A DNA stretch of 64,000 bases, from the NCBI RefSeq assembly GCF_002269385.1, contig NZ_CP022957.1, positions 4,575,958-4,639,957 on the forward strand, written 5' to 3'. Below are positions 1 through 64,000 of this stretch, piece after piece (the stretch's first letter is position 1; every line of letters starts with the position of its first letter). The translations under genes and the position numbers were made by a program. A model generated the notes under the pieces. The model worked only from the letters and a program-made list of their open reading frames with translations, was not told where the DNA came from and searched no databases. The DNA is from Maribacter cobaltidurans (GTDB lineage Bacteria > Bacteroidota > Bacteroidia > Flavobacteriales > Flavobacteriaceae).

Positions 1-1566
1 ATCGCCAATAAGTACAAGGCTGGTCTAGGTTTGGCCTATTTAGCCGATTATATTGGAAAGGAAAAGGTGGATGAGAGTATTAAGACTTTTTTCAAATATT
101 ACCAGCTAAACAAAGTTAAGGTTCTGGATTTTGAGTCCATTCTTAAACGTTCCACGGAAAAGGACATAAATTGGTTTTTCAGTGAATATGTATCAACGGA
201 TCGTAAGATAGACTTTAAGATAAAAAAAGTGGATAAAACCGAAGATTCCCTAAAGGTTACCATAAAAAATAAGGAAGGAACCAATGTACCCATAAGTATG
301 TTCGGACTTAAAAATGATTCCTTGGTTTCAAAATATTGGTTTAAGGATATTAAAACCTTGGAAACATTTACGGTGCCCAACAATCAAGAAGATCGATTGG
401 TCCTAAATTATGATCAAATCATACCGGAATTCAACCAAAGGGATAACTGGAAGTCCCTTAAAGGCTTCTTGTCCAGTAACAAAAAATTGAAGTTCTCATT
501 TTTCAAGGATTCCGAAAACCCCTATTATAATCAGGTTTTCTATGTGCCGGTTTTAAATTTTAATATATACGACGGATGGGTTCCCGGAATGAGACTTTAT
601 AACAAAACTTTGTTGGAGCGCCCCTTCGTTTATGACTTTGCCCCCTCCTATTCCTTCAGGGAAAAAGCATTCGTTGGCTATGGAAAATTTACCTACCGTA
701 AATATTTGAGCAAAAGTGGTCTTTACGTGGCCAATTATTCACTAGGAGGCTCAACATCCCACTTTAATGTAAATTCCAGATATTCATCAATTACCCCTGC
801 TTTAAGCTTTGGATGGCGCCCGGAGAACTTAATTTCCAACAAAAGGCAGGTATTGTCTTTTAGGTTTGTAAATATTTTAAGGGATTTTGATGAAAGCCTT
901 AGTGATTTGGCCAACGATCCGGAAAATCCCGACTATAGTGTATTCAATGCAAGATATCTCAACAGGGACAATAATATTCTAGATTATAAATCGTGGTTTT
1001 TGGACTTTCAATTGGCTGGAAAATTCAGTAAACTTTCTTTTGAATACGAATACAGAAAATTGTTCGAAAATAATAGGCAGTTTAATTTTAGATTCTTTGC
1101 CGGTAAATTTTTGAGTAATAATACCGATTCCAATTTTTTTAGTTTTGCGCTGGACCGTCCAACTGACTATCTGTTTGACTATGGTTATTTGGGTCGTTCA
1201 GAAGATAGTGGCATATATAGCCAGCAAATTATTATAGCAGAAGGAGGGTTCAAATCCTTTTTGGATGAACGCTACAGATTTTCTGATAATTGGATGGCCA
1301 CCGTTAACACAAGCTTCAACCTTTGGAAGTGGATAGAATTGTATGGCGATGCCGGTTTGGTGAAAAATAACGGGTTTAAAGAAAAATTTGTTTACGACTC
1401 TGGCGTACGGCTAAATTTAGTTACCGATTATTTTGAACTTTATTTCCCATTGTATTCCAATAATGGGTGGGAAATTTCACAACCGGATTATGGGGAAAAG
1501 ATACGTTTCATCATTACGGTAAGTCCAAAAACACTGACTGGGTTGTTTACGAGAAAATGGTTTTGA
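1..1566 (+). CDS. M1-like metallopeptidase, C-terminal part (5' partial)
   Basis: The frame is open from the first base, so the start lies outside the window. The first ~130 visible residues (KAGLGLAYLADYIGKEKVDE, then a helical stretch ending WFFSEYVSTDRKIDF) resemble the helical end of M1 aminopeptidase-like proteins. The remaining ~380 residues are rich in Tyr, Phe and Trp in alternating patterns and end in an aromatic residue (RKWF), as outer-membrane beta-barrels do. The zinc site (HExxH) would be upstream and is not visible, so catalytic status is unknown. No hairpin terminator follows. The peptidase assignment is by family resemblance; the barrel is inference. Confidence 0.6.
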   Translation: MANKYKAGLGLAYLADYIGKEKVDESIKTFFKYYQLNKVKVLDFESILKRSTEKDINWFFSEYVSTDRKIDFKIKKVDKTEDSLKVTIKNKEGTNVPISMFGLKNDSLVSKYWFKDIKTLETFTVPNNQEDRLVLNYDQIIPEFNQRDNWKSLKGFLSSNKKLKFSFFKDSENPYYNQVFYVPVLNFNIYDGWVPGMRLYNKTLLERPFVYDFAPSYSFREKAFVGYGKFTYRKYLSKSGLYVANYSLGGSTSHFNVNSRYSSITPALSFGWRPENLISNKRQVLSFRFVNILRDFDESLSDLANDPENPDYSVFNARYLNRDNNILDYKSWFLDFQLAGKFSKLSFEYEYRKLFENNRQFNFRFFAGKFLSNNTDSNFFSFALDRPTDYLFDYGYLGRSEDSGIYSQQIIIAEGGFKSFLDERYRFSDNWMATVNTSFNLWKWIELYGDAGLVKNNGFKEKFVYDSGVRLNLVTDYFELYFPLYSNNGWEISQPDYGEKIRFIITVSPKTLTGLFTRKWF

Positions 1567-1672
1567 TTTAAATTTTTTCAATTTACACTCCAATAAGGCC
1601 AATTATTCTGTGAATTTCACAAAATAATAGATTTTAAATAACATTTTCGCAACAGATAAAGCATGGACCGGA

Positions 1673-1703
1673 TTGCTAAAACGATTTCTATTCGGTACTT
1701 TTG
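1673..1703 (+). promoter_or_regulatory. Bacteroidota-type promoter of the E1 dehydrogenase gene
   Basis: TTG at 1673-1675, 20 bases, then a perfect TACTTTTG (TAnnTTTG) at 1696-1703. Transcription should start near 1709, giving a leader of about 12 nt before the ATG at 1721. Confidence 0.75.
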
Positions 1704-1720
1704 TGAAAATTTGAAAAAAC

Positions 1721-4135
1721 ATGAAAGTTTCTTCCAAGACTAGCAATGATATATCATTTGAGGATTTTAAAGAACAAATACTTAGTGACTATAAAATTGC
1801 ATTTTTAAGTAGAACCTGTAGTCTGCTTGGAAGAAAAGAGGTGCTTACCGGTAAGGCCAAGTTTGGAATTTTTGGTGACGGAAAGGAACTACCTCAATTG
1901 GCCATGGCCAAATCCTTTCAAAACGGTGATTTTAGAAGTGGATATTACAGGGACCAGACCTTTATGATGGCCATAGGCCATTTAAAACCTAAAGACTTTT
2001 TCCACGGCCTGTATGCCACCACGAATATAGAAAAGGAGCCCATGAGCGCTGGTAGGCAAATGGGCGGACATTTTGTGACCTATAGTCTAAATGAGGACGG
2101 TAGCTGGAAGAATTTGACCGAACAAAAAAACAGTAGTTCCGATATTTCATGTACTGCGGGTCAAATGCCACGATTATTGGGCTTGGCACAGGCTTCAAAG
2201 GTGTATCGGGAATTAAAGGATTTGGATAGTTCCAAATTTTCAGACAACGGAAACGAAGTCGCTTGGGGAACAATTGGAAACGCAAGTACCAGCGAGGGAA
2301 TGTTCTGGGAAACCATTAATGCTGCGGGAGTCCTTCAGGTTCCCATGGTTTTAAGTATTTGGGATGATGAATACGGAATTTCGGTTCCTGCAAAATACCA
2401 TACCACCAAAGAAGATATTTCAAAAGTCCTATCGGGTTTTCAAAGGGATGAAAACAACCCGGGAATTGAAATTCTCAAAGTAAAGGGATGGGATTACACG
2501 GCACTTATGCATACCTATGAAAATGCCGCCGATATTGCCAGACAAGAACATGTACCCGTAGTAATCCACGTTACCGAACTGACCCAGCCACAAGGACATT
2601 CTACCTCTGGCTCTCACGAACGCTATAAAGATGATGAACGCTTGGCATGGGAAAGGGATAATGATTGCAATAAAAGGTTCAGGGAGTGGATATTGGAATC
2701 CGGGATTGCCAGGGAAGAAGAGCTGGCCAATATTGAAAAGCAAATAAAGAGAACTGTAAGGGAAGCCAAAAAGGAAGCCTGGACGGAATACCTTGAGGAA
2801 CACCTCTCGCTGAAAAAAACTTTAGTACAACTCATCAATGAAGCGGCAAACGTTAGTTCAAATAAAAATTTCCTGGCAAAGATTAAAAACGACCTGATTG
2901 CAACCGATGAGCCCGTAAAAAAGGATTTGGCTGTGGCAGCTCGCAAGGCATTACGTTACCTTGTGGGGGAAAGTTCGAAGGAACGGGAGGATTTGGCGAA
3001 TTGGTTGAATAAATTTCTTTCTGAATCCCAACCAAAGTTTAGTTCCCACCTGTATAGTGAGAATGACAATCGGGCTACCAAAATAAAGGCCATCCCACCA
3101 AAATATGATTCTGAAAAAACTGAAAAAGTAGATGGGCGCGTACTTCTACGGGACAATTTCGATAAACTATTTGAACGATATCCCAATGCCCTCGTTTTTG
3201 GGGAAGATACTGGTGCCATCGGCGATGTAAACCAAGGTTTGGAGGGTTTACAAGCAAAATATGGCAACACCAGAATTGCGGATACCGGAATACGGGAAAC
3301 CACCATTGTAGGCCAAGGAATTGGCATGGCGTTAAGAGGGTTACGACCTATCGCGGAAATTCAATATCTAGATTACATATTCTATACCTTGGCCACCCTT
3401 ACAGATGACTTGGCCAGTCTTCTTTACCGAACGTACGGCAAACAAAAGGCACCATTGATTATAAGGACCCGTGGACATCGTTTAGAAGGAATATGGCACT
3501 CCGGCTCAGAAATGGGCGGACTTATTCATGTTCTTAGGGGAATCTATATCTTGGCTCCAAGAAATATGACCCAGGCGGCAGGTTTTTATAATACCCTAAT
3601 GAAAAGTGATGAACCTGCCTTGATTATTGAAAGTTTAAATGGGTATCGCTTAAAGGAAGATAAACCAAACAACCTTGGGGAATTCTGTACGCCCATTGGT
3701 GTCGTGGAAAAAGTAAAGGAGGGAACGGATATCACCTTAGTGTCCTACGGATCTACACTGCGCATTGTGGAACAGGCCGCAAAAGAGCTGTTGGAAGTAG
3801 GTATTGATGCCGAAGTTATCGATGCCCAGACCTTGCTACCTTTTGATATACACGGCGATACCGTAAAAAGCCTTCAAAAGACAAATCGCCTTTTGGTAAT
3901 CGATGAAGATGTGCCGGGAGGATGTTCGGCGTATTTGCTTACAGAAATCATTGAAAAGCAGGGTGGGTATAAATATTTGGATAGTGCCCCACAAACCCTT
4001 ACCGCACAAGCACATAGACCTGCGTATGGCACAGATGGGGATTATTTCTCAAAACCCAATGTTGAGGATGTTTTCGAAAAGGCATATGCAATTATGAATG
4101 AGGCTAATCCTTCGGACTATCCTCGCCTTAGATAG
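1721..4135 (+). CDS. 2-oxoacid dehydrogenase E1, fused alpha and beta subunits
   Basis: Thiamine-diphosphate-dependent decarboxylase of a branched-chain-type 2-oxoacid dehydrogenase complex. One 804-residue chain carries the E1-alpha fold (about 20-350; cofactor region GNASTSEG near 186 and WDDEYGIS), a linker, then E1-beta (about 465-800; FGEDTGAIGDVNQGLEGL, IAEIQYLDY, and the transketolase C-terminal domain ending near AHRPAYGTDGDYF). The fused form of about 800 residues is common in Flavobacteriia. The position usually occupied by the metal-binding Asp of the GDG motif reads Asn here (GNAST). The E2 gene is not in the window; an E3 candidate (lpdA) is 57 kb away. It has its own strong promoter and stands alone. 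Substrate preference for branched-chain oxoacids is inferred from family. Confidence 0.88.
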   Translation: MKVSSKTSNDISFEDFKEQILSDYKIAFLSRTCSLLGRKEVLTGKAKFGIFGDGKELPQLAMAKSFQNGDFRSGYYRDQTFMMAIGHLKPKDFFHGLYATTNIEKEPMSAGRQMGGHFVTYSLNEDGSWKNLTEQKNSSSDISCTAGQMPRLLGLAQASKVYRELKDLDSSKFSDNGNEVAWGTIGNASTSEGMFWETINAAGVLQVPMVLSIWDDEYGISVPAKYHTTKEDISKVLSGFQRDENNPGIEILKVKGWDYTALMHTYENAADIARQEHVPVVIHVTELTQPQGHSTSGSHERYKDDERLAWERDNDCNKRFREWILESGIAREEELANIEKQIKRTVREAKKEAWTEYLEEHLSLKKTLVQLINEAANVSSNKNFLAKIKNDLIATDEPVKKDLAVAARKALRYLVGESSKEREDLANWLNKFLSESQPKFSSHLYSENDNRATKIKAIPPKYDSEKTEKVDGRVLLRDNFDKLFERYPNALVFGEDTGAIGDVNQGLEGLQAKYGNTRIADTGIRETTIVGQGIGMALRGLRPIAEIQYLDYIFYTLATLTDDLASLLYRTYGKQKAPLIIRTRGHRLEGIWHSGSEMGGLIHVLRGIYILAPRNMTQAAGFYNTLMKSDEPALIIESLNGYRLKEDKPNNLGEFCTPIGVVEKVKEGTDITLVSYGSTLRIVEQAAKELLEVGIDAEVIDAQTLLPFDIHGDTVKSLQKTNRLLVIDEDVPGGCSAYLLTEIIEKQGGYKYLDSAPQTLTAQAHRPAYGTDGDYFSKPNVEDVFEKAYAIMNEANPSDYPRLR

Positions 4136-4285
4136 CCGTATCCTTTTTATCCAAATCCTTTCACTTCTCATTAACCATATCATCGATTTTTACTGACGCA
4201 CTAATTCATCGGCGTACTCTAAAATCGATTTATAAATTATTATCTTGTTTTCAAAATTCGCAGGCGAAAATCGATAGTATTCAGA

Positions 4286-6549
4286 ATGGGAAAGCAACCT
4301 AAATCAATCCTAAAAATACTTCAAACACATTTTGATGTTTCCAACCCTACTATACAGGAAATGGAAGGGTATGAAAGTAACAATTACAGGATTGAGACGC
4401 CATCCAACCGTTTTGTCTTAAAAGTATATGGTGCAAATAGGGAAAACCGAACTATCATCGAAGGAGAAATTGAGGTTTTGGAGCAATTAAAAACCATTGT
4501 GGCTTATGATTTTCCCGTTCCGGTTAGAACGAAGAACCATAAACCTTGGGTTGAGGAAAATGGCCATATTTATAGAGTATTATCTTATGTAGAGGGCACT
4601 TTTCTCGGGCATGTTGATCGCTCCAAAAATTTGGCATACGACCTTGGTGTTTTTCTTGGCCGTATGGATAAGGTCACAATGCCGCTGTACGAAGCTCCGG
4701 TGTATGCCAAACAAACGCAATGGGATATTAGGCAATTGTCCAAAAACAAAAAGTATATAAAATATATTCCAGATTCAAAAGACCGGAGTTTGGTTGAATA
4801 TTTTCTTTTACAATTCAAGGAACAGATAATTCCATTCGAAGAAGAATTAAGAAAGGGAATTATCCATAATGACGGGAATGAGTGGAACGTGCTAACCCGT
4901 AAGGATTCTATCTCCGGAATCATAGACTTTGGGGATATGTGCCATACTTGGCTTATCAATGAATTGGCAGTTGCACTTACCTATTTTATGATGGAAAAGG
5001 AGAAGCCTTTGGACTATGCCATTGAGATGATAAAAGGCTACCATAGCATAATTCCTTTGCAAGTGTTAGAATTGGATATCCTATATTACCTTGTTGCAGC
5101 AAGGCTTTGTATAAGTGTATGTAATTCGGCCTATTCGAAAAAACAAAATCCCGACTCTACATATATCACAATAAGCGAAAAACCTGCCTGGAACCTACTT
5201 TACAAATGGTTGACCATTAGCCCCATAAAAGCAAGAGACACGTTTAGAAAAGCTGCAGGTTTTCAACCTAACATAAAAAAACCCTTGAAGGAGCAGCTAG
5301 AGCTTCGTGGTAAATATATAAGCAAATCGCTATCCCTGAGTTATGACAAACCGATACAGATGGAGCGCTCTGCATTTCAATATATGTACGATCAAAAGGG
5401 AAATACTTATTTGGATGCCTATAATAATATTATGTTGGTCGGTCACTGCCATCCAAAAGTGGTAGAAGCTGGTCAGCGAACCATGTCCAAATTAAATACC
5501 AATACACGCTATATATACCCCGAATTATTATCGTACAGTGAAAAACTCCTTTCCAAATTCCCATCACAATTAAAAAAAGTTTTTTTCGTAAACTCCGGAA
5601 GTGCCGCTAGTGATTTGGCCATAAGATTGGCCCAGAACCACACAAAAAAGAACAAGATTATGGTCATGGAGCATGGATACCATGGCAATACCAGAATGGG
5701 AATCGATATTAGTCATTATAAATATGACCATAAGGGAGGACCTGGAAAAAGGGACTACATCATCCAGGCGCCCATGCCCAAAGTATTTGGCTCAGAATTT
5801 TCTTCAGAGGAAGAGGCATGTCGGTTTTATGTTGATAAAGCCCTTGAGGAAATTCAAAAAAACAAAAATCACATAAGTAGTTTTATTAGTGAACCCATCA
5901 TTGGCTGCGGTGGACAGGTACCCTTACCCAAAAGGTATTTAAAACATATATATCCTGCTATTAGAGATCAGGGAGGAGTTTGTATCAGTGATGAAGTTCA
6001 AGTTGGCTTTGGCAGATTGGGCGACTTTTTCTGGGGATATGAAATGTACGATGTTGTTCCCGATATCGTGATTATTGGCAAACCCATGGGCAATGGACAT
6101 CCAATTGGTGCAGTAATAACAACGGATGAGATTGCCCAAAGTTTTGAAAACGGACTTGAGTTCTTTAGTTCTTTTGGAGGAAATCCCGTTTCCTGTGCCA
6201 TAGGCGAAGCCGTTTTGGATGTAATCCAAGAGGAGCAATTGGACAAAAAAGCAAAAGAAACGGGAGGTTATCTTAAAAAAAGACTTGTTGAACTAGGAAA
6301 TCGGTATCCGGAAATTGGAGATGTACGTGGGGAAGGATTGTTTTTAGGGGTAGAAATTGTGGACAAAAAAAACAGCCGGATACCAATAGGGCACATCAGC
6401 TAAAAAATGGACTAAGACAAAAATTCATTCTCGTAAGTACAGATGGCCCTTATGATAACGTACTCAAAATAAAACCCCCTTTATATTTCAACATGAATGA
6501 TTGCGATACTTTATTGCACCATTTAGAAATTCTTTTGCAAGAACAATAA
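4286..6549 (+). CDS. Aminoglycoside-phosphotransferase-like kinase fused to class III aminotransferase, frameshifted near the 3' end
   Basis: Residues 1-290 are an APH/choline-kinase-like domain with the catalytic IHNDGNEWN loop (~191) and IIDFGD (~213). Residues ~330 onward are a class III PLP enzyme, with the PLP lysine at 599 in [12 protein letters not shown] and [13 protein letters not shown]. The arrangement and C-terminal sequence resemble ETNPPL/AGXT2L-type phospho-lyases joined to a kinase. In frame 0 the protein stops at 6401-6403 after 705 residues (ending RIPIGHIS). The -1 frame from the A8 run at 6365-6372 continues with the conserved ending ([32 protein letters not shown]) to TAA at 6547-6549, giving 754 residues. 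The run contains A AAA AAC at 6367-6373 in the correct phase for -1 slippage. It may be a real mutation, a sequencing error, or slippage. Confidence 0.8.
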
Positions 6550-6563
6550 AATCTATACATTTA
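6534..6563 (+). promoter_or_regulatory. Probable promoter of the DoxX gene
   Basis: TTG at 6534-6536, 19 bases, then TACATTTA at 6556-6563 (7 of 8 to TAnnTTTG). It lies inside the 3' tail of the frameshifted aminotransferase. Confidence 0.5.
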
Positions 6564-6597
6564 TAGAAATTTAACGAATAACCAAAAAAATCCCCCG

Positions 6598-6960
6598 ATG
6601 AAAGATATAGGTCTCGCCTTCTTTAGAATTGTTACTTCTGCCATGATGTTGACTCATGGGTATGGTAAATTTCAAAGAATGATTTCAGGTAATTTCGAAT
6701 TCGGTGACCCTATTGGTATTGGTGAAGCACCATCGCTTTTCCTTGCCGTTATCGGCGAATTTATATGTCCTTTACTTATTATAGTAGGATTTAAAACAAG
6801 ATTTGCCGCGATTCCTACGGCAATTACTATGGCAGTGGCGGCTTTTATAGCCCATGCTGCCGATCCATTTGGAGATAAGGAAATAGCACTATTGTATCTG
6901 GTCGCATTTATTACCATTGCCTTATTAGGCCCTGGAAAGTTCAGTATCGATAAAAAATAA
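6598..6960 (+). CDS. DoxX family membrane protein
   Basis: A 120-residue protein of four hydrophobic helices in the inner membrane. The start MKDIGLAFFRIVTSAMMLTH with HGYGKF, the segment LAVIGEFICPLLIIVGF and the basic TR after it match the DoxX/SURF4-like family, whose biochemical role is not firmly established (a quinone- or redox-linked role has been proposed for relatives). The ATG at 6598 is the only in-frame start next to the hydrophobic N-terminus. Its stop codon (6958-6960) abuts the stop codon of holA on the other strand with no base between. Length is normal for the family. Confidence 0.85.
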   Translation: MKDIGLAFFRIVTSAMMLTHGYGKFQRMISGNFEFGDPIGIGEAPSLFLAVIGEFICPLLIIVGFKTRFAAIPTAITMAVAAFIAHAADPFGDKEIALLYLVAFITIALLGPGKFSIDKK

Positions 6961-7962
6961 CTAAAGAATTTTATATAATAGTTCCTTTAGAAGGTCTTTT
7001 TGGTCCAAACTTGCCGCATTCACTCCTTTTCCTTTAAGGTCCAATTCCCTTAAACTGCCTATAATTTGACTGACTCTTTTCATAGGAAAGTTTTTTGCCG
7101 CTATTTGATATTCCCCTACAAAATATGGGTTTATCTTTAGGACGCTAGCCACATTCTTTGGTGAGTGATCATTAAGACCATGATATTGCAGTAACTGGGA
7201 AAAAAAGCTATGTAACAAAGTTATGGTAAGAATAAATGGATTGTCCTTAGGGTTTTGGGCAAAGTAGTTCACAATCTTGGTAGCCTTAAGAATATTTCGT
7301 TCCCCAATGGCCTTCTTCAGCTCAAAATTATTATAGTCCTTACTAATTCCAATATGCTCTTCTATATCCTCAGGCGTTACTTCTTTTTTCTCCGGAAGTG
7401 CCAATTTCAACTTTTCCAGCTCATTGTTGATGCGTCCCAAATCGGTTCCTAAATATTCTACCAACATAATGGCCGCCTTGTGGGATATGGAATAACCATT
7501 TTGTACTAGCGTTCTCCTTAACCATTCAGAAACCTGGTTTTCATAAAGCTTATTACTTTCAAAAACGACCCCGTTCTTCTTTATGCTCTTGTACAGTGCC
7601 TTTCTTTTGTCCAGTTTTTTATACTTGTAACAGAATACCAAAACCGTGGTTGGTTGTGGGTTCTCGGAATAAGAATGTAGGTTTTCAATGGTTCTGGATA
7701 GATGTTGTGCTTCCTTTACAATAATAACTTGTCGGTCGGCCATCATAGGAAAACGTTTTGCATGGCTTACAATTTCATCAATGGAAACATCTTTGCCATA
7801 TAAAACCATTTGATTAAACCCTTTCTCCTCTTCAGTGAGTACCTTATCCGCTATATATGAAGAAATCTTATCTATAAAAAATGCCTCTTCCCCAAAAAGA
7901 AAATAGATAGGCTTTATGTTTCCCTTCTTTATTTCATTGACTATTTGTAGCGCTTCGTCCAT
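6961..7962 (-). CDS. holA: DNA polymerase III subunit delta
   Basis: Clamp-loader subunit that opens the sliding clamp in the replisome. The 333 residues begin MDEALQIVNEIKKGNIKPIY followed by LFGEEAFFIDKI, the typical HolA opening. The AAA+-like domain I spans about 1-140, with RFPMMADRQVIIVKEAQ near 69-85. The helical C-terminal collar domain follows about 210-333 (LLHSFFSQLLQYHGL, LRELDLKGKG). The clamp loader delta subunit normally lacks a functional Walker A, and none is seen. The gene is divergent from the HsdR_N-type gene, with only 26 bases between the two ATGs, and converges on doxX. Confidence 0.92.
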   Translation of the reverse strand: MDEALQIVNEIKKGNIKPIYFLFGEEAFFIDKISSYIADKVLTEEEKGFNQMVLYGKDVSIDEIVSHAKRFPMMADRQVIIVKEAQHLSRTIENLHSYSENPQPTTVLVFCYKYKKLDKRKALYKSIKKNGVVFESNKLYENQVSEWLRRTLVQNGYSISHKAAIMLVEYLGTDLGRINNELEKLKLALPEKKEVTPEDIEEHIGISKDYNNFELKKAIGERNILKATKIVNYFAQNPKDNPFILTITLLHSFFSQLLQYHGLNDHSPKNVASVLKINPYFVGEYQIAAKNFPMKRVSQIIGSLRELDLKGKGVNAASLDQKDLLKELLYKIL

Positions 7963-7976
7963 TGGAAAAAAATCAT

Positions 7977-7984
7977 CAAATTTG
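7977..7984. promoter_or_regulatory. Palindromic CAAATTTG between divergent holA and HsdR_N gene
   Basis: CAAATTTG is its own reverse complement and matches the -7 motif TAnnTTTG at 7 of 8 positions on both strands. It sits 5 bases before the ATG at 7989. It may act as a -7 element in one or both directions; no good TTG -33 element was found for either. Confidence 0.3.
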
Positions 7985-7988
7985 TAAC

Positions 7989-8435
7989 ATGCAGCCCCTT
8001 AACTTTCCGAGGTACACCTTTAGGTTCAAAAATAGTCAAAATACAGCCCTGATTTTTGACATGGTTCGCAAAAAGTTTGTGGTATTGACTCCAGAGGAAT
8101 GGGTAAGACAGCATGTGCTAAAGTTTCTGGTCCAAGAAAAAAAATATCCGTTAAGTCATATCAATGTAGAAAAGCAACTTGTCTACAACGGTTTGAAAAA
8201 ACGTTACGATGTAGTGGTTTTTAATCCGGACGGAAGTATTCATTTATTGGTAGAATGTAAGGCACCCCACGTTTCCATTGCCCAAAAAACCTTTGATCAA
8301 ATAGCGCAATACAATTTTAACCTTAATGCCACCTATTTATTGCTCACCAATGGATTGGAACACTATACTTGCCAAATGCTTTTCAAAGAGGAAAAATATA
8401 AGTTTTTAAAGGAGATTCCTGAATTTAGCCGTTAA
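7989..8435 (+). CDS. HsdR N-terminal-domain (PD-(D/E)XK) protein, orphan
   Basis: A 148-residue protein resembling the stand-alone type I restriction HsdR N-terminal domain (HSDR_N_2). Nuclease-like residues are visible: D in RYDVVVF near 77 and the E-x-K motif in LLVECKAP near 91-93, then QIAQYNF and LLLTNGLEHY. The frame is open from TTG at 7962, but the ATG at 7989 (MQPLNFPRYTF) matches the natural beginning. There are no hsdM or hsdS genes nearby, so this is not a restriction system. Its partner and substrate are unknown. It is divergent from holA and is followed 12 bases later by a glycosyltransferase. Confidence 0.78.
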   Translation: MQPLNFPRYTFRFKNSQNTALIFDMVRKKFVVLTPEEWVRQHVLKFLVQEKKYPLSHINVEKQLVYNGLKKRYDVVVFNPDGSIHLLVECKAPHVSIAQKTFDQIAQYNFNLNATYLLLTNGLEHYTCQMLFKEEKYKFLKEIPEFSR

Positions 8436-8447
8436 TTTGCAAGCGTT

Positions 8448-9452
8448 TTGAAGATAGCCATTGTCATACTCAATTGGAATGGAGAGGTACTCCTTGAGCG
8501 CTACCTTCCTTCGGTAATTAAATTTTCCGAAGGACTTGCAGATATTTATGTTGCCGACAATGCTTCCACGGATGACTCCATACCATTTATAAAAAAGCAT
8601 TACCCCAAAATCAAATGCATACAAAATTCCACAAACGGTGGATTTGCAAAAGGGTATAACGATGCGCTACGGTTTGTGAACGCCGATATTTTCTGCCTTT
8701 TAAATTCAGATGTAGAGGTAACTGAAGGTTGGTTGGACCCAGTTATTGATTTTTTTTCGGAGCATCTGGATGCGGCTATCGTGCAACCTAAAATATTGGA
8801 CCTGTTAAAAAAGGACCATTTTGAATATGCCGGGGCTGCCGGAGGTTTTATAGACCAATTAGGTTATCCATTTTGTAGGGGAAGGATTTTCCAAAGTTTG
8901 GAAAAGGATCAAGGACAATATGATGATATCCAGGAAATCTTTTGGGCCACTGGCGCCTGTATGTTCGTGCGTTCAAAAGTATTTTGGGAATTAGGTGGTT
9001 TTGACCCCGATTATTTTGCACATCAGGAAGAAGTAGATTTTTGTTGGAGGGCCAAAAACCATGGATATAAGGTTTTTTATATAGGAACTTCCAGGGTATA
9101 TCATCTAGGTGGTTCTACTTTAAGCAACATGAATCCAAAAAAGACGTATCTTAATTTTAGGAATTCCCTATTTTCCATTACCAAAAACCTTCCCAGAAGA
9201 AAGGCTTTTATCATAATTTTTATTAGATTGCTCTTGGATGGTATTGCGGCACTGCGATTCGTATTACAATTTAGAATGAAGCACTGCTGGGCCATATTAA
9301 GGGCACATTTGAGCTTTTACAGACAATTTGGACGTATGTATGGAAAGCGGGAAAAAGCTAATTTTATTATAAAATACTATATTGTAAAATCCATAGTATG
9401 GTCTTATTTCGTAAATGGAATAAAGAATTTTAACATTTTAGTAAAAGATTAA
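8448..9452 (+). CDS. Glycosyltransferase family 2 (rhamnosyltransferase-like)
   Basis: Transfers a sugar from a nucleotide sugar, probably during cell-surface polysaccharide synthesis at the cytoplasmic face of the membrane. The 334 residues start KIAIVILNWNG and carry VADNASTDDS, NGGFAKGYNDAL, the metal-binding LLNSDVEVTEGWL (~79-92), and the acceptor-side motif QEEVDFCWRAKNHGYK. The C-terminal ~100 residues are basic and partly hydrophobic. The start must be TTG at 8448: a stop lies in frame at 8433-8435 and no ATG or GTG lies between. It may be co-transcribed with the preceding HsdR_N gene. Acceptor and sugar cannot be read from sequence. Confidence 0.87.
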   Translation: MKIAIVILNWNGEVLLERYLPSVIKFSEGLADIYVADNASTDDSIPFIKKHYPKIKCIQNSTNGGFAKGYNDALRFVNADIFCLLNSDVEVTEGWLDPVIDFFSEHLDAAIVQPKILDLLKKDHFEYAGAAGGFIDQLGYPFCRGRIFQSLEKDQGQYDDIQEIFWATGACMFVRSKVFWELGGFDPDYFAHQEEVDFCWRAKNHGYKVFYIGTSRVYHLGGSTLSNMNPKKTYLNFRNSLFSITKNLPRRKAFIIIFIRLLLDGIAALRFVLQFRMKHCWAILRAHLSFYRQFGRMYGKREKANFIIKYYIVKSIVWSYFVNGIKNFNILVKD

Positions 9453-9485
9453 CGAAGAACCCCCATAAGCGAATGTCAAAAACTA

Positions 9486-9493
9486 TAATTTTG
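9486..9493 (+). promoter_or_regulatory. -7 element of the OmpA lipoprotein promoter
   Basis: TAATTTTG, a perfect match to TAnnTTTG, 52 bases before the ATG at 9546. No convincing TTG was seen 19-21 bases upstream. Confidence 0.5.
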
Positions 9494-9545
9494 ACTGCGT
9501 TTATTAAAACGAGTAAATAACAAACATTAATAGAGTTAAACAATT

Positions 9546-10409
9546 ATGAAAAAAATCATTTTAGGCTGTCTTGGAGTAACGCTACTATTATCCTCCTGTG
9601 TTTCACAGAAGAAATATGCTGATCTTGAGGCGAAACAGAAAGAGACACAAGATTTATTGAATTCGGCCACTGTAAAGTTGAACGATTGTTTGGAAGAAAA
9701 GGCTACGGCTTCATCTAGGCTTCAAACTTTGGAAGATCAAAATGCATTCCTAAAAGCCAACAATCAAGAATTGATCAACAACATGGGCAACCTTACCACA
9801 TTGACCACCAAAGGTGCCGAGAACTTGGAAAAATCTTTGGAAAGCCTTAAGGAAAAAGATTTAACCATTCGCAAATTGAACGATGCAATTACCAGAAGAG
9901 ACTCAGTAAACCTTTCTTTGGTTCAGAGCTTAAAAGGTGTTTTAGGCAATTTGGACGATGAAGATATTGAAATCAGCGTAGAGAAAGGTGTTGTTTTTGT
10001 ATCCATTTCCGACAAGTTATTGTTTAGCAGCGGAAGCTATAACGTAACCAACAGAGCTAAAGAAGTTCTTGGAAAGGTAGCTAAGGTTGTAAACAACAAG
10101 CCTGATTTTGAGTTTATGGTAGAAGGTCACACAGACGACGTCCCTTACACTGCCGGTAGACCTGTGTTATTGGATAACTGGGATTTAAGTGTAAAGCGAG
10201 CAACAGCAGTTGTTAGAATTTTACAAAACGATTTTGGTGTTGATCCTAAGCGTATGACCGCTGCTGGTAGATCAGAATATGTACCTGTATCTCAAACAGA
10301 AAAATCCAAAAATAGAAGAACTAGAATTGTTGTTCTTCCAAAAATCGATCAGTTTTATAGTATGATCGAAGAAGGAATGAAAGATCCTGCCATTGGTGGA
10401 GGAAAATAA
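9546..10409 (+). CDS. OmpA/MotB-domain outer-membrane lipoprotein
   Basis: Anchors the outer membrane to peptidoglycan. The 287 residues begin with a lipoprotein signal (MKKIILGCLGVTLLLSSC; lipid-bearing Cys18). A coiled-coil stretch rich in Lys, Glu and Leu follows (about 25-120), then an OmpA C-terminal domain (about 140-275). Peptidoglycan-contact residues are present: Asp in GHTDDVPY and Arg in LSVKRATAVV. AAGRSEYVPVSQTEKSKNRR completes the domain. It is monocistronic and closed by a strong terminator. A diverged paralogue is found at 18224-18994. Confidence 0.9.
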   Translation: MKKIILGCLGVTLLLSSCVSQKKYADLEAKQKETQDLLNSATVKLNDCLEEKATASSRLQTLEDQNAFLKANNQELINNMGNLTTLTTKGAENLEKSLESLKEKDLTIRKLNDAITRRDSVNLSLVQSLKGVLGNLDDEDIEISVEKGVVFVSISDKLLFSSGSYNVTNRAKEVLGKVAKVVNNKPDFEFMVEGHTDDVPYTAGRPVLLDNWDLSVKRATAVVRILQNDFGVDPKRMTAAGRSEYVPVSQTEKSKNRRTRIVVLPKIDQFYSMIEEGMKDPAIGGGK

Positions 10410-10433
10410 TTTTCTTTATATAACATTAAATAA

Positions 10434-10461
10434 AAAGCGGCTCGAGGGAGCCGCTTTTTTT
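10434..10461. terminator. Strong bidirectional intrinsic terminator
   Basis: GCGGCTC (10437-10443), loop GAGG, GAGCCGC (10448-10454), with A-rich and T-rich flanks (seven T follow). It can serve the OmpA gene on the plus strand and the small membrane protein on the minus strand. Confidence 0.9.
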
Positions 10462-10468
10462 ATTCCGA

Positions 10469-10651
10469 TTATTTTCTCATTTTGAGATAATCCTTTAAAA
10501 CCAATAGAAATAGGCCAAACCAAATTAAACGATAAAACCAGATATTCATTTCAAATCCAAAAAATTGCCCCGTATCTCCCATGCCGAAAAAGCTATAAAT
10601 AATCGTTACCACAGCAATTGCCATTCCTATAATTAAAATTGTTCTTCTCAT
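10469..10651 (-). CDS. Small two-helix membrane protein
   Basis: A 60-residue protein beginning MRRTILIIGMAIAVVTIIYS, with two hydrophobic segments (about 4-20 and 38-54) separated by a short glycine-rich loop and ending in a basic tail (KDYLKMRK). I do not recognise a family. The hydrophobic pattern, basic end and placement directly upstream of the shared terminator support it as real. An in-frame alternative explanation is not apparent because the opposite strand holds no gene here. Function unknown. Confidence 0.5.
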   Translation of the reverse strand: MRRTILIIGMAIAVVTIIYSFFGMGDTGQFFGFEMNIWFYRLIWFGLFLLVLKDYLKMRK

Positions 10652-10765
10652 ATTTATAATTAAATCAATGTCCTATTAGTAATGCAGCACGTAAATTACC
10701 GTAGTACTGCACTTGATACAACGATGGAATTAAAAAGGTAAAGGAACTTTCGAATTCTTTTATTC

Positions 10766-11386
10766 CTAGATAATATCTATATCCCCTTTACCTTCCCTAA
10801 TGACCTCGGGAAAACCTGTGGATAAATCAATTATGGTCGAGGCCACGTTTCCTCCGTAACCTCCATCAATTACAATATCGACCAATTTATCCCATTTTTC
10901 GTAAATAAGTTCAGGGTCGGTAGTGTACTCAAGTACATCATCATCATCACGAATCGAGGTGGAAACAATAGGATTTCCCAATCCCAACACCAAGGCTTTG
11001 GCAATATTATTATCTGGAACACGTATTCCCACCGTTTTCTTCTTCTTAAAATCCTTAGGAAGGTTATTGTTACCTGGCAAGATGAAGGTATAAGGGCCTG
11101 GCAATGCCCTTTTTAAAATTTTAAAAGTTGCGGTGTCTATTTGCCTGGCATAATCCGAAAGGTTACTTAAATCTGCACAGATAAACGACCAATTGGCCTT
11201 TGCCAACTTTACGCCTTTTATTCTGGCAATTTTTTCAAGAGCTCTGGAATTGGTAATATCACATCCTAAACCATACACCGTATCAGTAGGATAAATGACG
11301 AGTCCACCCTTTCTTAATACTTGAACCACCTTGGTAATTTCCTTGGGATTTGGGTTCTCTTCGTATATTCTGATAAGCTCGGCCAT
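10766..11386 (-). CDS. Sua5/YciO/YrdC/YwlC family protein (YciO-like)
   Basis: A 206-residue protein of the threonylcarbamoyl-AMP synthase fold. PTDTVYGLGCDITNSRALE (~33-52), the RIKG segment and LPGPYTFILPGN are clear. Where TsaC has K-x-R followed by P, this protein reads VKLAKANWSFICADLS, which is closer to E. coli YciO, so it may not be the main t6A enzyme. It lies 9 bases downstream of the GH16 gene in the same direction. Family is certain; the exact activity is not. Confidence 0.82.
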   Translation of the reverse strand: MAELIRIYEENPNPKEITKVVQVLRKGGLVIYPTDTVYGLGCDITNSRALEKIARIKGVKLAKANWSFICADLSNLSDYARQIDTATFKILKRALPGPYTFILPGNNNLPKDFKKKKTVGIRVPDNNIAKALVLGLGNPIVSTSIRDDDDVLEYTTDPELIYEKWDKLVDIVIDGGYGGNVASTIIDLSTGFPEVIREGKGDIDII

Positions 11387-11395
11387 AACATGTCA

Positions 11396-12283
11396 TTATT
11401 TCTGATATACCCTTACATAATCTACCTCCATAACCGCTGGAAAAATGGAATCATCAACACCTTCAAGTCCGCCCCAGTTCCCCCCTATAGCAATATTCAT
11501 TAGAAAATAAAAGGGCTTGGAAAAAGGCCAATTATCCGAATTTGAAATATTTGGTCTTAGAAAATTCAATTTTATATTGTCCTCGGTATCGATATAAAAT
11601 TTCATGTATTTATCTGTCCAAAGCACACCATACGTATGAAATTCCTCTTCTATAGTTTCCAAGGGAACGGGACCTGAAGTAATCTGGGTTCCTTTTACAT
11701 GGTTGTTCGCCGTGCTGTGAATCGTGAAATGTACCTCATTGGGGCTATAGCTTACATATTCCATGATGTCTATTTCTCCACAGGCGGGCCAACCCACTGA
11801 ATTAATATTATTTCCCAACATCCAAAGTGCTGGCCATATTCCTTTTCCTTTATCCTCCGGAATTTTTGCGCGAATTTCGATTTTTCCAAATGTAAACTCC
11901 TTTTTGCTATTTAATCTCGCAGAAGTATACATACTACCATCAACGTTTTCTTTTTTGGCAATAATCTTCAACGTACCATTACTTACCTCAACATTACCCT
12001 CATTCTGATAATTTTGTAGTTCGTTGTTTCCCCACCCGTTATTTCCAGTTTCAAACTTCCAGTTTTCTTGGGAAAGCTCTGTTCCGTCGAACTCATCGCT
12101 CCAAACCAATTCCGCATCATCCCAATAATCGGGAGCAAAGACATCCTCTCCAGTAGTAGGAGGAGGAGCCTCCAAATTTTCTTGAAGAACACTTTCCAAC
12201 GGCTCTTCTGTTATGGAAGCACTTTGACAAGATGCCATAAAAGAAAAGGCGATGAACGGAATGGACAATCTATATTTTAGCAT
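11396..12283 (-). CDS. Glycoside hydrolase family 16 lipoprotein (laminarinase-like)
   Basis: Secreted beta-glucan hydrolase on the cell surface. The start at 12283 gives MLKYRLSIPFIAFSFMASC, a lipoprotein signal with lipid-bearing Cys19; the frame is open to a TTG at 12304, but that would spoil the signal. The catalytic motif GEIDIMEY holds Glu170, Asp172 and Glu175. WSDEFDGTEL (~61) and FYLMNIAIGGNWGG near the end are typical of GH16 beta-1,3-glucanases. At 295 residues it is a single-domain enzyme with an acidic linker. No SusC/SusD pair is nearby, so it is not in a polysaccharide utilisation locus. It lies downstream of uvrD and upstream of the YciO-like gene. Confidence 0.88.
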   Translation of the reverse strand: MLKYRLSIPFIAFSFMASCQSASITEEPLESVLQENLEAPPPTTGEDVFAPDYWDDAELVWSDEFDGTELSQENWKFETGNNGWGNNELQNYQNEGNVEVSNGTLKIIAKKENVDGSMYTSARLNSKKEFTFGKIEIRAKIPEDKGKGIWPALWMLGNNINSVGWPACGEIDIMEYVSYSPNEVHFTIHSTANNHVKGTQITSGPVPLETIEEEFHTYGVLWTDKYMKFYIDTEDNIKLNFLRPNISNSDNWPFSKPFYFLMNIAIGGNWGGLEGVDDSIFPAVMEVDYVRVYQK

Positions 12284-12306
12284 CTGACTAGATATTTTTA
12301 CCAATT

Positions 12307-12330
12307 TAGTGATTTACGACTTAATCACTA
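12307..12330. promoter_or_regulatory. Perfect 8-bp inverted repeat upstream of the GH16 gene
   Basis: TAGTGATT (12307-12314), 8 bases, AATCACTA (12323-12330), overlapping the uvrD stop codon. On the minus strand it lies just upstream of TAAATTGG, a weak -7 candidate for the GH16 gene. There is no T-run, so an operator fits better than a terminator. Confidence 0.4.
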
Positions 12331-14652
12331 TAGGACTTCCAATTTAGCAAACCTAAGAAGTAACTTTTTTACATCCCCTTGATCGAATTTGATTTCAGCT
12401 TTTCTATCATTTCCTACACCTTCTATCTTAAGTACTTTCCCCCTACCAAACCTTGAATGGTTTACCAGGGCACCTTCGGCTAATCCTGGGTCAATAGTAT
12501 TGGTATTTCCAACAGGTTGGGAAAGTTCCGGTTTAATTTTTCTCAACTTTTTAAGTTGATTTAGATTAGGTCTATCTATACTTGGGGGTGTTCCGTTTTT
12601 TGGTTTTACCTGACGTAATTTACTTTTATCCACTTCCCCGAATATATCGGCATCTATCATGGACTTATAGCGATATCCTCCATCCAAAGGAGTTAGATTC
12701 TCAACATATTGCTCATCGATTTCTTCTAAAAATCGGCTAGGTTCCGCATCTATCAACTTTCCCCATCGATACCTGTTTTGGGTATAGGTCAAATAGGCCT
12801 GTTTTTCTGCTCGGGTTAAGGCAACGTAGAAAAGTCTTCGCTCTTCCTCAAGTTCGCTCCTGGTGTTCATACTCATTCCCGATGGAAAGAGATCTTCCTC
12901 CATACCTACTATATATACATAAGGAAACTCCAGTCCTTTGGCCAAATGTATTGTCATTAAAGCTACCCGGTCATCATCCCCTGTGTCATTATCCAAATCC
13001 GTCGCCAAGGCAACATCCTCCAAAAATTCGCTCAACCCTCCGGTCGCATCTGCGATTTCCTTTTGCCCTTCCACAAAATCCTTGATACCGTTGAGCAATT
13101 CCTCAATATTTTCCATTCTGGCAATGCCTTCCGGAGTGCCGTCCTTTTTAAATTCCAGCAAGAGTCCTGTTTTCTTGGCTACATGTTCAGCAAGGGTAAA
13201 GGCATCGGCCCCTTGGTTCATAATTTGAAAGCTTTTAACCATGGTGACAAAATCCTCCAATTTTCTTTTCGTGCCCGAATTTATTTTCAGGTCTATTTTG
13301 GAAATGTTCTCCATAACCTCGAACATGGAGCGCCCGTAATGATTTGCGGCAACCACCAACTTATCTATAGTGGTCTGTCCTATTCCTCTCGCAGGAAAAT
13401 TGATGACACGTTTCAATGCCTCTTCGTCCTTTGGGTTGATTACCAACCTTAAGTAAGAAAGTACATCCTTGATTTCCTTTCTTTGGTAAAATGATAACCC
13501 CCCATAAATTCTATACGGAATATCCCTTTTTCGCAAGGCATCCTCAATGGCCCTTGATTGTGAGTTTGTACGATACAAAACAGCAAATTCCCCGTTGGAC
13601 ATTTGATTTTGCATCTTGTGGTCCCAAATGGAATTGGCTACAAAACGACCTTCCTCCGCATCGGTAATGCTTCTATGGATTTTTATTGCGGCGCCATCGT
13701 CATTGGCCGTCCAGACATTTTTTTCCAGCTGATTTTTATTCTTGGCGATAATCGAATTCGCAGCATTCACGATATTTTTTGTGGACCGATAATTCTGTTC
13801 CAAGCGATACATGCCCACATTGTCATAGTCCCTTTGAAAATTAAGAATGTTACTAATATTAGCTCCACGGAAAGAATAAATACTCTGCGCATCGTCCCCT
13901 ACGACACATATATTTTGAAATCGATCGGCTAAAGCTCTAACTATCAAATATTGTGAGTGGTTGGTATCCTGATACTCATCTACCAAAATATACCTAAAAC
14001 GATCTTGATATTTTAAAAGAACATCTGGAAATCTAGTAAGCAATTCATTCGTTCTCAAAAGCAAGTCATCAAAATCCATGGCCCCGGCCTTAAAACAACG
14101 ATCCACATAATTCTGGTAGATGTCCCCAATTCTTGGTCTCTTTGCCATGGCATCGGCCTCCACAAGTTCTGGGTTGTTGAAATAGGCCTTTACCGTAATG
14201 AGACTGTTCTTAAAGGATGAAATTCGGTTCTGAACCTGTTTGTATTTGTAAATGTCCTTGTCCAGACCCATTTCCTTGATGATGGAGGCTATCAATCTTT
14301 GGGAGTCCTGGGTATCATATATGGTAAAATTACTTGGGTAACCAAGTTTGTCGCCATCATATCGAAGTAATTTAGCAAACACCGAGTGAAAGGTACCCAT
14401 CCAAAGATTCTTGGTCTCTGAAACCCCTACAATTTCGGAAATACGCTTCTTCATTTCACGGGCAGCCTTATTGGTAAAGGTTAAGGCCAAAATATTAAAG
14501 GCGTCCACCCCCTGCTCCATCAAATAAGCAATACGGTATGTAAGCACCCTGGTCTTTCCCGACCCGGCACCGGCGATTACCATTAAAGGCCCGTCTTTGT
14601 GTAAAACAGGAGCCTTTTGGGCATCATTCAACTCATCTATAAAAGAACTCAA
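12328..14652 (-). CDS. UvrD/PcrA-type 3'-5' DNA helicase
   Basis: Superfamily 1A helicase for repair and replication-fork maintenance in the cytoplasm. The 774 residues show Walker A GAGSGKTRVLTYR (~27-39), motif II VDEYQDTNHSQY, GDDAQSIYSFRGA, YRSTKNIVNAAN, TIHLAKGLEFPYVYIVG and VALTRAEK in order. The C-terminal ~50 residues (ALVNHSRFGRGKVLKIEG) form the Tudor-like PcrA tail. The start is TTG at 14652: upstream codons contain no ATG or GTG before an in-frame stop, and the opening SSFIDELNDAQKAPVL matches the natural beginning. Possibly co-transcribed with GH16. Confidence 0.93.
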   Translation of the reverse strand: MSSFIDELNDAQKAPVLHKDGPLMVIAGAGSGKTRVLTYRIAYLMEQGVDAFNILALTFTNKAAREMKKRISEIVGVSETKNLWMGTFHSVFAKLLRYDGDKLGYPSNFTIYDTQDSQRLIASIIKEMGLDKDIYKYKQVQNRISSFKNSLITVKAYFNNPELVEADAMAKRPRIGDIYQNYVDRCFKAGAMDFDDLLLRTNELLTRFPDVLLKYQDRFRYILVDEYQDTNHSQYLIVRALADRFQNICVVGDDAQSIYSFRGANISNILNFQRDYDNVGMYRLEQNYRSTKNIVNAANSIIAKNKNQLEKNVWTANDDGAAIKIHRSITDAEEGRFVANSIWDHKMQNQMSNGEFAVLYRTNSQSRAIEDALRKRDIPYRIYGGLSFYQRKEIKDVLSYLRLVINPKDEEALKRVINFPARGIGQTTIDKLVVAANHYGRSMFEVMENISKIDLKINSGTKRKLEDFVTMVKSFQIMNQGADAFTLAEHVAKKTGLLLEFKKDGTPEGIARMENIEELLNGIKDFVEGQKEIADATGGLSEFLEDVALATDLDNDTGDDDRVALMTIHLAKGLEFPYVYIVGMEEDLFPSGMSMNTRSELEEERRLFYVALTRAEKQAYLTYTQNRYRWGKLIDAEPSRFLEEIDEQYVENLTPLDGGYRYKSMIDADIFGEVDKSKLRQVKPKNGTPPSIDRPNLNQLKKLRKIKPELSQPVGNTNTIDPGLAEGALVNHSRFGRGKVLKIEGVGNDRKAEIKFDQGDVKKLLLRFAKLEVL

Positions 14653-14785
14653 CGTAATACAATTTTTAAGACGTGAATTTAGCCATAATTAAACGATACC
14701 GAAAATGATGTTTTTTAGATTTATAAACAATGAGGCAAGTGGTTTGTTCCTTTTTAAATATCTTTAACCGATTGAACTTCTACAC

Positions 14786-15334
14786 ATGACCAACACTTTA
14801 AAAATCTCAAGTTTACTACTGCCCATAGCCTTTTCATTACAGTTTTTACATGCACAAAACAAGGAAAGTGGACCTATTATTGAAAATTATGGTAAGGTTT
14901 GGAGAATAGAGAACCAAGACTACAAATTGGATACTTCAAAAACATTCAAAGCCGTTTTTGATATTATGACCTCCCCTGATGATTTGAATCAGGTAAATCC
15001 TTCCATAGAGACCGCTGCCAGGTTTTTAAACATGCACGCCCAGAACGGGGTTCCATTGGAACAACTTAAAGTTGCCCTGGTGATACATAACCAAGCCTCA
15101 AAAGATGTGATTTCTTCTGCGGCTTACAAGACAAAATACGGAACGAAAAATCCCAACGAGGAATTATTAAAGGCCTTGATGGCCGCTAAGGCAGATATTA
15201 TATTTTGTGGTCAATCCTCTGCTTCAAGAGGATTTCCCAAAGAAGAACTTTTGGAAGGGATACAACTATCCCTGAGCGCAATGACCGCATTGATTCAATT
15301 ACAAGACGATAATTATAGACTGATTAAATTTTAA
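14786..15334 (+). CDS. Secreted DsrE-like protein
   Basis: A 182-residue protein with an N-terminal signal peptide (about 1-23, hydrophobic LLLPIAFSLQFLHA then QNK). The body matches the DsrE/DsrF-like sulfur-relay fold: KTFKAVFDIMTS, AARFLNMHAQNGVPLE and KVALVIHNQASKDVI, with Cys in DIIFCGQSSASRGF near 152. The role of exported DsrE proteins is not settled. It is the first gene of a tight run: the next start is 9 bases after its stop. Confidence 0.75.
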   Translation: MTNTLKISSLLLPIAFSLQFLHAQNKESGPIIENYGKVWRIENQDYKLDTSKTFKAVFDIMTSPDDLNQVNPSIETAARFLNMHAQNGVPLEQLKVALVIHNQASKDVISSAAYKTKYGTKNPNEELLKALMAAKADIIFCGQSSASRGFPKEELLEGIQLSLSAMTALIQLQDDNYRLIKF

Positions 15335-15343
15335 AAGAGCATT

Positions 15344-16651
15344 ATGAAAAAACTAGGTTTACTCACCCTTTTGTGCTGTGGTTTGATGGCAACGGCCCAA
15401 AAGTCCATGGACAAGGATTTTAAAGCAATAGAGGAAAAGGTCATTGAATGGAGAAGATATTTCCATGAGCATCCGGAACTGTCCAATAGGGAATTTGAAA
15501 CCGCGGAAAAAATTGCCGACCATTTAAAAAGTTTGGGCATTGAAGTTGAAACCGGTGTTGCCCATACCGGAGTTGTGGGTATACTCAAGGGAAATAAACC
15601 TGGGAAAGTGGTAGCTCTACGAGCCGATATGGATGCCTTGCCCGTTACGGAGCGAAACGATTTGCCCTTTAAGAGCAATGTAAAATCAGAATATTTAGGC
15701 AACGAAGTAGGAGTAATGCACGCTTGCGGACATGATACGCACGTGGCTATACTTATGGGCGTAGCCGAAGTTCTTTCAAAAAACAAGGATAAAATAAAGG
15801 GTACCGTTAAATTCATATTTCAGCCTGCCGAGGAAGGAGCTCCCCCGGGAGAAGAAGGTGGGGCGGCCTTAATGATTAAGGAAGGGGTGTTACAGAATCC
15901 GGATGTGGACGCTATTTTTGGTTTGCATATCAATTCTCAAACTCCCGTGGGCATGATTCGATATAAATCTGGAGGGGCTATGGCGGCCGCCCAAAGATTC
16001 GTTATCACCGTAAAGGGGAAGCAAAGCCATGGCTCACAACCTTGGTCCGGTGTTGACCCTATTATGATCAGTGCCAAGATTATTGATGGATTACAGACTA
16101 TTATCAGTAGAGAAATGAACCTGACCAACGAAGCTGCGGTAATTACCGTTGGAAAAATTACCTCGGGGGTCAGAAACAACATCATTCCCGAAAGCGCAGA
16201 AATAGTAGGTACTATTAGAACCTTGGATTATGATATGCAAAAGCAATTGAATCGCAGAATGAAGGAAATGGTAAAATCCATAGCCGAAGCTTATAGAGGG
16301 GAGGCTACCACTGAAATATCAGATGGTACAGCAATTACCTATAACTATCCAGAATTGGTTACCCAAATGCTGCCCAGCATGGAGGCCACAGCGGGTAAGG
16401 AAAATGTTGTTGCGACCAAAGCCATTACAGGTGCCGAAGATTTCTCTTTCTATCAAGAAAAAATACCTGGCTTTTTCTTTATGCTTGGAGGAATGACACC
16501 AGGTAACACGGAATCATTTCCGCATCATACACCGGATTTCAGAATAGACGACAGTGGCTTATTGTTAGGCGTAAAAACACTTACGGCCATGAGCCTAGAT
16601 TACTTGAACAGCAAAAATACCCCTAGACTGGAAAATCAACCAAAAGGATAA
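15344..16651 (+). CDS. M20 family amidohydrolase (hippurate-hydrolase-like), exported
   Basis: Zinc-dependent amide hydrolase of the IAA-amino-acid/hippurate hydrolase group. The 435 residues begin with a signal peptide (MKKLGLLTLLCCGLMATAQ). Metal and catalytic regions are visible: HEHPELSNREFETA, RADMDALPVTE, ACGHDTHVAILMG (~127-139), QPAEEGAPPGEEGG, HSQ-like KQSHGSQPWSGVDPI and the C-terminal GAEDFSFY. Residues after 185 form the dimerisation domain. It lies 9 bases after the DsrE-like gene and 6 bases before the GltB-like gene, so it is in an operon. The natural substrate is unknown. Confidence 0.9.
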   Translation: MKKLGLLTLLCCGLMATAQKSMDKDFKAIEEKVIEWRRYFHEHPELSNREFETAEKIADHLKSLGIEVETGVAHTGVVGILKGNKPGKVVALRADMDALPVTERNDLPFKSNVKSEYLGNEVGVMHACGHDTHVAILMGVAEVLSKNKDKIKGTVKFIFQPAEEGAPPGEEGGAALMIKEGVLQNPDVDAIFGLHINSQTPVGMIRYKSGGAMAAAQRFVITVKGKQSHGSQPWSGVDPIMISAKIIDGLQTIISREMNLTNEAAVITVGKITSGVRNNIIPESAEIVGTIRTLDYDMQKQLNRRMKEMVKSIAEAYRGEATTEISDGTAITYNYPELVTQMLPSMEATAGKENVVATKAITGAEDFSFYQEKIPGFFFMLGGMTPGNTESFPHHTPDFRIDDSGLLLGVKTLTAMSLDYLNSKNTPRLENQPKG

Positions 16652-16657
16652 ATTTTA

Positions 16658-18211
16658 ATGGCTTATCTAATTGTTTTGTCGCCCATATTTCCATGGTGGG
16701 CGTGGATTCTTATAGGTTTATTACTAGTAGCTATTTGGGATATATTTATTCAAAAAAAGCATACTATAAAACATAATTTTCCCATTGTAGGCCATCTCAG
16801 ATACTGGCTGGAAAGTATTGGACCGGAGATGCGCCAATATTTTGTTGCCAATAACCGGGAAGAACTTCCCTTCAATAGGATTGAGCGTGGATGGATATAT
16901 GCATCCGCTAAAAAAGAAAACAATTATGAAGGTTTTGGAACGGACAGGGATATATACGCCCATCAGCATGTTTTTATAAAAAATAGAATGATGGCCTATA
17001 AGGTTCCCCAAGGCCACCCCAATGAATCAGACCCCTATTTTATGCCCTGTGCAAAAGTCATGGGTCAATTCAATAAGAGAAAAAGGCCCTATAGGCCTGC
17101 AAGCATCATCAATGTTTCGGCTATGAGTTTTGGGTCTTTATCGGCAGCAGCTGTGGAGGCCATGAACATTGGTGTAAAAAAATGCGGGGCCTATCATAAT
17201 ACGGGTGAAGGCGGACTCTCCCCATATCACAAACAAGGTGGGGATGTCATTTTCCATTTTGGTACGGGGTATTTTGGAGTTAGAACTCCGGATGGTAACT
17301 TCTCCATGGAAAAAATGAAAAAGCTAGTTAATGACAATCCTTGCATAAAAGCGATTGAGATAAAACTTTCACAAGGTGCCAAACCAGGAAAAGGAGGTGT
17401 TTTGCCTGGAGCCAAGATAACCCATGAATTAGCGGAAATCAGAGGGGTTGAAGTGGGAAAGGACGTAATATCACCTGCAACACATAAGGCTTTTTCCTCA
17501 GTTCCCGAACTTATGGAGTTGATAGAGCAAATCGCTGATGAAACCGGATTGCCTGTTGGTATTAAAGCCGCCATAGGAAAATTAGATCAATGGGAAGAAT
17601 TGGCCGACCTTATGCTAAAAACGGGTAAAGGACCCGATTTTATAACTATTGATGGTGGTGAAGGTGGAACAGGGGCAGCCCCACCCTCCTTTGCCGATCA
17701 TGTTTCCCTTCCGTGGGTATATGGCTTTTCCAGTGTTTACAAAGTTTTTCTGGATAGAAAATTAACGGATAGGATCGTTTTCATAGGAAGCGGAAAATTA
17801 GGATTCCCCGCCAAGGCAGCCATGGCCTTTGCTATGGGAATAGATTGCATCAATGTGGCCCGTGAGGCCATGATGAGCATTGGCTGCATCCAAGCACAGG
17901 TGTGTCATACCAATAGGTGCCCTACGGGAGTCGCAACCCAAAACAAATGGCTGCAAAATGGTATTAACGTCCCTTTAAAGTCGGATCGATTGGCCCAATA
18001 TTTTAAAACCTTCCGGAAAGAATTTTTAGAAATAACCCATGCAGCAGGATATGAACATCCCTGTCAATTTACCATGGACGATGTCCAGGTAAATTTGGAT
18101 GATAATGAACTAAATAAAAGCCTTGCCTACGCTTATGGCTATAATAAGCCGAAGGTTTCTTTTAATGGTGTTCAGGAATTGAAAGACTGTTCGTATCTTG
18201 GCAGCAAATAA
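16658..18211 (+). CDS. FMN-binding glutamate-synthase-like protein
   Basis: A 517-residue protein with an N-terminal membrane segment (about 8-27, WAWILIGLLLVAIWDIFI), then the alpha-subunit FMN barrel of glutamate synthase. Motifs include NVSAMSFGSLSAAAVEAMN, NTGEGGLSPYH, KLSQGAKPGKGGVLPG, DGGEGGTGAAPP and the iron-sulfur cysteines of CIQAQVCHTNRCPTGVATQ. The amidotransferase domain and the small subunit are absent, so it is not a complete GOGAT; the reaction of this membrane-linked type is not established. It sits in the DsrE/M20/OmpA operon. Confidence 0.85.
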   Translation: MAYLIVLSPIFPWWAWILIGLLLVAIWDIFIQKKHTIKHNFPIVGHLRYWLESIGPEMRQYFVANNREELPFNRIERGWIYASAKKENNYEGFGTDRDIYAHQHVFIKNRMMAYKVPQGHPNESDPYFMPCAKVMGQFNKRKRPYRPASIINVSAMSFGSLSAAAVEAMNIGVKKCGAYHNTGEGGLSPYHKQGGDVIFHFGTGYFGVRTPDGNFSMEKMKKLVNDNPCIKAIEIKLSQGAKPGKGGVLPGAKITHELAEIRGVEVGKDVISPATHKAFSSVPELMELIEQIADETGLPVGIKAAIGKLDQWEELADLMLKTGKGPDFITIDGGEGGTGAAPPSFADHVSLPWVYGFSSVYKVFLDRKLTDRIVFIGSGKLGFPAKAAMAFAMGIDCINVAREAMMSIGCIQAQVCHTNRCPTGVATQNKWLQNGINVPLKSDRLAQYFKTFRKEFLEITHAAGYEHPCQFTMDDVQVNLDDNELNKSLAYAYGYNKPKVSFNGVQELKDCSYLGSK

Positions 18212-18223
18212 ATGCTAGTAAAC

Positions 18224-18994
18224 ATGAAGAAAATTTTGCCATTTTTAATAGTTACTTTTTGCGTTACGGGCACTATTAGTGCACAAAAAAAAAGTGAACT
18301 TATTGAGGAGAACCAGGATTTAAAATTTCGACTGGACTCTATTACCCGTTTGGTCTCAACGGCACAATCCAATCAAAAAATCAGCGAAATCAAGGCAGAG
18401 GAATTACAATCCCAAGTTACTGAATTACAGGATGCGAATGCAACTTTGCTCAAAAACCTGAATAGTTTTGCTGCCTTATCCAGCCAAAATTCCGAAAATA
18501 TAAACAAAACCTTAGCTACCTTGGAAAGAAAAGAGGCTCAGCTAAAAGGTATTGTAGATGGTGTTGCCAGCAATGATTCTACGGCCATTGTCATTTTGAC
18601 AAATGCCAAGCAGACCCTGGGGGAAAATGCCAAGGTTCAGGTAAGCAATGGTTCTGTCATTATTTCGGAGAAATTAGATTTCTATTTCGTTGACGGTTTG
18701 GGTACTAAGGTTCAAGATTCGGCCAAGGAGTGGTTGGAGAAAATTTCGAAAATCATTTCCGCCAATCCGAAATCGGCCGTTACCGTTTCAGGATTGAGCA
18801 TGACAGGGGAATTGGACATTGCACTAAATCAGGCAGCTTCCGTTGCCCAAATTCTTATCAAGGACTATGGTATAGAAGGTGCTAAGGTAAGCGCCAAGGG
18901 TTTGGATGGCGGACTGAGGGAGTCGTTACAGATAGAAATCCACCCAGACTACAAATCCTTCTATGCAACTGCTAAGGACGATGTGAAAAACTAA
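18224..18994 (+). CDS. OmpA-like periplasmic protein with degenerate peptidoglycan motif
   Basis: The start at 18224 gives a clean signal peptide (MKKILPFLIVTFCVTGTISAQ); an in-frame ATG at 18212 directly after the previous stop would add four residues. A coiled-coil (about 25-110) is followed by an OmpA-like domain clearly related to the protein at 9546 (compare VSNGSVIISEKLDFYF with its counterpart). The conserved TD...LSxxRA peptidoglycan-contact residues are missing: it reads SGLSMTGELDIALNQAAS. There is no lipobox Cys. It ends the four-gene operon. Binding to peptidoglycan is doubtful. Confidence 0.75.
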   Translation: MKKILPFLIVTFCVTGTISAQKKSELIEENQDLKFRLDSITRLVSTAQSNQKISEIKAEELQSQVTELQDANATLLKNLNSFAALSSQNSENINKTLATLERKEAQLKGIVDGVASNDSTAIVILTNAKQTLGENAKVQVSNGSVIISEKLDFYFVDGLGTKVQDSAKEWLEKISKIISANPKSAVTVSGLSMTGELDIALNQAASVAQILIKDYGIEGAKVSAKGLDGGLRESLQIEIHPDYKSFYATAKDDVKN

Positions 18995-19087
18995 AATTGC
19001 ATTTCATCGATCAAGTCATATACTAATTGACAAAACTGGTCGTTAAAGAGTCATGAATTATGAACTAAACAGTTTAATATTACAAGA

Positions 19088-19606
19088 ATGACTTCAGACC
19101 AAATTTTTCAACTTTTTGCTTATTTATTACCATCGATTGTAACCGGTGCCATTGCATTTTATTTTTTCAGAATGCATACCAACAATGAGGAAGGAAGAAG
19201 ACGTTTCCTCTTGCACAAGGACTCACAAAAGGACACCCTTCCCATTCGTTTGCAGGCCTATGAACGTATGGCATTGTTCCTGGAAAGAATAGCCATACCA
19301 AGTTTGGTTGTTCGGGTAGCGCCAAAGAGTCAGGACAAGGATGCCTATGAAAGCCTTCTGATAAAAAGTATTGAAACAGAATTTGATCACAATCTTACAC
19401 AACAAATCTATATGACAGACGAATGTTGGAACATTATAAAGGCTGCCAAAAATGCTACCGTACAGATGATCCGGAAGGCCGCTATGAGTCAATCCGATAC
19501 AGCAGACAAACTTCGGGAGGACATATTGAACGATACCATGGAAAAAGCCTCCCCTTCGGCTACTGCCCTGTCCTTTGTGAAAAAGGAAATCGGGGAATTG
19601 TGGTAG
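19088..19606 (+). CDS. Membrane-anchored protein of unknown function
   Basis: A 172-residue protein with one N-terminal transmembrane helix (about 8-28, LFAYLLPSIVTGAIAFYFF) followed by a charged, mostly helical cytoplasmic region (RLQAYERMALFLERI, VPPKSQ-like loop, KAAKNATVQMIRKAA). I recognise it as a flavobacterial conserved hypothetical type but cannot assign a function. Downstream is a 7-bp tandem repeat that starts at its last base. Confidence 0.65.
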   Translation: MTSDQIFQLFAYLLPSIVTGAIAFYFFRMHTNNEEGRRRFLLHKDSQKDTLPIRLQAYERMALFLERIAIPSLVVRVAPKSQDKDAYESLLIKSIETEFDHNLTQQIYMTDECWNIIKAAKNATVQMIRKAAMSQSDTADKLREDILNDTMEKASPSATALSFVKKEIGELW

Positions 19607-19630
19607 TTAAGAGTTAAGAGTTAAGAGTTA
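19606..19630 (+). repeat. Tandem 7-bp repeat GTTAAGA
   Basis: GTTAAGA repeated 3.6 times, beginning at the last base of the preceding stop codon. The following ~130 bases up to the patatin stop hold only a short open frame on the minus strand with no recognisable product. Confidence 0.85.
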
Positions 19631-19758
19631 GTGAAATTACTTAATGCACCTTCAAGACCCAAAAGATTTATTGCATCCGTTTCTGTTAAATTAACTAGAT
19701 TTTCTACCATTGAAATAACAAAATTTCTACGTCTGACATCTAGTAACAAACATCTAAA

Positions 19759-20673
19759 TCACTCATTTTCATTGGGTTCTATTGGGTTAGTCTCCTCATT
19801 CTTATTTTTGGCATAGAGATACCCACGTTTCCACCAAAGAGTCATTTTCTTCTTATCAAAAATTAGGGAATTTGTGGTTAGGATTGTGGGAGTATAATAA
19901 AGGTTAATGATGGCATTGTTCTGATTGGCCACAAATTTCCCTATTCTTATGTTTTGGTTTTCAATCCTATCAAAGACAAAACTCATCATGGATGTCAAAA
20001 GCTCAAAGGGATTTCTGGAAGGCATACGGTTCAAATAATTTACCTCCGTGTGTAGAACTACTACATCAACTTCCGTAGCCCCCCTTTTAATGGCCTCCTC
20101 TATGGGAACAATGCTACCCAATCCACCATCGGCATATTCACAACCTTCCTTTCTGACCAAACTCATGAAAGGTGTATAATTTGCGGAAATCCAAATCCAA
20201 TCACAAAAATCCTCGTAGGAACATTCTTTTATCGATTTGTATTCGACTTGGTTCAGGGAAAGGTTACTGACCGTAATGACGACATCGGACATTCCCTTCT
20301 TTAGCTTGTTGAATTCGGTTTTCGTTAGGCTTTCACTGATAAGTTTCCGAAGGTTCTCACTTTCTCCAAAGGTTTTTTTACCCTTTATGAAATTCCGAAT
20401 TACATTCCAGTGGTTAATACCAATTTCATCGCTCCCATGTACTTTCTTGATTACAAAAGGACAATTATTGAAAATACTACTTTGTGTTACATTGGAATAA
20501 ATACGTTTGATCTTATTTAATTTACCCAAGGCCAAATGGGAAATCAATAAACTCCCCGTGGAAGTACCCACAAAAATATCATAGGTTTTTCCCGCATCTT
20601 GAATAAGAAATTGGGCTACGCCACCGGCAAAAGCCCCCTTACTACCTCCTCCTGAAATGACCAAAGCCCTCAT
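19759..20673 (-). CDS. Patatin-like phospholipase
   Basis: Serine lipid acyl hydrolase with a Ser-Asp dyad. The 304 residues begin MRALVISGGGSKGAFAGGVA (glycine-rich oxyanion motif). The nucleophile serine lies in GTSTG (~37-41) and the Asp in YADGGLGS (~178). There is no signal peptide, so it probably acts in the cytoplasm or at the inner membrane. The ATG overlaps the stop of the upstream M1 peptidase gene by 4 bases (ATGA), indicating translational coupling. Confidence 0.9.
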   Translation of the reverse strand: MRALVISGGGSKGAFAGGVAQFLIQDAGKTYDIFVGTSTGSLLISHLALGKLNKIKRIYSNVTQSSIFNNCPFVIKKVHGSDEIGINHWNVIRNFIKGKKTFGESENLRKLISESLTKTEFNKLKKGMSDVVITVSNLSLNQVEYKSIKECSYEDFCDWIWISANYTPFMSLVRKEGCEYADGGLGSIVPIEEAIKRGATEVDVVVLHTEVNYLNRMPSRNPFELLTSMMSFVFDRIENQNIRIGKFVANQNNAIINLYYTPTILTTNSLIFDKKKMTLWWKRGYLYAKNKNEETNPIEPNENE

Positions 20674-22760
20674 GGTAATTCTATTTTGGTTTTTAAATAA
20701 CGTAAATCCGATGGTTTTAGTTGCATGGCTACAGAGACAATCTGTTGTTTTAGGTCTTCGTTCTTAAGCATTTCGTCTAGTAAATTTCTTACAAACATTC
20801 TGAATTGCCAAGAATGATGATCCGTTGCCAAAATCAATTGCCTTAAAACTTCCCCATTGACAGCGTTTATTTGATATAGATATTGAAAGGCACTTTGCCT
20901 GATTTCCGGATTATAGATTTTTCGGGTATAAGAAATCAATTCTTCCAGATAACTTGCCTTCTCAGTCGTTTTATAGTCAGGAGTCACCAAAGCCAAAGTC
21001 AGCCACAGAAGACGGACATTTTTATTGGGTAGGCCAACTACATCTTCAAGTTTATTCAAATACCCAACCCGACTTTCGGGAAAAGCCTCCCATAATTTAA
21101 AAAGGGTATATTCTTGGGTAACGTAACTTTTATCCTGCAAAAACGACTCAAAATACGTTTTAAACTCCGGCTTAACTTGTGGTATGGATATGGCCAAAGC
21201 CTGTCTCACTTCCAGAGAAAGTTCATTTTGAAAAATTCTTTGAAGCGTTGAATTCTGAATTTGGCTATGGTATTCAGAAATTAAATGCGTTTTAAAAGGT
21301 TTTGGGGTCTCCCGGTTCCACAACCACATTAATTTTTCATCGTCCAAAGCCGTTGACCAATCCAACTGATCTTGTAAAAAAAAGTAGTTTTTCAGACTTT
21401 CATTTTTCCTTGCCAAATATGTCTTTGCGTCGTCCCAAGGAAATTCGGTCGAAATCAACCATCTAGATTTATAATCATCCAAATTCTGATGAGATGCCTC
21501 TTCCATCTCTTTTAAAAAATCATCCACGGTTACATTTTTATAGGCATACTTTTCTAGGTAGGATTTGATTCCTTTTTTAAAAGCTTCCTCCCCTACTTTC
21601 TCCCTCAATATCACCAAGGCCCATGCTCCCTTTTCATAAAAAGTAAGGCTACTTGCTTTGGGATCCAATAGACTTTCTCCCTTTTCCTCTTGGGACATTT
21701 TGTACAGTTGTCTGGCCGTATCATACAATTTCCAATAAAAATGATCTTCGCCAAAAATATTCTTTTCGGCCAAGTAGGCATAATACGTAGCAAAACCCTC
21801 ATGCAACCAATGGTGGTTACCATCCTTTTCGGTAACCAGGTTTCCAAACCATTGGTGGGCCATTTCATGGGCATTGATATTAACATAATTACGATCGATA
21901 AATGCCGTGGAATCTATGACATAAGCATCGGAAAAAATAGTAGCGCCCGTATTTTCCATTCCCGCATAGAGAAAATCATGAACCGGAATTTGTTTGTAAT
22001 TCTGCCAAGGGTAGTCAACGCCAATTTCCTCCTCAAAGAAATCAAAAATCTTCTTGGTATATCGGTAGGTGGGTTCAACCTTTAAACTATCCTTCGGATA
22101 GAAATAATTATCGATAGGTACACCGCTTTCAGATTTCAACTCCTGTTTGTCATATTTTCCAATGGCAAAGGCCAATAAATAGCTGCTCATGGGATTTTCC
22201 ATAGAAAAGGAATAAACTGGATTTTTTACCGGTCCTTGAGTATACGAATTAAATTTGCCATTGGTGACCACTCGAAAGGGGAAGTCTACTTGTATATTCA
22301 TATTAAAAACAACCTTCTCCTCCATATCATCAAAACTGGGTAACCAATGACTGGTATATTTACCCTGTCCTTGGGTCCAGACTTGGTCGTTGTCGGGATT
22401 GTCGTCATCAAGTCCTATAAAATAAACCGTCTGTTTAGGTGTGCATGAATATTGGATAAACAGCTTGTGGTCAACTCCCTTTTTAAACTTATTTTTAATC
22501 ACCAATCTTTTATCATCGTAATTCCATTTAACTCTTTTATCGTCTAATCTCACTTTTTCAAAATCCATATTTTTGGCATCCAGCCAAACGGAATCTACAT
22601 TTTGAAGAATGTGAAAGTCATAAAAGACCTTTCCTGAAATGGTTTCTTCGGACAGGTCAGGAGTGATTACTACCGTCGCCTTTATAAAATCTACCTTGTC
22701 CTGATGCTGGGAAAAAGCGGACAGACCAAGGAACATAAATAAAAACCAAACCCGATTCAT
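20670..22760 (-). CDS. M1 family aminopeptidase, exported
   Basis: Zinc aminopeptidase. The start at 22760 gives the signal peptide MNRVWFLFMFLGLSAFSQ; the frame also holds an ATG at 22766 and a TTG at 22772. The zinc site is HEMAHQWFGN (~295) with the third ligand Glu in HEGFATYY about 19 residues on; the exopeptidase motif reads AGMENTGA. The M1 N-terminal beta domain covers ~20-210 and helical repeats fill the C-terminus. The 696 residues are typical. Upstream and coupled to the patatin gene. Confidence 0.92.
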   Translation of the reverse strand: MNRVWFLFMFLGLSAFSQHQDKVDFIKATVVITPDLSEETISGKVFYDFHILQNVDSVWLDAKNMDFEKVRLDDKRVKWNYDDKRLVIKNKFKKGVDHKLFIQYSCTPKQTVYFIGLDDDNPDNDQVWTQGQGKYTSHWLPSFDDMEEKVVFNMNIQVDFPFRVVTNGKFNSYTQGPVKNPVYSFSMENPMSSYLLAFAIGKYDKQELKSESGVPIDNYFYPKDSLKVEPTYRYTKKIFDFFEEEIGVDYPWQNYKQIPVHDFLYAGMENTGATIFSDAYVIDSTAFIDRNYVNINAHEMAHQWFGNLVTEKDGNHHWLHEGFATYYAYLAEKNIFGEDHFYWKLYDTARQLYKMSQEEKGESLLDPKASSLTFYEKGAWALVILREKVGEEAFKKGIKSYLEKYAYKNVTVDDFLKEMEEASHQNLDDYKSRWLISTEFPWDDAKTYLARKNESLKNYFFLQDQLDWSTALDDEKLMWLWNRETPKPFKTHLISEYHSQIQNSTLQRIFQNELSLEVRQALAISIPQVKPEFKTYFESFLQDKSYVTQEYTLFKLWEAFPESRVGYLNKLEDVVGLPNKNVRLLWLTLALVTPDYKTTEKASYLEELISYTRKIYNPEIRQSAFQYLYQINAVNGEVLRQLILATDHHSWQFRMFVRNLLDEMLKNEDLKQQIVSVAMQLKPSDLRYLKTKIELP

Positions 22761-22806
22761 AACCATAAACAATTAATTCTTGGACCAAAATAAGGCTTTT
22801 CCTGTA

Positions 22807-22837
22807 TTGCAGTTACAGATGGTAAGCCCTAATTTAG
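22807..22837 (+). promoter_or_regulatory. Possible recG promoter close to the start codon
   Basis: TTG (22807-22809), 20 bases, TAATTTAG (22830-22837; one mismatch to TAnnTTTG). Transcription would begin at about 22842-22844, essentially at the ATG, so the mRNA may be leaderless. Confidence 0.4.
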
Positions 22838-22841
22838 TCGG

Positions 22842-25382
22842 ATGAATGCCGGATTCCTTCAAACGCCCATTGTGTATCTTAAAGGTGTAGGCCCCAACAG
22901 GGCGGAAACCTTACAGTCCGAATTAAGTATTCAGGTTTACCAAGATTTATTGAACCTCTTTCCCAATAGATATATAGACAAGACCCAGTATTACAAAATA
23001 GGCCAACTCCAAAAAAGTAATGCGGAGGTTCAGATTGTGGGAAAAATTGTCCATATCAAAACGGTAGAGCAAAAACGGGGCAAAAGATTGGTAGCCAAAT
23101 TCGTAGACGATACGGGCGAAATAGAGCTGGTTTGGTTCCGGGGGCAAAAATGGATCAGGGAAAATCTAAAGCTGAATACACCATATGTGATTTTTGGCAA
23201 GTGCAACTGGTTCAACGGCATGTTTTCTATGCCTCATCCGGAGATGGAGCTTCTTTCAGAACACGAAAAGAGTCTTAGAATTCACATGCAACCGGTATAT
23301 CCTTCAACCGAAAAATTAAGCAATAAGGGCATTACCAATCGTGTGTTGGGCAAACTGGTACAGCAGCTTTTTGTGGAAACAAAGGGAAAATTTTCAGAAA
23401 CCTTATCCGATAAAATTTTATATGAATTAAAACTGATTCCGAAGAGCGAGGCACTTTTTAATATTCATTTTCCAAAAAATCAAGAATTATTGGCAAAAGC
23501 CCAATTCCGGTTGAAATTCGAGGAGCTTTTTTACCTGCAACTACAACTGATTGCCAAAAACATGCTCCACAAGCAGAAAATCAAAGGATTCAACTTTGAT
23601 CAAGTAGGAACCTTGTTCAATGATTTTTATGCCAATCATTTGCCTTTTGAACTCACTGATGCCCAGAAAAGGGTCATCCGAGAAATAAGGGCCGATTTAG
23701 GTAGCAATGCCCAAATGAACCGATTATTACAGGGCGATGTAGGTTCTGGAAAAACCATTGTAGCGGTTATGACCATGTTGTTGGCCATAGATAATGGTTT
23801 TCAAGCGTGCTTGGTAGCTCCTACGGAAATCCTGGCCAATCAACATTACAACGGAATCAAGGAATTGTTAGCAGGAACCGCAGTAACCTGCAAGCTTTTG
23901 ACCGGCTCGGTCAAGAAATCCGTCCGAAAACCTATCCATGAACAACTGGAAAATGGAGAGCTCCATATTCTTATCGGGACCCATGCCGTGCTGGAGGATA
24001 AAGTAGTATTCAAAAACCTAGGTTTGGCGATAATTGATGAACAGCATCGATTTGGTGTAGCGCAACGTTCCAAGTTGTGGCATAAGGGAAGCCCACCCCT
24101 AACCCCTCCCAAAGGGAGGGTGAATGAAATCCATGCTCAATATCAAACCGCCAGACCTTCAACTTATAATTTGTTGAAGGAACTACAAAAAGACAGAAAA
24201 AAACATACCACGGAAGCCGAGCAAATTCTATGGGAGTCATTAAAAACAAAGAAACTAGGCGATAAGTTTAGAAGACAACATATCATAGATATGTTCATTG
24301 TAGACTTTGTTTGTATTTCCAAAAAGTTAGTTATTGAAGTTGACGGAAAATACCATGATGATGCGTCCGAGCAGGAAGCCGATACAATGAGGGCCCAAAT
24401 TCTCAATGATTTTGGATATAAGGTAATACGATTTACAAATGAAGAAGTAATCGGGAATATCGACTCGGTGATATCTAAAATTGGGACAGTTCTGGAAAGC
24501 CTCCCCTCCGGGGAGGTCGGAGGGGCTCCCCCACCCCATATTCTAGTCATGACGGCAACCCCCATTCCACGAACCCTGGCCATGAGCCTTTACGGGGATT
24601 TGGATATTTCGGTCATTGATGAATTGCCGCCGGGAAGAAAACCCGTAAAAACGGTACACCGATATGATTCTAACCGTTTAAAAGTGTTCCAGTTCATTAG
24701 GGATGAAATTGGAAAAGGACGACAAGTGTATGTCGTCTATCCTTTAATTCAAGAATCCGAAGCATTGGATTATAAGGACTTGATGGATGGGTATGAGAGT
24801 ATTGTTCGTGATTTTCCACAACCCGATTATCAAATTTCCATAGTCCATGGGCAAATGAAACCTGAGGATAAGGATTACGAAATGGAGCGCTTTGTAAAAG
24901 GAGAAACCCAAATTATGGTCGCTACCACGGTGATTGAAGTCGGCGTAAATGTTCCCAATGCCTCGGTCATGATTATAGAAAGCGCAGAACGGTTTGGGCT
25001 TTCGCAGCTGCATCAATTACGTGGTAGAGTGGGTAGAGGAGCCGACCAAAGTTTTTGTATTCTAATGACGAGCTACAAGCTAAGCTCCGAAGCCAAAACC
25101 CGATTGGAAACGATGGTACAAACCAATGATGGGTTTGAGATTGCTGAAGTGGATTTAAAACTCCGTGGCCCTGGAGATATCATGGGAACCCAACAAAGTG
25201 GTATGTTAAACTTAAAAATTGCAGATATTGTAAAGGATAATTCTATTTTAAAGTCCGCCAGATATTATGCCATGCAGCTATTAAAGGACGACCCTTCCTT
25301 AGAAAAACCGGAGAATCTTGTAATTAGGCATTTTTACGCACAACTGGTCAAATTTAAAAATATCTGGAACTATATTAGTTGA
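22842..25382 (+). CDS. recG: ATP-dependent DNA helicase RecG with in-frame DUF559 nuclease insertion
   Basis: Branch-migration helicase that remodels stalled forks and Holliday junctions. The wedge/OB domain fills about 1-270. Motor motifs are Walker A GDVGSGKT (~299), IIDEQHRFGVAQRSKLW (~398), MTATPIPRTLAM (~570), VIEVGVNVPNASVM, QLHQLRGRVGRG and the RecG end DIMGTQQSG. RecG is normally about 700 residues; this one has 846. The extra 146 lie between DEQH (motif II) and TATP (motif III), a surface loop, and encode a whole DUF559 domain. Taking out 24092-24529 gives KLWHKGSPPHILVMTATP, the normal RecG sequence. Whether the enlarged protein is active or is processed cannot be told from sequence. 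Confidence 0.93.
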   Translation: MNAGFLQTPIVYLKGVGPNRAETLQSELSIQVYQDLLNLFPNRYIDKTQYYKIGQLQKSNAEVQIVGKIVHIKTVEQKRGKRLVAKFVDDTGEIELVWFRGQKWIRENLKLNTPYVIFGKCNWFNGMFSMPHPEMELLSEHEKSLRIHMQPVYPSTEKLSNKGITNRVLGKLVQQLFVETKGKFSETLSDKILYELKLIPKSEALFNIHFPKNQELLAKAQFRLKFEELFYLQLQLIAKNMLHKQKIKGFNFDQVGTLFNDFYANHLPFELTDAQKRVIREIRADLGSNAQMNRLLQGDVGSGKTIVAVMTMLLAIDNGFQACLVAPTEILANQHYNGIKELLAGTAVTCKLLTGSVKKSVRKPIHEQLENGELHILIGTHAVLEDKVVFKNLGLAIIDEQHRFGVAQRSKLWHKGSPPLTPPKGRVNEIHAQYQTARPSTYNLLKELQKDRKKHTTEAEQILWESLKTKKLGDKFRRQHIIDMFIVDFVCISKKLVIEVDGKYHDDASEQEADTMRAQILNDFGYKVIRFTNEEVIGNIDSVISKIGTVLESLPSGEVGGAPPPHILVMTATPIPRTLAMSLYGDLDISVIDELPPGRKPVKTVHRYDSNRLKVFQFIRDEIGKGRQVYVVYPLIQESEALDYKDLMDGYESIVRDFPQPDYQISIVHGQMKPEDKDYEMERFVKGETQIMVATTVIEVGVNVPNASVMIIESAERFGLSQLHQLRGRVGRGADQSFCILMTSYKLSSEAKTRLETMVQTNDGFEIAEVDLKLRGPGDIMGTQQSGMLNLKIADIVKDNSILKSARYYAMQLLKDDPSLEKPENLVIRHFYAQLVKFKNIWNYIS
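24092..24529 (+). mobile_element. 438-bp in-frame element carrying a DUF559 endonuclease domain
   Basis: The 8-bp direct repeat CCCACCCC (24092-24099 and 24530-24537) brackets 438 bases, exactly 146 codons with no stop. Both ends are GC-rich hairpins unlike the surrounding AT-rich DNA: CCCTCCC-AAA-GGGAGGG (24104-24120) and CCTCCCC-TCC-GGGGAGG (24500-24516). The interior encodes a VSR-like PD-(D/E)XK domain with its key residues: TEAEQILWESL, KFRRQHIIDMFIVDFVC, KLVIEVDGKYHD and GYKVIRFTNEEV. It may also be translated alone from GTG at 24120, after GGGAGG. It resembles the DUF559 genes flanked by GC-rich hairpins seen in Bacteroidota genomes (from memory). No transposase is encoded. Confidence 0.8.
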
Positions 25383-25460
25383 TTGTCATTTTTAACAGAT
25401 TCAAGTTTTGAACATCGTAATTTAAACACGTGCTCGTTTCTTAAAAATCCTTGTTTTTAA

Positions 25461-25468
25461 TACTTTTA
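25461..25468 (+). promoter_or_regulatory. Candidate -7 element for the leu operon
   Basis: TACTTTTA (7 of 8 to TAnnTTTG), 22 bases before the leuC ATG. No TTG at the expected distance. No leader peptide or terminator hairpin was found in the 107 bases before leuC. Confidence 0.4.
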
Positions 25469-25489
25469 CATTCTTACATTATAAAGATT

Positions 25490-26905
25490 ATGAGCGCAAC
25501 AAAAACGTTATTTGATAAGGTGTGGGATTCCCACGTAGTACATAAAATTGAGAATGGTCCGGATGTCCTGTTCATCGACCGTCATATGATTCATGAAGTA
25601 ACGAGCCCTGTAGCCTTTTTAGGCCTAAAAAATAGGGGTATCGGTGTTTTATATAATGAAAGAACTTTTGCAACAGCGGATCACAATACCCCAACAATCA
25701 ACCAGCATCTTCCTGTAGAAGACCCTCTTTCTGCCAATCAATTAAAAATGTTGGAGGAAAATGCCAATGAACACGGTATTTCCTATTGGGGATTGGGCCA
25801 TGAAAAAAATGGAATTGTTCACGTTGTTGGACCGGAATACGGAATTACACAACCCGGAGCCACCATTGTTTGTGGAGATTCACATACATCTACCCATGGG
25901 GCCTTTGGCGCTATTGCCTTTGGTATTGGCACATCTGAGGTGGAGATGGTTTTGGCCACCCAGTGTATCATGCAGCCCAAACCGAAAAGAATGCGTATCA
26001 ATATAAACGGTGAACTTAGTAGAGGGGTGACTCCAAAAGATGTCGCATTGTTTATAATTAGTCAATTAACGACCTCAGGAGCCACTGGTTATTTTGTGGA
26101 ATATGCAGGGGATATCTTCCGAAATATGAGTATGGAAGGAAGAATGACCGTGTGTAACCTTAGTATAGAAATGGGTGCACGTGGTGGTATGATTGCTCCG
26201 GATGAAAAAACTTTTGAATACATAAAAGGACGCGAATTTACTCCTACAGGCGATGATTGGGATAAGGCAATGGCCTACTGGGAAACCCTTTACACGGATA
26301 AAGATGCCATCTTTGACAAGGAATTGACCTTTGATGGGGCACTGATAGAACCAATGATAACCTATGGAACCAATCCAGGTATGGGAATGGGAATCTCAAA
26401 AGACATTCCATTGGCCACGGCTACCCAAGGTGGAGCCAGCAGCTATAAAAAGTCATTGGAATACATGAATTTCAATGAAGGCGAAAGTATGATGGGAAAA
26501 ACCATCGATTATGTTTTCCTTGGAAGCTGTACCAATGGGCGAATTGAGGATTTTAGGGCTTTCACTTCTTTGGTCAAGGGTAGAAAAAAAGCGGATAATG
26601 TCACCGCTTGGTTGGTTCCAGGATCTCATAAGGTAGAAGCTGCAATTAAGGAAGAAGGACTATTGGACATCCTAACAGAATCCGGATTTGAACTGAGAGA
26701 ACCTGGATGTTCTGCATGTTTGGCAATGAACGAGGATAAAATTCCTGCAGGAAAATTGGCCGTGAGTACCTCCAACAGGAATTTTGAAGGTAGACAAGGC
26801 CCAGGGGCCAGAACCATTCTTGCAAGTCCGCTGGTAGCAGCAGCAGCAGCGGTTACTGGAAAAGTAACCGATCCAAGAGAACTTATGGAATTGGAAACCG
26901 CTTAA
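25490..26905 (+). CDS. leuC: 3-isopropylmalate dehydratase large subunit
   Basis: Aconitase-family enzyme that, with LeuD, isomerises 2- to 3-isopropylmalate in leucine synthesis. The start at 25490 ([17 protein letters not shown]) matches the family; the frame is open 39 bases further upstream. The 4Fe-4S cysteines lie in GSCTNG (~346) and [10 protein letters not shown] (~407-410); [20 protein letters not shown] is the substrate region. 471 residues, normal. First gene of leuC-leuD-leuA-leuB; the gap to leuD is 28 bases. Confidence 0.97.
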
Positions 26906-26933
26906 TTAAGAAACAAAACTTAGACAAAACAAA

Positions 26934-27530
26934 ATGGCTTACGATAAATTCAATATATTAACATCAACAGCAGTTCCGTTACCCATAGAAAATGTGGATA
27001 CGGACCAAATTATTCCAGCCCGATTCTTAAAAGCGACGGAAAGAAAAGGCTTTGGAGACAACCTTTTCAGGGATTGGAGATACAATCAGGACGATAGCCC
27101 TAAAAAAGATTTTGTGCTGAACGACCCCACTTACAGTGGCAAAATATTGGTAGGAGGTAAAAACTTTGGCTCGGGATCGTCTCGTGAGCACGCCGCATGG
27201 GCCGTATATGATTACGGATTTCGTTGTGTAGTTTCCAGTTTCTTTGCAGATATCTTCAGAAATAACTGTTTAAATATTGGTGTGCTGCCTGTTCAGGTAA
27301 GTGCGGAGTTCTTGCAAAAAATATTTGACGCCATTGAGGCTGACCCAAAAACTCAATTAGAGGTTAGTTTACCGGAGCAAAAAATCACTTTGTTATCTAC
27401 GGGAGAAAGCGAAAGCTTTGACATTAACGAATACAAGAAAAATAACATGACCAACGGTTTCGACGATATCGATTACTTGTTGAATATCAAGGATAAAATA
27501 GAGACCTTCGCCGCTAAGACTCCTCTTTAA
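26934..27530 (+). CDS. leuD: 3-isopropylmalate dehydratase small subunit
   Basis: Swivel-domain partner of LeuC. The 198 residues include [15 protein letters not shown] (~19-33), [17 protein letters not shown] (~75-91) and [18 protein letters not shown]. Length and motifs are normal. It is the second gene of the leu operon, 20 bases before the isopropylmalate synthase gene. Confidence 0.97.
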
Positions 27531-27550
27531 TTATACTCCAGAAAACAAGG

Positions 27551-29062
27551 ATGAAAAGAAAGTTGGAAATTATGGATACCACCCTAAGGGATGGTGAACA
27601 AACCTCTGGAGTATCCTTTTCAGCATCCGAAAAGCTTACTTTGGCCAAACTCCTTCTTGAAGAACTGAAGGTCGACCGTATTGAGGTGGCATCGGCCCGG
27701 GTATCTGAGGGAGAACTTCAAGCGGTTCAGCAAATTACGGAATGGGCTAAGGCTAATGAATACTTGGACAAAGTAGAGGTTCTAACCTTTGTTGATGGAG
27801 GCATTTCCTTAGACTGGATGGAAAAGGCTGGTGCCATTTCACAGAACTTATTGACAAAGGGTTCTTTAAACCACCTAACACATCAGTTAAAAAAAACACC
27901 GGAACAACATTTTAACGAAATCGCAGAGATTTTTAAGGCTGCATCAGAAAGAGGTATTATCAATAATATTTATCTGGAGGACTGGAGCAACGGTATGCGA
28001 AATTCTAAGGAGTATGTTTTTGAGTTTTTAGATTTTCTAACGACTCAACCCGTTAAACGCGTTCTTTTGCCAGATACCTTGGGGGTACTAACGTATAAGG
28101 AGACTTTTGATTTTATTTCCGAAATCGTAAAAAAATATCCTAAACTTCATATAGATTTTCATGGTCATAACGACTATGATTTAGGAGTGGCAAATGTTAT
28201 GGAAGCTATTAAGGCTGGATGCCATGGGCTACACTTGACCATAAACGGTATGGGTGAACGTGCCGGAAATGCACCTATGGCCAGTGCAATTGCAGTTATC
28301 AATGATTTTCTGCCTGATATAGATATTAACCTAAACGAAAAGGCGCTTTATAAGGTCAGTAAATTAGTATCTGCCTTTACAGGTATTAGTATTCCTTCCA
28401 ATAAACCTATAGTCGGGGAAAATGTTTTTACACAAACCGCTGGAATTCATGCGGATGGGGACAGTAAAAAAAATCTATATTTCAGCGACTTAATGCCGGA
28501 ACGTTTTGGAAGGAAACGTAAATATGCCTTGGGGAAAATGTCCGGAAAGGCGAATATTCAAAAAAACCTTCAGGAGCTTGGTTTAACACTTAACGAAGAT
28601 GAACTTAAGAAAGTAACCGCAAGGATTATTGAACTAGGCGATAAGAAGGAAAGGGTAACCAAAGATGATTTACCCTATATCATTTCCGATGTACTCGATA
28701 CGGACTTTCAACAAAAAGTTTTTGTGAAGTCCTATGTATTGACCCATGCTAAAGGACTAAAACCCTCTACCACGCTTTCGTTGGAAATTGACGGTAAAAT
28801 TTTTGAAGAAAATGCCTCTGGAGACGGTCAATATGATGCTTTTATGAATGCCTTGAGAAAAATTTATGCATCGCAAAATCTTGTTTTGCCTCGCCTGACC
28901 GATTATGCCGTTAGAATACCACCAGGTAGTGCTTCAGACGCTTTATGTGAAACCGTAATAACGTGGGACATAAATGGCAAGGAGTTTACCTCTCGCGGAT
29001 TGGATTCCGACCAAACAGTATCTGCTATTAAAGCCACAGAGAAAATGCTAAATATAATTTAA
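27551..29062 (+). CDS. leuA: 2-isopropylmalate synthase family protein
   Basis: Condenses acetyl-CoA with a 2-oxoacid. The 503 residues open EIMDTTLRDGEQTSGVSFSA (catalytic Arg and metal Asp). HGHNDYDLGVANVMEAIKAG gives the HxH metal site and NGMGERAGNAP follows. The C-terminal ~130 residues are a LeuA-type regulatory domain, which usually binds leucine. Position between leuD and leuB supports leucine synthesis. The sequence is of the divergent flavobacterial type; citramalate synthase (CimA) is the main alternative, but an ilvA gene is present in the facing operon, making a threonine route to isoleucine available. Confidence 0.85.
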   Translation: MKRKLEIMDTTLRDGEQTSGVSFSASEKLTLAKLLLEELKVDRIEVASARVSEGELQAVQQITEWAKANEYLDKVEVLTFVDGGISLDWMEKAGAISQNLLTKGSLNHLTHQLKKTPEQHFNEIAEIFKAASERGIINNIYLEDWSNGMRNSKEYVFEFLDFLTTQPVKRVLLPDTLGVLTYKETFDFISEIVKKYPKLHIDFHGHNDYDLGVANVMEAIKAGCHGLHLTINGMGERAGNAPMASAIAVINDFLPDIDINLNEKALYKVSKLVSAFTGISIPSNKPIVGENVFTQTAGIHADGDSKKNLYFSDLMPERFGRKRKYALGKMSGKANIQKNLQELGLTLNEDELKKVTARIIELGDKKERVTKDDLPYIISDVLDTDFQQKVFVKSYVLTHAKGLKPSTTLSLEIDGKIFEENASGDGQYDAFMNALRKIYASQNLVLPRLTDYAVRIPPGSASDALCETVITWDINGKEFTSRGLDSDQTVSAIKATEKMLNII

Positions 29063-29086
29063 TCAATAGAATAGAAAATTACTATA

Positions 29087-30142
29087 ATGAAACTAAACAT
29101 AGCGCTATTAGCCGGAGATGGAATAGGCCCAGAAGTTGTAGATCAAGCTGTAAAAGTATGCGATGCCATTGCAAATAAGTATAATCACGAAATATCGTGG
29201 AAACCTGCACTGACCGGTGCAGCTGCCATAGATGCGGTTGGCGAGCCCTATCCAGATGAAACTCACGAAATCTGTGCTAGTTCGGATGCGGTACTGTTTG
29301 GTGCAATTGGTCATCCACGATTTGATAATGATCCTTCCGCCAAAGTACGTCCGGAGCAAGGTCTTTTAAAAATGCGGCAAAAACTGGGTTTGTTCGCCAA
29401 CGTTAGGCCCACATTTACCTTTCCATCCCTAATTGATAAATCTCCTTTGAAAAGGGACAGAATAGAAGGAACCGATTTAATAATTCTGCGTGAATTGACT
29501 GGAGGTGTCTATTTTGGGGAAAGAGGAAGAAAAGACGATAACAATACCGCTTTTGATACAATGACCTATCAAAGATTCGAAATTGAGCGTCTTGCCCGAA
29601 AAGGATTTGAAATGGCCATGAAACGTTCCAAAAAATTATGTTGTGTGGACAAGGCCAATGTTTTGGAATCTTCCCGTTTATGGAGGGAGACCGTACAGGC
29701 CATGGAAAAGGAGTTTCCCGAAGTAACTGTTTCCTATGAATTTGTGGATGCCACTGCCATGCGCTTAATCCAATGGCCCAAAGGATATGATGTCATCATT
29801 ACCGCCAATCTTTTTGGGGACATTTTAACCGATGAAGCTTCCGTAATTTCTGGATCAATGGGATTAATGCCGTCTTCTTCCGTAGGTAGCAAAGTTTCAT
29901 TGTACGAGCCTATCCACGGTTCCTATCCGCAAGCCGCTGGTAAAGATATTGCCAACCCCTTGGCGACTGTTTTGTCCGCAGCAATGTTGTTTGAGGATTT
30001 GGAGTTGACCAAGGAAGCAGAAGAAATAAGAAGGGTTGTAAATAAATCACTTGCTGAAGGAATCGTGACCGAAGATTTAGCAGAAGGTGGTAAATCCTAT
30101 AAAACCAGTGAAGTTGGAGATTGGCTGGCCAAAAACATCTAA
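29087..30142 (+). CDS. leuB: 3-isopropylmalate dehydrogenase
   Basis: NAD-dependent oxidative decarboxylase, last specific step before the final transamination of leucine synthesis. The 351 residues show LLAGDGIGPEVVDQAVKV, AIGHPRFDN, LRELTGGVYFGERG (~128-141), VDKANVLESSRLWRE, the metal-binding Asp region NLFGDILTDEASVISGSMG and YEPIHGSYPQAAGKDIANP. Length is normal. Last gene of the leu operon, followed by an intrinsic terminator. Confidence 0.97.
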   Translation: MKLNIALLAGDGIGPEVVDQAVKVCDAIANKYNHEISWKPALTGAAAIDAVGEPYPDETHEICASSDAVLFGAIGHPRFDNDPSAKVRPEQGLLKMRQKLGLFANVRPTFTFPSLIDKSPLKRDRIEGTDLIILRELTGGVYFGERGRKDDNNTAFDTMTYQRFEIERLARKGFEMAMKRSKKLCCVDKANVLESSRLWRETVQAMEKEFPEVTVSYEFVDATAMRLIQWPKGYDVIITANLFGDILTDEASVISGSMGLMPSSSVGSKVSLYEPIHGSYPQAAGKDIANPLATVLSAAMLFEDLELTKEAEEIRRVVNKSLAEGIVTEDLAEGGKSYKTSEVGDWLAKNI

Positions 30143-30164
30143 TCAATTCACTTTAATAAAACAT

Positions 30165-30197
30165 AAAACCCTCAATATTGAAATATTGAGGGTTTTC
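30165..30197. terminator. Intrinsic terminator after leuB (bidirectional)
   Basis: AAAACCCTCAATAT / ATATTGAGGGTTTT around a short loop, with flanking A and T runs. It lies between the convergent leuB and serine hydrolase genes and can stop both. Confidence 0.88.
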
Positions 30198-30214
30198 TTT
30201 TGATAATAATGGAA

Positions 30215-31477
30215 TTATAAGCTCGCCAAAGCATCTGGTGATAATTCGTATATATGTTTAACAATTTCCCTTAGTTCTGGTATAACCGTCCTTGCCAATC
30301 GGGAATTGTTGTTCATTAACACACAAATACCCAAATCTGAATCAGGGAAAAGTGCAATTTCATTTCTATAACTATTAACACTTCCGCCGTGATGTACTAT
30401 GGTTTCCTCTTTATTGGTTGTTTCATTCTTCATTGTGTGGACTCTCCATCCAAAAGCATAAGCTGATTTTAAATGTCCTTCCCAACGTTGATAATACTTA
30501 TTGTTCTCGTTCAATTCGATAAAAGGCTCAAAAGCTTTTTCCAAGGTATTTTTTGTCATAACAGCAGAATTATGCCCCAACAAAAACCGCATCCATTTGG
30601 CCATATCTATTGAACTAGCGTCGATTCCTCCAGCGGCTACAGCGTTATAATAATTATTTTTTAATGCTAAAACGCGCCAGTTGTTTCCATTTTTCGAATG
30701 GGGTTCAGCAATATTTTTATTTTCTATAAATGAGTGATGGTCCATCATAGTATTGGACATACCCAAGGGCTTGAAAAACCGGTCCATCAACAAAGAACTG
30801 ATATCCTCTCCAGTCGCCTGCAACATGACTTCTTGGCTCAAGGCAAACATGGCATTTTGATAACTATATTGTACACCGGGCTCGCTTAAAGGCTCTACAT
30901 GTTTAAATTGTTCGGCAATCTTGCCCATGGACAACCCGGCTTCGACCAAGTTAGTATAGCTGTGATATGGTGTACCAGAGGTGTGCGATAGTATGTGCGC
31001 TATTTTTATCTTTTTTGTGTTGTCGCTATCTCCAAAAGCAAACTGGGGAAGGTAATCTGCGACTTTATCCATGAAGTCAAAAGTGCCTTCTTCCACTAAT
31101 TTTGCCGCTAGAACACCGGTAAAACCTTTAGACAGTGAACCCAGCCGGAATATCGTCTCTCCATCTACCAGAATGTCCTTTTTACTATTACGTTTACCAT
31201 AACCTTCCGCCAATAAAATGGAATCACCTTTAACGATACTTACTCCGGCTCCAACGAGTTCTCCCGACTTTAAAGCCTGAACAAAGTATTCATTAACAGC
31301 TATTTCCAACGCTTTTTTTCTGGAAGCATAGATTTTAGCCTCCTTTTGAATGGCCAGTTGATTCGGAAAGTTGACTTTGGAAACTTCCTCTGATCTAATG
31401 TCTATAGTCGCTGCAGAAAAAGTAAAAAGAATAAGCACCAATAAAAAGGCACCTAAAATGAGTTTTAAACGTTGCAC
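30215..31477 (-). CDS. Class C beta-lactamase-fold serine hydrolase
   Basis: Exported serine hydrolase of the beta-lactamase/DD-peptidase fold. The start is GTG at 31477, which gives an N-terminal hydrophobic segment (LKLILGAFLLVLILFTFSAA). SxxK is SLSKG (~114), the YxN motif is YSYQN (~202) and the KTG equivalent is HHGGS (~362). The 420 residues suit esterases and D-amino-acid peptidases of the family; true beta-lactamase activity is not implied. It sits alone between the leu and ilv operons, downstream of the MFS gene. Confidence 0.88.
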   Translation of the reverse strand: MQRLKLILGAFLLVLILFTFSAATIDIRSEEVSKVNFPNQLAIQKEAKIYASRKKALEIAVNEYFVQALKSGELVGAGVSIVKGDSILLAEGYGKRNSKKDILVDGETIFRLGSLSKGFTGVLAAKLVEEGTFDFMDKVADYLPQFAFGDSDNTKKIKIAHILSHTSGTPYHSYTNLVEAGLSMGKIAEQFKHVEPLSEPGVQYSYQNAMFALSQEVMLQATGEDISSLLMDRFFKPLGMSNTMMDHHSFIENKNIAEPHSKNGNNWRVLALKNNYYNAVAAGGIDASSIDMAKWMRFLLGHNSAVMTKNTLEKAFEPFIELNENNKYYQRWEGHLKSAYAFGWRVHTMKNETTNKEETIVHHGGSVNSYRNEIALFPDSDLGICVLMNNNSRLARTVIPELREIVKHIYELSPDALASL

Positions 31478-31574
31478 TTTAAAGAATGATTTAAGTATAA
31501 TTTCTAACGTACAAATTAGAAATTAATTACGACAAAAACCATAAAGTTGTGAAAGCACTATATTGAGTTGTCAA

Positions 31575-32774
31575 TTAGGAACTTAACGCTACTTTCTTAG
31601 ATTTTCCTTCCTTTTGTTTTCGGTATAAATAGATTGCAATGGCCAATATAACCCCGCAAGCAGCCAAAATACCACCTACCAAACTAGAATACACCACCTC
31701 AAAACCAAAAGCCATGGGTAAACCAGCTAAATAGGCACCAGAAGCGTTACCCATATTAAAAGCACTTTGGTTCATGGAAGAACCCAACATTTCGGATCCT
31801 TTTGCTGTATTTATAATGGCCATTTGAATGGGGGTAGAAACTGTAAATGCAATGGCCCCTATTAAGAAAGTAAATACCATAAGTAGGTAGGGATTAGTGG
31901 CTATAAACATATTTATAACCAAGACCACCGACATAACGGAAAGACTTATTATTACTGCTCTTAAAGGAGAAAATATTTCTGCCATCTTTGCGCCTACAAA
32001 ATTCCCAAATACCATCCCTAAACCGGCAAGCATCATGGCATATCCCACAAAATGATCTTCCAACCCGGCCACATCCTTTATCAATGGCGCTATATAACTA
32101 TACCAAGCAAAAAAGCCTCCCGTGCCAATGGTGGTCAAAGCAATCATGGCCCATAGTTGTTTATTTCTAAGAGCATCAGACAATTTTACTTTGGGACTAC
32201 CGGTAGTCGCTTCCATTCTGGGCATCCAAAGCTGAAGCGTAGTTAAGGTCAATACCCCAACAATGCCAACCAAAAAGAAAGAAGTACTCCAACCGAACTC
32301 TTGACCAATATATGTCCCTACGGGAACACCAATGACGTTGGCCACCGTTAAACCGGAAAACATAATGGCGATACCTTGCGCAGATTTACCTTCTCTTGCC
32401 AATTTCATGGCCACCACTGCTCCAATACCAAAAAATGCTCCATGGGGAATACCGGACAAGAAGCGTAAAACCAGTAATGTACCATAGTTAGTGGCCAAAC
32501 CGGACAAGGAATTGAACAAGGTGAACCAAATCATCAATAGGAACAACATCCGTTTTGGTGATAGTTTGGAACCAAGGCTAGTTAGCAAGGGAGCTCCAAC
32601 AACAACACCAAAGGCATAAGACGCTATAAAATGTCCGGCTTCGGAAATTGTTATTCCCAAAGAATTAGACACTTCGGTCAATATGCCCATAATAACGAAC
32701 TCCGTCAGACCAATACCAAATCCTCCAATGGCCAAGGCAAACAATGCTTTTTTGTTCGATGGATTAATATTCAT
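31575..32774 (-). CDS. MFS transporter, DHA1 (AraJ/YdhP-like) type
   Basis: Inner-membrane exporter with about 12 transmembrane helices in 399 residues. The beginning (ALAIGGFGIGLTEFVIMGIL), LPHG-like FLSGIPHGAFFGIGAVVAMK and the proline/glycine-rich VANVIGVPVGTYIGQ (motif C of drug:H+ antiporters) place it with the sugar/arabinose-efflux and drug-efflux group. The substrate is unknown. Preceded by a perfect TAACTTTG and a small palindrome in its leader. Confidence 0.9.
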   Translation of the reverse strand: MNINPSNKKALFALAIGGFGIGLTEFVIMGILTEVSNSLGITISEAGHFIASYAFGVVVGAPLLTSLGSKLSPKRMLFLLMIWFTLFNSLSGLATNYGTLLVLRFLSGIPHGAFFGIGAVVAMKLAREGKSAQGIAIMFSGLTVANVIGVPVGTYIGQEFGWSTSFFLVGIVGVLTLTTLQLWMPRMEATTGSPKVKLSDALRNKQLWAMIALTTIGTGGFFAWYSYIAPLIKDVAGLEDHFVGYAMMLAGLGMVFGNFVGAKMAEIFSPLRAVIISLSVMSVVLVINMFIATNPYLLMVFTFLIGAIAFTVSTPIQMAIINTAKGSEMLGSSMNQSAFNMGNASGAYLAGLPMAFGFEVVYSSLVGGILAACGVILAIAIYLYRKQKEGKSKKVALSS

Positions 32775-32791
32775 TCTTTATAAATAACACT

Positions 32792-32824
32792 GGGTAACTA
32801 CCCAAGAATTTTGGGGCAAAGTTA
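32792..32824 (-). promoter_or_regulatory. MFS gene -7 element and leader palindrome
   Basis: On the minus strand TAACTTTG (32824-32817) matches TAnnTTTG exactly. Between the expected start (about 32810) and the ATG lies the palindrome GGGTA-AC-TACCC (32792-32803), a possible operator. Confidence 0.5.
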
Positions 32825-33033
32825 ACGAACTTGTTTAGTACTTAGTATCACAGCATTATCCTATTTATATTCAATATTAACCTAAATTGTTAGTATTTTG
32901 TTAAGTATTGATAAAATGGCATATAATTTCAATTTTGTGCAAAATCGAAATCTGTTTTTAGGAGCTAAATAATTTGGCTTACAATAAAGACGGATAACAG
33001 CACTTTCCGAAGAGAACAAAGAACAATTAAACG

Positions 33034-33813
33034 TTAATCATCCAATTTCATTAATTCAATATTTTTGAATTCTATAGGATGTCCTTCTGCCTGAAGTGCT
33101 ACATAGCCTTCACTTAGAATTTTTGGGTAACCATTTTTAATAAGTTCCTTGGCAAATTCATCTGAGTCATCATACTGGGCGGCACTATATTCCAAAACCT
33201 TCTTACCATTAATTTTATGGGTAATTAATTTGCTACCATGTACTTCCAATTCCATTTTCACCCAAGCAGTATCATTAATTGCCGGGTAATTTGAATTCGT
33301 GCAATGCTCCGTGACTAAGCGATTGTTCATTTCAATATGCGTTCCAGCTGTGCATACGTTTCCAGTAAAACGTTCCATTTTTCCATCACCGCCTAAAATT
33401 TGGGCTTCAGGTGCCACTAATAACACTTGACCCAACGGTAATTTGGAGGGATGTAGGGAATGATATTTAATACCACTGTTTTTGAAAGCCCAAGAGGGTG
33501 CGCCAGTTACTTTCTCTCCAATAAATCGATACTCTAAACGTAGTTTGAATTGAGAAAGTTTTTCCTTATAGAAAATATGCCCAAATTTATTATCAAAAGT
33601 GTCGTAACCGTCATAGCTAACTACTAATTTACCATCTTTTACTCGAAAGGTATTAAGATAATTCACCCCGTATTTCTCACCTGTAAACTTTGGTGACCAT
33701 CCTTCCAAATCTTTACCGTTAAAGATAGAAACCCATACCCCTTCCTTTTTTTGAACACTGGAGCAACTTACAAAAAAGATAATTGTAATTACTGTGCACC
33801 ATTTACTCCTCAT
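33034..33813 (-). CDS. DUF1080 (3-keto-disaccharide hydrolase type) lipoprotein
   Basis: A 259-residue lipoprotein with signal MRSKWCTVITIIFFVSCSS (lipid-bearing Cys at 17 or 6). FNGKDLEGWSPKFTGEKYG, FRVKDGKLVVSYDGY, NSGIKYHSLHP, TEHCTNSNYPAINDTAWVK and the end EGYVALQAEGHPIEFKNIEL are the DUF1080 signature. The domain is a concanavalin-like sandwich; some relatives hydrolyse 3-keto-glycosides. No sugar dehydrogenase is nearby, so the substrate is open. Its own promoter separates it from gapN. Confidence 0.85.
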   Translation of the reverse strand: MRSKWCTVITIIFFVSCSSVQKKEGVWVSIFNGKDLEGWSPKFTGEKYGVNYLNTFRVKDGKLVVSYDGYDTFDNKFGHIFYKEKLSQFKLRLEYRFIGEKVTGAPSWAFKNSGIKYHSLHPSKLPLGQVLLVAPEAQILGGDGKMERFTGNVCTAGTHIEMNNRLVTEHCTNSNYPAINDTAWVKMELEVHGSKLITHKINGKKVLEYSAAQYDDSDEFAKELIKNGYPKILSEGYVALQAEGHPIEFKNIELMKLDD

Positions 33814-33850
33814 CTTTTTACATTTTAAATCATCTTCTTATAAGTTGCCT

Positions 33851-33881
33851 CAAATTTTACTATCACATTTAACTGTCCCAA
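33851..33881 (-). promoter_or_regulatory. Promoter of the DUF1080 gene
   Basis: Minus strand: TTG at 33881-33879, 20 bases, AAAATTTG at 33858-33851 (7 of 8 to TAnnTTTG), 38 bases before the ATG. Confidence 0.5.
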
Positions 33882-33948
33882 ACTCGTGAAAATTCAACTA
33901 AATAATTAAAGTATAGGGTTTATAGTATTGACTATCTGAAAATTAACC

Positions 33949-35538
33949 TTATAATATATAATCCGTACTTACAAAATTGGAGACCTTGGCTTCTAATAAT
34001 TGCTGAACGGTTTCCGTATTTAAATCGTTATCCTTGAAGGCAACAAAGGTTCTAATAGAGAATGATCGTAAGGCATCATGAACACTTAAAGTGGCTTGTG
34101 CAGAATCCTTTCTACCCGTAAACGGATACACATCAGGACCACGTTGGCAAGAACTGTTTAGATTAACACGACAAACGAGGTTCACCAAAGTATCGATCAA
34201 CGGAGATAATGTATAAACATCCTTCCCAAAAAGACTTACCTGTTGGCCATAATTGCTTTCCGCCATATCATCTAAAGGTTCCTCAATATTTGAAAAAGAT
34301 AGCACGGGTATAATCGGACCAAATTGTTCCTCTTGGTATACTCTCATATCCTTGGTTACTGGATATAATACCGCTGGCCATATATAGTTGTCAAAATGTT
34401 TACCCCCTTTTTTATTTAAAATCTTGGCCCCCTTGGAAACCGCATCATCAATAAGTTCCTGTATATATGCGGGCTTTCCAGGTTCTGGCAGTGGAGTCAA
34501 TTTAACACCTTCTTCCCAAGGATTTCCAAACTTTAATTTATCTACCTCATCAGCAAACTTTTTTAAGAAAGTTTCCCGCACTTCATCGTGAACATAGATA
34601 ACTTTTAAAGCCGTGCAACGCTGACCATTAAAAGATAGCGTACCTGTCAAGCACTCGTTTATGGTAAGGTCCATATCCGCATCCGGCAATATAATGGCTG
34701 GGTTTTTGGCCTCTAGCCCCAATACCAAACGTAATCGATTACTTTTAGGGTGTTGATCCTGTAAGGCATTGGCAGATTTACTATTTCCAATCAAGGCCAA
34801 TACGTCAACCTTTCCCGTTTTCATAATGGGTGCAGCAACCGTTCTACCCCGTCCAAAAATAATGTTGACCACGCCTTTTGGAAAGGCTGTTTGAAAGGCT
34901 TCCAGCAGAGGTGTAATAAGTAATACACCGTGCTTTGCGGGTTTAAAAATGGTAGTGTTTCCCATGATGATGGCAGGAATCAAGAGGGCAAAAGTCTCGT
35001 TCAAAGGATAGTTATAGGGTCCCAAACAAAGTACCACACCCAAAGGTCCTCTTTTAATGTGTGCATAAACCCCATCATGTTTTTGGAACTTCGCCGCATT
35101 CCGGTCCAAATTCTTATAATCCTCTATGGTATCCTCTACGTACTCCACTGTTCTATCAAACTCCTTTTGGGAATCCGGTAAGGATTTTCCAATTTCCCAC
35201 ATGAGATATTTTACAACAACATCCCTCTTGGTCTTCATCTGTTTTACAAAATTCTCCATACAGATGATACGGTCCCTTACATGCATTGTAGGCCAGACCC
35301 CCTGACCTCTGTCATAGGCGTTCAATGCCGAATCCAAGGCCTCCAAAGCCTCAGCTTCCTGTAAATCCGGAACGCTACCTAGTAGTGTAGGTTTATACTC
35401 ATCCGATGAAGAAATGGTGGAATAAACATCGGTAGTTTCCCCTTTCCATTCTTTTAATTTTCCACCTACCAAATAGGTTGTTTGGTGAATTTGTTTGTCT
35501 ATTGCAAATTCCTTGGGTATGTCGGTTTTTTTAATCAT
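33949..35538 (-). CDS. gapN: NADP-dependent glyceraldehyde-3-phosphate dehydrogenase (non-phosphorylating)
   Basis: Aldehyde dehydrogenase-superfamily enzyme oxidising glyceraldehyde-3-phosphate to 3-phosphoglycerate with NADPH formation. The start at 35538 ([11 protein letters not shown]) lies 10 bases after the ilvA stop; the open frame extends into ilvA but that is unlikely to be used. Visible are [20 protein letters not shown], the [18 protein letters not shown] segment (Glu) and the nucleophile Cys in [10 protein letters not shown]. It has 529 residues. It is the last gene of the ilv operon, which may tie NADPH supply to ketol-acid reductoisomerase (inference). Confidence 0.88.
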
Positions 35539-35548
35539 TGTTGAAATT

Positions 35549-36799
35549 TTATACCAAATATTGAAATAAATCCGGTTTGTCATTAATATAATCCCCGAAA
35601 AAATTATTGGCCTTCATCCTATCCATTAAAGGCTGCAAGTCTTCAGGGTTTTTTAGTTCGATTCCCACGACGGCGGGTGCATTTTCCTTGCTCGATTTTT
35701 TGGAGTACTCAAAATGTGTAATATCGTCCGTTGGGCCTAAAATTTCGGCCACAAATTGTTTAAGTGCTCCTGGTCGTTGCGGAAATCTTACGATAAAATA
35801 GTGTTTTAATTTTCCATATAAAAGGGCCCGCTCCTTTATTTCTGCAGTCCTTGTAATATCATTGTTACTGCCACTAACAATACATACTACATTTTTGCCC
35901 TTAATTTCTTCTTTATAGCTATCCAAAGCGGAAATACTCAAAGCCCCGGCAGGTTCTACCACTATCGCATCCCTGTTATACAAATCTAATATAGCTTGGC
36001 ATACCTTTCCTTCATGTACTGTTATGATATCGTGAAGATTCTTCCTGCAAATCGCAAATGTTAAATCCCCTACCTTCTTAACCGCGGCCCCATCTATGAA
36101 TTTATCGATATCGGAAAGCTCAGTATTCCTATTATTTTCCATGGATGTTTTCATGGAAGGAGCTCCAAAGGGTTCCACACCTATAATCTTGGTTTTGGGA
36201 GACAGCGACTTGAAAACGGCAGAAAGTCCCGATGCCAATCCCCCTCCTCCAATGGCCACGAAAATATAGTCAATGGGCTCATCAGCTTGTTCCAACAATT
36301 CCAAACCCACGGTTCCTTGGCCTTCTATAACCTTGGGGTCATCGAAAGGATGTATAAAGGTCTTTTTACCTTCAATACAGTATGTCATGGCGGCATTAAA
36401 GGAATCATCGAAGGTATCTCCTTCCAAGACAACGGTTACCCATTCTTCCCCAAACATTTTGGTTTGTTCCACCTTCTGTTTTGGAGTAACGGCGGGCATG
36501 TAAATTGTGGCCTCAATTTTTAAATGCTTGCAGGCAAAGGCTACACCTTGCGCATGATTTCCTGCACTTGCACACACTACACCATGTTTTCTTTCTTCCA
36601 AGGAAAGGGAGTGTATCTTATTAAAAGCTCCCCTAATCTTGTAAGATCGTACGCGTTGTAAATCTTCCCTTTTTAAAAGTATATTGGCACCATACTGTTT
36701 GGAAAGACGTATGCTAGTAGCAAGCGGCGTTACCTCCGATACTTGCCGAATGGTCAACGCCGCTTTTTTTATATCCTCTACCTTGGGAAAATACTCCAT
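35549..36799 (-). CDS. ilvA: Threonine ammonia-lyase (biosynthetic)
   Basis: PLP enzyme converting threonine to 2-oxobutyrate, the first step of isoleucine synthesis. Residues 1-330 are the fold-type II catalytic domain, with the PLP lysine in [14 protein letters not shown] (~53), [14 protein letters not shown] (~79) and GGGGLASG. The last ~80 residues ([18 protein letters not shown]) form one ACT-like regulatory domain, giving the short 416-residue form. It lies 34 bases after ilvC and 10 before gapN. Confidence 0.95.
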
Positions 36800-36833
36800 A
36801 GGCTTATTGGTAAAGGTTTAGTTTTGCTATAAA

Positions 36834-38309
36834 TTATACTATAGGTTTCATTGCGGTCATGGACTCCCTCAAGCGCGCGCCTACAATTTCCACAGGATGT
36901 TCCCGTAATTGTTTGTTGACCGCTATCAGTTTCGCATTGTCCACATCATTGTCCTCACCTTCACCATAGTGCTTACCTATGACATCAACATCAATTTTCT
37001 TCATAAAATCCGCCAACAACGGTTTACAGGCGTGATCGAACAAATAACAGCCATATTCTGCCGTATCTGAAATAACCCTGTTCATTTCAAACAGTTTCTT
37101 TCTTGCAATGGTATTGGCAATCAGCGGTGTTTCATGTAAGGATTCATAATAGGCAGACTCGCCAATGATACCTGATTCCGTCATGGACTCATAGGCCAAC
37201 TCCACACCGGCACGAACCATGGCAACCATCAATACGCCATTGTCATAATATTCCTGTTCGGTAATTTCATTATCCCCAGCAGGTGTTTTCTCAAAAGCTG
37301 TTTCGCCGGTTTCCGCTCTCCAAGTCAATAGGTTTTTATCATCGTTGGCCCAATCCTCCATCATGGTTTTAGAAAAATGTCCAGTCATGATATCATCCAT
37401 ATGTTTCTGAAACAAAGGTCTCATGATGTCCTTCAGTTCCTCAGAAAGCTCAAATGCCTTTATTTTTGCAGGATTGGATAAACGATCCATCATATTGGTG
37501 ATTCCACCATATTTCATTCCCTCGGTAATGGTTTCCCAACCATACTGAATCAATTTGGAAGCATATCCCGGTTCGATTCCTTTCTCGATCATTTTATCAA
37601 AACAAAGAATGGAACCTGTTTGCAGCAATCCACATAGAATGGTCTGCTCTCCCATAAGATCCGATTTAACCTCGGCAACAAAGGAAGATTCCAAAACACC
37701 GGCTTTATGACCACCCGTTGCAGCGGCATAGGCCTTGGCCTGCTCTAATCCTTTTCCCTCGGGATCATTCTCTGGATGAACGGCAATCAAAGTTGGCACC
37801 CCAAATCCTCTTTTGTACTCTTCCCTCACTTCTGAGCCTGGACTCTTCGGCGCAACCATAATTACGGTAAGGTCTTCCCTAATTTTTGTTCCTTCTTCCA
37901 CAATATTAAAACCATGGGAATAGGATAATGTGGCACCTTTTTTCATTAGTGGCATTACTGCGCCAACTACCTGTGTATGTTGTTTATCCGGAGTAAGATT
38001 AATGACCAAGTCCGCACTTGGAATAAGTTCTTCATATGTTCCAACGGTAAAGCCATTTTCCGTGGCATTGATGTAGGATTGTCTCTTTTCTTTAATGGCA
38101 GCATCCCTAAGAGTATACGCAATATCCAATCCGGAATCCCTCATGTTCAATCCTTGGTTCAACCCTTGGGCACCGCAACCAACGATTACAATTTTCTTTC
38201 CTTTTAGAGCAGTTACACCATCTGAAAATTCAGCTGGGTCCATAAATCTACATTTTCCCAATTGTGTTAATTGGTCTCTTAACGACAGCGTATTAAAGTA
38301 GTTTGACAT
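36834..38309 (-). CDS. ilvC: Ketol-acid reductoisomerase, class II
   Basis: NADPH-dependent enzyme that rearranges and reduces acetolactate or acetohydroxybutyrate. At 491 residues it is the long, E. coli-like class II form with a duplicated C-terminal domain. Visible are the nucleotide-binding [20 protein letters not shown] (~35-54), [17 protein letters not shown], and the metal-binding region [15 protein letters not shown]. It lies between ilvN and ilvA. Confidence 0.97.
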
Positions 38310-38373
38310 TTTGTGTATTGTTTTTAAGTGTAATTTATCCCTTTGGGAATTGTTTAGTTATTATTCTAATGTA

Positions 38374-38901
38374 TTAATTGTGTTGAAACTCTTTTAACAA
38401 GGTGGAGATTTGCATTTCATCCTTGGTTACCGAAATACGACCGGACCTTACAAACTGCATTATTCCAAATGGCTTCAATTGATCGTACATCTCGTCTATC
38501 TCATATCTCCTTCCGCTTTTTGCCAATACAAAAAACTCCCTTGAAACCGTGACGATTTGTGAATTACTCTCCTTGATAATATTTTGAATCTGTCTTTCAT
38601 CGAACAATAGATTGGAGGCAATCTTAAAAAGAGCGGATTCCTGATAAATGGTTTCGTCATCAGTATGATAAAAAGCCTTTATTACCTCTATCTGCTTTTC
38701 TATTTGTCCGACGATATTATGAACCCATTTCTCCGTGGTGTTTACCACAATCGTAAATTTGGACACGTGGTCAATCTCCGATTTTGAAACGTTTAGACTT
38801 TCTATATTAATGTGTCTTTTTAAGAATATTCCGGATATCCTATTGAGCAAACCCACATTATTCTCGGAATACACTGAAATTGTAAACCATTCATTTTTCA
38901 T
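38374..38901 (-). CDS. ilvN: Acetolactate synthase small (regulatory) subunit
   Basis: ACT-domain subunit that gives valine feedback control to IlvB. The 175 residues begin MKNEWFTISVYSENNVGLLN with RISGIFLKRHINIESLNVS, the classic ACT start (about 6-80), followed by the second domain (FKIASNLLFD, FGIMQFVRSGRISVTK). Normal length. It is separated from ilvB by the O-methyltransferase gene, which is unusual. Confidence 0.95.
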   Translation of the reverse strand: MKNEWFTISVYSENNVGLLNRISGIFLKRHINIESLNVSKSEIDHVSKFTIVVNTTEKWVHNIVGQIEKQIEVIKAFYHTDDETIYQESALFKIASNLLFDERQIQNIIKESNSQIVTVSREFFVLAKSGRRYEIDEMYDQLKPFGIMQFVRSGRISVTKDEMQISTLLKEFQHN

Positions 38902-38941
38902 TTGTTCAAATTTTATTTATTTAATCGGTTTGATGCCCTCC

Positions 38942-39523
38942 TTATTTTGTTTTTACGGCCAGCACGATACCCGTTGACCAGTTCATTTTAGTCAAATTTA
39001 AATCCCCCCTATCTTCCAAAAGGTCAAGTAGTGCCTCTACATTATTTTCATGCCCTTCGGGCCAATTGGGCTGAGCCGACATATCGTCGATCACATAAAA
39101 CCCGCCTACTTTTAACAAAGCCAGGGTTTCTTCCAATTGGCTATATTTTCCTGGCCAAGCATCGGCAAAAATCAAATCGAACTTGGCTCCCTCATAATTC
39201 AAAATCCAGTCCGCACCATCTTCACAAACCAAGGTTACCCTATCATCGTCACTAAAAAACGAATTGGCAATCTCAATGAGCTCGGGATCATTATCCACAG
39301 AAATCAACTTCGATTCCTTATCCATTCCATCGATCATCCAGGATAAACTTAAACCGATACCGGTTCCTAATTCCAATACCCTAGCTTCCGGTTTGGAACT
39401 GACCAAAGTTTTCAACATGGTACCAGCATACACATCTGAGGGCATCGTAAACCCAATTTCATCGGATTTATCCTGTATCGCCTTATAAACCTTCGGTATA
39501 TCCCGTACGTTGTAATCGTTCAT
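38942..39523 (-). CDS. SAM-dependent O-methyltransferase-like protein
   Basis: A 193-residue class I methyltransferase of the small-molecule O-methyltransferase type (COMT/CCoAMT-like). The SAM-binding motif is ARVLELGTGIGLSLSWMI (~47-64); ISVDNDPE is the acidic loop and DLIFADAWPGKYSQLEETL the post-II region. Substrate unknown. It sits inside the ilv operon, 3 bases after ilvB and 40 before ilvN. No link with branched-chain synthesis is known to me; co-expression is inferred from spacing. Confidence 0.82.
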   Translation of the reverse strand: MNDYNVRDIPKVYKAIQDKSDEIGFTMPSDVYAGTMLKTLVSSKPEARVLELGTGIGLSLSWMIDGMDKESKLISVDNDPELIEIANSFFSDDDRVTLVCEDGADWILNYEGAKFDLIFADAWPGKYSQLEETLALLKVGGFYVIDDMSAQPNWPEGHENNVEALLDLLEDRGDLNLTKMNWSTGIVLAVKTK

Positions 39524-39526
39524 GGA

Positions 39527-41260
39527 TTATTTCAATCTAATCTCGGACACCGCCGCTCCAGAAGGTATCATTGGGAATACATTGTCTTCTTTTTCTACTT
39601 TGACCTCAAGGAAATATGGATTTTTTGAAGCCATCATTTCCTGAATCGTGCTCTTTAAATCCTTTCTCTCCGTTACTCGTTTTGCTTCAATATGATACCC
39701 TTCGGCAATTTTAACAAAATCCGGGTTGGTCATTACCGTAGAGGCGTATCGCCGGTCAAAGAACAATTCCTGCCATTGACGTACCATTCCCAAGTGATCA
39801 TTGTTAAGAACTACAATTTTCACGGGAACGTTATGCTGAAAAATGACCCCTAATTCCTGAATCGTCATTTGGTAACCACCATCACCAATGATGGCAACCA
39901 CTTCCCTATCCATAGCACCCATTTTGGCACCAATGGCCGCCGGAAGTGCAAAACCCATAGTGCCCAATCCGCCTGAGGTAATGTTACTTTTAGACTCCTT
40001 GAATTTTGCATATCTACATCCGATCATTTGGTGCTGCCCTACATCGGTAACGATAACGGCTTTTTGGTCCGAAGCCAAATTGATTTCATGGATTACCTCA
40101 CCCATGGTTAGGCCTTCCTTAGTAGGATGAAGATCATTTTTAATAATGGTATCATATTCTATCTGATACTTTTCAATAAAAAGATTGTGCCATTCCGTAT
40201 GGGAATTTGAATTTATCAAGGGTAAGATCATACCCAAAGTTTCCTTTGAGTTACCCAATACCGCAACGTGTGCATGAACATTCTTATTGACCTCTGCAGG
40301 GTCGATTTCAAAATGAATCACCTTGGCCTGTTTTGCATAGTCCGTTAGTCTTCCCGTAACACGATCATCAAAGCGCATTCCTATAGCTATCAATACATCG
40401 CACTCATTGGTCAATACGTTGGGTCCATAATTTCCATGCATGCCCACCATACCAACATTCAATGGATGTTCAGAATCCAAGGCAGAAGCCCCCATGATTG
40501 TCCATGCTGCGGGTATACCAGCTTTCTCCACAAATTCCTTCAACTCATTTTCCGCTTTACCAAGAATAACTCCTTGACCCCAAACAATTAATGGTTTTTT
40601 TGCATTATTAATTAAATCGGCTGCCTGTTTAATGGTATTGGCATCCGGTTTTGGAACCGGCTTGTAACTCCTAACCCCGGTACAGGGTTTGTAGCTAAAG
40701 TCCACTTCCTCTATTTGCGCATTTTTGGTGATATCCACAAGAACCGGACCTGGACGACCGGACTTTGCAATATAGAAAGCCTTGGCCATAACCTCTGGAA
40801 TTTCAGAAGCTTTGGTGATTTGGTAGTTCCATTTGGTCACAGGTGTGGAGATACCAATAATATCCGTTTCCTGAAAAGCATCGGAACCCAATAGTTCCCT
40901 AGTTACTTGGCCCGTAATACAGACCAAAGGTGTTGAGTCTATCTGGGCATCCGCCAAACCCGTTACTAAGTTTGTAGCTCCGGGACCGGAAGTTGCCATT
41001 GCAACACCCACTCTTCCCGATACCCTGGCATAACCCTGTGCGGCATGTGTCGCTCCCTGCTCGTGTCTTGTCAAGATATGTGTTAACCTATCCTGAAATT
41101 TATAGAGTTCATCATAAACTGGCATAATGGCACCTCCCGGATAACCATATATTAAATCGGCTCCTTCTGCCAACAAACAATGAATTATAGCTTCCGCACC
41201 ACTAATTTTAATGGATTCCTTTGTTTGTTGCGCTTTCTTTTTCTCTTTTAATGTTTCCAT
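39527..41260 (-). CDS. ilvB: Acetolactate synthase large (catalytic) subunit
   Basis: ThDP- and FAD-dependent enzyme at the start of valine, leucine and isoleucine synthesis. The 577 residues show IYGYPGGAIMPVYDEL (~38-53), the catalytic Glu in HEQGATHAAQGYAR (~67), RPGPVLVDITKNAQ and the ThDP motif IGDGGYQMTIQELGVI with VLNNDHLGMVRQWQ. Normal length. It lies 27 bases after ilvD. Confidence 0.96.
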   Translation of the reverse strand: METLKEKKKAQQTKESIKISGAEAIIHCLLAEGADLIYGYPGGAIMPVYDELYKFQDRLTHILTRHEQGATHAAQGYARVSGRVGVAMATSGPGATNLVTGLADAQIDSTPLVCITGQVTRELLGSDAFQETDIIGISTPVTKWNYQITKASEIPEVMAKAFYIAKSGRPGPVLVDITKNAQIEEVDFSYKPCTGVRSYKPVPKPDANTIKQAADLINNAKKPLIVWGQGVILGKAENELKEFVEKAGIPAAWTIMGASALDSEHPLNVGMVGMHGNYGPNVLTNECDVLIAIGMRFDDRVTGRLTDYAKQAKVIHFEIDPAEVNKNVHAHVAVLGNSKETLGMILPLINSNSHTEWHNLFIEKYQIEYDTIIKNDLHPTKEGLTMGEVIHEINLASDQKAVIVTDVGQHQMIGCRYAKFKESKSNITSGGLGTMGFALPAAIGAKMGAMDREVVAIIGDGGYQMTIQELGVIFQHNVPVKIVVLNNDHLGMVRQWQELFFDRRYASTVMTNPDFVKIAEGYHIEAKRVTERKDLKSTIQEMMASKNPYFLEVKVEKEDNVFPMIPSGAAVSEIRLK

Positions 41261-41287
41261 ATCAAACCATAATTAATACGCCAAGTA

Positions 41288-42970
41288 TCAGAATTCATCC
41301 GTAACACATCCTTTGGATGCGGAGGATACACTTTTGGCATATTTATATAAAATACCTCTTTTAGCCTTTAATTCCGGAGCCACCCACTTTGATCTTCTAG
41401 TTTCCAATTCGGCATCGGAAATTTCTATGTCTATCGTATTATTAACCGCATCAATAGAAATAATATCGCCGTTCTCGACCAAGGCAATGTTTCCACCCAC
41501 TTGAGCCTCTGGAGACACATGGCCCACCACAAAACCATGTGAACCACCAGAAAAACGACCATCCGTAATCAGGGCTACATCCTTGCCCAGACCTGCACCC
41601 ATAATGGAAGAGGTAGGCTTCAACATTTCTGGCATTCCGGGGGCTCCTTTTGGACCTTCATACCGTATGATGACGACATCCCCTTTTTTGACCTTTCCGT
41701 TTTTAATCCCTTCATTAACGGCCGTTTCACTATCGAATACATTGGCCGTTCCCTTAAAGGACAAACCTTCCTTACCGGTAATTTTGGCAACGGCCCCTTC
41801 AGTGGCCAAGTTCCCGAAAAGAATTCTAATATGTCCCGTTTCCTTGATAGGTTTATCCAAAGTGCTGACGATGTCTTGACCTTCAATCAAATTTGGTACA
41901 TCCTTCAAGTTTTCAGCTAAAGTCTTTCCGGTAACCGTTAAACAATCACCGTGCAGCATATCATTATCCAGCATATACTTTAATACCCCCGGGATGCCCC
42001 CAACACCATGCAAATCTTCCATGGAGTACTTACCACTAGGTTTTAAATTGGCCAATAATGGTGTATTATCACTTATCCTCTTGAAATCTTGCAAAGTAAA
42101 ATCCAATTGAGCCGCTTTGGCAATGGCCAAAAAGTGCAAAACGGCATTCGTTGACCCGCCAAGAACGGTGACCAACCTAAAGGCATTTTCCAAGGATTTT
42201 TTTGTTACGATATCCAATGGTTTAATATCCTTTTCCAACAACGACCGTAATGCCTCACCCGCTTTTTGAGATTCCTGTTCCTTTACATTTCCATCACTAA
42301 TAGCTGGATTGGAAGAGTTAAAAGGTAAGGACATTCCCAAGGCCTCAATGGCAGAAGCCATAGTATTTGCCGTGTACATTCCTCCACAGGCACCAGCACC
42401 CGGACAGGCTTTGTGGATGACCTCCTTGTATTCCTCCTCATCTATATTTCCGGCAACTTTCTGTCCATAGGCCTCAAAAGCGGAAATGATATCCAACTTT
42501 TTTCCATTATGACACCCTGAAGCTATAGTACCACCATAAACCAAAATGGAAGGTCTATTCAATCGCAACATCGCCATAAGAGCTCCCGGCATATTTTTAT
42601 CGCATCCTACAACGGTAACCAGCCCGTCATAGCTCATAGCTTCTACCACAGTCTCCATGGAATCCGCAATAATATCCCTAGAGGGCAAAGAAAAGCGCAT
42701 TCCCGGTGTTCCATTGGAAATACCATCACTAACTCCGATAGTATTAAAAATCAGACCCACCAGACCTGCATTATCGGCACCTTTTTTAACGTGGACCGCC
42801 AAGTCGTTCAAGTGCATATTACAAGGGTTGCCCTCGTAACCTGTGCTTGCTATTCCAATCAATGGTTTCTTTAAATCATAATCTGTTAAGCCAATGGCAT
42901 GTAACATGGCTTGTGCGGCAGGTAATGAAGGATCTTGAGTTACGCTTTTACTGTATTTATTCAATTCCAT
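41288..42970 (-). CDS. ilvD: Dihydroxy-acid dehydratase
   Basis: Iron-sulfur dehydratase forming the 2-oxoacid precursors of valine and isoleucine. The 560 residues show the cysteine motifs GNPCNMH (~50), [15 protein letters not shown] (~122) and [16 protein letters not shown] (~195), and the end [19 protein letters not shown]. First gene of the ilv operon. Upstream, a leader-peptide attenuator (43164-43280) and a separate perfect -7 element (43012-43019) suggest two modes of expression. Confidence 0.97.
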
Positions 42971-43011
42971 ATTTATCGTCTACTAATATCAAATTTTAAG
43001 TCGGTCTGTAT

Positions 43012-43019
43012 CAAAGATA
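43012..43019 (-). promoter_or_regulatory. Second ilvD promoter candidate, downstream of the attenuator
   Basis: TATCTTTG on the minus strand matches TAnnTTTG exactly, 42 bases before the ilvD ATG. The expected TTG at 19-21 bases is absent (one is found at 28). A transcript from here would not pass through the attenuator. The AT-rich DNA between here and the attenuator terminator holds nothing else that I can identify. Confidence 0.45.
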
Positions 43020-43163
43020 AAAGTTTCATCCCCTTTGATTTTTTAACAATTATTTTCGGTTCAAATTCAAGGGTGATAAAATTTTATTAAATAACTGATT
43101 TACAATTAAATAACATTTGTTTTTATATCATATTCAATACATTAAGATTTCATTATAATGCAT

Positions 43164-43203
43164 AAAAAAAACCTGTATCGAAGGAGTCTGATACAGGTTT
43201 TTT
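43164..43203 (-). terminator. Attenuator terminator upstream of ilvD
   Basis: Minus strand: AAAAAACCTGTATC (43203-43190), loop of 10, GATACAGG then eight T (43179-43164); a 14-bp stem. It is 21 bases after the stop of the leader peptide and 193 before ilvD. It could also end transcripts arriving from pxpC. Confidence 0.9.
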
Positions 43204-43226
43204 AAGTCAATGAAAAATCTATATCA
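43189..43226 (-). promoter_or_regulatory. ilv antiterminator pairing
   Basis: TGATATAGATTTTT (minus strand, 43226-43213) starts at the leader stop codon and can pair with AAAAACCTGTATCA (43202-43189), the 5' arm of the terminator: 13 of 14 pairs, one G-U. A ribosome at the stop codon would cover it; one stalled earlier on Ile/Leu/Val codons would leave it free. A further pairing, AGTCAGTG (43260-43253) with CATTGACT (43212-43205), links the codon region to the base of the terminator. Confidence 0.75.
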
Positions 43227-43280
43227 TTTCCGGCAGGAAACAATGACGACCACACTGACTAAAATCTTATTCATGTTCAT
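43224..43280 (-). CDS. ilv operon leader peptide
   Basis: The 18-residue frame MNMNKILVSVVVIVSCRK has eight branched-chain residues within nine consecutive positions (ILVSVVVIV), the hallmark of a transcription-attenuation leader for an ilv operon. It may start at the first ATG (43280) or at the third codon (43274). A short hairpin TTTCC-TGCC-GGAAA overlaps its end and could pause polymerase. A weak -7 candidate, TACTATTG (43292-43285), would start transcription near the first ATG, favouring the second. It lies just downstream of pxpC and upstream of the terminator. Confidence 0.85.
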   Translation of the reverse strand: MNMNKILVSVVVIVSCRK

Positions 43281-43322
43281 AGGACAATAGTACGTAAAAA
43301 TTCAATGCCTGAAAAAATTATT

Positions 43323-44180
43323 TTAATCTAATTGCTCCGACTGTATAAATTTGAATGAAACCGTATTTCCCTCCCGTTTTTGCGATAAAACCGAAATTGA
43401 CTTATCGGAGAGCTGAAGAATCCTTGGATATCCCCCAGTAGTCTGTCCATCCTTCATTAATATAATCAATTTTCCTGCAGGCGTCAATTGCACCGTTCCA
43501 GGCAAGGTAGCCGATGTTAAGATGCTATGGGAGTGTGTCTCGATGGTTTCCGACAACTGATAGGCCATTCTATTGTTTTCCTTGGAGATGGTGAATTCAC
43601 GTGAAAATAAGGCTTCCAGCTGTCTGTCTGACAATACATCGTATTCCGGGGCCTTATGGACCTCCAGAACCGTTTCATCCAAATGGCTATCTACTTTGAT
43701 TTCAGATATTTTAGGTGAAAAGTCTTTGTTTTCCTTATACGGAATCGTATCCCCATCCACAAACCGACCCTTTTTGGTAATAGGTTTATAAAAAGATTGG
43801 CTTCCCAGCACTACGGGTGCATTAAATCCACCTTTAACGGCAAGGTAGAACCTAAATCCCTTTTTCAATTTACCATAGGAGAGTATATCCCCTGCTTTAA
43901 CCTTGTATACTTTATAATTCTGAACAGGTTCGTTGTTCAACGTTACAGTGATCAATGCACCTGCCAGTACAATAAAGGTGTCTTTCTCAAATTGTAAGGT
44001 TGGTCCGGTCATGGTAATTTCCAAAACAGCACTGTTCGGATCGTTTTCCAAAAGGGTATTTGCCTTGAATACTGAAAGTTGGTCCATGCATCCTGAAACC
44101 GGTACGCCCTTATTTCTATGGTGGAACCTACCCATGTCCTGTACACTGGTAAAAAATCCAGACTTTAATACCTTAAGCAT
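43323..44180 (-). CDS. pxpC: 5-oxoprolinase subunit C (biotin-dependent carboxyltransferase family)
   Basis: Part of the ATP-dependent PxpABC enzyme that opens 5-oxoproline to glutamate. The 285 residues begin LKVLKSGFFTSVQDMGRFHH, with GVPVSGCMDQLSVFKANTLL and the end QTTGGYPRILQLS, typical of the KipA/PxpC family. The start overlaps the end of pxpB by 8 bases. It is the last gene of the operon; the next element downstream is the ilv attenuator, and I see no separate terminator. Confidence 0.9.
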   Translation of the reverse strand: MLKVLKSGFFTSVQDMGRFHHRNKGVPVSGCMDQLSVFKANTLLENDPNSAVLEITMTGPTLQFEKDTFIVLAGALITVTLNNEPVQNYKVYKVKAGDILSYGKLKKGFRFYLAVKGGFNAPVVLGSQSFYKPITKKGRFVDGDTIPYKENKDFSPKISEIKVDSHLDETVLEVHKAPEYDVLSDRQLEALFSREFTISKENNRMAYQLSETIETHSHSILTSATLPGTVQLTPAGKLIILMKDGQTTGGYPRILQLSDKSISVLSQKREGNTVSFKFIQSEQLD

Positions 44181-44910
44181 TCAATACAACTTTTTCTGGT
44201 TTATAAATGCCCACCTCAGCTTCTATTTTATGTAATTCATGTTCTCCCTGGGAAACTTTTTCAAATTGGATTTTGTCACCAACACTTACAAAACAGGGGT
44301 TTTCCTTATTGGGATCAAAAAGTGACACAGGGCAATTTCCTATAATGTTCCATCCTCCAGGAGATTCCTGGGGATATATTCCAGTCTGTTGACCAGCAAT
44401 ACCAACAGATCCTTTCTCAACCTTCAATCTTGGGACTGCCTTTCTAGGAATTTCCAACTCTTTTGGAACTCCTCCTAGGTACATAAAACCCGGTAGAAAA
44501 CCAATGCCATAAACCGTATATGTATTGCTGGTGTGGAGTTCTATAATTTCATCCGTCGACTTACCCAATCTCTTGGCAACCTCCTCCAGATCGATACCAA
44601 AGGAAAGATCATAGCTTACTGGAAGCTTCCACAACACCTTTTCCCTTTTGGGAGCTTCCTTTAATCTAGCATACCAATCCTTAATTTTAGGGCCAAAATC
44701 CTGAAAATCCATCTCTTTGGTTGGGTTGACCAACAAAAGTGAATTATACGCCGAAACAGTTTCCCATTCGGGGTCCTTTATGCAGTACTCTTTAAGATAA
44801 TGTTCAAAATCCAAGATGCTTTCCAAAATCGTTTCGCTCACTTCATTGGGCCATTCCATCAATACTGAATGATTTCCATAAGGCTTTAGGGTAATGGGGG
44901 GATGACTCAT
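44173..44910 (-). CDS. pxpB: 5-oxoprolinase subunit B (KipI family)
   Basis: Partner subunit of PxpABC. The start at 44910 (MSHPPITLKPYGNHSVLMEW) overlaps the pxpA stop by ATGA; the frame extends upstream inside pxpA but that would not be used. IGFLPGFMYLGGVPKELEIPR, SVGIAGQQTGIYPQESPGGW and IIGNCPVSLFDP are the KipI signatures. It has 245 residues, normal. Coupled to both neighbours. Confidence 0.9.
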   Translation of the reverse strand: MSHPPITLKPYGNHSVLMEWPNEVSETILESILDFEHYLKEYCIKDPEWETVSAYNSLLLVNPTKEMDFQDFGPKIKDWYARLKEAPKREKVLWKLPVSYDLSFGIDLEEVAKRLGKSTDEIIELHTSNTYTVYGIGFLPGFMYLGGVPKELEIPRKAVPRLKVEKGSVGIAGQQTGIYPQESPGGWNIIGNCPVSLFDPNKENPCFVSVGDKIQFEKVSQGEHELHKIEAEVGIYKPEKVVLNA

Positions 44911-45650
44911 TGGCTTAGGACTATATGATGCTTTGGTAATTCTTGTGTAATATACATTAATATTTGTAAAGCCTCTGGCGTATCCCCATGTATACAATAG
45001 GTCTCCGCCTGGATAGGCTTAAGCTCATTATTTACGGTCAACACCTTTTTTTCCTTAGCCATACGTACTATATGGCGCAGCACTTCATCGGGCCGCTTTA
45101 TGAGTGCATTGGTATTGGACCTAGAGACAAGGCTTAGATCATCGTTGTAGTTTCTATCGGCAAAAGCTTCAATCTTCGTTTTAAACCCGTATTCCTTGGC
45201 CCTATTCTGTATTGCAGATCCATAGGGAACGAACAAAACCACATCGGATTTATACTCCTCTATCGATTCCAAAAAAACTGATGCCAATTCGCCGTCCTTA
45301 GCAATATCATTATATAACGCTCCGTGTGGTTTTATGTGTTGCCATGTAACGCCTTCAGCGGTGCAAATTTCATGCAATTGATGCAACTGTTCTTTGATGC
45401 TATCTGACAATTTCCCGTGGTCCATGTTCATAGATACCCTACCAAAATTATTCTTGTCCGGATAGGATGGATGAGCCCCTATTTTGACCTGATTCTCTTT
45501 TGCCAAATGAATCGTTTGAAGCATCGTATCCTTATCACCCGTATGTCCGCCACAGGCAATATTGCAAGAAGAAATAAAAGGAAACAGCTTGGGTTCATTC
45601 TCTATCCCCTCACCTACATCGCAATTGATATCGATAACAATCTGTCGCAT
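44907..45650 (-). CDS. pxpA: 5-oxoprolinase subunit A (LamB/YcsF family)
   Basis: Subunit of PxpABC. The 247 residues begin DINCDVGEG and show ISSCNIACGGHTGDKDTM, IGAHPSYPD, VKPHG-like IKPHGALYNDIAKD, EAFADRNYNDDLSLVSR and YCIHGDTPEALQI: the LamB/YcsF signature. Normal length. Its ATG is directly next to the stop of the transporter gene, so the four genes are one unit. Confidence 0.93.
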   Translation of the reverse strand: MRQIVIDINCDVGEGIENEPKLFPFISSCNIACGGHTGDKDTMLQTIHLAKENQVKIGAHPSYPDKNNFGRVSMNMDHGKLSDSIKEQLHQLHEICTAEGVTWQHIKPHGALYNDIAKDGELASVFLESIEEYKSDVVLFVPYGSAIQNRAKEYGFKTKIEAFADRNYNDDLSLVSRSNTNALIKRPDEVLRHIVRMAKEKKVLTVNNELKPIQAETYCIHGDTPEALQILMYITQELPKHHIVLSQ

Positions 45651-46844
45651 TTAAAAAACTTCAAAAACCTTAAGAATACTTTTTACTCCCAATATAACGG
45701 ACAAGATTACGATGCTTATTCCAATACTATTCTGAAGTAAGGTATTCCCATTTTTACCCATGACGCTCACCCGGTTGACCACCCAAAGTAAAAATATGGC
45801 AATTACAGGTAAAAGAATTCCATTGGCCACTTGGGCAAACTTGATAATTTCTATAGGTTTTATATCAAAGGAAAGAAAAAACACTCCCAATCCCAAAATA
45901 AGCATCCACACCAATCTAAACTTATAATGGGTAAGTCCGCTCTTCCACCCGAAACAATTGGAAGCTACATAAGCGGCGGCCAATGGAGCGGTTATGGCCG
46001 AAGTAACTCCGGCGGCAAAAAGTCCTATCCCCATAAAGTATCGGGCACTTGCACCATATAAGGGCTCCAATGCCTTGGTCATGTCCATAACGTTGTTGAC
46101 CTTTTCCAAGTCTATCGATGCAGCGGAGATAATAATACAAAGGGATACTATACCTCCTACAAAGATAGAAACGAAGGTATCTCGCCTGGCAAATTTAAGG
46201 TCTTCCTTGGATTTCCATTTCTCGCTTACCAGAGAGGCATGGAGGAATAAATTATAAGGTACCACCGTTGTTCCTACCAAGGCGATGACCGTCAATAAAT
46301 TTTCACCATCTACCTTGGGCAACAATAAACCTTTAACAATTTGTACTATATCTGGTTGGGTCAATACGGCAGTAACCACAAAGGACAGACTCATGATCAG
46401 GACCAAGGATATAAATACTTTTTCCAACAACTTATAATTTCCTATAAAAAGAAGACCAAAGGCCAATAAGCCAATCACAAAAGGAAAATAGGATGTATAT
46501 GTAGCACCGAAAATGGCTTCCAGCCCCAATGAACCACCACCAATATTTCCCGCTTCATAGGCAGCATTTCCTATAACTATGGCGGAGAGTATGATGACTA
46601 CTACAAAAGTTCTAACATAAGTGTTGGATACCTCCTGCCGTATTACTTCGGCCAAGCCTTTTTGCGTAATGATTCCCAATCTGGCCGACATTTCCTGCAA
46701 TACCATGGTGGCCAGAATGGAAAGGAGCATGGCCCAAAGGAGCGAATATCCAAACGACACCCCCGCCAACATGCAGGCCGTTACCGTTCCAGGACCTATA
46801 AAGGCAGCTGCGACGAGAACTCCCGGGCCCAATTTTTTAAACAT
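45651..46844 (-). CDS. Nramp-related transporter of the 5-oxoprolinase operon
   Basis: Inner-membrane protein with about 11 helices in 397 residues, of the Nramp (LeuT) fold. The metal-ligand motifs of true Nramp proteins are changed: DPGN of helix 1 reads GPGT (17-20) and MPHN of helix 6 reads VPYN (195-198). So the Asp, Asn and Met metal ligands are absent. B. subtilis has a similar pairing (ycsG beside ycsF and kipIA). Uptake of 5-oxoproline or a related organic acid is a reasonable inference; divalent metal transport is unlikely from these residues. First gene of the pxp operon. Confidence 0.82.
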   Translation of the reverse strand: MFKKLGPGVLVAAAFIGPGTVTACMLAGVSFGYSLLWAMLLSILATMVLQEMSARLGIITQKGLAEVIRQEVSNTYVRTFVVVIILSAIVIGNAAYEAGNIGGGSLGLEAIFGATYTSYFPFVIGLLAFGLLFIGNYKLLEKVFISLVLIMSLSFVVTAVLTQPDIVQIVKGLLLPKVDGENLLTVIALVGTTVVPYNLFLHASLVSEKWKSKEDLKFARRDTFVSIFVGGIVSLCIIISAASIDLEKVNNVMDMTKALEPLYGASARYFMGIGLFAAGVTSAITAPLAAAYVASNCFGWKSGLTHYKFRLVWMLILGLGVFFLSFDIKPIEIIKFAQVANGILLPVIAIFLLWVVNRVSVMGKNGNTLLQNSIGISIVILSVILGVKSILKVFEVF

Positions 46845-46863
46845 TTGATAAAAAATTTATGTT

Positions 46864-46879
46864 CAGGTAAAGATACCTG
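46864..46879. promoter_or_regulatory. Palindromic operator over the -7 element of the pxp operon
   Basis: CAGGTA-AAGA-TACCTG is a perfect inverted repeat. On the minus strand it contains TATCTTTA (46875-46868; 7 of 8 to TAnnTTTG), 23 bases before the transporter ATG. A repressor bound here would block the promoter. Confidence 0.55.
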
Positions 46880-46941
46880 CAATTATCCTAAAATACTGCC
46901 CATAAAAAAATAGAAGTTCACAACAATTTTAACATTTTAAA

Positions 46942-46978
46942 ATGCCGTTTATCTAAAAAAATGCCGTTCGTCTAAAAA
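46942..46978. promoter_or_regulatory. Tandem LytTR-type binding sites
   Basis: Direct repeat ATGCCGTTTATCTAAAAA (46942-46959) and ATGCCGTTCGTCTAAAAA (46961-46978), two differences in 18, spaced 19 bases. The core CCGTTCGTC equals the published AlgR (LytTR-family) site. It lies between the divergent pxp operon and the gene at 47064; which one it controls is not clear. Confidence 0.55.
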
Positions 46979-47063
46979 CGGGATGTCATACATCGAGTGT
47001 TGATACTAAACCAAAAAATTCCCTGTTATTAATACCCCAAACCAAATAAACTTAACCTATTTA

Positions 47064-47510
47064 ATGACTTGCTTAGAATGTAACAAAGAGCTTGGATATC
47101 TTGATCATAAAAGTGCCATAGAGAGTGTGGGCGTGGAATTGTGTTCCCACCATCAAGAATTGATAAAGGTATTGATTGAAAAGAACGATACGCCGCTGGA
47201 GGCCATTCAACTATACTACGGCCTAAAAGAGGCCGGAGTACAAGGAATGTTGGAATGGTGGGATGGTAAGAAATCCGTCGATATCGCCATCTCAAGGGTA
47301 AAATTAAACATTGAAATTGACTGTGGATATGAAAAATTGACCGAAGAACAGGCCATCAACAACTTGGAGGAGGCCATGCACTCCTTTAAGAACGGGTTTA
47401 CCACTATTCGTATTCCGCATATCCTAATTAGATACTATCTAAATGAAACCATTAAGAACATTATAGGAATTATGGAAGGCCTCAAGGCAAACATAAAAGT
47501 AATCAACTAA
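47064..47510 (+). CDS. Zinc-ribbon plus PD-(D/E)XK-like protein
   Basis: A 148-residue protein. The N-terminus has C3-x2-C6 and C27-x2-H30, a likely zinc ribbon. The C-terminal part reads like a small VSR/DUF559-type nuclease: TPLEAIQLYYGLKEAG (first Glu), DGKKSVDIAI (Asp near 90), LNIEID (Glu and Asp near 99-101), then GFTTIRIPHILIR. Activity is unproven, since the usual Gly-x-x-His after the Glu-x-Asp is CGYE here. It lies 10 bases before a membrane-protein gene, with LytTR-type repeats about 85 bases upstream. Confidence 0.6.
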   Translation: MTCLECNKELGYLDHKSAIESVGVELCSHHQELIKVLIEKNDTPLEAIQLYYGLKEAGVQGMLEWWDGKKSVDIAISRVKLNIEIDCGYEKLTEEQAINNLEEAMHSFKNGFTTIRIPHILIRYYLNETIKNIIGIMEGLKANIKVIN

Positions 47511-47520
47511 TAAATTCGTT

Positions 47521-48084
47521 ATGAGCAAATCCAATAAAACCTTAAAAACACCTCTTAGAGTGGCCTTGGCCTGTTTAATCATTGGAGTGCTTGCGCGTAT
47601 TGTACACTGGCCCTACGCCGGGGGAATAATACTGGTCTCCTTTTTGGCCATTGCAATCCTATACGCAATCCGCTTTTCAAGAAAAGACCCAAAAAAGCCG
47701 GTAGATTACATTAAAATGCTGCTTGTTCTTTTTTGGACTACGAACGGACTGCTCCGAATTCTGGATTTTCCATATACCGTAATTTTCCAAATTGGGACGG
47801 CCCTATCCTTTATATTGTGGTTTGCCATGGAGGGTACGGCCTATTTTATGGACCAGGACCGAAAATCGCACAATACCGTATTGGAAATCGCATGGAATTT
47901 CGCTATGGTCATTGGCGTGCTGACCATTATTGCCGGTGGCCTAATGCAGCTTTTAAAGTGGGAATATGCAATACCCACCCTTACGACCGGACTCACAATT
48001 GTTACCGCCTATATTCTAAAGGATATCTTTAATGCCGAAAAGAAGGAAAAAAAGGATAACAACAACGAAGAATTTCAACTTTGA
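47521..48084 (+). CDS. Multi-pass membrane protein of unknown function
   Basis: A 187-residue protein with about five hydrophobic helices and a charged C-terminal tail (NAEKKEKKDNNNEEFQL). Helix 1 and its loop (LARIVHWPYAGGIILVS) recall the HWP motif of GldL-type and related flavobacterial membrane proteins, but no GldM or other gliding genes are nearby, so no function is assigned. It is probably co-transcribed with the preceding gene (10-base gap). Confidence 0.65.
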   Translation: MSKSNKTLKTPLRVALACLIIGVLARIVHWPYAGGIILVSFLAIAILYAIRFSRKDPKKPVDYIKMLLVLFWTTNGLLRILDFPYTVIFQIGTALSFILWFAMEGTAYFMDQDRKSHNTVLEIAWNFAMVIGVLTIIAGGLMQLLKWEYAIPTLTTGLTIVTAYILKDIFNAEKKEKKDNNNEEFQL

Positions 48085-48163
48085 GTTTTTGCCTTAAACA
48101 ATTTCTTTTAGATATTACCCTGTAAGCCATCTTTTTGTACCTTTTAAAGAAATAATAAAAGGT

Positions 48164-49282
48164 ATGAATCATATAGACCGAAGAAACTGGTTAAAGACCG
48201 CTGCCCTCACCGGTGGTTTTACTTTTTTGGGTGGCGCCAGTGCATTGGCTCTGTCCAAACCAAGTCCCAACAAAAATAATGTTTGGCTAAACGTTGCCAA
48301 ACTCAACAGCAACGAAAACCCCTTTGGCCCTTCCCTAAAAGTAAGGGCGGCCATAACCGCTGCTTTTGATAATGCCTGTAGGTATCCTTCCATAGTGTTC
48401 AGGCCCTTGCTGGAAAAAATTGCGGAGACCGAAGGTGTTTCTACGGACCATATCGTGGTAACAGGTGGTTCTACCGAAGGACTCAAAGCCGTTGGTCTTA
48501 CGTATGGATTAAATGGAGGGGAACTTATCGCTGCAGATCCTACCTTCCAGTCCATGATGACCTACGCCGAGAACTTTGGCGCCTATGTACACCGAGTTCC
48601 GGTGGACGAGAACATGCAGCACGATTTAAAGGGAATGGAAAACCGGGTCAACGGCAAAACCCGACTCATTTTTATCTGTAATCCCAACAATCCTACCGGG
48701 ACGCTTTTGGATAAAAACGACCTGAAATCCTTTTGTGAACGCACCAGTGAAAAGGCCATGGTCTTTAGCGATGAGGCCTATTATGATTTCATTACGGAAC
48801 CGGATTACCCTTCCATGGTGGAACTGGTGAAAGAAGGAAAGAACGTCATCGTTTCCAAGACCTTTTCCAAAGTGTACGGACTTGCGGGTATGCGGATAGG
48901 CTACTTGGTTGCTCGCCCGGATATTGCAAAGCGATTACAAAAAAGTGTGATGGCCATGACCAATGTGTTGGCCATTGAAGCGGCCAAAGAAGCCTTGAAA
49001 GACGATGAATTCTACAAATTTAGCGTGGCGAAAAACATGGAGGCCAAGCAAGCCATTTACAAAACATTGGACGGTTTGGAATTGCCCTATATAAAATCAC
49101 ACACCAATTTTGTCTTCTTTAAAACCGGAAGACCGATAAGGGACATGATGGCCGCCATGGAAAAAGAAAATGTCTTGATCGGCAGGCCCTTCCCACCCTT
49201 TTATGAATGGGCCCGTATCAGTACCGGCACCATGGAGGATATGAAGGCTTTTGATAAAGGGCTTAAGAGGGTGATGGGGTAG
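48164..49282 (+). CDS. Tat-exported class I/II aminotransferase (HisC-like)
   Basis: PLP aminotransferase of the histidinol-phosphate aminotransferase type in 372 residues. The N-terminus carries a twin-arginine signal (DRRNWLKTAALTGGFTF then GGASALAL). The catalytic body shows NSNENPFGPSLKV, TGGSTEGLKAVGL, FICNPNNPTGTLL (~170-182), SDEAYYDF, the PLP lysine in SKTFSKVYGLAGMRIGY and ARISTGTMEDM. Other his genes are absent, so it is unlikely to serve histidine synthesis. Export of a folded, cofactor-bearing enzyme is consistent with Tat use. Confidence 0.85.
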   Translation: MNHIDRRNWLKTAALTGGFTFLGGASALALSKPSPNKNNVWLNVAKLNSNENPFGPSLKVRAAITAAFDNACRYPSIVFRPLLEKIAETEGVSTDHIVVTGGSTEGLKAVGLTYGLNGGELIAADPTFQSMMTYAENFGAYVHRVPVDENMQHDLKGMENRVNGKTRLIFICNPNNPTGTLLDKNDLKSFCERTSEKAMVFSDEAYYDFITEPDYPSMVELVKEGKNVIVSKTFSKVYGLAGMRIGYLVARPDIAKRLQKSVMAMTNVLAIEAAKEALKDDEFYKFSVAKNMEAKQAIYKTLDGLELPYIKSHTNFVFFKTGRPIRDMMAAMEKENVLIGRPFPPFYEWARISTGTMEDMKAFDKGLKRVMG

Positions 49283-49318
49283 GTTTCTATGTTACTAAGT
49301 TTAAACTTACAAAAATCT

Positions 49319-49405
49319 TGGGGCGGGGTCTTACCATCGTTTGATAGTGCTTTCTCGTGTGGGCACTCGTTATAAATGAGTGCTAGTGGGTGCGCCGGCG
49401 GAGGG
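49319..49405. repeat. REP-like double hairpin
   Basis: Two palindromes in a row within GC-rich intergenic DNA. The main one has arms GCACTCGTT (49363-49371) and AATGAGTGC (49375-49383), loop ATA, one G-U pair. A weaker one has arms ACCATC / GATAGT near 49332-49347. The main hairpin is followed by TAGTGGGTGCGCCGGCGGAGGG-type GC-rich sequence. It resembles REP/BIME units mobilised by RAYT transposases; no transposase is nearby. It lies between convergent genes. Confidence 0.5.
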
Positions 49406-49416
49406 AAATATAAGTC

Positions 49417-50592
49417 TCAATCATTCTCATCAGGTTTTGCGGGTGCAAATCCTCCAAATTTCTCTAATTCCTCTGTTGTCATAACTGGGGAAAGGCTTAA
49501 TCTGATACCCTTTTCAAATCTTTCAACATAGATAAGTTTACCTTTGGCATCATAAGTATTTAAAGTCCCTGTCCCATCTTTTAAAGTACCCTTTTCCTGT
49601 GGTTTTCCCTCTGGGTCGTAATTATCAATTACTGTCCAAGGAATCCCATTTTTGTAAATCCTCCTACTCCATAATTTCCCATTAGGGTATTTATAAGTAT
49701 AAGTCCCCTCAAAAGAAGGAGCTAAATCAATTGTTTCCGCAATTAAATAAGAGGGCACAATAGCTGAAAATCTACCTGCTTTGTCTTTTGGGTCTGAAAT
49801 CGTGCCATGTACAAGCCCCATGATTCGCATGGGAGAGGGTAAATAGGTTTTTTTATCCTTACTTATAATTGGATCACCTAAGTAAACTATTGGCCCACCA
49901 CTAAATCCAGATGTACTAGGGTCATCCAAAAGAAAAAAGTGGCTTAAATTGCCCCTGTCGGCTCTTGGTAAAACCAGTATATCACTAGATACCCTAACTT
50001 TCTTGGTTATTGGGGAGATATTTAGCTCTGTCACCCCTAAACCCAAAGGATATCCAACTACATGCAAATCAGTAAATCTATCCGGTGCTACTTGATCTCT
50101 CATAAGATACCAGTAATCGATAAATCTAATTTCCAAACCCTTTATAAATTCCTCATCTTTTTCTTTAAGGTTCAAATGTAAAACGGCTACATCGGCTTCT
50201 TGATGATAAACCCAATTTTCATTTTCATAAGTTATGTCCTCTAATTTAACCTCAATCTTTTTTCCAGATGCATTACGATAAGCAATAGTACCTCGCTTTG
50301 AAATATTTACCCCTACGTGTTGAGCAGTTACTAAGTAATCGTCCAAACCTTTTGATATAAAAAATCCGCTCCCAACCCCTACACTTTTCATTGGTATCAG
50401 TTTTTTCGTATTCGGATTCTTTAAATACACTTCATGCTCAATACCGTTTATATTTTGTTTTATTGTGGCTGAGTCCTTTAAAAAGACCATTGCATTAAAG
50501 TAATTTCGTAATTCTAAATCTCCTACTTGAGAATTTACATTAGAACCTATTAGCATTAACAAGAACAAAATATAGACTTTAAATTTATTCAT
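49417..50592 (-). CDS. Secreted trypsin-like serine protease with YwqK/MORN-type tail
   Basis: A 391-residue exported protein (signal peptide 1-21, LFLLMLIGSNVNSQ). The chymotrypsin-fold triad is visible as His92 (TAQHVG), Asp134 (EADVAVL) and Ser231 (SGFSGGPI), with VGYPLGLGV between. Residues ~300-365 contain YwqK-like repeats (YKYPNGKLWSRRIYKNG, YDPEGKPQEKGTLKDG, YDAKGKLIYVERFEKG). No PDZ domain. Substrate unknown; monocistronic. Confidence 0.75.
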   Translation of the reverse strand: MNKFKVYILFLLMLIGSNVNSQVGDLELRNYFNAMVFLKDSATIKQNINGIEHEVYLKNPNTKKLIPMKSVGVGSGFFISKGLDDYLVTAQHVGVNISKRGTIAYRNASGKKIEVKLEDITYENENWVYHQEADVAVLHLNLKEKDEEFIKGLEIRFIDYWYLMRDQVAPDRFTDLHVVGYPLGLGVTELNISPITKKVRVSSDILVLPRADRGNLSHFFLLDDPSTSGFSGGPIVYLGDPIISKDKKTYLPSPMRIMGLVHGTISDPKDKAGRFSAIVPSYLIAETIDLAPSFEGTYTYKYPNGKLWSRRIYKNGIPWTVIDNYDPEGKPQEKGTLKDGTGTLNTYDAKGKLIYVERFEKGIRLSLSPVMTTEELEKFGGFAPAKPDEND

Positions 50593-50689
50593 GATTTACC
50601 AGATTTTACAACGAGTTAAATTAACAATTACTTGAAATTCTGATACTTAAAAATCAAAACCTTATTAACAGAGTTATAAAAAACCATGC

Positions 50690-50818
50690 CGCAAGTCTTT
50701 CGCGATAGAGCAGAAATGTTTTCCGTACTTTTCATTTGCATCTTGGCTCGGCAGTAGTTGAAGCAGTAAAGAATCATTTTAGATATACGAAATATACTTC
50801 GCTTCGCTTAGTATGACA
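50690..50818. repeat. Degenerate intergenic repeat fragment
   Basis: The segment between the protease and YifB contains CTTCGCTTCGCTTAGTATGAC (reverse: a TCATWCTRAGCGAAGCGAAG pattern) that I recall as common between genes of Bacteroidota, plus GC-richer debris (GCCGCAAGTCTTTCGCGATA). No open frame of note. Confidence 0.3.
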
Positions 50819-50867
50819 AAAGGAACCTTGCACCCTGCACTTAAAACTAGAAACTTTAAACTAGGGA

Positions 50868-52403
50868 TTACCCCAACCAACCTTCCCGGTCCAAACTTCT
50901 ATATTGAATCGCTTCACTAATATGGTTGCCGTTCAGTTCTTCTTCATTCGCTAAATCGGCAATGGTTCGGGCCACTTTTAAGATGCGGTCATAGGCCCGG
51001 GCGGAAAGGTTCAACCGCTCCATGGCGTTTTTCAACAATGACTTTGAAGATTCATCCAATTTGCAATATTCCCGGATCTGTTTGGTATTCATCTGTGCAT
51101 TGTAATGCACATTTTCCAATTCCTTAAATCGTTCCGTTTGCAGTTGGCGCGCAGCCGTAACTCGTTTGCGGATTTCCACACTGCTCTCCCCTTTTCTATC
51201 TTCGGAGAGTTTTTCAAAAGGTACTGGGGTTACTTCTATATGGATATCGATTCGGTCCAACAAGGGACCGGAAATCTTGCTCAGATAGCGTTGCATTTCC
51301 GCGGGGGAAGAAGTCACGGGTGCATCGGGGTCATTGAAATACCCACCGGGGCTTGGGTTCATACTCGCCACCAACATAAAACTACTTGGGTAAGTTACCG
51401 TAAACCTTGCCCGTGAAATGGTGACTTCGCGATCTTCCAAGGGCTGACGCATTACCTCCAGAACACCGCGTTTAAATTCGGGCAGTTCGTCCAAAAACAA
51501 AACGCCGTTATGCGAAAGGGATATCTCTCCGGGCTGTGGATAGGCTCCACCGCCGACGAGTGCCACATCTGAAATTGTGTGGTGCGGGCTCCGGAACGGG
51601 CGTTGGCTCATGAGCCCCATATTCTTAATCTTACCCACCACGCTATGAATCTTGGTCGTTTCCAAAGCTTCGTGCAAGGTCATCGGGGGCAATATTGAAG
51701 GTAACCTTTTAGCTAACATAGTCTTGCCTGCACCTGGAGGTCCGATCAGGATAATGTTATGTCCGCCCGCAGCGGCAATCTCCATACAACGTTTGATACT
51801 TTCCTGACCTTTTACATCGGAGAAATCGAATTCAGGAAAATCCAAACTTTTGTAAAACTCTTCCCTAGTATCGATAACCGTCTGTTCTAAAGGAGTTCCC
51901 TGATCAAAGAAATCAATCACCTGTTTAATGTTCTCTACCCCAAACACCTTTAAATTCCCCACGATGGCGGCCTCTTTGGCATTATCGGCTGGCAAAATAA
52001 ATCCCTCAAAACCTTCTTCTTGGGCTTTTATGGCAATGGGCAAGGCCCCTTTTATGGGCTGCAGGCTTCCATCCAAGGATAGTTCGCCCATAATGATATA
52101 TTTCTCAATGTCTTCGGACTGTATTTGCCCCGATGCCGCCAAAATACCCATGGCCAAGGTAAGGTCATATGCGGAACCCTCCTTCCTGAGGTCGGCCGGT
52201 GCCATATTGATGGTAATCTTTTTTCCCGGAATTTTATATTGATTATTCTGTAAGGCCGCCGCTATCCTGTAATTACTTTCCTTAATGGCATTATCCGGCA
52301 ATCCTACCAAATGATACCCAATACCTTTGTCAATATTAACCTCAACGGTAATTGTGGTAGCCTCAACGCCAAAAACGGCACTGCCATAAACTTTGGTTAG
52401 CAT
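50868..52403 (-). CDS. YifB/ComM family Mg-chelatase-like AAA ATPase
   Basis: AAA+ ATPase of the ComM type; ComM is a branch-migration helicase in natural transformation. The 511 residues hold an N-terminal Lon-like subdomain (VEVNIDKGIGYHLVGLPDNA), Walker A GPPGAGKTMLAKRLPS (~219-234), Walker B LFLDELPEF, FRSPHHTISDVALVGGG and LDRIDIHIEV. Its ATG is directly next to the stop of the penicillin acylase gene. There are no other competence genes in the window. Confidence 0.93.
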   Translation of the reverse strand: MLTKVYGSAVFGVEATTITVEVNIDKGIGYHLVGLPDNAIKESNYRIAAALQNNQYKIPGKKITINMAPADLRKEGSAYDLTLAMGILAASGQIQSEDIEKYIIMGELSLDGSLQPIKGALPIAIKAQEEGFEGFILPADNAKEAAIVGNLKVFGVENIKQVIDFFDQGTPLEQTVIDTREEFYKSLDFPEFDFSDVKGQESIKRCMEIAAAGGHNIILIGPPGAGKTMLAKRLPSILPPMTLHEALETTKIHSVVGKIKNMGLMSQRPFRSPHHTISDVALVGGGAYPQPGEISLSHNGVLFLDELPEFKRGVLEVMRQPLEDREVTISRARFTVTYPSSFMLVASMNPSPGGYFNDPDAPVTSSPAEMQRYLSKISGPLLDRIDIHIEVTPVPFEKLSEDRKGESSVEIRKRVTAARQLQTERFKELENVHYNAQMNTKQIREYCKLDESSKSLLKNAMERLNLSARAYDRILKVARTIADLANEEELNGNHISEAIQYRSLDREGWLG

Positions 52404-54800
52404 TTAGTTCTCGTTTGGGATAAATGTAAGCATTTCAGAAGATTTTTGAATCTCGTCCTTGTTCATCATCATTTTCCTGAACACTCCATTTACATACATC
52501 TCCGCCTGGTCCTTGTAGTGTTCGCTGAATGGATTTCCGGATTGCCCGGTGGGCAAAATACTTATGCTATTCTCAACATCGGAAAAATCTACGATCCTAC
52601 GCGTGGATGGGCCTGAACTAACTTTGTACAATCCCGTGCTATCATAAGGAAAGGCCAAATTGTTGATGACCTCACGTGTACCTTCAACAGGAAAGGGTCC
52701 CACATTAAAAAATGACCGTAATGCATCTACCTGACCTATAGGATGTCCATGTTCCAACGTATGTACTTTGTTCCAAGTCCACTCCTGGGTATCCGTACCA
52801 AAATCCTTTTCCAAAGAACTTATGGCGTCTGTAAAGGAATTCCTAAGTATTGTTTCCCTGGTCTCTTTTGCATCTGAGGTATTGATATCATCCCACCAAA
52901 TAGAATTTTCATTGGCAATCATGGGCGCAATGGTTCGTTTTAAAATATGGGTATCCAGTAATTGCTTGAACATTTCTTCGCCCAACTCATCCCTAAACGT
53001 ATTGACCAGAACATAATATACCCAACGTGTATACATAGTTCCACCAATATTGTCCAATGAATAGGTGCCGTCCCAAGCTTTCATAACATCTAGAACTTTA
53101 ATTTCCTTTTCTGTCAATTCCTTACTATTCAAAGAGCTCATAAGATCTTCGGCTATTTCCAAATGTACAGGGGAGTTCACATCCAAAATCATACTGGAGA
53201 TGTCGTTCTTATCCCAATCGTTTTTGGGGTCCAACAATTGCACGATTCTTTTGGCCCTGTTTTCTGGTAAATAATACCCCGGATATAGCATTCCCGAAAC
53301 GGAATCCGGCTGGTTGTTGGCCGAGTACACATAATTCCATGGTGGGTTTACCGCTTGTGGATTCTTCTCGAATTTTAGAAATTCCCGATTATCGTTGGGT
53401 CTATTATCGGGTTCATAGACCAATTTGGTATTGATATTATCCGGAATCTGCCACAATTTGGCCGTGGCGAACCACCCAATATTACCTTCTGCATCACCAT
53501 ACATAATATTTAGTCCAGGTGCATGGATTTTTGGCAAGGCCGATGTAAACTCGGAAAGATTTGTGGCATGGCTTATTTCGTAAAAAGCATCGACCACCGT
53601 ATTTTCTTCCTGTGTATACACCCAATACATGGATATGGGGCGTTCTCCTTGAATTTGGTTCGCAATGCCATTTAAGATGGGGCCATGTACAGATTTTTTA
53701 AAAGTAAATTCGACATCCACCGAATCCTTGACCTTAATTGATTTCGTTACTTTTTCATAATTTGTCCAAGTACCATTGTGCCTATACTGATTGGCATTAT
53801 CGGGATTGTTTTCTTCATAGTAAAAATCCACATCGTCGTTCTCAAACATGGTCATTCCGTAGGCAATATCCCTGTTGTGACCCAGTACTGGAAATGGAAT
53901 GCCCGCAATATGATATCCGTATTTTGAATACGTGGGTGTTTCTATATGGGCCTCGTACCAAACCGAAGGTTGGGCAAAGCCAATATGGGGGTCGTTGGCA
54001 AAGATGACCTTCCCATTTTTTGTTTTTGGAGGAGCTAAAACCCAACTGTTACTTCCTTCAAAAAGCGGAAGTTTTAATTTACTAAGCGCATCGGTCACCA
54101 TTGCGGTCACGGAGTTTCCTATGGAATCTTTAGAAGATTTTTTGTAGTTCCTTATCCATACAGTGCTAGAATCAGAATGAATAGCCAAATCCTTTAAATA
54201 CTCGGGCCCTAATTTATCCTTGATATTGCTCAATAACGGATCGGTCTTATGTCCCATGGCAAAACTAAAGGCCATATACCCCATGGTATTGTATACATCG
54301 GTAATGGTAAACTTGGTCTTATCAATACCGGTAAGGTAAAACTCTACCGGGGTTGGCCCTTCTTCCACAAACTGATTGAGTCCGTCCAAATAGGCATTGA
54401 TAATGGAAACGCCCTCGCTATTCCCATCTAGTTTGGAGATGGCTTCCTTGGAGGCTTCATCAATTCCCAAGGAAAGAAAGAATTTATCCGTACCGATTAA
54501 ATCCTTGCCAAAAACCTCGGACAGTCCACCGCTACCAATTCTTCTTAGAAGTTCCATTTGCCATAGTCGGTCTTGGGCATGTACATAGCCCAACACCCTA
54601 AAGGCATCTTCTTCGGATTGACCGTAAATATGGGGAATCCCATATTCGTCAAAATACACTTGGACCTCGTTTTGAAGGTTCAGGAGTTTTTTTTCGCCAG
54701 AATAATCAGGCTTGTGCAATTGTACGAATAGGTACCCTGATATAACAATAAGGAGGATAAGGGCCAAAATAATGTACCCTATTTTCTTTGCTAGTTTCAT
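52404..54800 (-). CDS. Penicillin acylase family (S45) protein
   Basis: N-terminal nucleophile hydrolase in the periplasm. An N-terminal membrane segment (about 6-26, IGYIILALILLIVISGYLF) leads into the alpha chain; the self-cleavage site and catalytic Ser follow LFEGSNSWVLAPPKT (~246-260). NDPHIGFAQPSVWYEAHI and GHNRDIAYGMTM are family motifs. The 798 residues are typical. Substrates may be acyl-homoserine lactones or other amides; not decidable. It lies between dsbD and yifB. Confidence 0.9.
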   Translation of the reverse strand: MKLAKKIGYIILALILLIVISGYLFVQLHKPDYSGEKKLLNLQNEVQVYFDEYGIPHIYGQSEEDAFRVLGYVHAQDRLWQMELLRRIGSGGLSEVFGKDLIGTDKFFLSLGIDEASKEAISKLDGNSEGVSIINAYLDGLNQFVEEGPTPVEFYLTGIDKTKFTITDVYNTMGYMAFSFAMGHKTDPLLSNIKDKLGPEYLKDLAIHSDSSTVWIRNYKKSSKDSIGNSVTAMVTDALSKLKLPLFEGSNSWVLAPPKTKNGKVIFANDPHIGFAQPSVWYEAHIETPTYSKYGYHIAGIPFPVLGHNRDIAYGMTMFENDDVDFYYEENNPDNANQYRHNGTWTNYEKVTKSIKVKDSVDVEFTFKKSVHGPILNGIANQIQGERPISMYWVYTQEENTVVDAFYEISHATNLSEFTSALPKIHAPGLNIMYGDAEGNIGWFATAKLWQIPDNINTKLVYEPDNRPNDNREFLKFEKNPQAVNPPWNYVYSANNQPDSVSGMLYPGYYLPENRAKRIVQLLDPKNDWDKNDISSMILDVNSPVHLEIAEDLMSSLNSKELTEKEIKVLDVMKAWDGTYSLDNIGGTMYTRWVYYVLVNTFRDELGEEMFKQLLDTHILKRTIAPMIANENSIWWDDINTSDAKETRETILRNSFTDAISSLEKDFGTDTQEWTWNKVHTLEHGHPIGQVDALRSFFNVGPFPVEGTREVINNLAFPYDSTGLYKVSSGPSTRRIVDFSDVENSISILPTGQSGNPFSEHYKDQAEMYVNGVFRKMMMNKDEIQKSSEMLTFIPNEN

Positions 54801-54870
54801 GAATGTTCAAAAAAAATCACCTGTAATTTAGGGTTAAATTTTTGAAGCCTGAAAGAGGTCACTGAATTTA

Positions 54871-56856
54871 TTACGGAATGATGGAAAGTTCCCTTTTTTC
54901 AAAAGTCCTAAGCCCTTCCAGTAACCAATTTTTATACGTATCGGCATCCGTATTTTGAATGGACGTATTCAACACCTCCAAGTCCGGTGACAACAACACA
55001 TAAAAAGGCTGGGACACGGCATTAAAATTCACATCCTGGAAAGTTCCCCATTTTTGGGCAATATTACCGATGCGTTTTATTCGTCCGGAATCGTATTGAA
55101 AATTAAACTGTTCCTCTTCCGGTAGTTCCTTTCGGTCATCCACATATAGGGAGATAAGCACGTAGTCATTTTTTAGGATTTGATATACATCTGGCTCGCT
55201 CCACACGTTCTCCTCCATTTTCCTACAGTTGACACATGCCCATCCGGTAAAGTCCAACAAAATAGGTTTTTCTTGTTCCTTGGCATAGGCCAATCCAGTT
55301 TCAAAGTCCTTAAAGCAGTCGATGCCCAATGGACAATCTGATTCCTGTTCAAAAACACTGTAAAATTCCGGTGGCGGAAAACCGCTCAATAGTTTAAGAT
55401 TGGAAACCCCGGTAAGGCCCAATATCAGATATAAACTAAAAAGGGCACTTACAACCCCTACGGCAATCCTGCCCTTTGACAATTTTCCTTTGGGTCCGTC
55501 ATGCGGGAACCTGAAAATTCCAATAAGGTATAAGGTTGTCAATATTCCTATTAGAATCCAAATTCCAATAAAAACCTCTCTTTTTAGGATTCCCCAATGA
55601 CCCACCAAATCGGCATTGGAAAGGAATTTTAACGCTAGTGCAATCTCCAAAAAGCCCAGAACCACTTTAACCGTGGTCATCCATCCTCCGGATTTTGGAA
55701 GGGAATTCAACCAAGCTGGAAACAACGCAAATAAAGCAAACGGAAATGCCAAAGCCACCCCAAAACCGGTCATCCCGGCAGATAGATTAGTGGCCACATC
55801 TCCTTCTGCCAAGGTGGTACCTCCCAACAATCCCCCTAATATGGGTCCCGTACAGGAAAAGGATACGATTGCCAAGGTCACAGCCATAAAGAAGATTCCC
55901 AAGGCGCCACCTATCTTGGAGGATGCCGCATCCATCTTATTGGCCCAGGAACTTGGCAAGGTCAACTCATAATAGCCGAAAAAGGAAAACGCAAAGAATA
56001 TGAAAATGGCAAAAAAGGCCAAGTTTAGCCATACGTTTGTGGCAATAGTATTGAGTATCTGTGAATCGACCGAATCAAACAAATGAAAGGGCAGACTCAA
56101 AAGAAAATAGATCAGAACAATGAAAAAGCCATAGAGCAAGGCATTGGCTATTCCTTTGGACTTTTTCTCCGAATGCTTTGTGAAAAAGGAAACCGTAAGC
56201 GGAATCATGGGGAACACACATGGCGTCAATAAGGCAATAAGTCCTCCTAGAAATCCCAGACCAAAAATCACCCATAAATTGGAACCTGATCCAATATTTT
56301 CCTGACCTTGACTCAGGAGAGCCTTGTTCTTTAAATCCAATTTTAAGTTGGATGACAATAATTTGCTTTTTTCGTCCAACGCAACGGTATTCTCAATGGC
56401 CTCGGATCCATCCAAGGAGAATGTAAAATCGATATCCGCCGGGATACAGACTTCCTTACAAACTTGATAAAATAGGTTAACCTTGATTTGATTTACATCC
56501 GGATTCAAAAGTTTTATGCGTTGTGTAAAGATGGCCTCTTCCTTAAAAAAGGTTTCCTCTACCTCAAAAATATCGCTATACTCCTTTACGGTAAGGCTTT
56601 CCTCTGCACCTCCTACCAATTCATAATCCTTGCCCACTTCAGAAAAGGTCAATTCGCTGGGCAGGGCGCCTCCTTCATCCGTAAATTGGGAATACACATG
56701 CCACCCTTCATGAATATCCCCTTTTATAATCAAGTCAAATTCGGTGTCTGAAATTTTATTGACTTCGTGACTCCATATCACCGGGTTTTCATCACTCTGT
56801 GAAAAGCCCATAAATGGTACGAACAGAATAATAAATGCTACTAGTATATTTCTCAT
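54871..56856 (-). CDS. dsbD: Thiol:disulfide interchange protein DsbD
   Basis: Inner-membrane reductase passing electrons from cytoplasmic thioredoxin to the periplasm. The 661 residues have a signal peptide (LVAFIILFVPFMGFSQ), the DsbD alpha domain (about 25-160, cysteines in CKEVCIPADIDF), eight transmembrane helices (about 185-480, with TPCVFPMIPLTVSF and CTGPILGGLLGG), and a C-terminal thioredoxin domain with CVNC near 545. The start overlaps the tilS stop by ATGA. Confidence 0.93.
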   Translation of the reverse strand: MRNILVAFIILFVPFMGFSQSDENPVIWSHEVNKISDTEFDLIIKGDIHEGWHVYSQFTDEGGALPSELTFSEVGKDYELVGGAEESLTVKEYSDIFEVEETFFKEEAIFTQRIKLLNPDVNQIKVNLFYQVCKEVCIPADIDFTFSLDGSEAIENTVALDEKSKLLSSNLKLDLKNKALLSQGQENIGSGSNLWVIFGLGFLGGLIALLTPCVFPMIPLTVSFFTKHSEKKSKGIANALLYGFFIVLIYFLLSLPFHLFDSVDSQILNTIATNVWLNLAFFAIFIFFAFSFFGYYELTLPSSWANKMDAASSKIGGALGIFFMAVTLAIVSFSCTGPILGGLLGGTTLAEGDVATNLSAGMTGFGVALAFPFALFALFPAWLNSLPKSGGWMTTVKVVLGFLEIALALKFLSNADLVGHWGILKREVFIGIWILIGILTTLYLIGIFRFPHDGPKGKLSKGRIAVGVVSALFSLYLILGLTGVSNLKLLSGFPPPEFYSVFEQESDCPLGIDCFKDFETGLAYAKEQEKPILLDFTGWACVNCRKMEENVWSEPDVYQILKNDYVLISLYVDDRKELPEEEQFNFQYDSGRIKRIGNIAQKWGTFQDVNFNAVSQPFYVLLSPDLEVLNTSIQNTDADTYKNWLLEGLRTFEKRELSIIP

Positions 56857-58157
56857 TGTATTGCTATGCTTAATATCTGCTTTGTTGTATCCTTCACTTT
56901 AAATCGGTCATCCGCGCGTCTTCCTATTACCCAAACGACTTCATCGTTTGAGCAAAGCAACCATTGTTCCTTCTTGGCAAAAAGGTCCAATTTTTCGTCC
57001 TTGAAATACTTGGAAAGTTTCTTTTTTCCCTGCATTCCCAAAGGATAGAAATAGTCGCCTTCCTTCCATTTCCTTACGGTCAACGGAAACTTTAACGTAT
57101 TTTTATCAACATAAATTATATTCCCTTGGTTATCCTTTTTTTCGGATACCTGCTTTATTTCCAAACCTATAGGCTGCTGAATCTGGATTACACCTTCCTG
57201 TATCTCAAACTCCTCCTGCTCCTCCCCTTCATTTTTGCCCAAAATAAGATGATTTCGGTTTTTGAGCAGCACATAATTTTCAGCATAAATAGTTTTTCCA
57301 CTCAGGGCATCCAGCAAAAGCAGGATATCGTTCCATTGCGTAAAACCATACTCCTGAAATAAACCATGCAAGTACCCTTCAATGGGTTGTAGCTTTTTTA
57401 ATTCCGATATCGAAATTTTCCAATGTTGACCGTCCGTCTTAAAAAGTTCCCGCTTTACCCTTTTGAGTTCACTTTTTGAAATTTCCCGGGTCTCCTTGAG
57501 GTAACCCAAAGTCCTTTCAAAATTATCCATAAAGGTAGGATGCAGTTCCTTGAGCTTGGGAACAATTTCCAATCGGATTTTGTTTCGAAGGTATTTGGTA
57601 TCGGAATTACTTTCATCTTCCCTCCATTCCAAGTTGCATTCCTGGGCATACTCCAAAATACGTTGTCGTGTAAACTTAAGCAGGGGACGTCGTATTTGGT
57701 TCGAAGTTTCCGGAATGCCCGTTAAACCTTCTATCCCGGTACCCCGGGACAGATTGATCAAAAAGGTTTCCAGGTTGTCATCTGCATGATGGGCAGTAAC
57801 CAAATACTCTATTGCGTGCTCCTCCATCAATCCCTTAAACCAATGATAGCGCAAGTCCCTGGCGGCCATTTGTACGGAAACGTTGTGGTTGTTCACATAG
57901 CCCATGGTATCAAAATGGGTCACATAAACAGGCTTACCCAACCGATGCCCCAGTTCCTTCACAAAATCCTCATCGCCATTACTATCCGCGCCCCTCAATC
58001 GAAAATTACAATGTGCCAAAATAAAATCCATATGGTTTTGCTTGCATAGATAAGACAGCAAAACACTGTCCAACCCGCCACTACATGCCAATAAAAATTT
58101 ATTTTTTAGCAGTTCTGGAAAGTTTTTGGAGATATGCGATTGAAAATCCTTGAGCAT
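56853..58157 (-). CDS. tilS: tRNA(Ile)-lysidine synthase
   Basis: Converts C34 of the minor tRNA-Ile to lysidine with ATP, so that it reads AUA. The 434 residues show the PP-loop ACSGGLDSVLLSYL (~24-37), CNFRLRGADSNGDE, TAHHADDNLETFLINLSRGTG and the C-terminal tRNA-binding domain (FPLTVRKWKEGDYFYPLGM). The AUA-rich coding of this genome makes the gene essential (inference). Coupled to dsbD. Confidence 0.95.
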   Translation of the reverse strand: MLKDFQSHISKNFPELLKNKFLLACSGGLDSVLLSYLCKQNHMDFILAHCNFRLRGADSNGDEDFVKELGHRLGKPVYVTHFDTMGYVNNHNVSVQMAARDLRYHWFKGLMEEHAIEYLVTAHHADDNLETFLINLSRGTGIEGLTGIPETSNQIRRPLLKFTRQRILEYAQECNLEWREDESNSDTKYLRNKIRLEIVPKLKELHPTFMDNFERTLGYLKETREISKSELKRVKRELFKTDGQHWKISISELKKLQPIEGYLHGLFQEYGFTQWNDILLLLDALSGKTIYAENYVLLKNRNHLILGKNEGEEQEEFEIQEGVIQIQQPIGLEIKQVSEKKDNQGNIIYVDKNTLKFPLTVRKWKEGDYFYPLGMQGKKKLSKYFKDEKLDLFAKKEQWLLCSNDEVVWVIGRRADDRFKVKDTTKQILSIAIQ

Positions 58158-58193
58158 GGCACAAAGTTAACCAATTATGTATTTGGACCTTGT

Positions 58194-59498
58194 TTAAAGT
58201 TCCTCCAAGACCTGTCGCATGGCCTTAGCTTTTAAAAGACATTCCAAATATTCCTTTTCTGGATCCGATTTAGCCGTGATGGCACCTCCCACAGCATAGG
58301 AAAGATATTTATTGGTGCTATTGTAAAGAATACTTCTAATGACCACATTAAAATCAAAATCGCCATCAGGAGTAAAATAGCCCACGGCCCCACTGTAAAC
58401 GCTTCTTTTGAAGGATTCAACCTCTTCTATAACTTTCATGGCGGATACTTTGGGAGCCCCAGTCATGCTGCCCATGGGAAAACAACTTCGTATAATGTCC
58501 ACCGGGTTTTCATCGTCACCTACTTCGCATGAAATGGTTGAAATCATTTGATGGACCTGCGGAAAAGAATATATTTTGCACAATTCCTCGACCTGTACTG
58601 TGCCCTTTAATGCATTCTTGGAAAGGTCGTTTCGAACTAAATCCACGATCATCACATTTTCAGATCGCTCCTTTTCATCCTTACCCAATTTCTTTTTTAA
58701 TGCTTCATCTTCATCGGGATTATGGGATCTGGCGGCCGTTCCCTTGATCGGTTGGCTTATTATTTTGTTTCCTTCCTTTTTTAAAAATCGCTCGGGACTG
58801 GCACAGAGCACATATTTATCCCATACTTTCATAAATGTTGCAAAGGGAGGTTTTGAAATTTCATTCAGCCTTTCATAAATAGACAAAGGATTCAAGTCCA
58901 ACCCTTCACAATAAAATTCCTGACAAAAATTAACCTCATAAATATCGCCATGATGGATATGCCCCAATATCCGCTCTAACTTTTCAAAGTACTCGTCCTT
59001 AAAGATGCGCATTCTTATAGATGGTCTTTCCTTTTTTTCGTGATGTGCAGGTGGAGCCCCATCGATGACCAAAATAGTTTCAAAATCCTTTTGGATTTCA
59101 TCGGCTACAAGGTTCATATACAGGAAAGTGATTTCCGAACCCTTAATCTGAATGATTTTTTTGGGCTGAAAAAAGTATAGTTCCGGAAAGTCCAACCCAT
59201 CAAAGTTTTGGGAAACCAAATCTTCCACGTCATTCTTTAAATCGTATGAAAGATACCCTAATATCCAATCGTTTACCTGTGACTGATATTCCTTTAAATC
59301 ATTAAATGCATTAAAGGAATCCGTGGAAATACCAGTTAGTCCATCCACGGCCACAAGCACATCAAAGGAAGCATATGAATGATTATGTTCGTTCGAGTCC
59401 AACCAGACAATTTCATCGAAGTCTTCTGTCCAACGGAGCAGGCTTTTTTTGAATGATGCGATGTCCTCAACGGTATGAACAATCTGTTTCCTCAACAA
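58194..59498 (-). CDS. pabB: Aminodeoxychorismate synthase component I
   Basis: Chorismate-using enzyme of folate synthesis. The 434 residues of the anthranilate-synthase I family show PIKGTAARS (~251), where the Lys marks PabB instead of TrpE (which has Ala), NVMIVDLVRNDLS, FPMGSMTGAPKVSAMKVIEE and YSGAVGYFTPDGD. The start is TTG at 59498: it follows the preceding stop by 2 bases and no in-frame ATG precedes the conserved part. No pabA or pabC gene is adjacent. Confidence 0.9.
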   Translation of the reverse strand: MLRKQIVHTVEDIASFKKSLLRWTEDFDEIVWLDSNEHNHSYASFDVLVAVDGLTGISTDSFNAFNDLKEYQSQVNDWILGYLSYDLKNDVEDLVSQNFDGLDFPELYFFQPKKIIQIKGSEITFLYMNLVADEIQKDFETILVIDGAPPAHHEKKERPSIRMRIFKDEYFEKLERILGHIHHGDIYEVNFCQEFYCEGLDLNPLSIYERLNEISKPPFATFMKVWDKYVLCASPERFLKKEGNKIISQPIKGTAARSHNPDEDEALKKKLGKDEKERSENVMIVDLVRNDLSKNALKGTVQVEELCKIYSFPQVHQMISTISCEVGDDENPVDIIRSCFPMGSMTGAPKVSAMKVIEEVESFKRSVYSGAVGYFTPDGDFDFNVVIRSILYNSTNKYLSYAVGGAITAKSDPEKEYLECLLKAKAMRQVLEEL

Positions 59499-59500
59499 TC

Positions 59501-60037
59501 TCAGTTCAAGGATTTTAGAAAAGCATTGAGTACTGATCGATGGTTATCGGCCAATTCGGTATCCAGAATTCCCTTTTTCCTATCAAAATTTTCACTGAAA
59601 CTGGGCAAGGAAAAAGTACCGGTTACATGAGCGCCAAACCTGGTAAAAAGTTTATCGGATACTTCCAAAGCTCCTATAGCCCCTCTCTTGCCTTTGGAGG
59701 TTGACATGAGCATAACCTTCTTGTCCCTGATAAAGTTTCTGTCCAACCTGGATAGCCAATCCAAAAGATTTTTAAAATAAGCCGATGGATAGCTATTATG
59801 TTCATTGACCGAAACAATAACCCCCTTTGAAAATTGAATGTCCCTTTTAATCTCATTAAGGGAATTGGAAAAACCATGTTCTATTTCATGATCTTCACTA
59901 TACATGGGAAACGGGCAATTAGACATGTTCATGAGTCGTACTTCTTCTCCTTCGATTAGGGAGCACGTATATTTTACCAATTCAAAATTTATGGAAGTGG
60001 AAGAATTACTTCCGGCAAAAGCCAATATAAAGGACAT
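59501..60037 (-). CDS. NADPH-dependent FMN reductase family protein
   Basis: Flavodoxin-fold oxidoreductase of 178 residues. AFAGSNSSTSINFELVKYT gives the phosphate-binding loop (~7-20), GVIVSVNEHNSYPSAYFKNLLDWLS the flavin-contact region (about 72-96), and KKVMLMSTSKGKRG follows. Its physiological substrate is unknown. It precedes pabB by 2 bases, so they share a transcript. Confidence 0.85.
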   Translation of the reverse strand: MSFILAFAGSNSSTSINFELVKYTCSLIEGEEVRLMNMSNCPFPMYSEDHEIEHGFSNSLNEIKRDIQFSKGVIVSVNEHNSYPSAYFKNLLDWLSRLDRNFIRDKKVMLMSTSKGKRGAIGALEVSDKLFTRFGAHVTGTFSLPSFSENFDRKKGILDTELADNHRSVLNAFLKSLN

Positions 60038-60058
60038 AGTATACCTTATGAAGTTGAA

Positions 60059-60073
60059 GGACTAAAATAGTCC
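60059..60073. promoter_or_regulatory. Palindrome upstream of the FMN reductase-pabB unit
   Basis: GGACTA-AAA-TAGTCC is a perfect inverted repeat 22 bases before the ATG at 60037. On the minus strand it overlaps TATTTTAG, a near -7 match. Confidence 0.4.
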
Positions 60074-60168
60074 AAAAGCCGTTGAGTTACCAGTAATTTA
60101 TCTAATTTCGCAGCTTAAAAGATCCAATTCCACTGTAAATTAAGTATATAGGGTATTTAAGTTTCTTT

Positions 60169-61353
60169 ATGGACAAACGGAGTACAAGGTTGTTTTTTAT
60201 AGACGCTATTAGGGCTTGGGCTATTTTAATGATGCTTCAAGGCCATTTTATAGATGGGCTGCTAGACCCCATCTATCGGGATAGTTCCAATACCGTGTAT
60301 ACTATATGGAAATATTTTAGGGGGATAACGGCACCGGTATTTTTTACGGTTTCGGGATTTATCTTCACTTATCTGCTAATAAAGGTTCCACAGACAGGCT
60401 GGAATAATCCTCGGGTAAAAAAAGGAATCAAAAGAGGATTGCAATTATTGTTCTTTGGCTATCTACTACGATCGAATCTTTTTGGGCTTTTCAAAGGGGA
60501 AATTTACAGCTCCTTTTTATTGGTAGATGTTCTGCATTGCATCGGGCTTTCCATCTTGAGTATCATTGCTATGTACCTCCTCACGACAAAATTGAACAAA
60601 TGGTTATTTCCATTGGTTCTTCTGTCATGTACCCTAGTACTCTTTATTTTTGAACCGATATACAAGGGATTTGATTATAATGGTCTCCCAATATGGCTTG
60701 CCAATTATTTCACAAAGGCCAATGGTTCCGTATTTACCATAATACCTTGGTTGGGCTATGCTACCGTAGGCGCATTTATATCAATTATTTTCTCAAGATT
60801 TAAGGAAAACAACTATTTATATCCTGTTGCCATACCCGTGTTTGCCGTAAGCGGAATTGTATTGATGTGGCTTTCCTCCCCATTGTTTGACCTCTTGTAC
60901 AGCATCACCGGCCTACAGTTATTCTTTGATATTTCATCCAATAATTATTTGTTTATCAGACTAGGGGATGTTTTGGTAGTATTCTCCATTTTTATGCTAT
61001 TTAGGCGCTTTTTAACCAACCAAACAGGACTACGTCTTGGTCAAAGTACATTATCCATTTATATCATCCACTTTATAATCCTTTATGGAAGTTTTACCGG
61101 GTTTGGACTCTACCGCTTTTTCCATCATTCCTTGGGCCCATGGCCGACAGTTTTAGGAGCCTTAGGTTTCATGTTGATCTGTTCCTATTTAGCCCTAAAA
61201 TTTGAGGACCATAAACCGTGGATAAAGGAAGGTTTCAATCGATTCATCTGTATTCTTAGACTTCAAACCGAACGCTTTGCCGTTGTAAGTTTTAATATAC
61301 TTAGAACGTTGACCTATCGATTGGTTCAGTTATTGGGATTACAGAAAAATTAA
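60169..61353 (+). CDS. Membrane acyltransferase, DUF1624/HGSNAT-like
   Basis: A 394-residue inner-membrane protein with about ten helices. RLFFIDAIRAWAILMMLQGH gives the R/D...H start typical of the heparan-alpha-glucosaminide N-acetyltransferase catalytic domain, followed by FRGITAPVFFTVSGFIFTYL and RLGQSTLSIYIIHFIILYG near the end. It likely acetylates or acylates a surface glycan or lipid; the acceptor is not known. It is monocistronic with a strong terminator. Confidence 0.82.
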   Translation: MDKRSTRLFFIDAIRAWAILMMLQGHFIDGLLDPIYRDSSNTVYTIWKYFRGITAPVFFTVSGFIFTYLLIKVPQTGWNNPRVKKGIKRGLQLLFFGYLLRSNLFGLFKGEIYSSFLLVDVLHCIGLSILSIIAMYLLTTKLNKWLFPLVLLSCTLVLFIFEPIYKGFDYNGLPIWLANYFTKANGSVFTIIPWLGYATVGAFISIIFSRFKENNYLYPVAIPVFAVSGIVLMWLSSPLFDLLYSITGLQLFFDISSNNYLFIRLGDVLVVFSIFMLFRRFLTNQTGLRLGQSTLSIYIIHFIILYGSFTGFGLYRFFHHSLGPWPTVLGALGFMLICSYLALKFEDHKPWIKEGFNRFICILRLQTERFAVVSFNILRTLTYRLVQLLGLQKN

Positions 61354-61409
61354 TAATCCATTCCCTATAAGTACAATTTGTAAGTTTTATCCATTACTAT
61401 CTAAAAATA

Positions 61410-61437
61410 AAAAGGCCGCTCATGTGAGCGGCCTTTT
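61410..61437. terminator. Intrinsic terminator shared by convergent acyltransferase and lpdA genes
   Basis: AAAAGGCCGCTCA (61410-61422), loop TG, TGAGCGGCCTTTT (61425-61437). Perfect 13-bp stem with A and T tails on both sides, so bidirectional. Confidence 0.93.
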
Positions 61438-61455
61438 ACTTATAATATAGCATTC

Positions 61456-62862
61456 TTATACATGTAATGCGCGATCATCGGTTGCCGCTAAAGCCGCTTC
61501 CTTCACCGCTTCCGCATAAGTTGGATGTGCATGGCTCATGCGGGAAATATCCTCGGCTGAAGCCCTAAATTCCATAGCCGTTACGGCTTCGGTAATCAAA
61601 TCGGCACAACGTGCCCCGATCATATGGACTCCCAAAACTTCATCGGTCTTCTTATCGGCCAATATCTTTACGAATCCGTCAATATCCATACTCGCTCGCG
61701 CACGACCTAAGGCCCTCATAGGGAATTGACCTACTTTATAGTCCACTCCGTCCTCCTTTAGTTCCTCTTCCGTTTTACCAACGGCGGCGACTTCTGGCCA
61801 TGTGTATACTACTCCAGGAATTAGATTATAATCAATATGCGGTTTTTGACCTGCCAACTGTTCAGCTACCAAAGTACCTTCTTCTTCAGCTTTGTGTGCG
61901 AGCATGGCTCCTTTGACCACATCACCAATGGCATATATATTGTCCACATTGGTTTTAAGATGTGCATCTACCTCAACCCTGCCCCTATCGTCCATTTTCA
62001 CACCTGCCGCTTCCAGATTTAAGCCATCAGTATATGGTTTTCTCCCCACGGAAACCAAACAATAGTCACCTTCAAAAGTCACTTCCTGCCCTTTTTTATC
62101 ATCGGCCTTAACCGTAACTTTATCTCCTTTCCGCTCTACGGATTTTACCTTGTGAGACAAGGCAAACTTGATTTTCTGTTTTTTCAAGACCTTCATGAGT
62201 TCCTTGGAAAGCGCGCCGTCCATTCCCGGAATAATTCGGTCCATATACTCTACCACGGTCACATCCGATCCTAGTCTGCTATAGACCTGACCAAGTTCCA
62301 AACCAATAACACCACCGCCAATAACGATCATGTGTTTTGGAATTTCCTTTAATTTCAATGCTTCGGTAGAGGTTATAACCCTTTCCTTGTCTATTTTGAT
62401 AAAAGGTAAACTTGATGGTTTGGAACCCGTAGCAATAATTATGTTCTTTGCTTCTATAGTTTCCGTTTTACCATCATTCTTTTTAATATTGACATGGGTG
62501 GCATCCTTAAAGCTCCCGATACCTTCATAAACATCTATTTTATTTTTGTCCATCAAAAACTGGATACCCTTTGTAGTCTGATCTACCACACCTTGCTTTC
62601 TAGCAATCATTTGCTCCAAATTGACCTTTACCTCTCCTGGAATTTCAATACCATGTTCCTCAAAATGGTTGATGGCATCGGCATAATGGTGCGATGAATC
62701 CAACAAGGCTTTTGAAGGGATACACCCTACATTAAGGCATGTACCTCCCAAGGTTGAATATTTTTCTATAATCGCTGTCTTCATTCCTAATTGGGCACAT
62801 CTAATGGCAGCTACATATCCTCCAGGCCCGGAGCCAATAATGGCTACATCGTATTGATTCAT
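61456..62862 (-). CDS. lpdA: Dihydrolipoyl dehydrogenase (E3)
   Basis: Flavoprotein that reoxidises dihydrolipoamide in 2-oxoacid dehydrogenase complexes. The 468 residues begin DVAIIGSGPGGYVAAIRC (FAD), with the redox disulfide in GGTCLNVGCIPSKALL (~39-54), GGGVIGLELGQVYSRLG (NAD), YAIGDVVKGAMLAHKAEEEG and the C-terminal His-Glu pair in SHAHPTYAEAVKEA. No complex partner is adjacent; the E1 at 1721-4135 is a possible partner. Confidence 0.96.
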   Translation of the reverse strand: MNQYDVAIIGSGPGGYVAAIRCAQLGMKTAIIEKYSTLGGTCLNVGCIPSKALLDSSHHYADAINHFEEHGIEIPGEVKVNLEQMIARKQGVVDQTTKGIQFLMDKNKIDVYEGIGSFKDATHVNIKKNDGKTETIEAKNIIIATGSKPSSLPFIKIDKERVITSTEALKLKEIPKHMIVIGGGVIGLELGQVYSRLGSDVTVVEYMDRIIPGMDGALSKELMKVLKKQKIKFALSHKVKSVERKGDKVTVKADDKKGQEVTFEGDYCLVSVGRKPYTDGLNLEAAGVKMDDRGRVEVDAHLKTNVDNIYAIGDVVKGAMLAHKAEEEGTLVAEQLAGQKPHIDYNLIPGVVYTWPEVAAVGKTEEELKEDGVDYKVGQFPMRALGRARASMDIDGFVKILADKKTDEVLGVHMIGARCADLITEAVTAMEFRASAEDISRMSHAHPTYAEAVKEAALAATDDRALHV

Positions 62863-62934
62863 AAATTTTAATTTTTACTCGCTTATCGAGATTTATTCTG
62901 CTACGACACTAATGTCGAAATTTAGTTAAAGTTC

Positions 62935-62962
62935 AAAAAATCCCATGGTCTTGACCCATGGT
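62935..62962 (-). terminator. Intrinsic terminator after the Lrp/AsnC gene
   Basis: Two copies of the self-complementary CCATGG (62956-62961 and 62943-62948) form a hairpin on the minus strand, followed by GGA and six T (62940-62935). Confidence 0.65.
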
Positions 62963-62997
62963 ATTTTATTAACGTAAAATTACTGCTTTTTTGAATT

Positions 62998-63456
62998 TTA
63001 GAGGGGTATAACGGTAGATTGCTTTACTTCTTTTATGGTAAAGGAACTCTGCGTGCTCCCAATATGCGGAATTGCAGTTAATTTGGACACCATAAAATTT
63101 CGATAATCCTCCATATCCCTTACATGGATTTTGAGAATATAATCGAAATCGCCGCTCAAATGATGGCACTCCACCACTTCCTGAAGTTTGAGTATCTCCC
63201 GCTCAAAATGCCGGATATTGTCCCGTGTATGCTGGACCAATTTTACATGGCAAAAGGCGGTAAAACCCTTATCGACCTTGAATCTATCGATTAATGCAAC
63301 GTAAGAGGTAATCACATGGGAGCGTTCCAACCGCTTGATACGTTCATATACCGCCGTTGCGGAAAGCCCTAGGATTAGGGCATATTCCTTTGTCGTTTTT
63401 TTACAGTCCGTTTGCAACAGCTCCAGTAATTTTCTATCTATCTCGTCAAATTTCAT
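62998..63456 (-). CDS. Lrp/AsnC family transcriptional regulator
   Basis: Amino-acid-responsive DNA-binding protein of 152 residues. The N-terminal winged helix (about 1-60: FDEIDRKLLELLQTD, YALILGLSATAVYERIKRLE) is followed by the effector-binding RAM domain (about 65-148: AFCHVKLVQHT, VVECHHLSGDFDYILKIHV). It is divergent from a PLP gene of sulfur amino acid metabolism, and phased boxes lie between them, so it likely controls that gene and itself. Confidence 0.93.
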   Translation of the reverse strand: MKFDEIDRKLLELLQTDCKKTTKEYALILGLSATAVYERIKRLERSHVITSYVALIDRFKVDKGFTAFCHVKLVQHTRDNIRHFEREILKLQEVVECHHLSGDFDYILKIHVRDMEDYRNFMVSKLTAIPHIGSTQSSFTIKEVKQSTVIPL

Positions 63457-63497
63457 ATCGGATTATTATTCTAAATTTTAACAACCTAAACGATTGA

Positions 63498-63544
63498 ATT
63501 TAGATTAATATTCTTTCAATTTAAATTATTTAGATTAAAATTCT
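63498..63544. promoter_or_regulatory. Two phased Lrp-type operator boxes
   Basis: ATTTAGATTAATATTCT (63498-63514) and ATTTAGATTAAAATTCT (63528-63544), 16 of 17 identical, 30 bases apart (about three helical turns). Each holds an imperfect palindrome of AGAwT-N3-AwTCT form. A third, inverted part-copy with CTAAAT lies at 63465-63476. Confidence 0.65.
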
Positions 63545-63561
63545 ATAACTTATTATATACA

Positions 63562-63592
63562 TTGACAATATAACTATTAAAATATACTTTTG
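63562..63592 (+). promoter_or_regulatory. Promoter of the methionine gamma-lyase-type gene
   Basis: TTG (63562-63564), 20 bases, and a perfect TACTTTTG (63585-63592), giving a start near 63598 and a 17-nt leader. The Lrp-type boxes end 18 bases upstream of the TTG, a position suited to activation. Confidence 0.78.
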
Positions 63593-63614
63593 ACGATATA
63601 CCTTAATCACAGTT

Positions 63615-64000
63615 ATGAGCCATAAAGAAGCAAACGATTTACAGGACCTACAATACTTTGGGGAATTCGGCGGGGTAAATCCCTCTATATCAGATTCTTC
63701 TACATATACTTTTCTCTCCGCCAAAACCATGTTCGATACGTTTGAGGGCAATACCGAGGGTTGCTATTTGTATAGTAGGCACTCCTCCCCTTCCAACTTA
63801 TATTTAGGGGAAGCCTTGGCCGCATTGGAAGGTACGGAAACGGCTAACGTTACGGCCAGCGGTATGGGCGCTATTACGGCGGTCATCCTTCAACTATGTG
63901 ATTCTGGCGACCACATAATAAGTAGTAGAACCATTTACGGGGGTACCTATGCGTTTATGAAGAACTTTTTAAAGAAGTTCAATATCCATATTACCTTTTT
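63615..64000 (+). CDS. Cys/Met metabolism PLP enzyme (methionine gamma-lyase type), 3' partial
   Basis: The first 128 codons of a gene running off the window. Visible are YSRHSSPSNLYLGEALAALE (the Y-x-R cofactor motif and sugar-phosphate-like loop), TETANVTASGMGAITAVILQ and GDHIISSRTIYGGTYAFMKN, typical of the cystathionine gamma-synthase / methionine gamma-lyase family. The PLP lysine lies beyond the end. The exact reaction cannot be assigned. Divergent from the Lrp/AsnC gene, under a strong promoter. Confidence 0.82.
   Translation, partial: MSHKEANDLQDLQYFGEFGGVNPSISDSSTYTFLSAKTMFDTFEGNTEGCYLYSRHSSPSNLYLGEALAALEGTETANVTASGMGAITAVILQLCDSGDHIISSRTIYGGTYAFMKNFLKKFNIHITF

Follow-up and report, generated by a model that had tools for sequence, protein, structure and literature searches.

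A DUF559 nuclease unit carried in frame by recG of Maribacter cobaltidurans: a candidate splicing-free homing element

Described homing and palindromic elements

Inteins are wholly protein-coding elements that lie in frame in conserved genes, spread horizontally and often bear a nuclease. The common view is that conserved genes tolerate mobile nucleases only with the help of splicing or when the nuclease lies beside the gene. The available text on homing elements recognizes inteins and intron-encoded nucleases as classes and adds the yeast WHO elements as a third, splicing-free one; WHO genes sit beside FBA1, are separately transcribed and replace its 3' end, the host gene stays functional, and new loci are founded by transposition (PMC7282813). 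Among phage nucleases, the accessible part of one account catalogues I-Bth0305I as an intron-encoded homing endonuclease of the EDxHD family and describes phage EDxHD enzymes as having extra DNA-binding modules (PMC3943268). Palindromic DNA can also be translated in frame within unrelated protein genes, as in the Rickettsia palindromic elements and in-gene REPs; these are about 150 bp or shorter, the excerpted accounts mention no nuclease, and CGTC repeats are said to be without a dedicated transposase (PMC10969869, PMC3733652). VsrA of Caulobacter is discussed, in the excerpt available, as a mismatch-repair endonuclease (PMC12907096).

The unit considered here lies in recG within a 64,000-nucleotide stretch of the M. 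cobaltidurans genome (the window). Like an intein, it is in-frame coding DNA in a conserved gene, carries a nuclease domain and spreads horizontally, as judged below, but it has no splicing domain and appears to be retained in the mature protein. It would share with the WHO elements homing without splicing and a functional host gene, yet it is located inside the host frame and co-translated with it rather than beside the gene (PMC7282813, as far as the available text describes WHO). Unlike the intron-encoded I-Bth0305I, it is not accompanied by a splicing element. It resembles the Rickettsia elements in being palindrome-bearing DNA translated in the host frame; its palindromes, however, bracket a nuclease. 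Vsr and the free-standing DUF559 proteins (3hrl, VsrA) stand alone in the accessible account (PMC12907096), whereas the DUF559 domain of RecG is embedded. The open-licence literature, from which most subscription papers are missing, yielded no earlier description of such in-frame DUF559 elements.

Anatomy of the recG insert and its ends

The ATP-dependent DNA helicase gene recG (22842..25382, plus strand), identified from its open reading frame and Pfam matches, is a single open frame of 846 codons in which the insert is in frame and free of stops. Pfam placed a DUF559 domain (PF04480) at residues 449-551 (24186..24494, plus strand; E 3e-31, 107.9 bits against a curated cut-off of 20.6) and matched RecG domains around it. 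The insert falls between helicase motif II (DEQH, residues 399-402, 24036..24047, plus strand) and motif III (TATP, residues 571-574, 24552..24563, plus strand), the latter just 3' of the insertion point; reading frame and Pfam agree here with the preliminary description of the locus. Upstream of the domain, the stretch YQTARPSTYNLLKEL (24141..24185, plus strand) is common to the RecG inserts read and has a similar counterpart in the IleRS copies. DUF559 and short linkers fill the whole insert. Searches with an empty RecG gave three RecG-family matches in the window genome compared to two in most relatives; two of the three would be the recG halves and the third a paralogue such as Mfd, and the genome probably has one RecG alone, the insert-bearing one. 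The predicted fold of the whole protein (mean pLDDT 57.5, from a shallow alignment) was too poor for placing the insert domain, with fair confidence in part of the first helicase lobe and over about residues 431-550, the insert, where block means were 61-86. Conserved motifs and a low host dN suggest that the insert-bearing RecG is functional, and the insert presumably stays in the mature RecG.

The insert is predicted to encode a Vsr/EDxHD-like nuclease domain. Residues D488, E499, D501 and H505 are invariant in 14 RecG inserts; further, the D, E, D, H and an R are kept in all 75 embedded domains compared, and another conserved E in 73 of them. By analogy with related enzymes, the D, E, D and H residues may be catalytic. 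The insert is under purifying selection. Its fold is Vsr-like, and the nearest solved structures include the homing endonuclease I-Bth0305I; in the aligned 3r3p chain, possibly a mutant, the E is kept but the other three positions of D, E, D, H are changed (D to A, D to N, H to W), and the two active sites may therefore differ. At about 110 residues, the domain is without the extra DNA-binding modules of the phage enzymes. PADLOC returned weak, partial matches, including ones to a homing endonuclease model (E 1e-5) and to a methyl-directed restriction enzyme (E 1e-5), which we do not count as proof. No protein-splicing domain was among the nine Pfam families of the whole RecG, the insert alone matched just a DUF559 family in NCBIfam, and Rfam gave no intron family over 22700-25500 at E 0.1, all in line with the earlier remark that splicing motifs are not visible. 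Nor was a HUH tyrosine transposase (RAYT) detected in the insert, for which Pfam reported DUF559 and a sub-cut-off restriction-endonuclease family. The sole Rfam match in that span, to a Yersinia sRNA outside the insert (22.9 bits, cut-off 196), was dismissed.

Each of the inverted ends of the element is about 30 bp long and contains one GC-rich hairpin. The left terminal inverted repeat (24090..24120, plus strand) holds CCCTCCC-AAA-GGGAGGG (CCCTCCCAAAGGGAGGG, 24104-24120) and the right one (24498..24527, minus strand) holds CCTCCCC-TCC-GGGGAGG (CCTCCCCTCCGGGGAGG, 24500-24516); the preliminary description had noted GC-rich hairpins at each end. The metH frame of genome G630 (locus L291) carries two related DUF559 inserts at different sites, 82.5% identical in DNA (345 of 418 bases), whose common sequence runs from AGCC to GGCT. 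Because both copies have these limits, and with the empty recG relatives as a further guide, we bound the recG element at 24090..24527 (plus strand, AGCC...GGCT, 438 bp, stop-free in the recG frame). The length is that first proposed for 24092..24529, and the best position is two bases further left.

We measured hairpin strength in 75 embedded copies against 404 windows from the same genes. The left end exceeded the 95th percentile of the controls in 52 copies, the right end in 36 and both ends in 31 (p 2e-28 and 1e-22 for the left and right excess, respectively); thus, by that measure, more than half of the copies are without a clear hairpin at one end. In the arm comparison, which took the 50 of the 75 copies with clear hairpins at both ends, the left and right arms of one copy were more alike (0.548) than arms paired across copies of one host gene (0.375; 0 of 10000 permutations as high), which suggests that the ends travel or co-evolve as a unit. 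Pattern searches of the window genome recovered no second exact copy of the recG end hairpins, and the left hairpin at up to two mismatches had six forward matches, itself included, versus four in the reversed control. The further copies of the ends anticipated within this genome did not materialize: as exact matches the ends are single-copy.

An 8-bp repeat, CCCACCCC, is present at both edges of the insert in the window genome and had been taken for a target duplication, a reading that the relatives do not sustain. Of 28 distinct RecG inserts (30 rows, as two genomes had duplicate entries), two have the repeat at both edges, namely those of the window genome and of its 97%-identical relative G023; another insert (L111) shares a different 8-mer at its two edges. 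The right copy of CCCACCCC corresponds to host codons for PPH that empty relatives have too, and the left copy is best read as the element's own end. Junctions in a second genus (for example AAA followed by GCCTCCCC on the left, GGGGC followed by TACTATTCC on the right), compared with the empty site AAAAATGCAATTCC, contain no duplicated target and have lost about two bases. No target duplication of 3 bp or more emerged from the empty-site comparison of RecG inserts, and about ten host residues are replaced at the IleRS insertion. A transposon with target-site duplication is ruled out for the RecG inserts by the junctions of the relatives.

Distribution and movement among recG alleles

In the window's genus, where 35 of 36 genomes have a RecG match, we read 30 recG loci (one per genome): 5 are occupied (one of them interrupted by a contig end), 23 are empty and 2 are scarred. 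Empty sites read HK-NEF-PPHILVMTATP or near variants (KNxxPPH); empty alleles in close relatives, which the preliminary description had proposed to look for, are present. The scarred alleles (G002 and G008) retain the element tips as HKGSPRNGEVGGATPPH and HKSPNDGEVGGATPPH, with the nuclease gone and the frame kept. Across the family sample, the insert splits RecG in 9 of 298 genomes with a match, in agreement with nine RecG-size frames of 848-865 aa. The second genus has at least 16 carriers (two at contig ends) among 384 genomes with a RecG match, and all 14 sites read in its non-carriers are empty. Three more genera each have one occupied and one empty species in the sample. The insertion point is one codon boundary in many genera. 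On a RecG host tree of 96 rows, the insert needs at least nine changes, seven of them forced by well-supported branches, and 80 of the 82 rows without a full insert are scar-free.

Comparison of insert and host divergence revealed exchange confined to the insert or nearly so. In a Maribacter trio (M. arenosus L336 and the metagenome-assembled records L338 and L339), the inserts differ by 3.8-5.6%, whereas the least diverged recG windows of that size differ by 14.7-19.6% and none of the 84-86 windows falls to the level of the insert; the flanks diverge by 17-23% already within the first 30 bases. For G119, G769 and G324, the insert dS is 0.02 versus 0.26-0.39 for the host, with 0 of 140 windows as low in each of the three pairs (recG plus 1.5 kb per side). 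The pairs L381/L391, L390/L392, L326/L334, L328/L332 and L327/L329 likewise have no host window, of 81-88 each, that comes down to the insert. Counter to this pattern, part of the host windows do reach the low divergence of the insert in five other close pairs: L260/L261 (2/140), L266/L267 (7/133), L259/L260 (14/140), L263/L264 (15/140) and L349/L372 (19/80). Between the window genome (G000) and G023, dS is 0.11 in the insert and 0.46 in the host, and 2 of 123 windows are as low; immediately 5' of the insert the two genomes share 90 identical bases, beyond which divergence jumps to 14.5%, as expected if a short tract had been copied along with the insert. The pair L326/L334 has an identical 30-base tract, also 5' of the insert. 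Possible traces of co-conversion are the 5' tracts of about 30-90 bases in these two pairs; none extends past the junction in the Maribacter trio.

The insert dS is below the host dS in 87 of 91 pairs of the second genus (non-independent). Among 22 disjoint close pairs overall, 17 have the lower dS in the insert and 5 in the host (two-sided p 0.017; the median ratio is 0.55). The third positions of the insert are poorer in GC (GC3) than those of the host, so moderate dS deficits alone are weak and the case for mobility rests on the extreme pairs. Several loci are metagenome-derived, and it is unlikely, though conceivable, that chimaeric joins fall precisely at the ends of the element in a number of unrelated records. 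Phylogenies add a candidate intergeneric transfer: the G001 insert pairs with the one in G672, from another genus (support 99/94), whereas the host RecG keeps the genus together (100/98). An AU test on the host RecG rejected the pairing of G001 with G672 (p 0.006); on the insert tree, the same test did not reject monophyly of the insert with its own genus (p 0.18). In other hosts, pairs with the lower dS in the insert numbered 99/135 at LeuRS site 1, 57/77 in MetH, 5/10 in HsdR and 3/6 in HemF, the pairs being non-independent, mostly saturated and therefore uninformative. Judged from the recG comparisons, the unit moves horizontally between diverged recG alleles, to one site. Empty alleles and low-divergence inserts together uphold the view of a mobile, hairpin-bounded, translated nuclease unit; universal occupancy through vertical descent, which had been named as the finding that would speak against it, fails, since most relatives are empty and the insert moves horizontally.

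Related inserts, mechanism and rival explanations

DUF559 matches were found in 222 of 395 genomes of a phylum sample, many of them, among the matches listed, in frames of 800-1480 codons. In-frame copies lie inside LeuRS (two sites), MetH, HsdR, HsdM, type ISP and Eco57I-type enzymes, two UvrD-like helicases and a methylmalonyl-CoA mutase. The domain also occurs at or near the ends of HemF, HisA/HisF-type, HisD, N-formylglutamate amidohydrolase, a GATase_5 protein, an M23 peptidase and a DNA methylase. Related in-frame units are present in LeuRS, IleRS, ValRS, MetH, HsdR and about a dozen more genes, and their end hairpins often match. The preliminary description had proposed to test whether copies sit in genes in frame with 8-bp duplications; in-frame copies are present in genes of other genomes, and in the RecG inserts the 8-bp repeat is not a duplication. 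A tree of the domain (91 rows, few columns, 11 starred branches) mostly sorts by host gene (22 changes, where shuffling gives 63.8 on average): its 13 RecG rows form one group, and MetH copies from four bacterial families cluster with one other copy. Among the best 80 of 417 relatives of the RecG insert, 76 are in RecG, 3 at one place in IleRS and 1 in ValRS. The tRNA-synthetase hosts were assigned by Pfam, the isoleucine (L292) and valine (L397) enzymes by NCBIfam, and L369, L386 and L398 were called isoleucine by likeness to L292. In genome G662, RecG and IleRS each hold a RecG-type nuclease, the two being 60% identical. The dominance of RecG and the copies in IleRS and ValRS indicate that host preference is strong, yet new sites are founded. 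In four of the four genes tested, the insertion sites are beside the most conserved motifs, a closeness that random positions equal 7-24% of the time; the Fisher combination, done by hand, is about 0.06 and suggestive only.

We favor, as the probable though by no means settled explanation, a splicing-free homing-type selfish element that the host protein retains as a loop. The nuclease, released or as part of the RecG fusion, would cut empty recG close to the conserved region around motif III; mending of the break from an occupied allele would then copy the element in, at times with a short flank. The proline/glycine-rich hairpin ends would be read through as linkers while the nuclease forms a domain of its own within a permissive loop, which would explain how RecG still works with the insert. 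Rare ectopic repair could found new sites such as those in IleRS and ValRS and the second one in metH. Homing is preferred because of the copied 5' tracts, the lack of target duplication and the homing-endonuclease relative. Against it, the Maribacter trio shows no flank co-conversion, divergence being high already within 30 bp, though other pairs have such tracts on the 5' side; the residues changed in the 3r3p chain and the lack of the extra DNA-binding modules may weigh the same way. The sharp exchange points of the trio and the paired hairpin ends leave room for the main rival, target-specific transposition, in which the hairpin ends are the substrate, handled much as in REP/IS200-like systems, and the nuclease or a host enzyme excises or copies the element and joins it to a preferred site. 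The likeness of the two arms of a copy, the retention of the ends by ectopic copies and the existence of hairpin-flanked intergenic copies would all suit such a route; we nevertheless consider it unlikely, given the host bases lost rather than duplicated at the junctions, the single fixed recG site across many genera, ends that are single-copy in the window genome and a homing endonuclease among the nearest solved relatives.

A useful accessory nuclease domain of RecG, beneficial to the host and spread by ordinary recG recombination, would account for the conserved active-site-type residues, the purifying selection and the DNA-processing role of several other hosts (HsdR, HsdM, UvrD-like). It is improbable for a domain so rare (9/298; at least 16 among 384) that survives as no more than scars in two genomes and is also lodged in LeuRS, IleRS, MetH, HemF and HisD, hosts with no obvious need for a nuclease; the exchange in the Maribacter trio is, moreover, confined to the insert. 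We give very little weight to an old domain insertion inherited vertically with many losses: the largely one-clade-per-host-gene pattern of the domain tree, with the RecG rows together, fits it, but the scar-free rows demand losses that restore the site cleanly, and inserts are far less diverged than their flanks in several independent pairs. Just as slight is the chance of an undetected intein or self-splicing intron. The life-style is the same (in frame in a conserved host gene, patchy and nuclease-bearing), yet the region has neither a splicing domain (Pfam, NCBIfam) nor an intron family, the frame is open in the inserts read, and DUF559 with its short linkers leaves the insert full.

The homing reading suggests a selfish gene that has become a permanent part of a housekeeping protein. 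Whether it amounts to a further homing class beside inteins, intron-borne nucleases and WHO, that is, a hairpin-bounded nuclease cassette with fixed sites in housekeeping genes, never removed and persisting as a translated loop, is a tentative proposal to which we grant somewhat less than an even chance. If true, the hosts of the permanent loop would include RecG, aminoacyl-tRNA synthetases, methionine synthase and others, the hairpins would double as DNA ends and stop-free linkers, and nuclease-less palindromic coding elements could be deletion derivatives, like the recG scars. The RecG unit appears to need neither splicing nor a position beside the gene, yet it enters the same recG codon across species. 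DUF559, named as a family of unknown function, would gain a testable role, and the nuclease domains within tRNA synthetases and methionine synthases would be accounted for. The unit would also suggest how palindromic sequence may enter protein genes, an issue that the Rickettsia elements bring up, and its inserts could serve as natural markers of exchange between species.

Several other insertions and genes were noted along the way. The RecG-type insert in ValRS (L397:2820-5966) lies just before ATTRPETI, in a position apparently equivalent to the LeuRS site that precedes FTTRPDTI. In HsdR, DUF559 occupies two different sites (L046/L102 of G048 versus L103/L105); the inserts of L102 and L103 are 77% identical and their hosts 55% identical. 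A LeuRS loop at about residues 295-325 (L199-L225) also hosts in-frame repeats, palindromic or tandem, that have no relation to DUF559 (NVIASEAKQSH in L224, MLKHVQHDISERHSELVSES in L223, tandem EFRIQNS in L200) and looks like a hotspot for coding repeats. The window genome has three further DUF559/Vsr-like genes, two of them in hairpin-flanked intergenic settings. One intergenic gene (L002:1424-2190; G000 2976900-2980211) is located between hairpin repeat units of more than 100 bp (CCCCTCTTTTCCAAAGAGGGGTGATTCGGC...), a REP-like family adjoining a nuclease gene, and the second (L004:1380-1875) has inverted hairpin ends, CCCCCCTTGAGGGGGG... and ...CCCCTCAAGGGG. Elsewhere, four near-identical free DUF559 genes of one family (f18; L040, L045, L051 and L052) have hairpin repeats of the CCCCC...GGGGG type around them.
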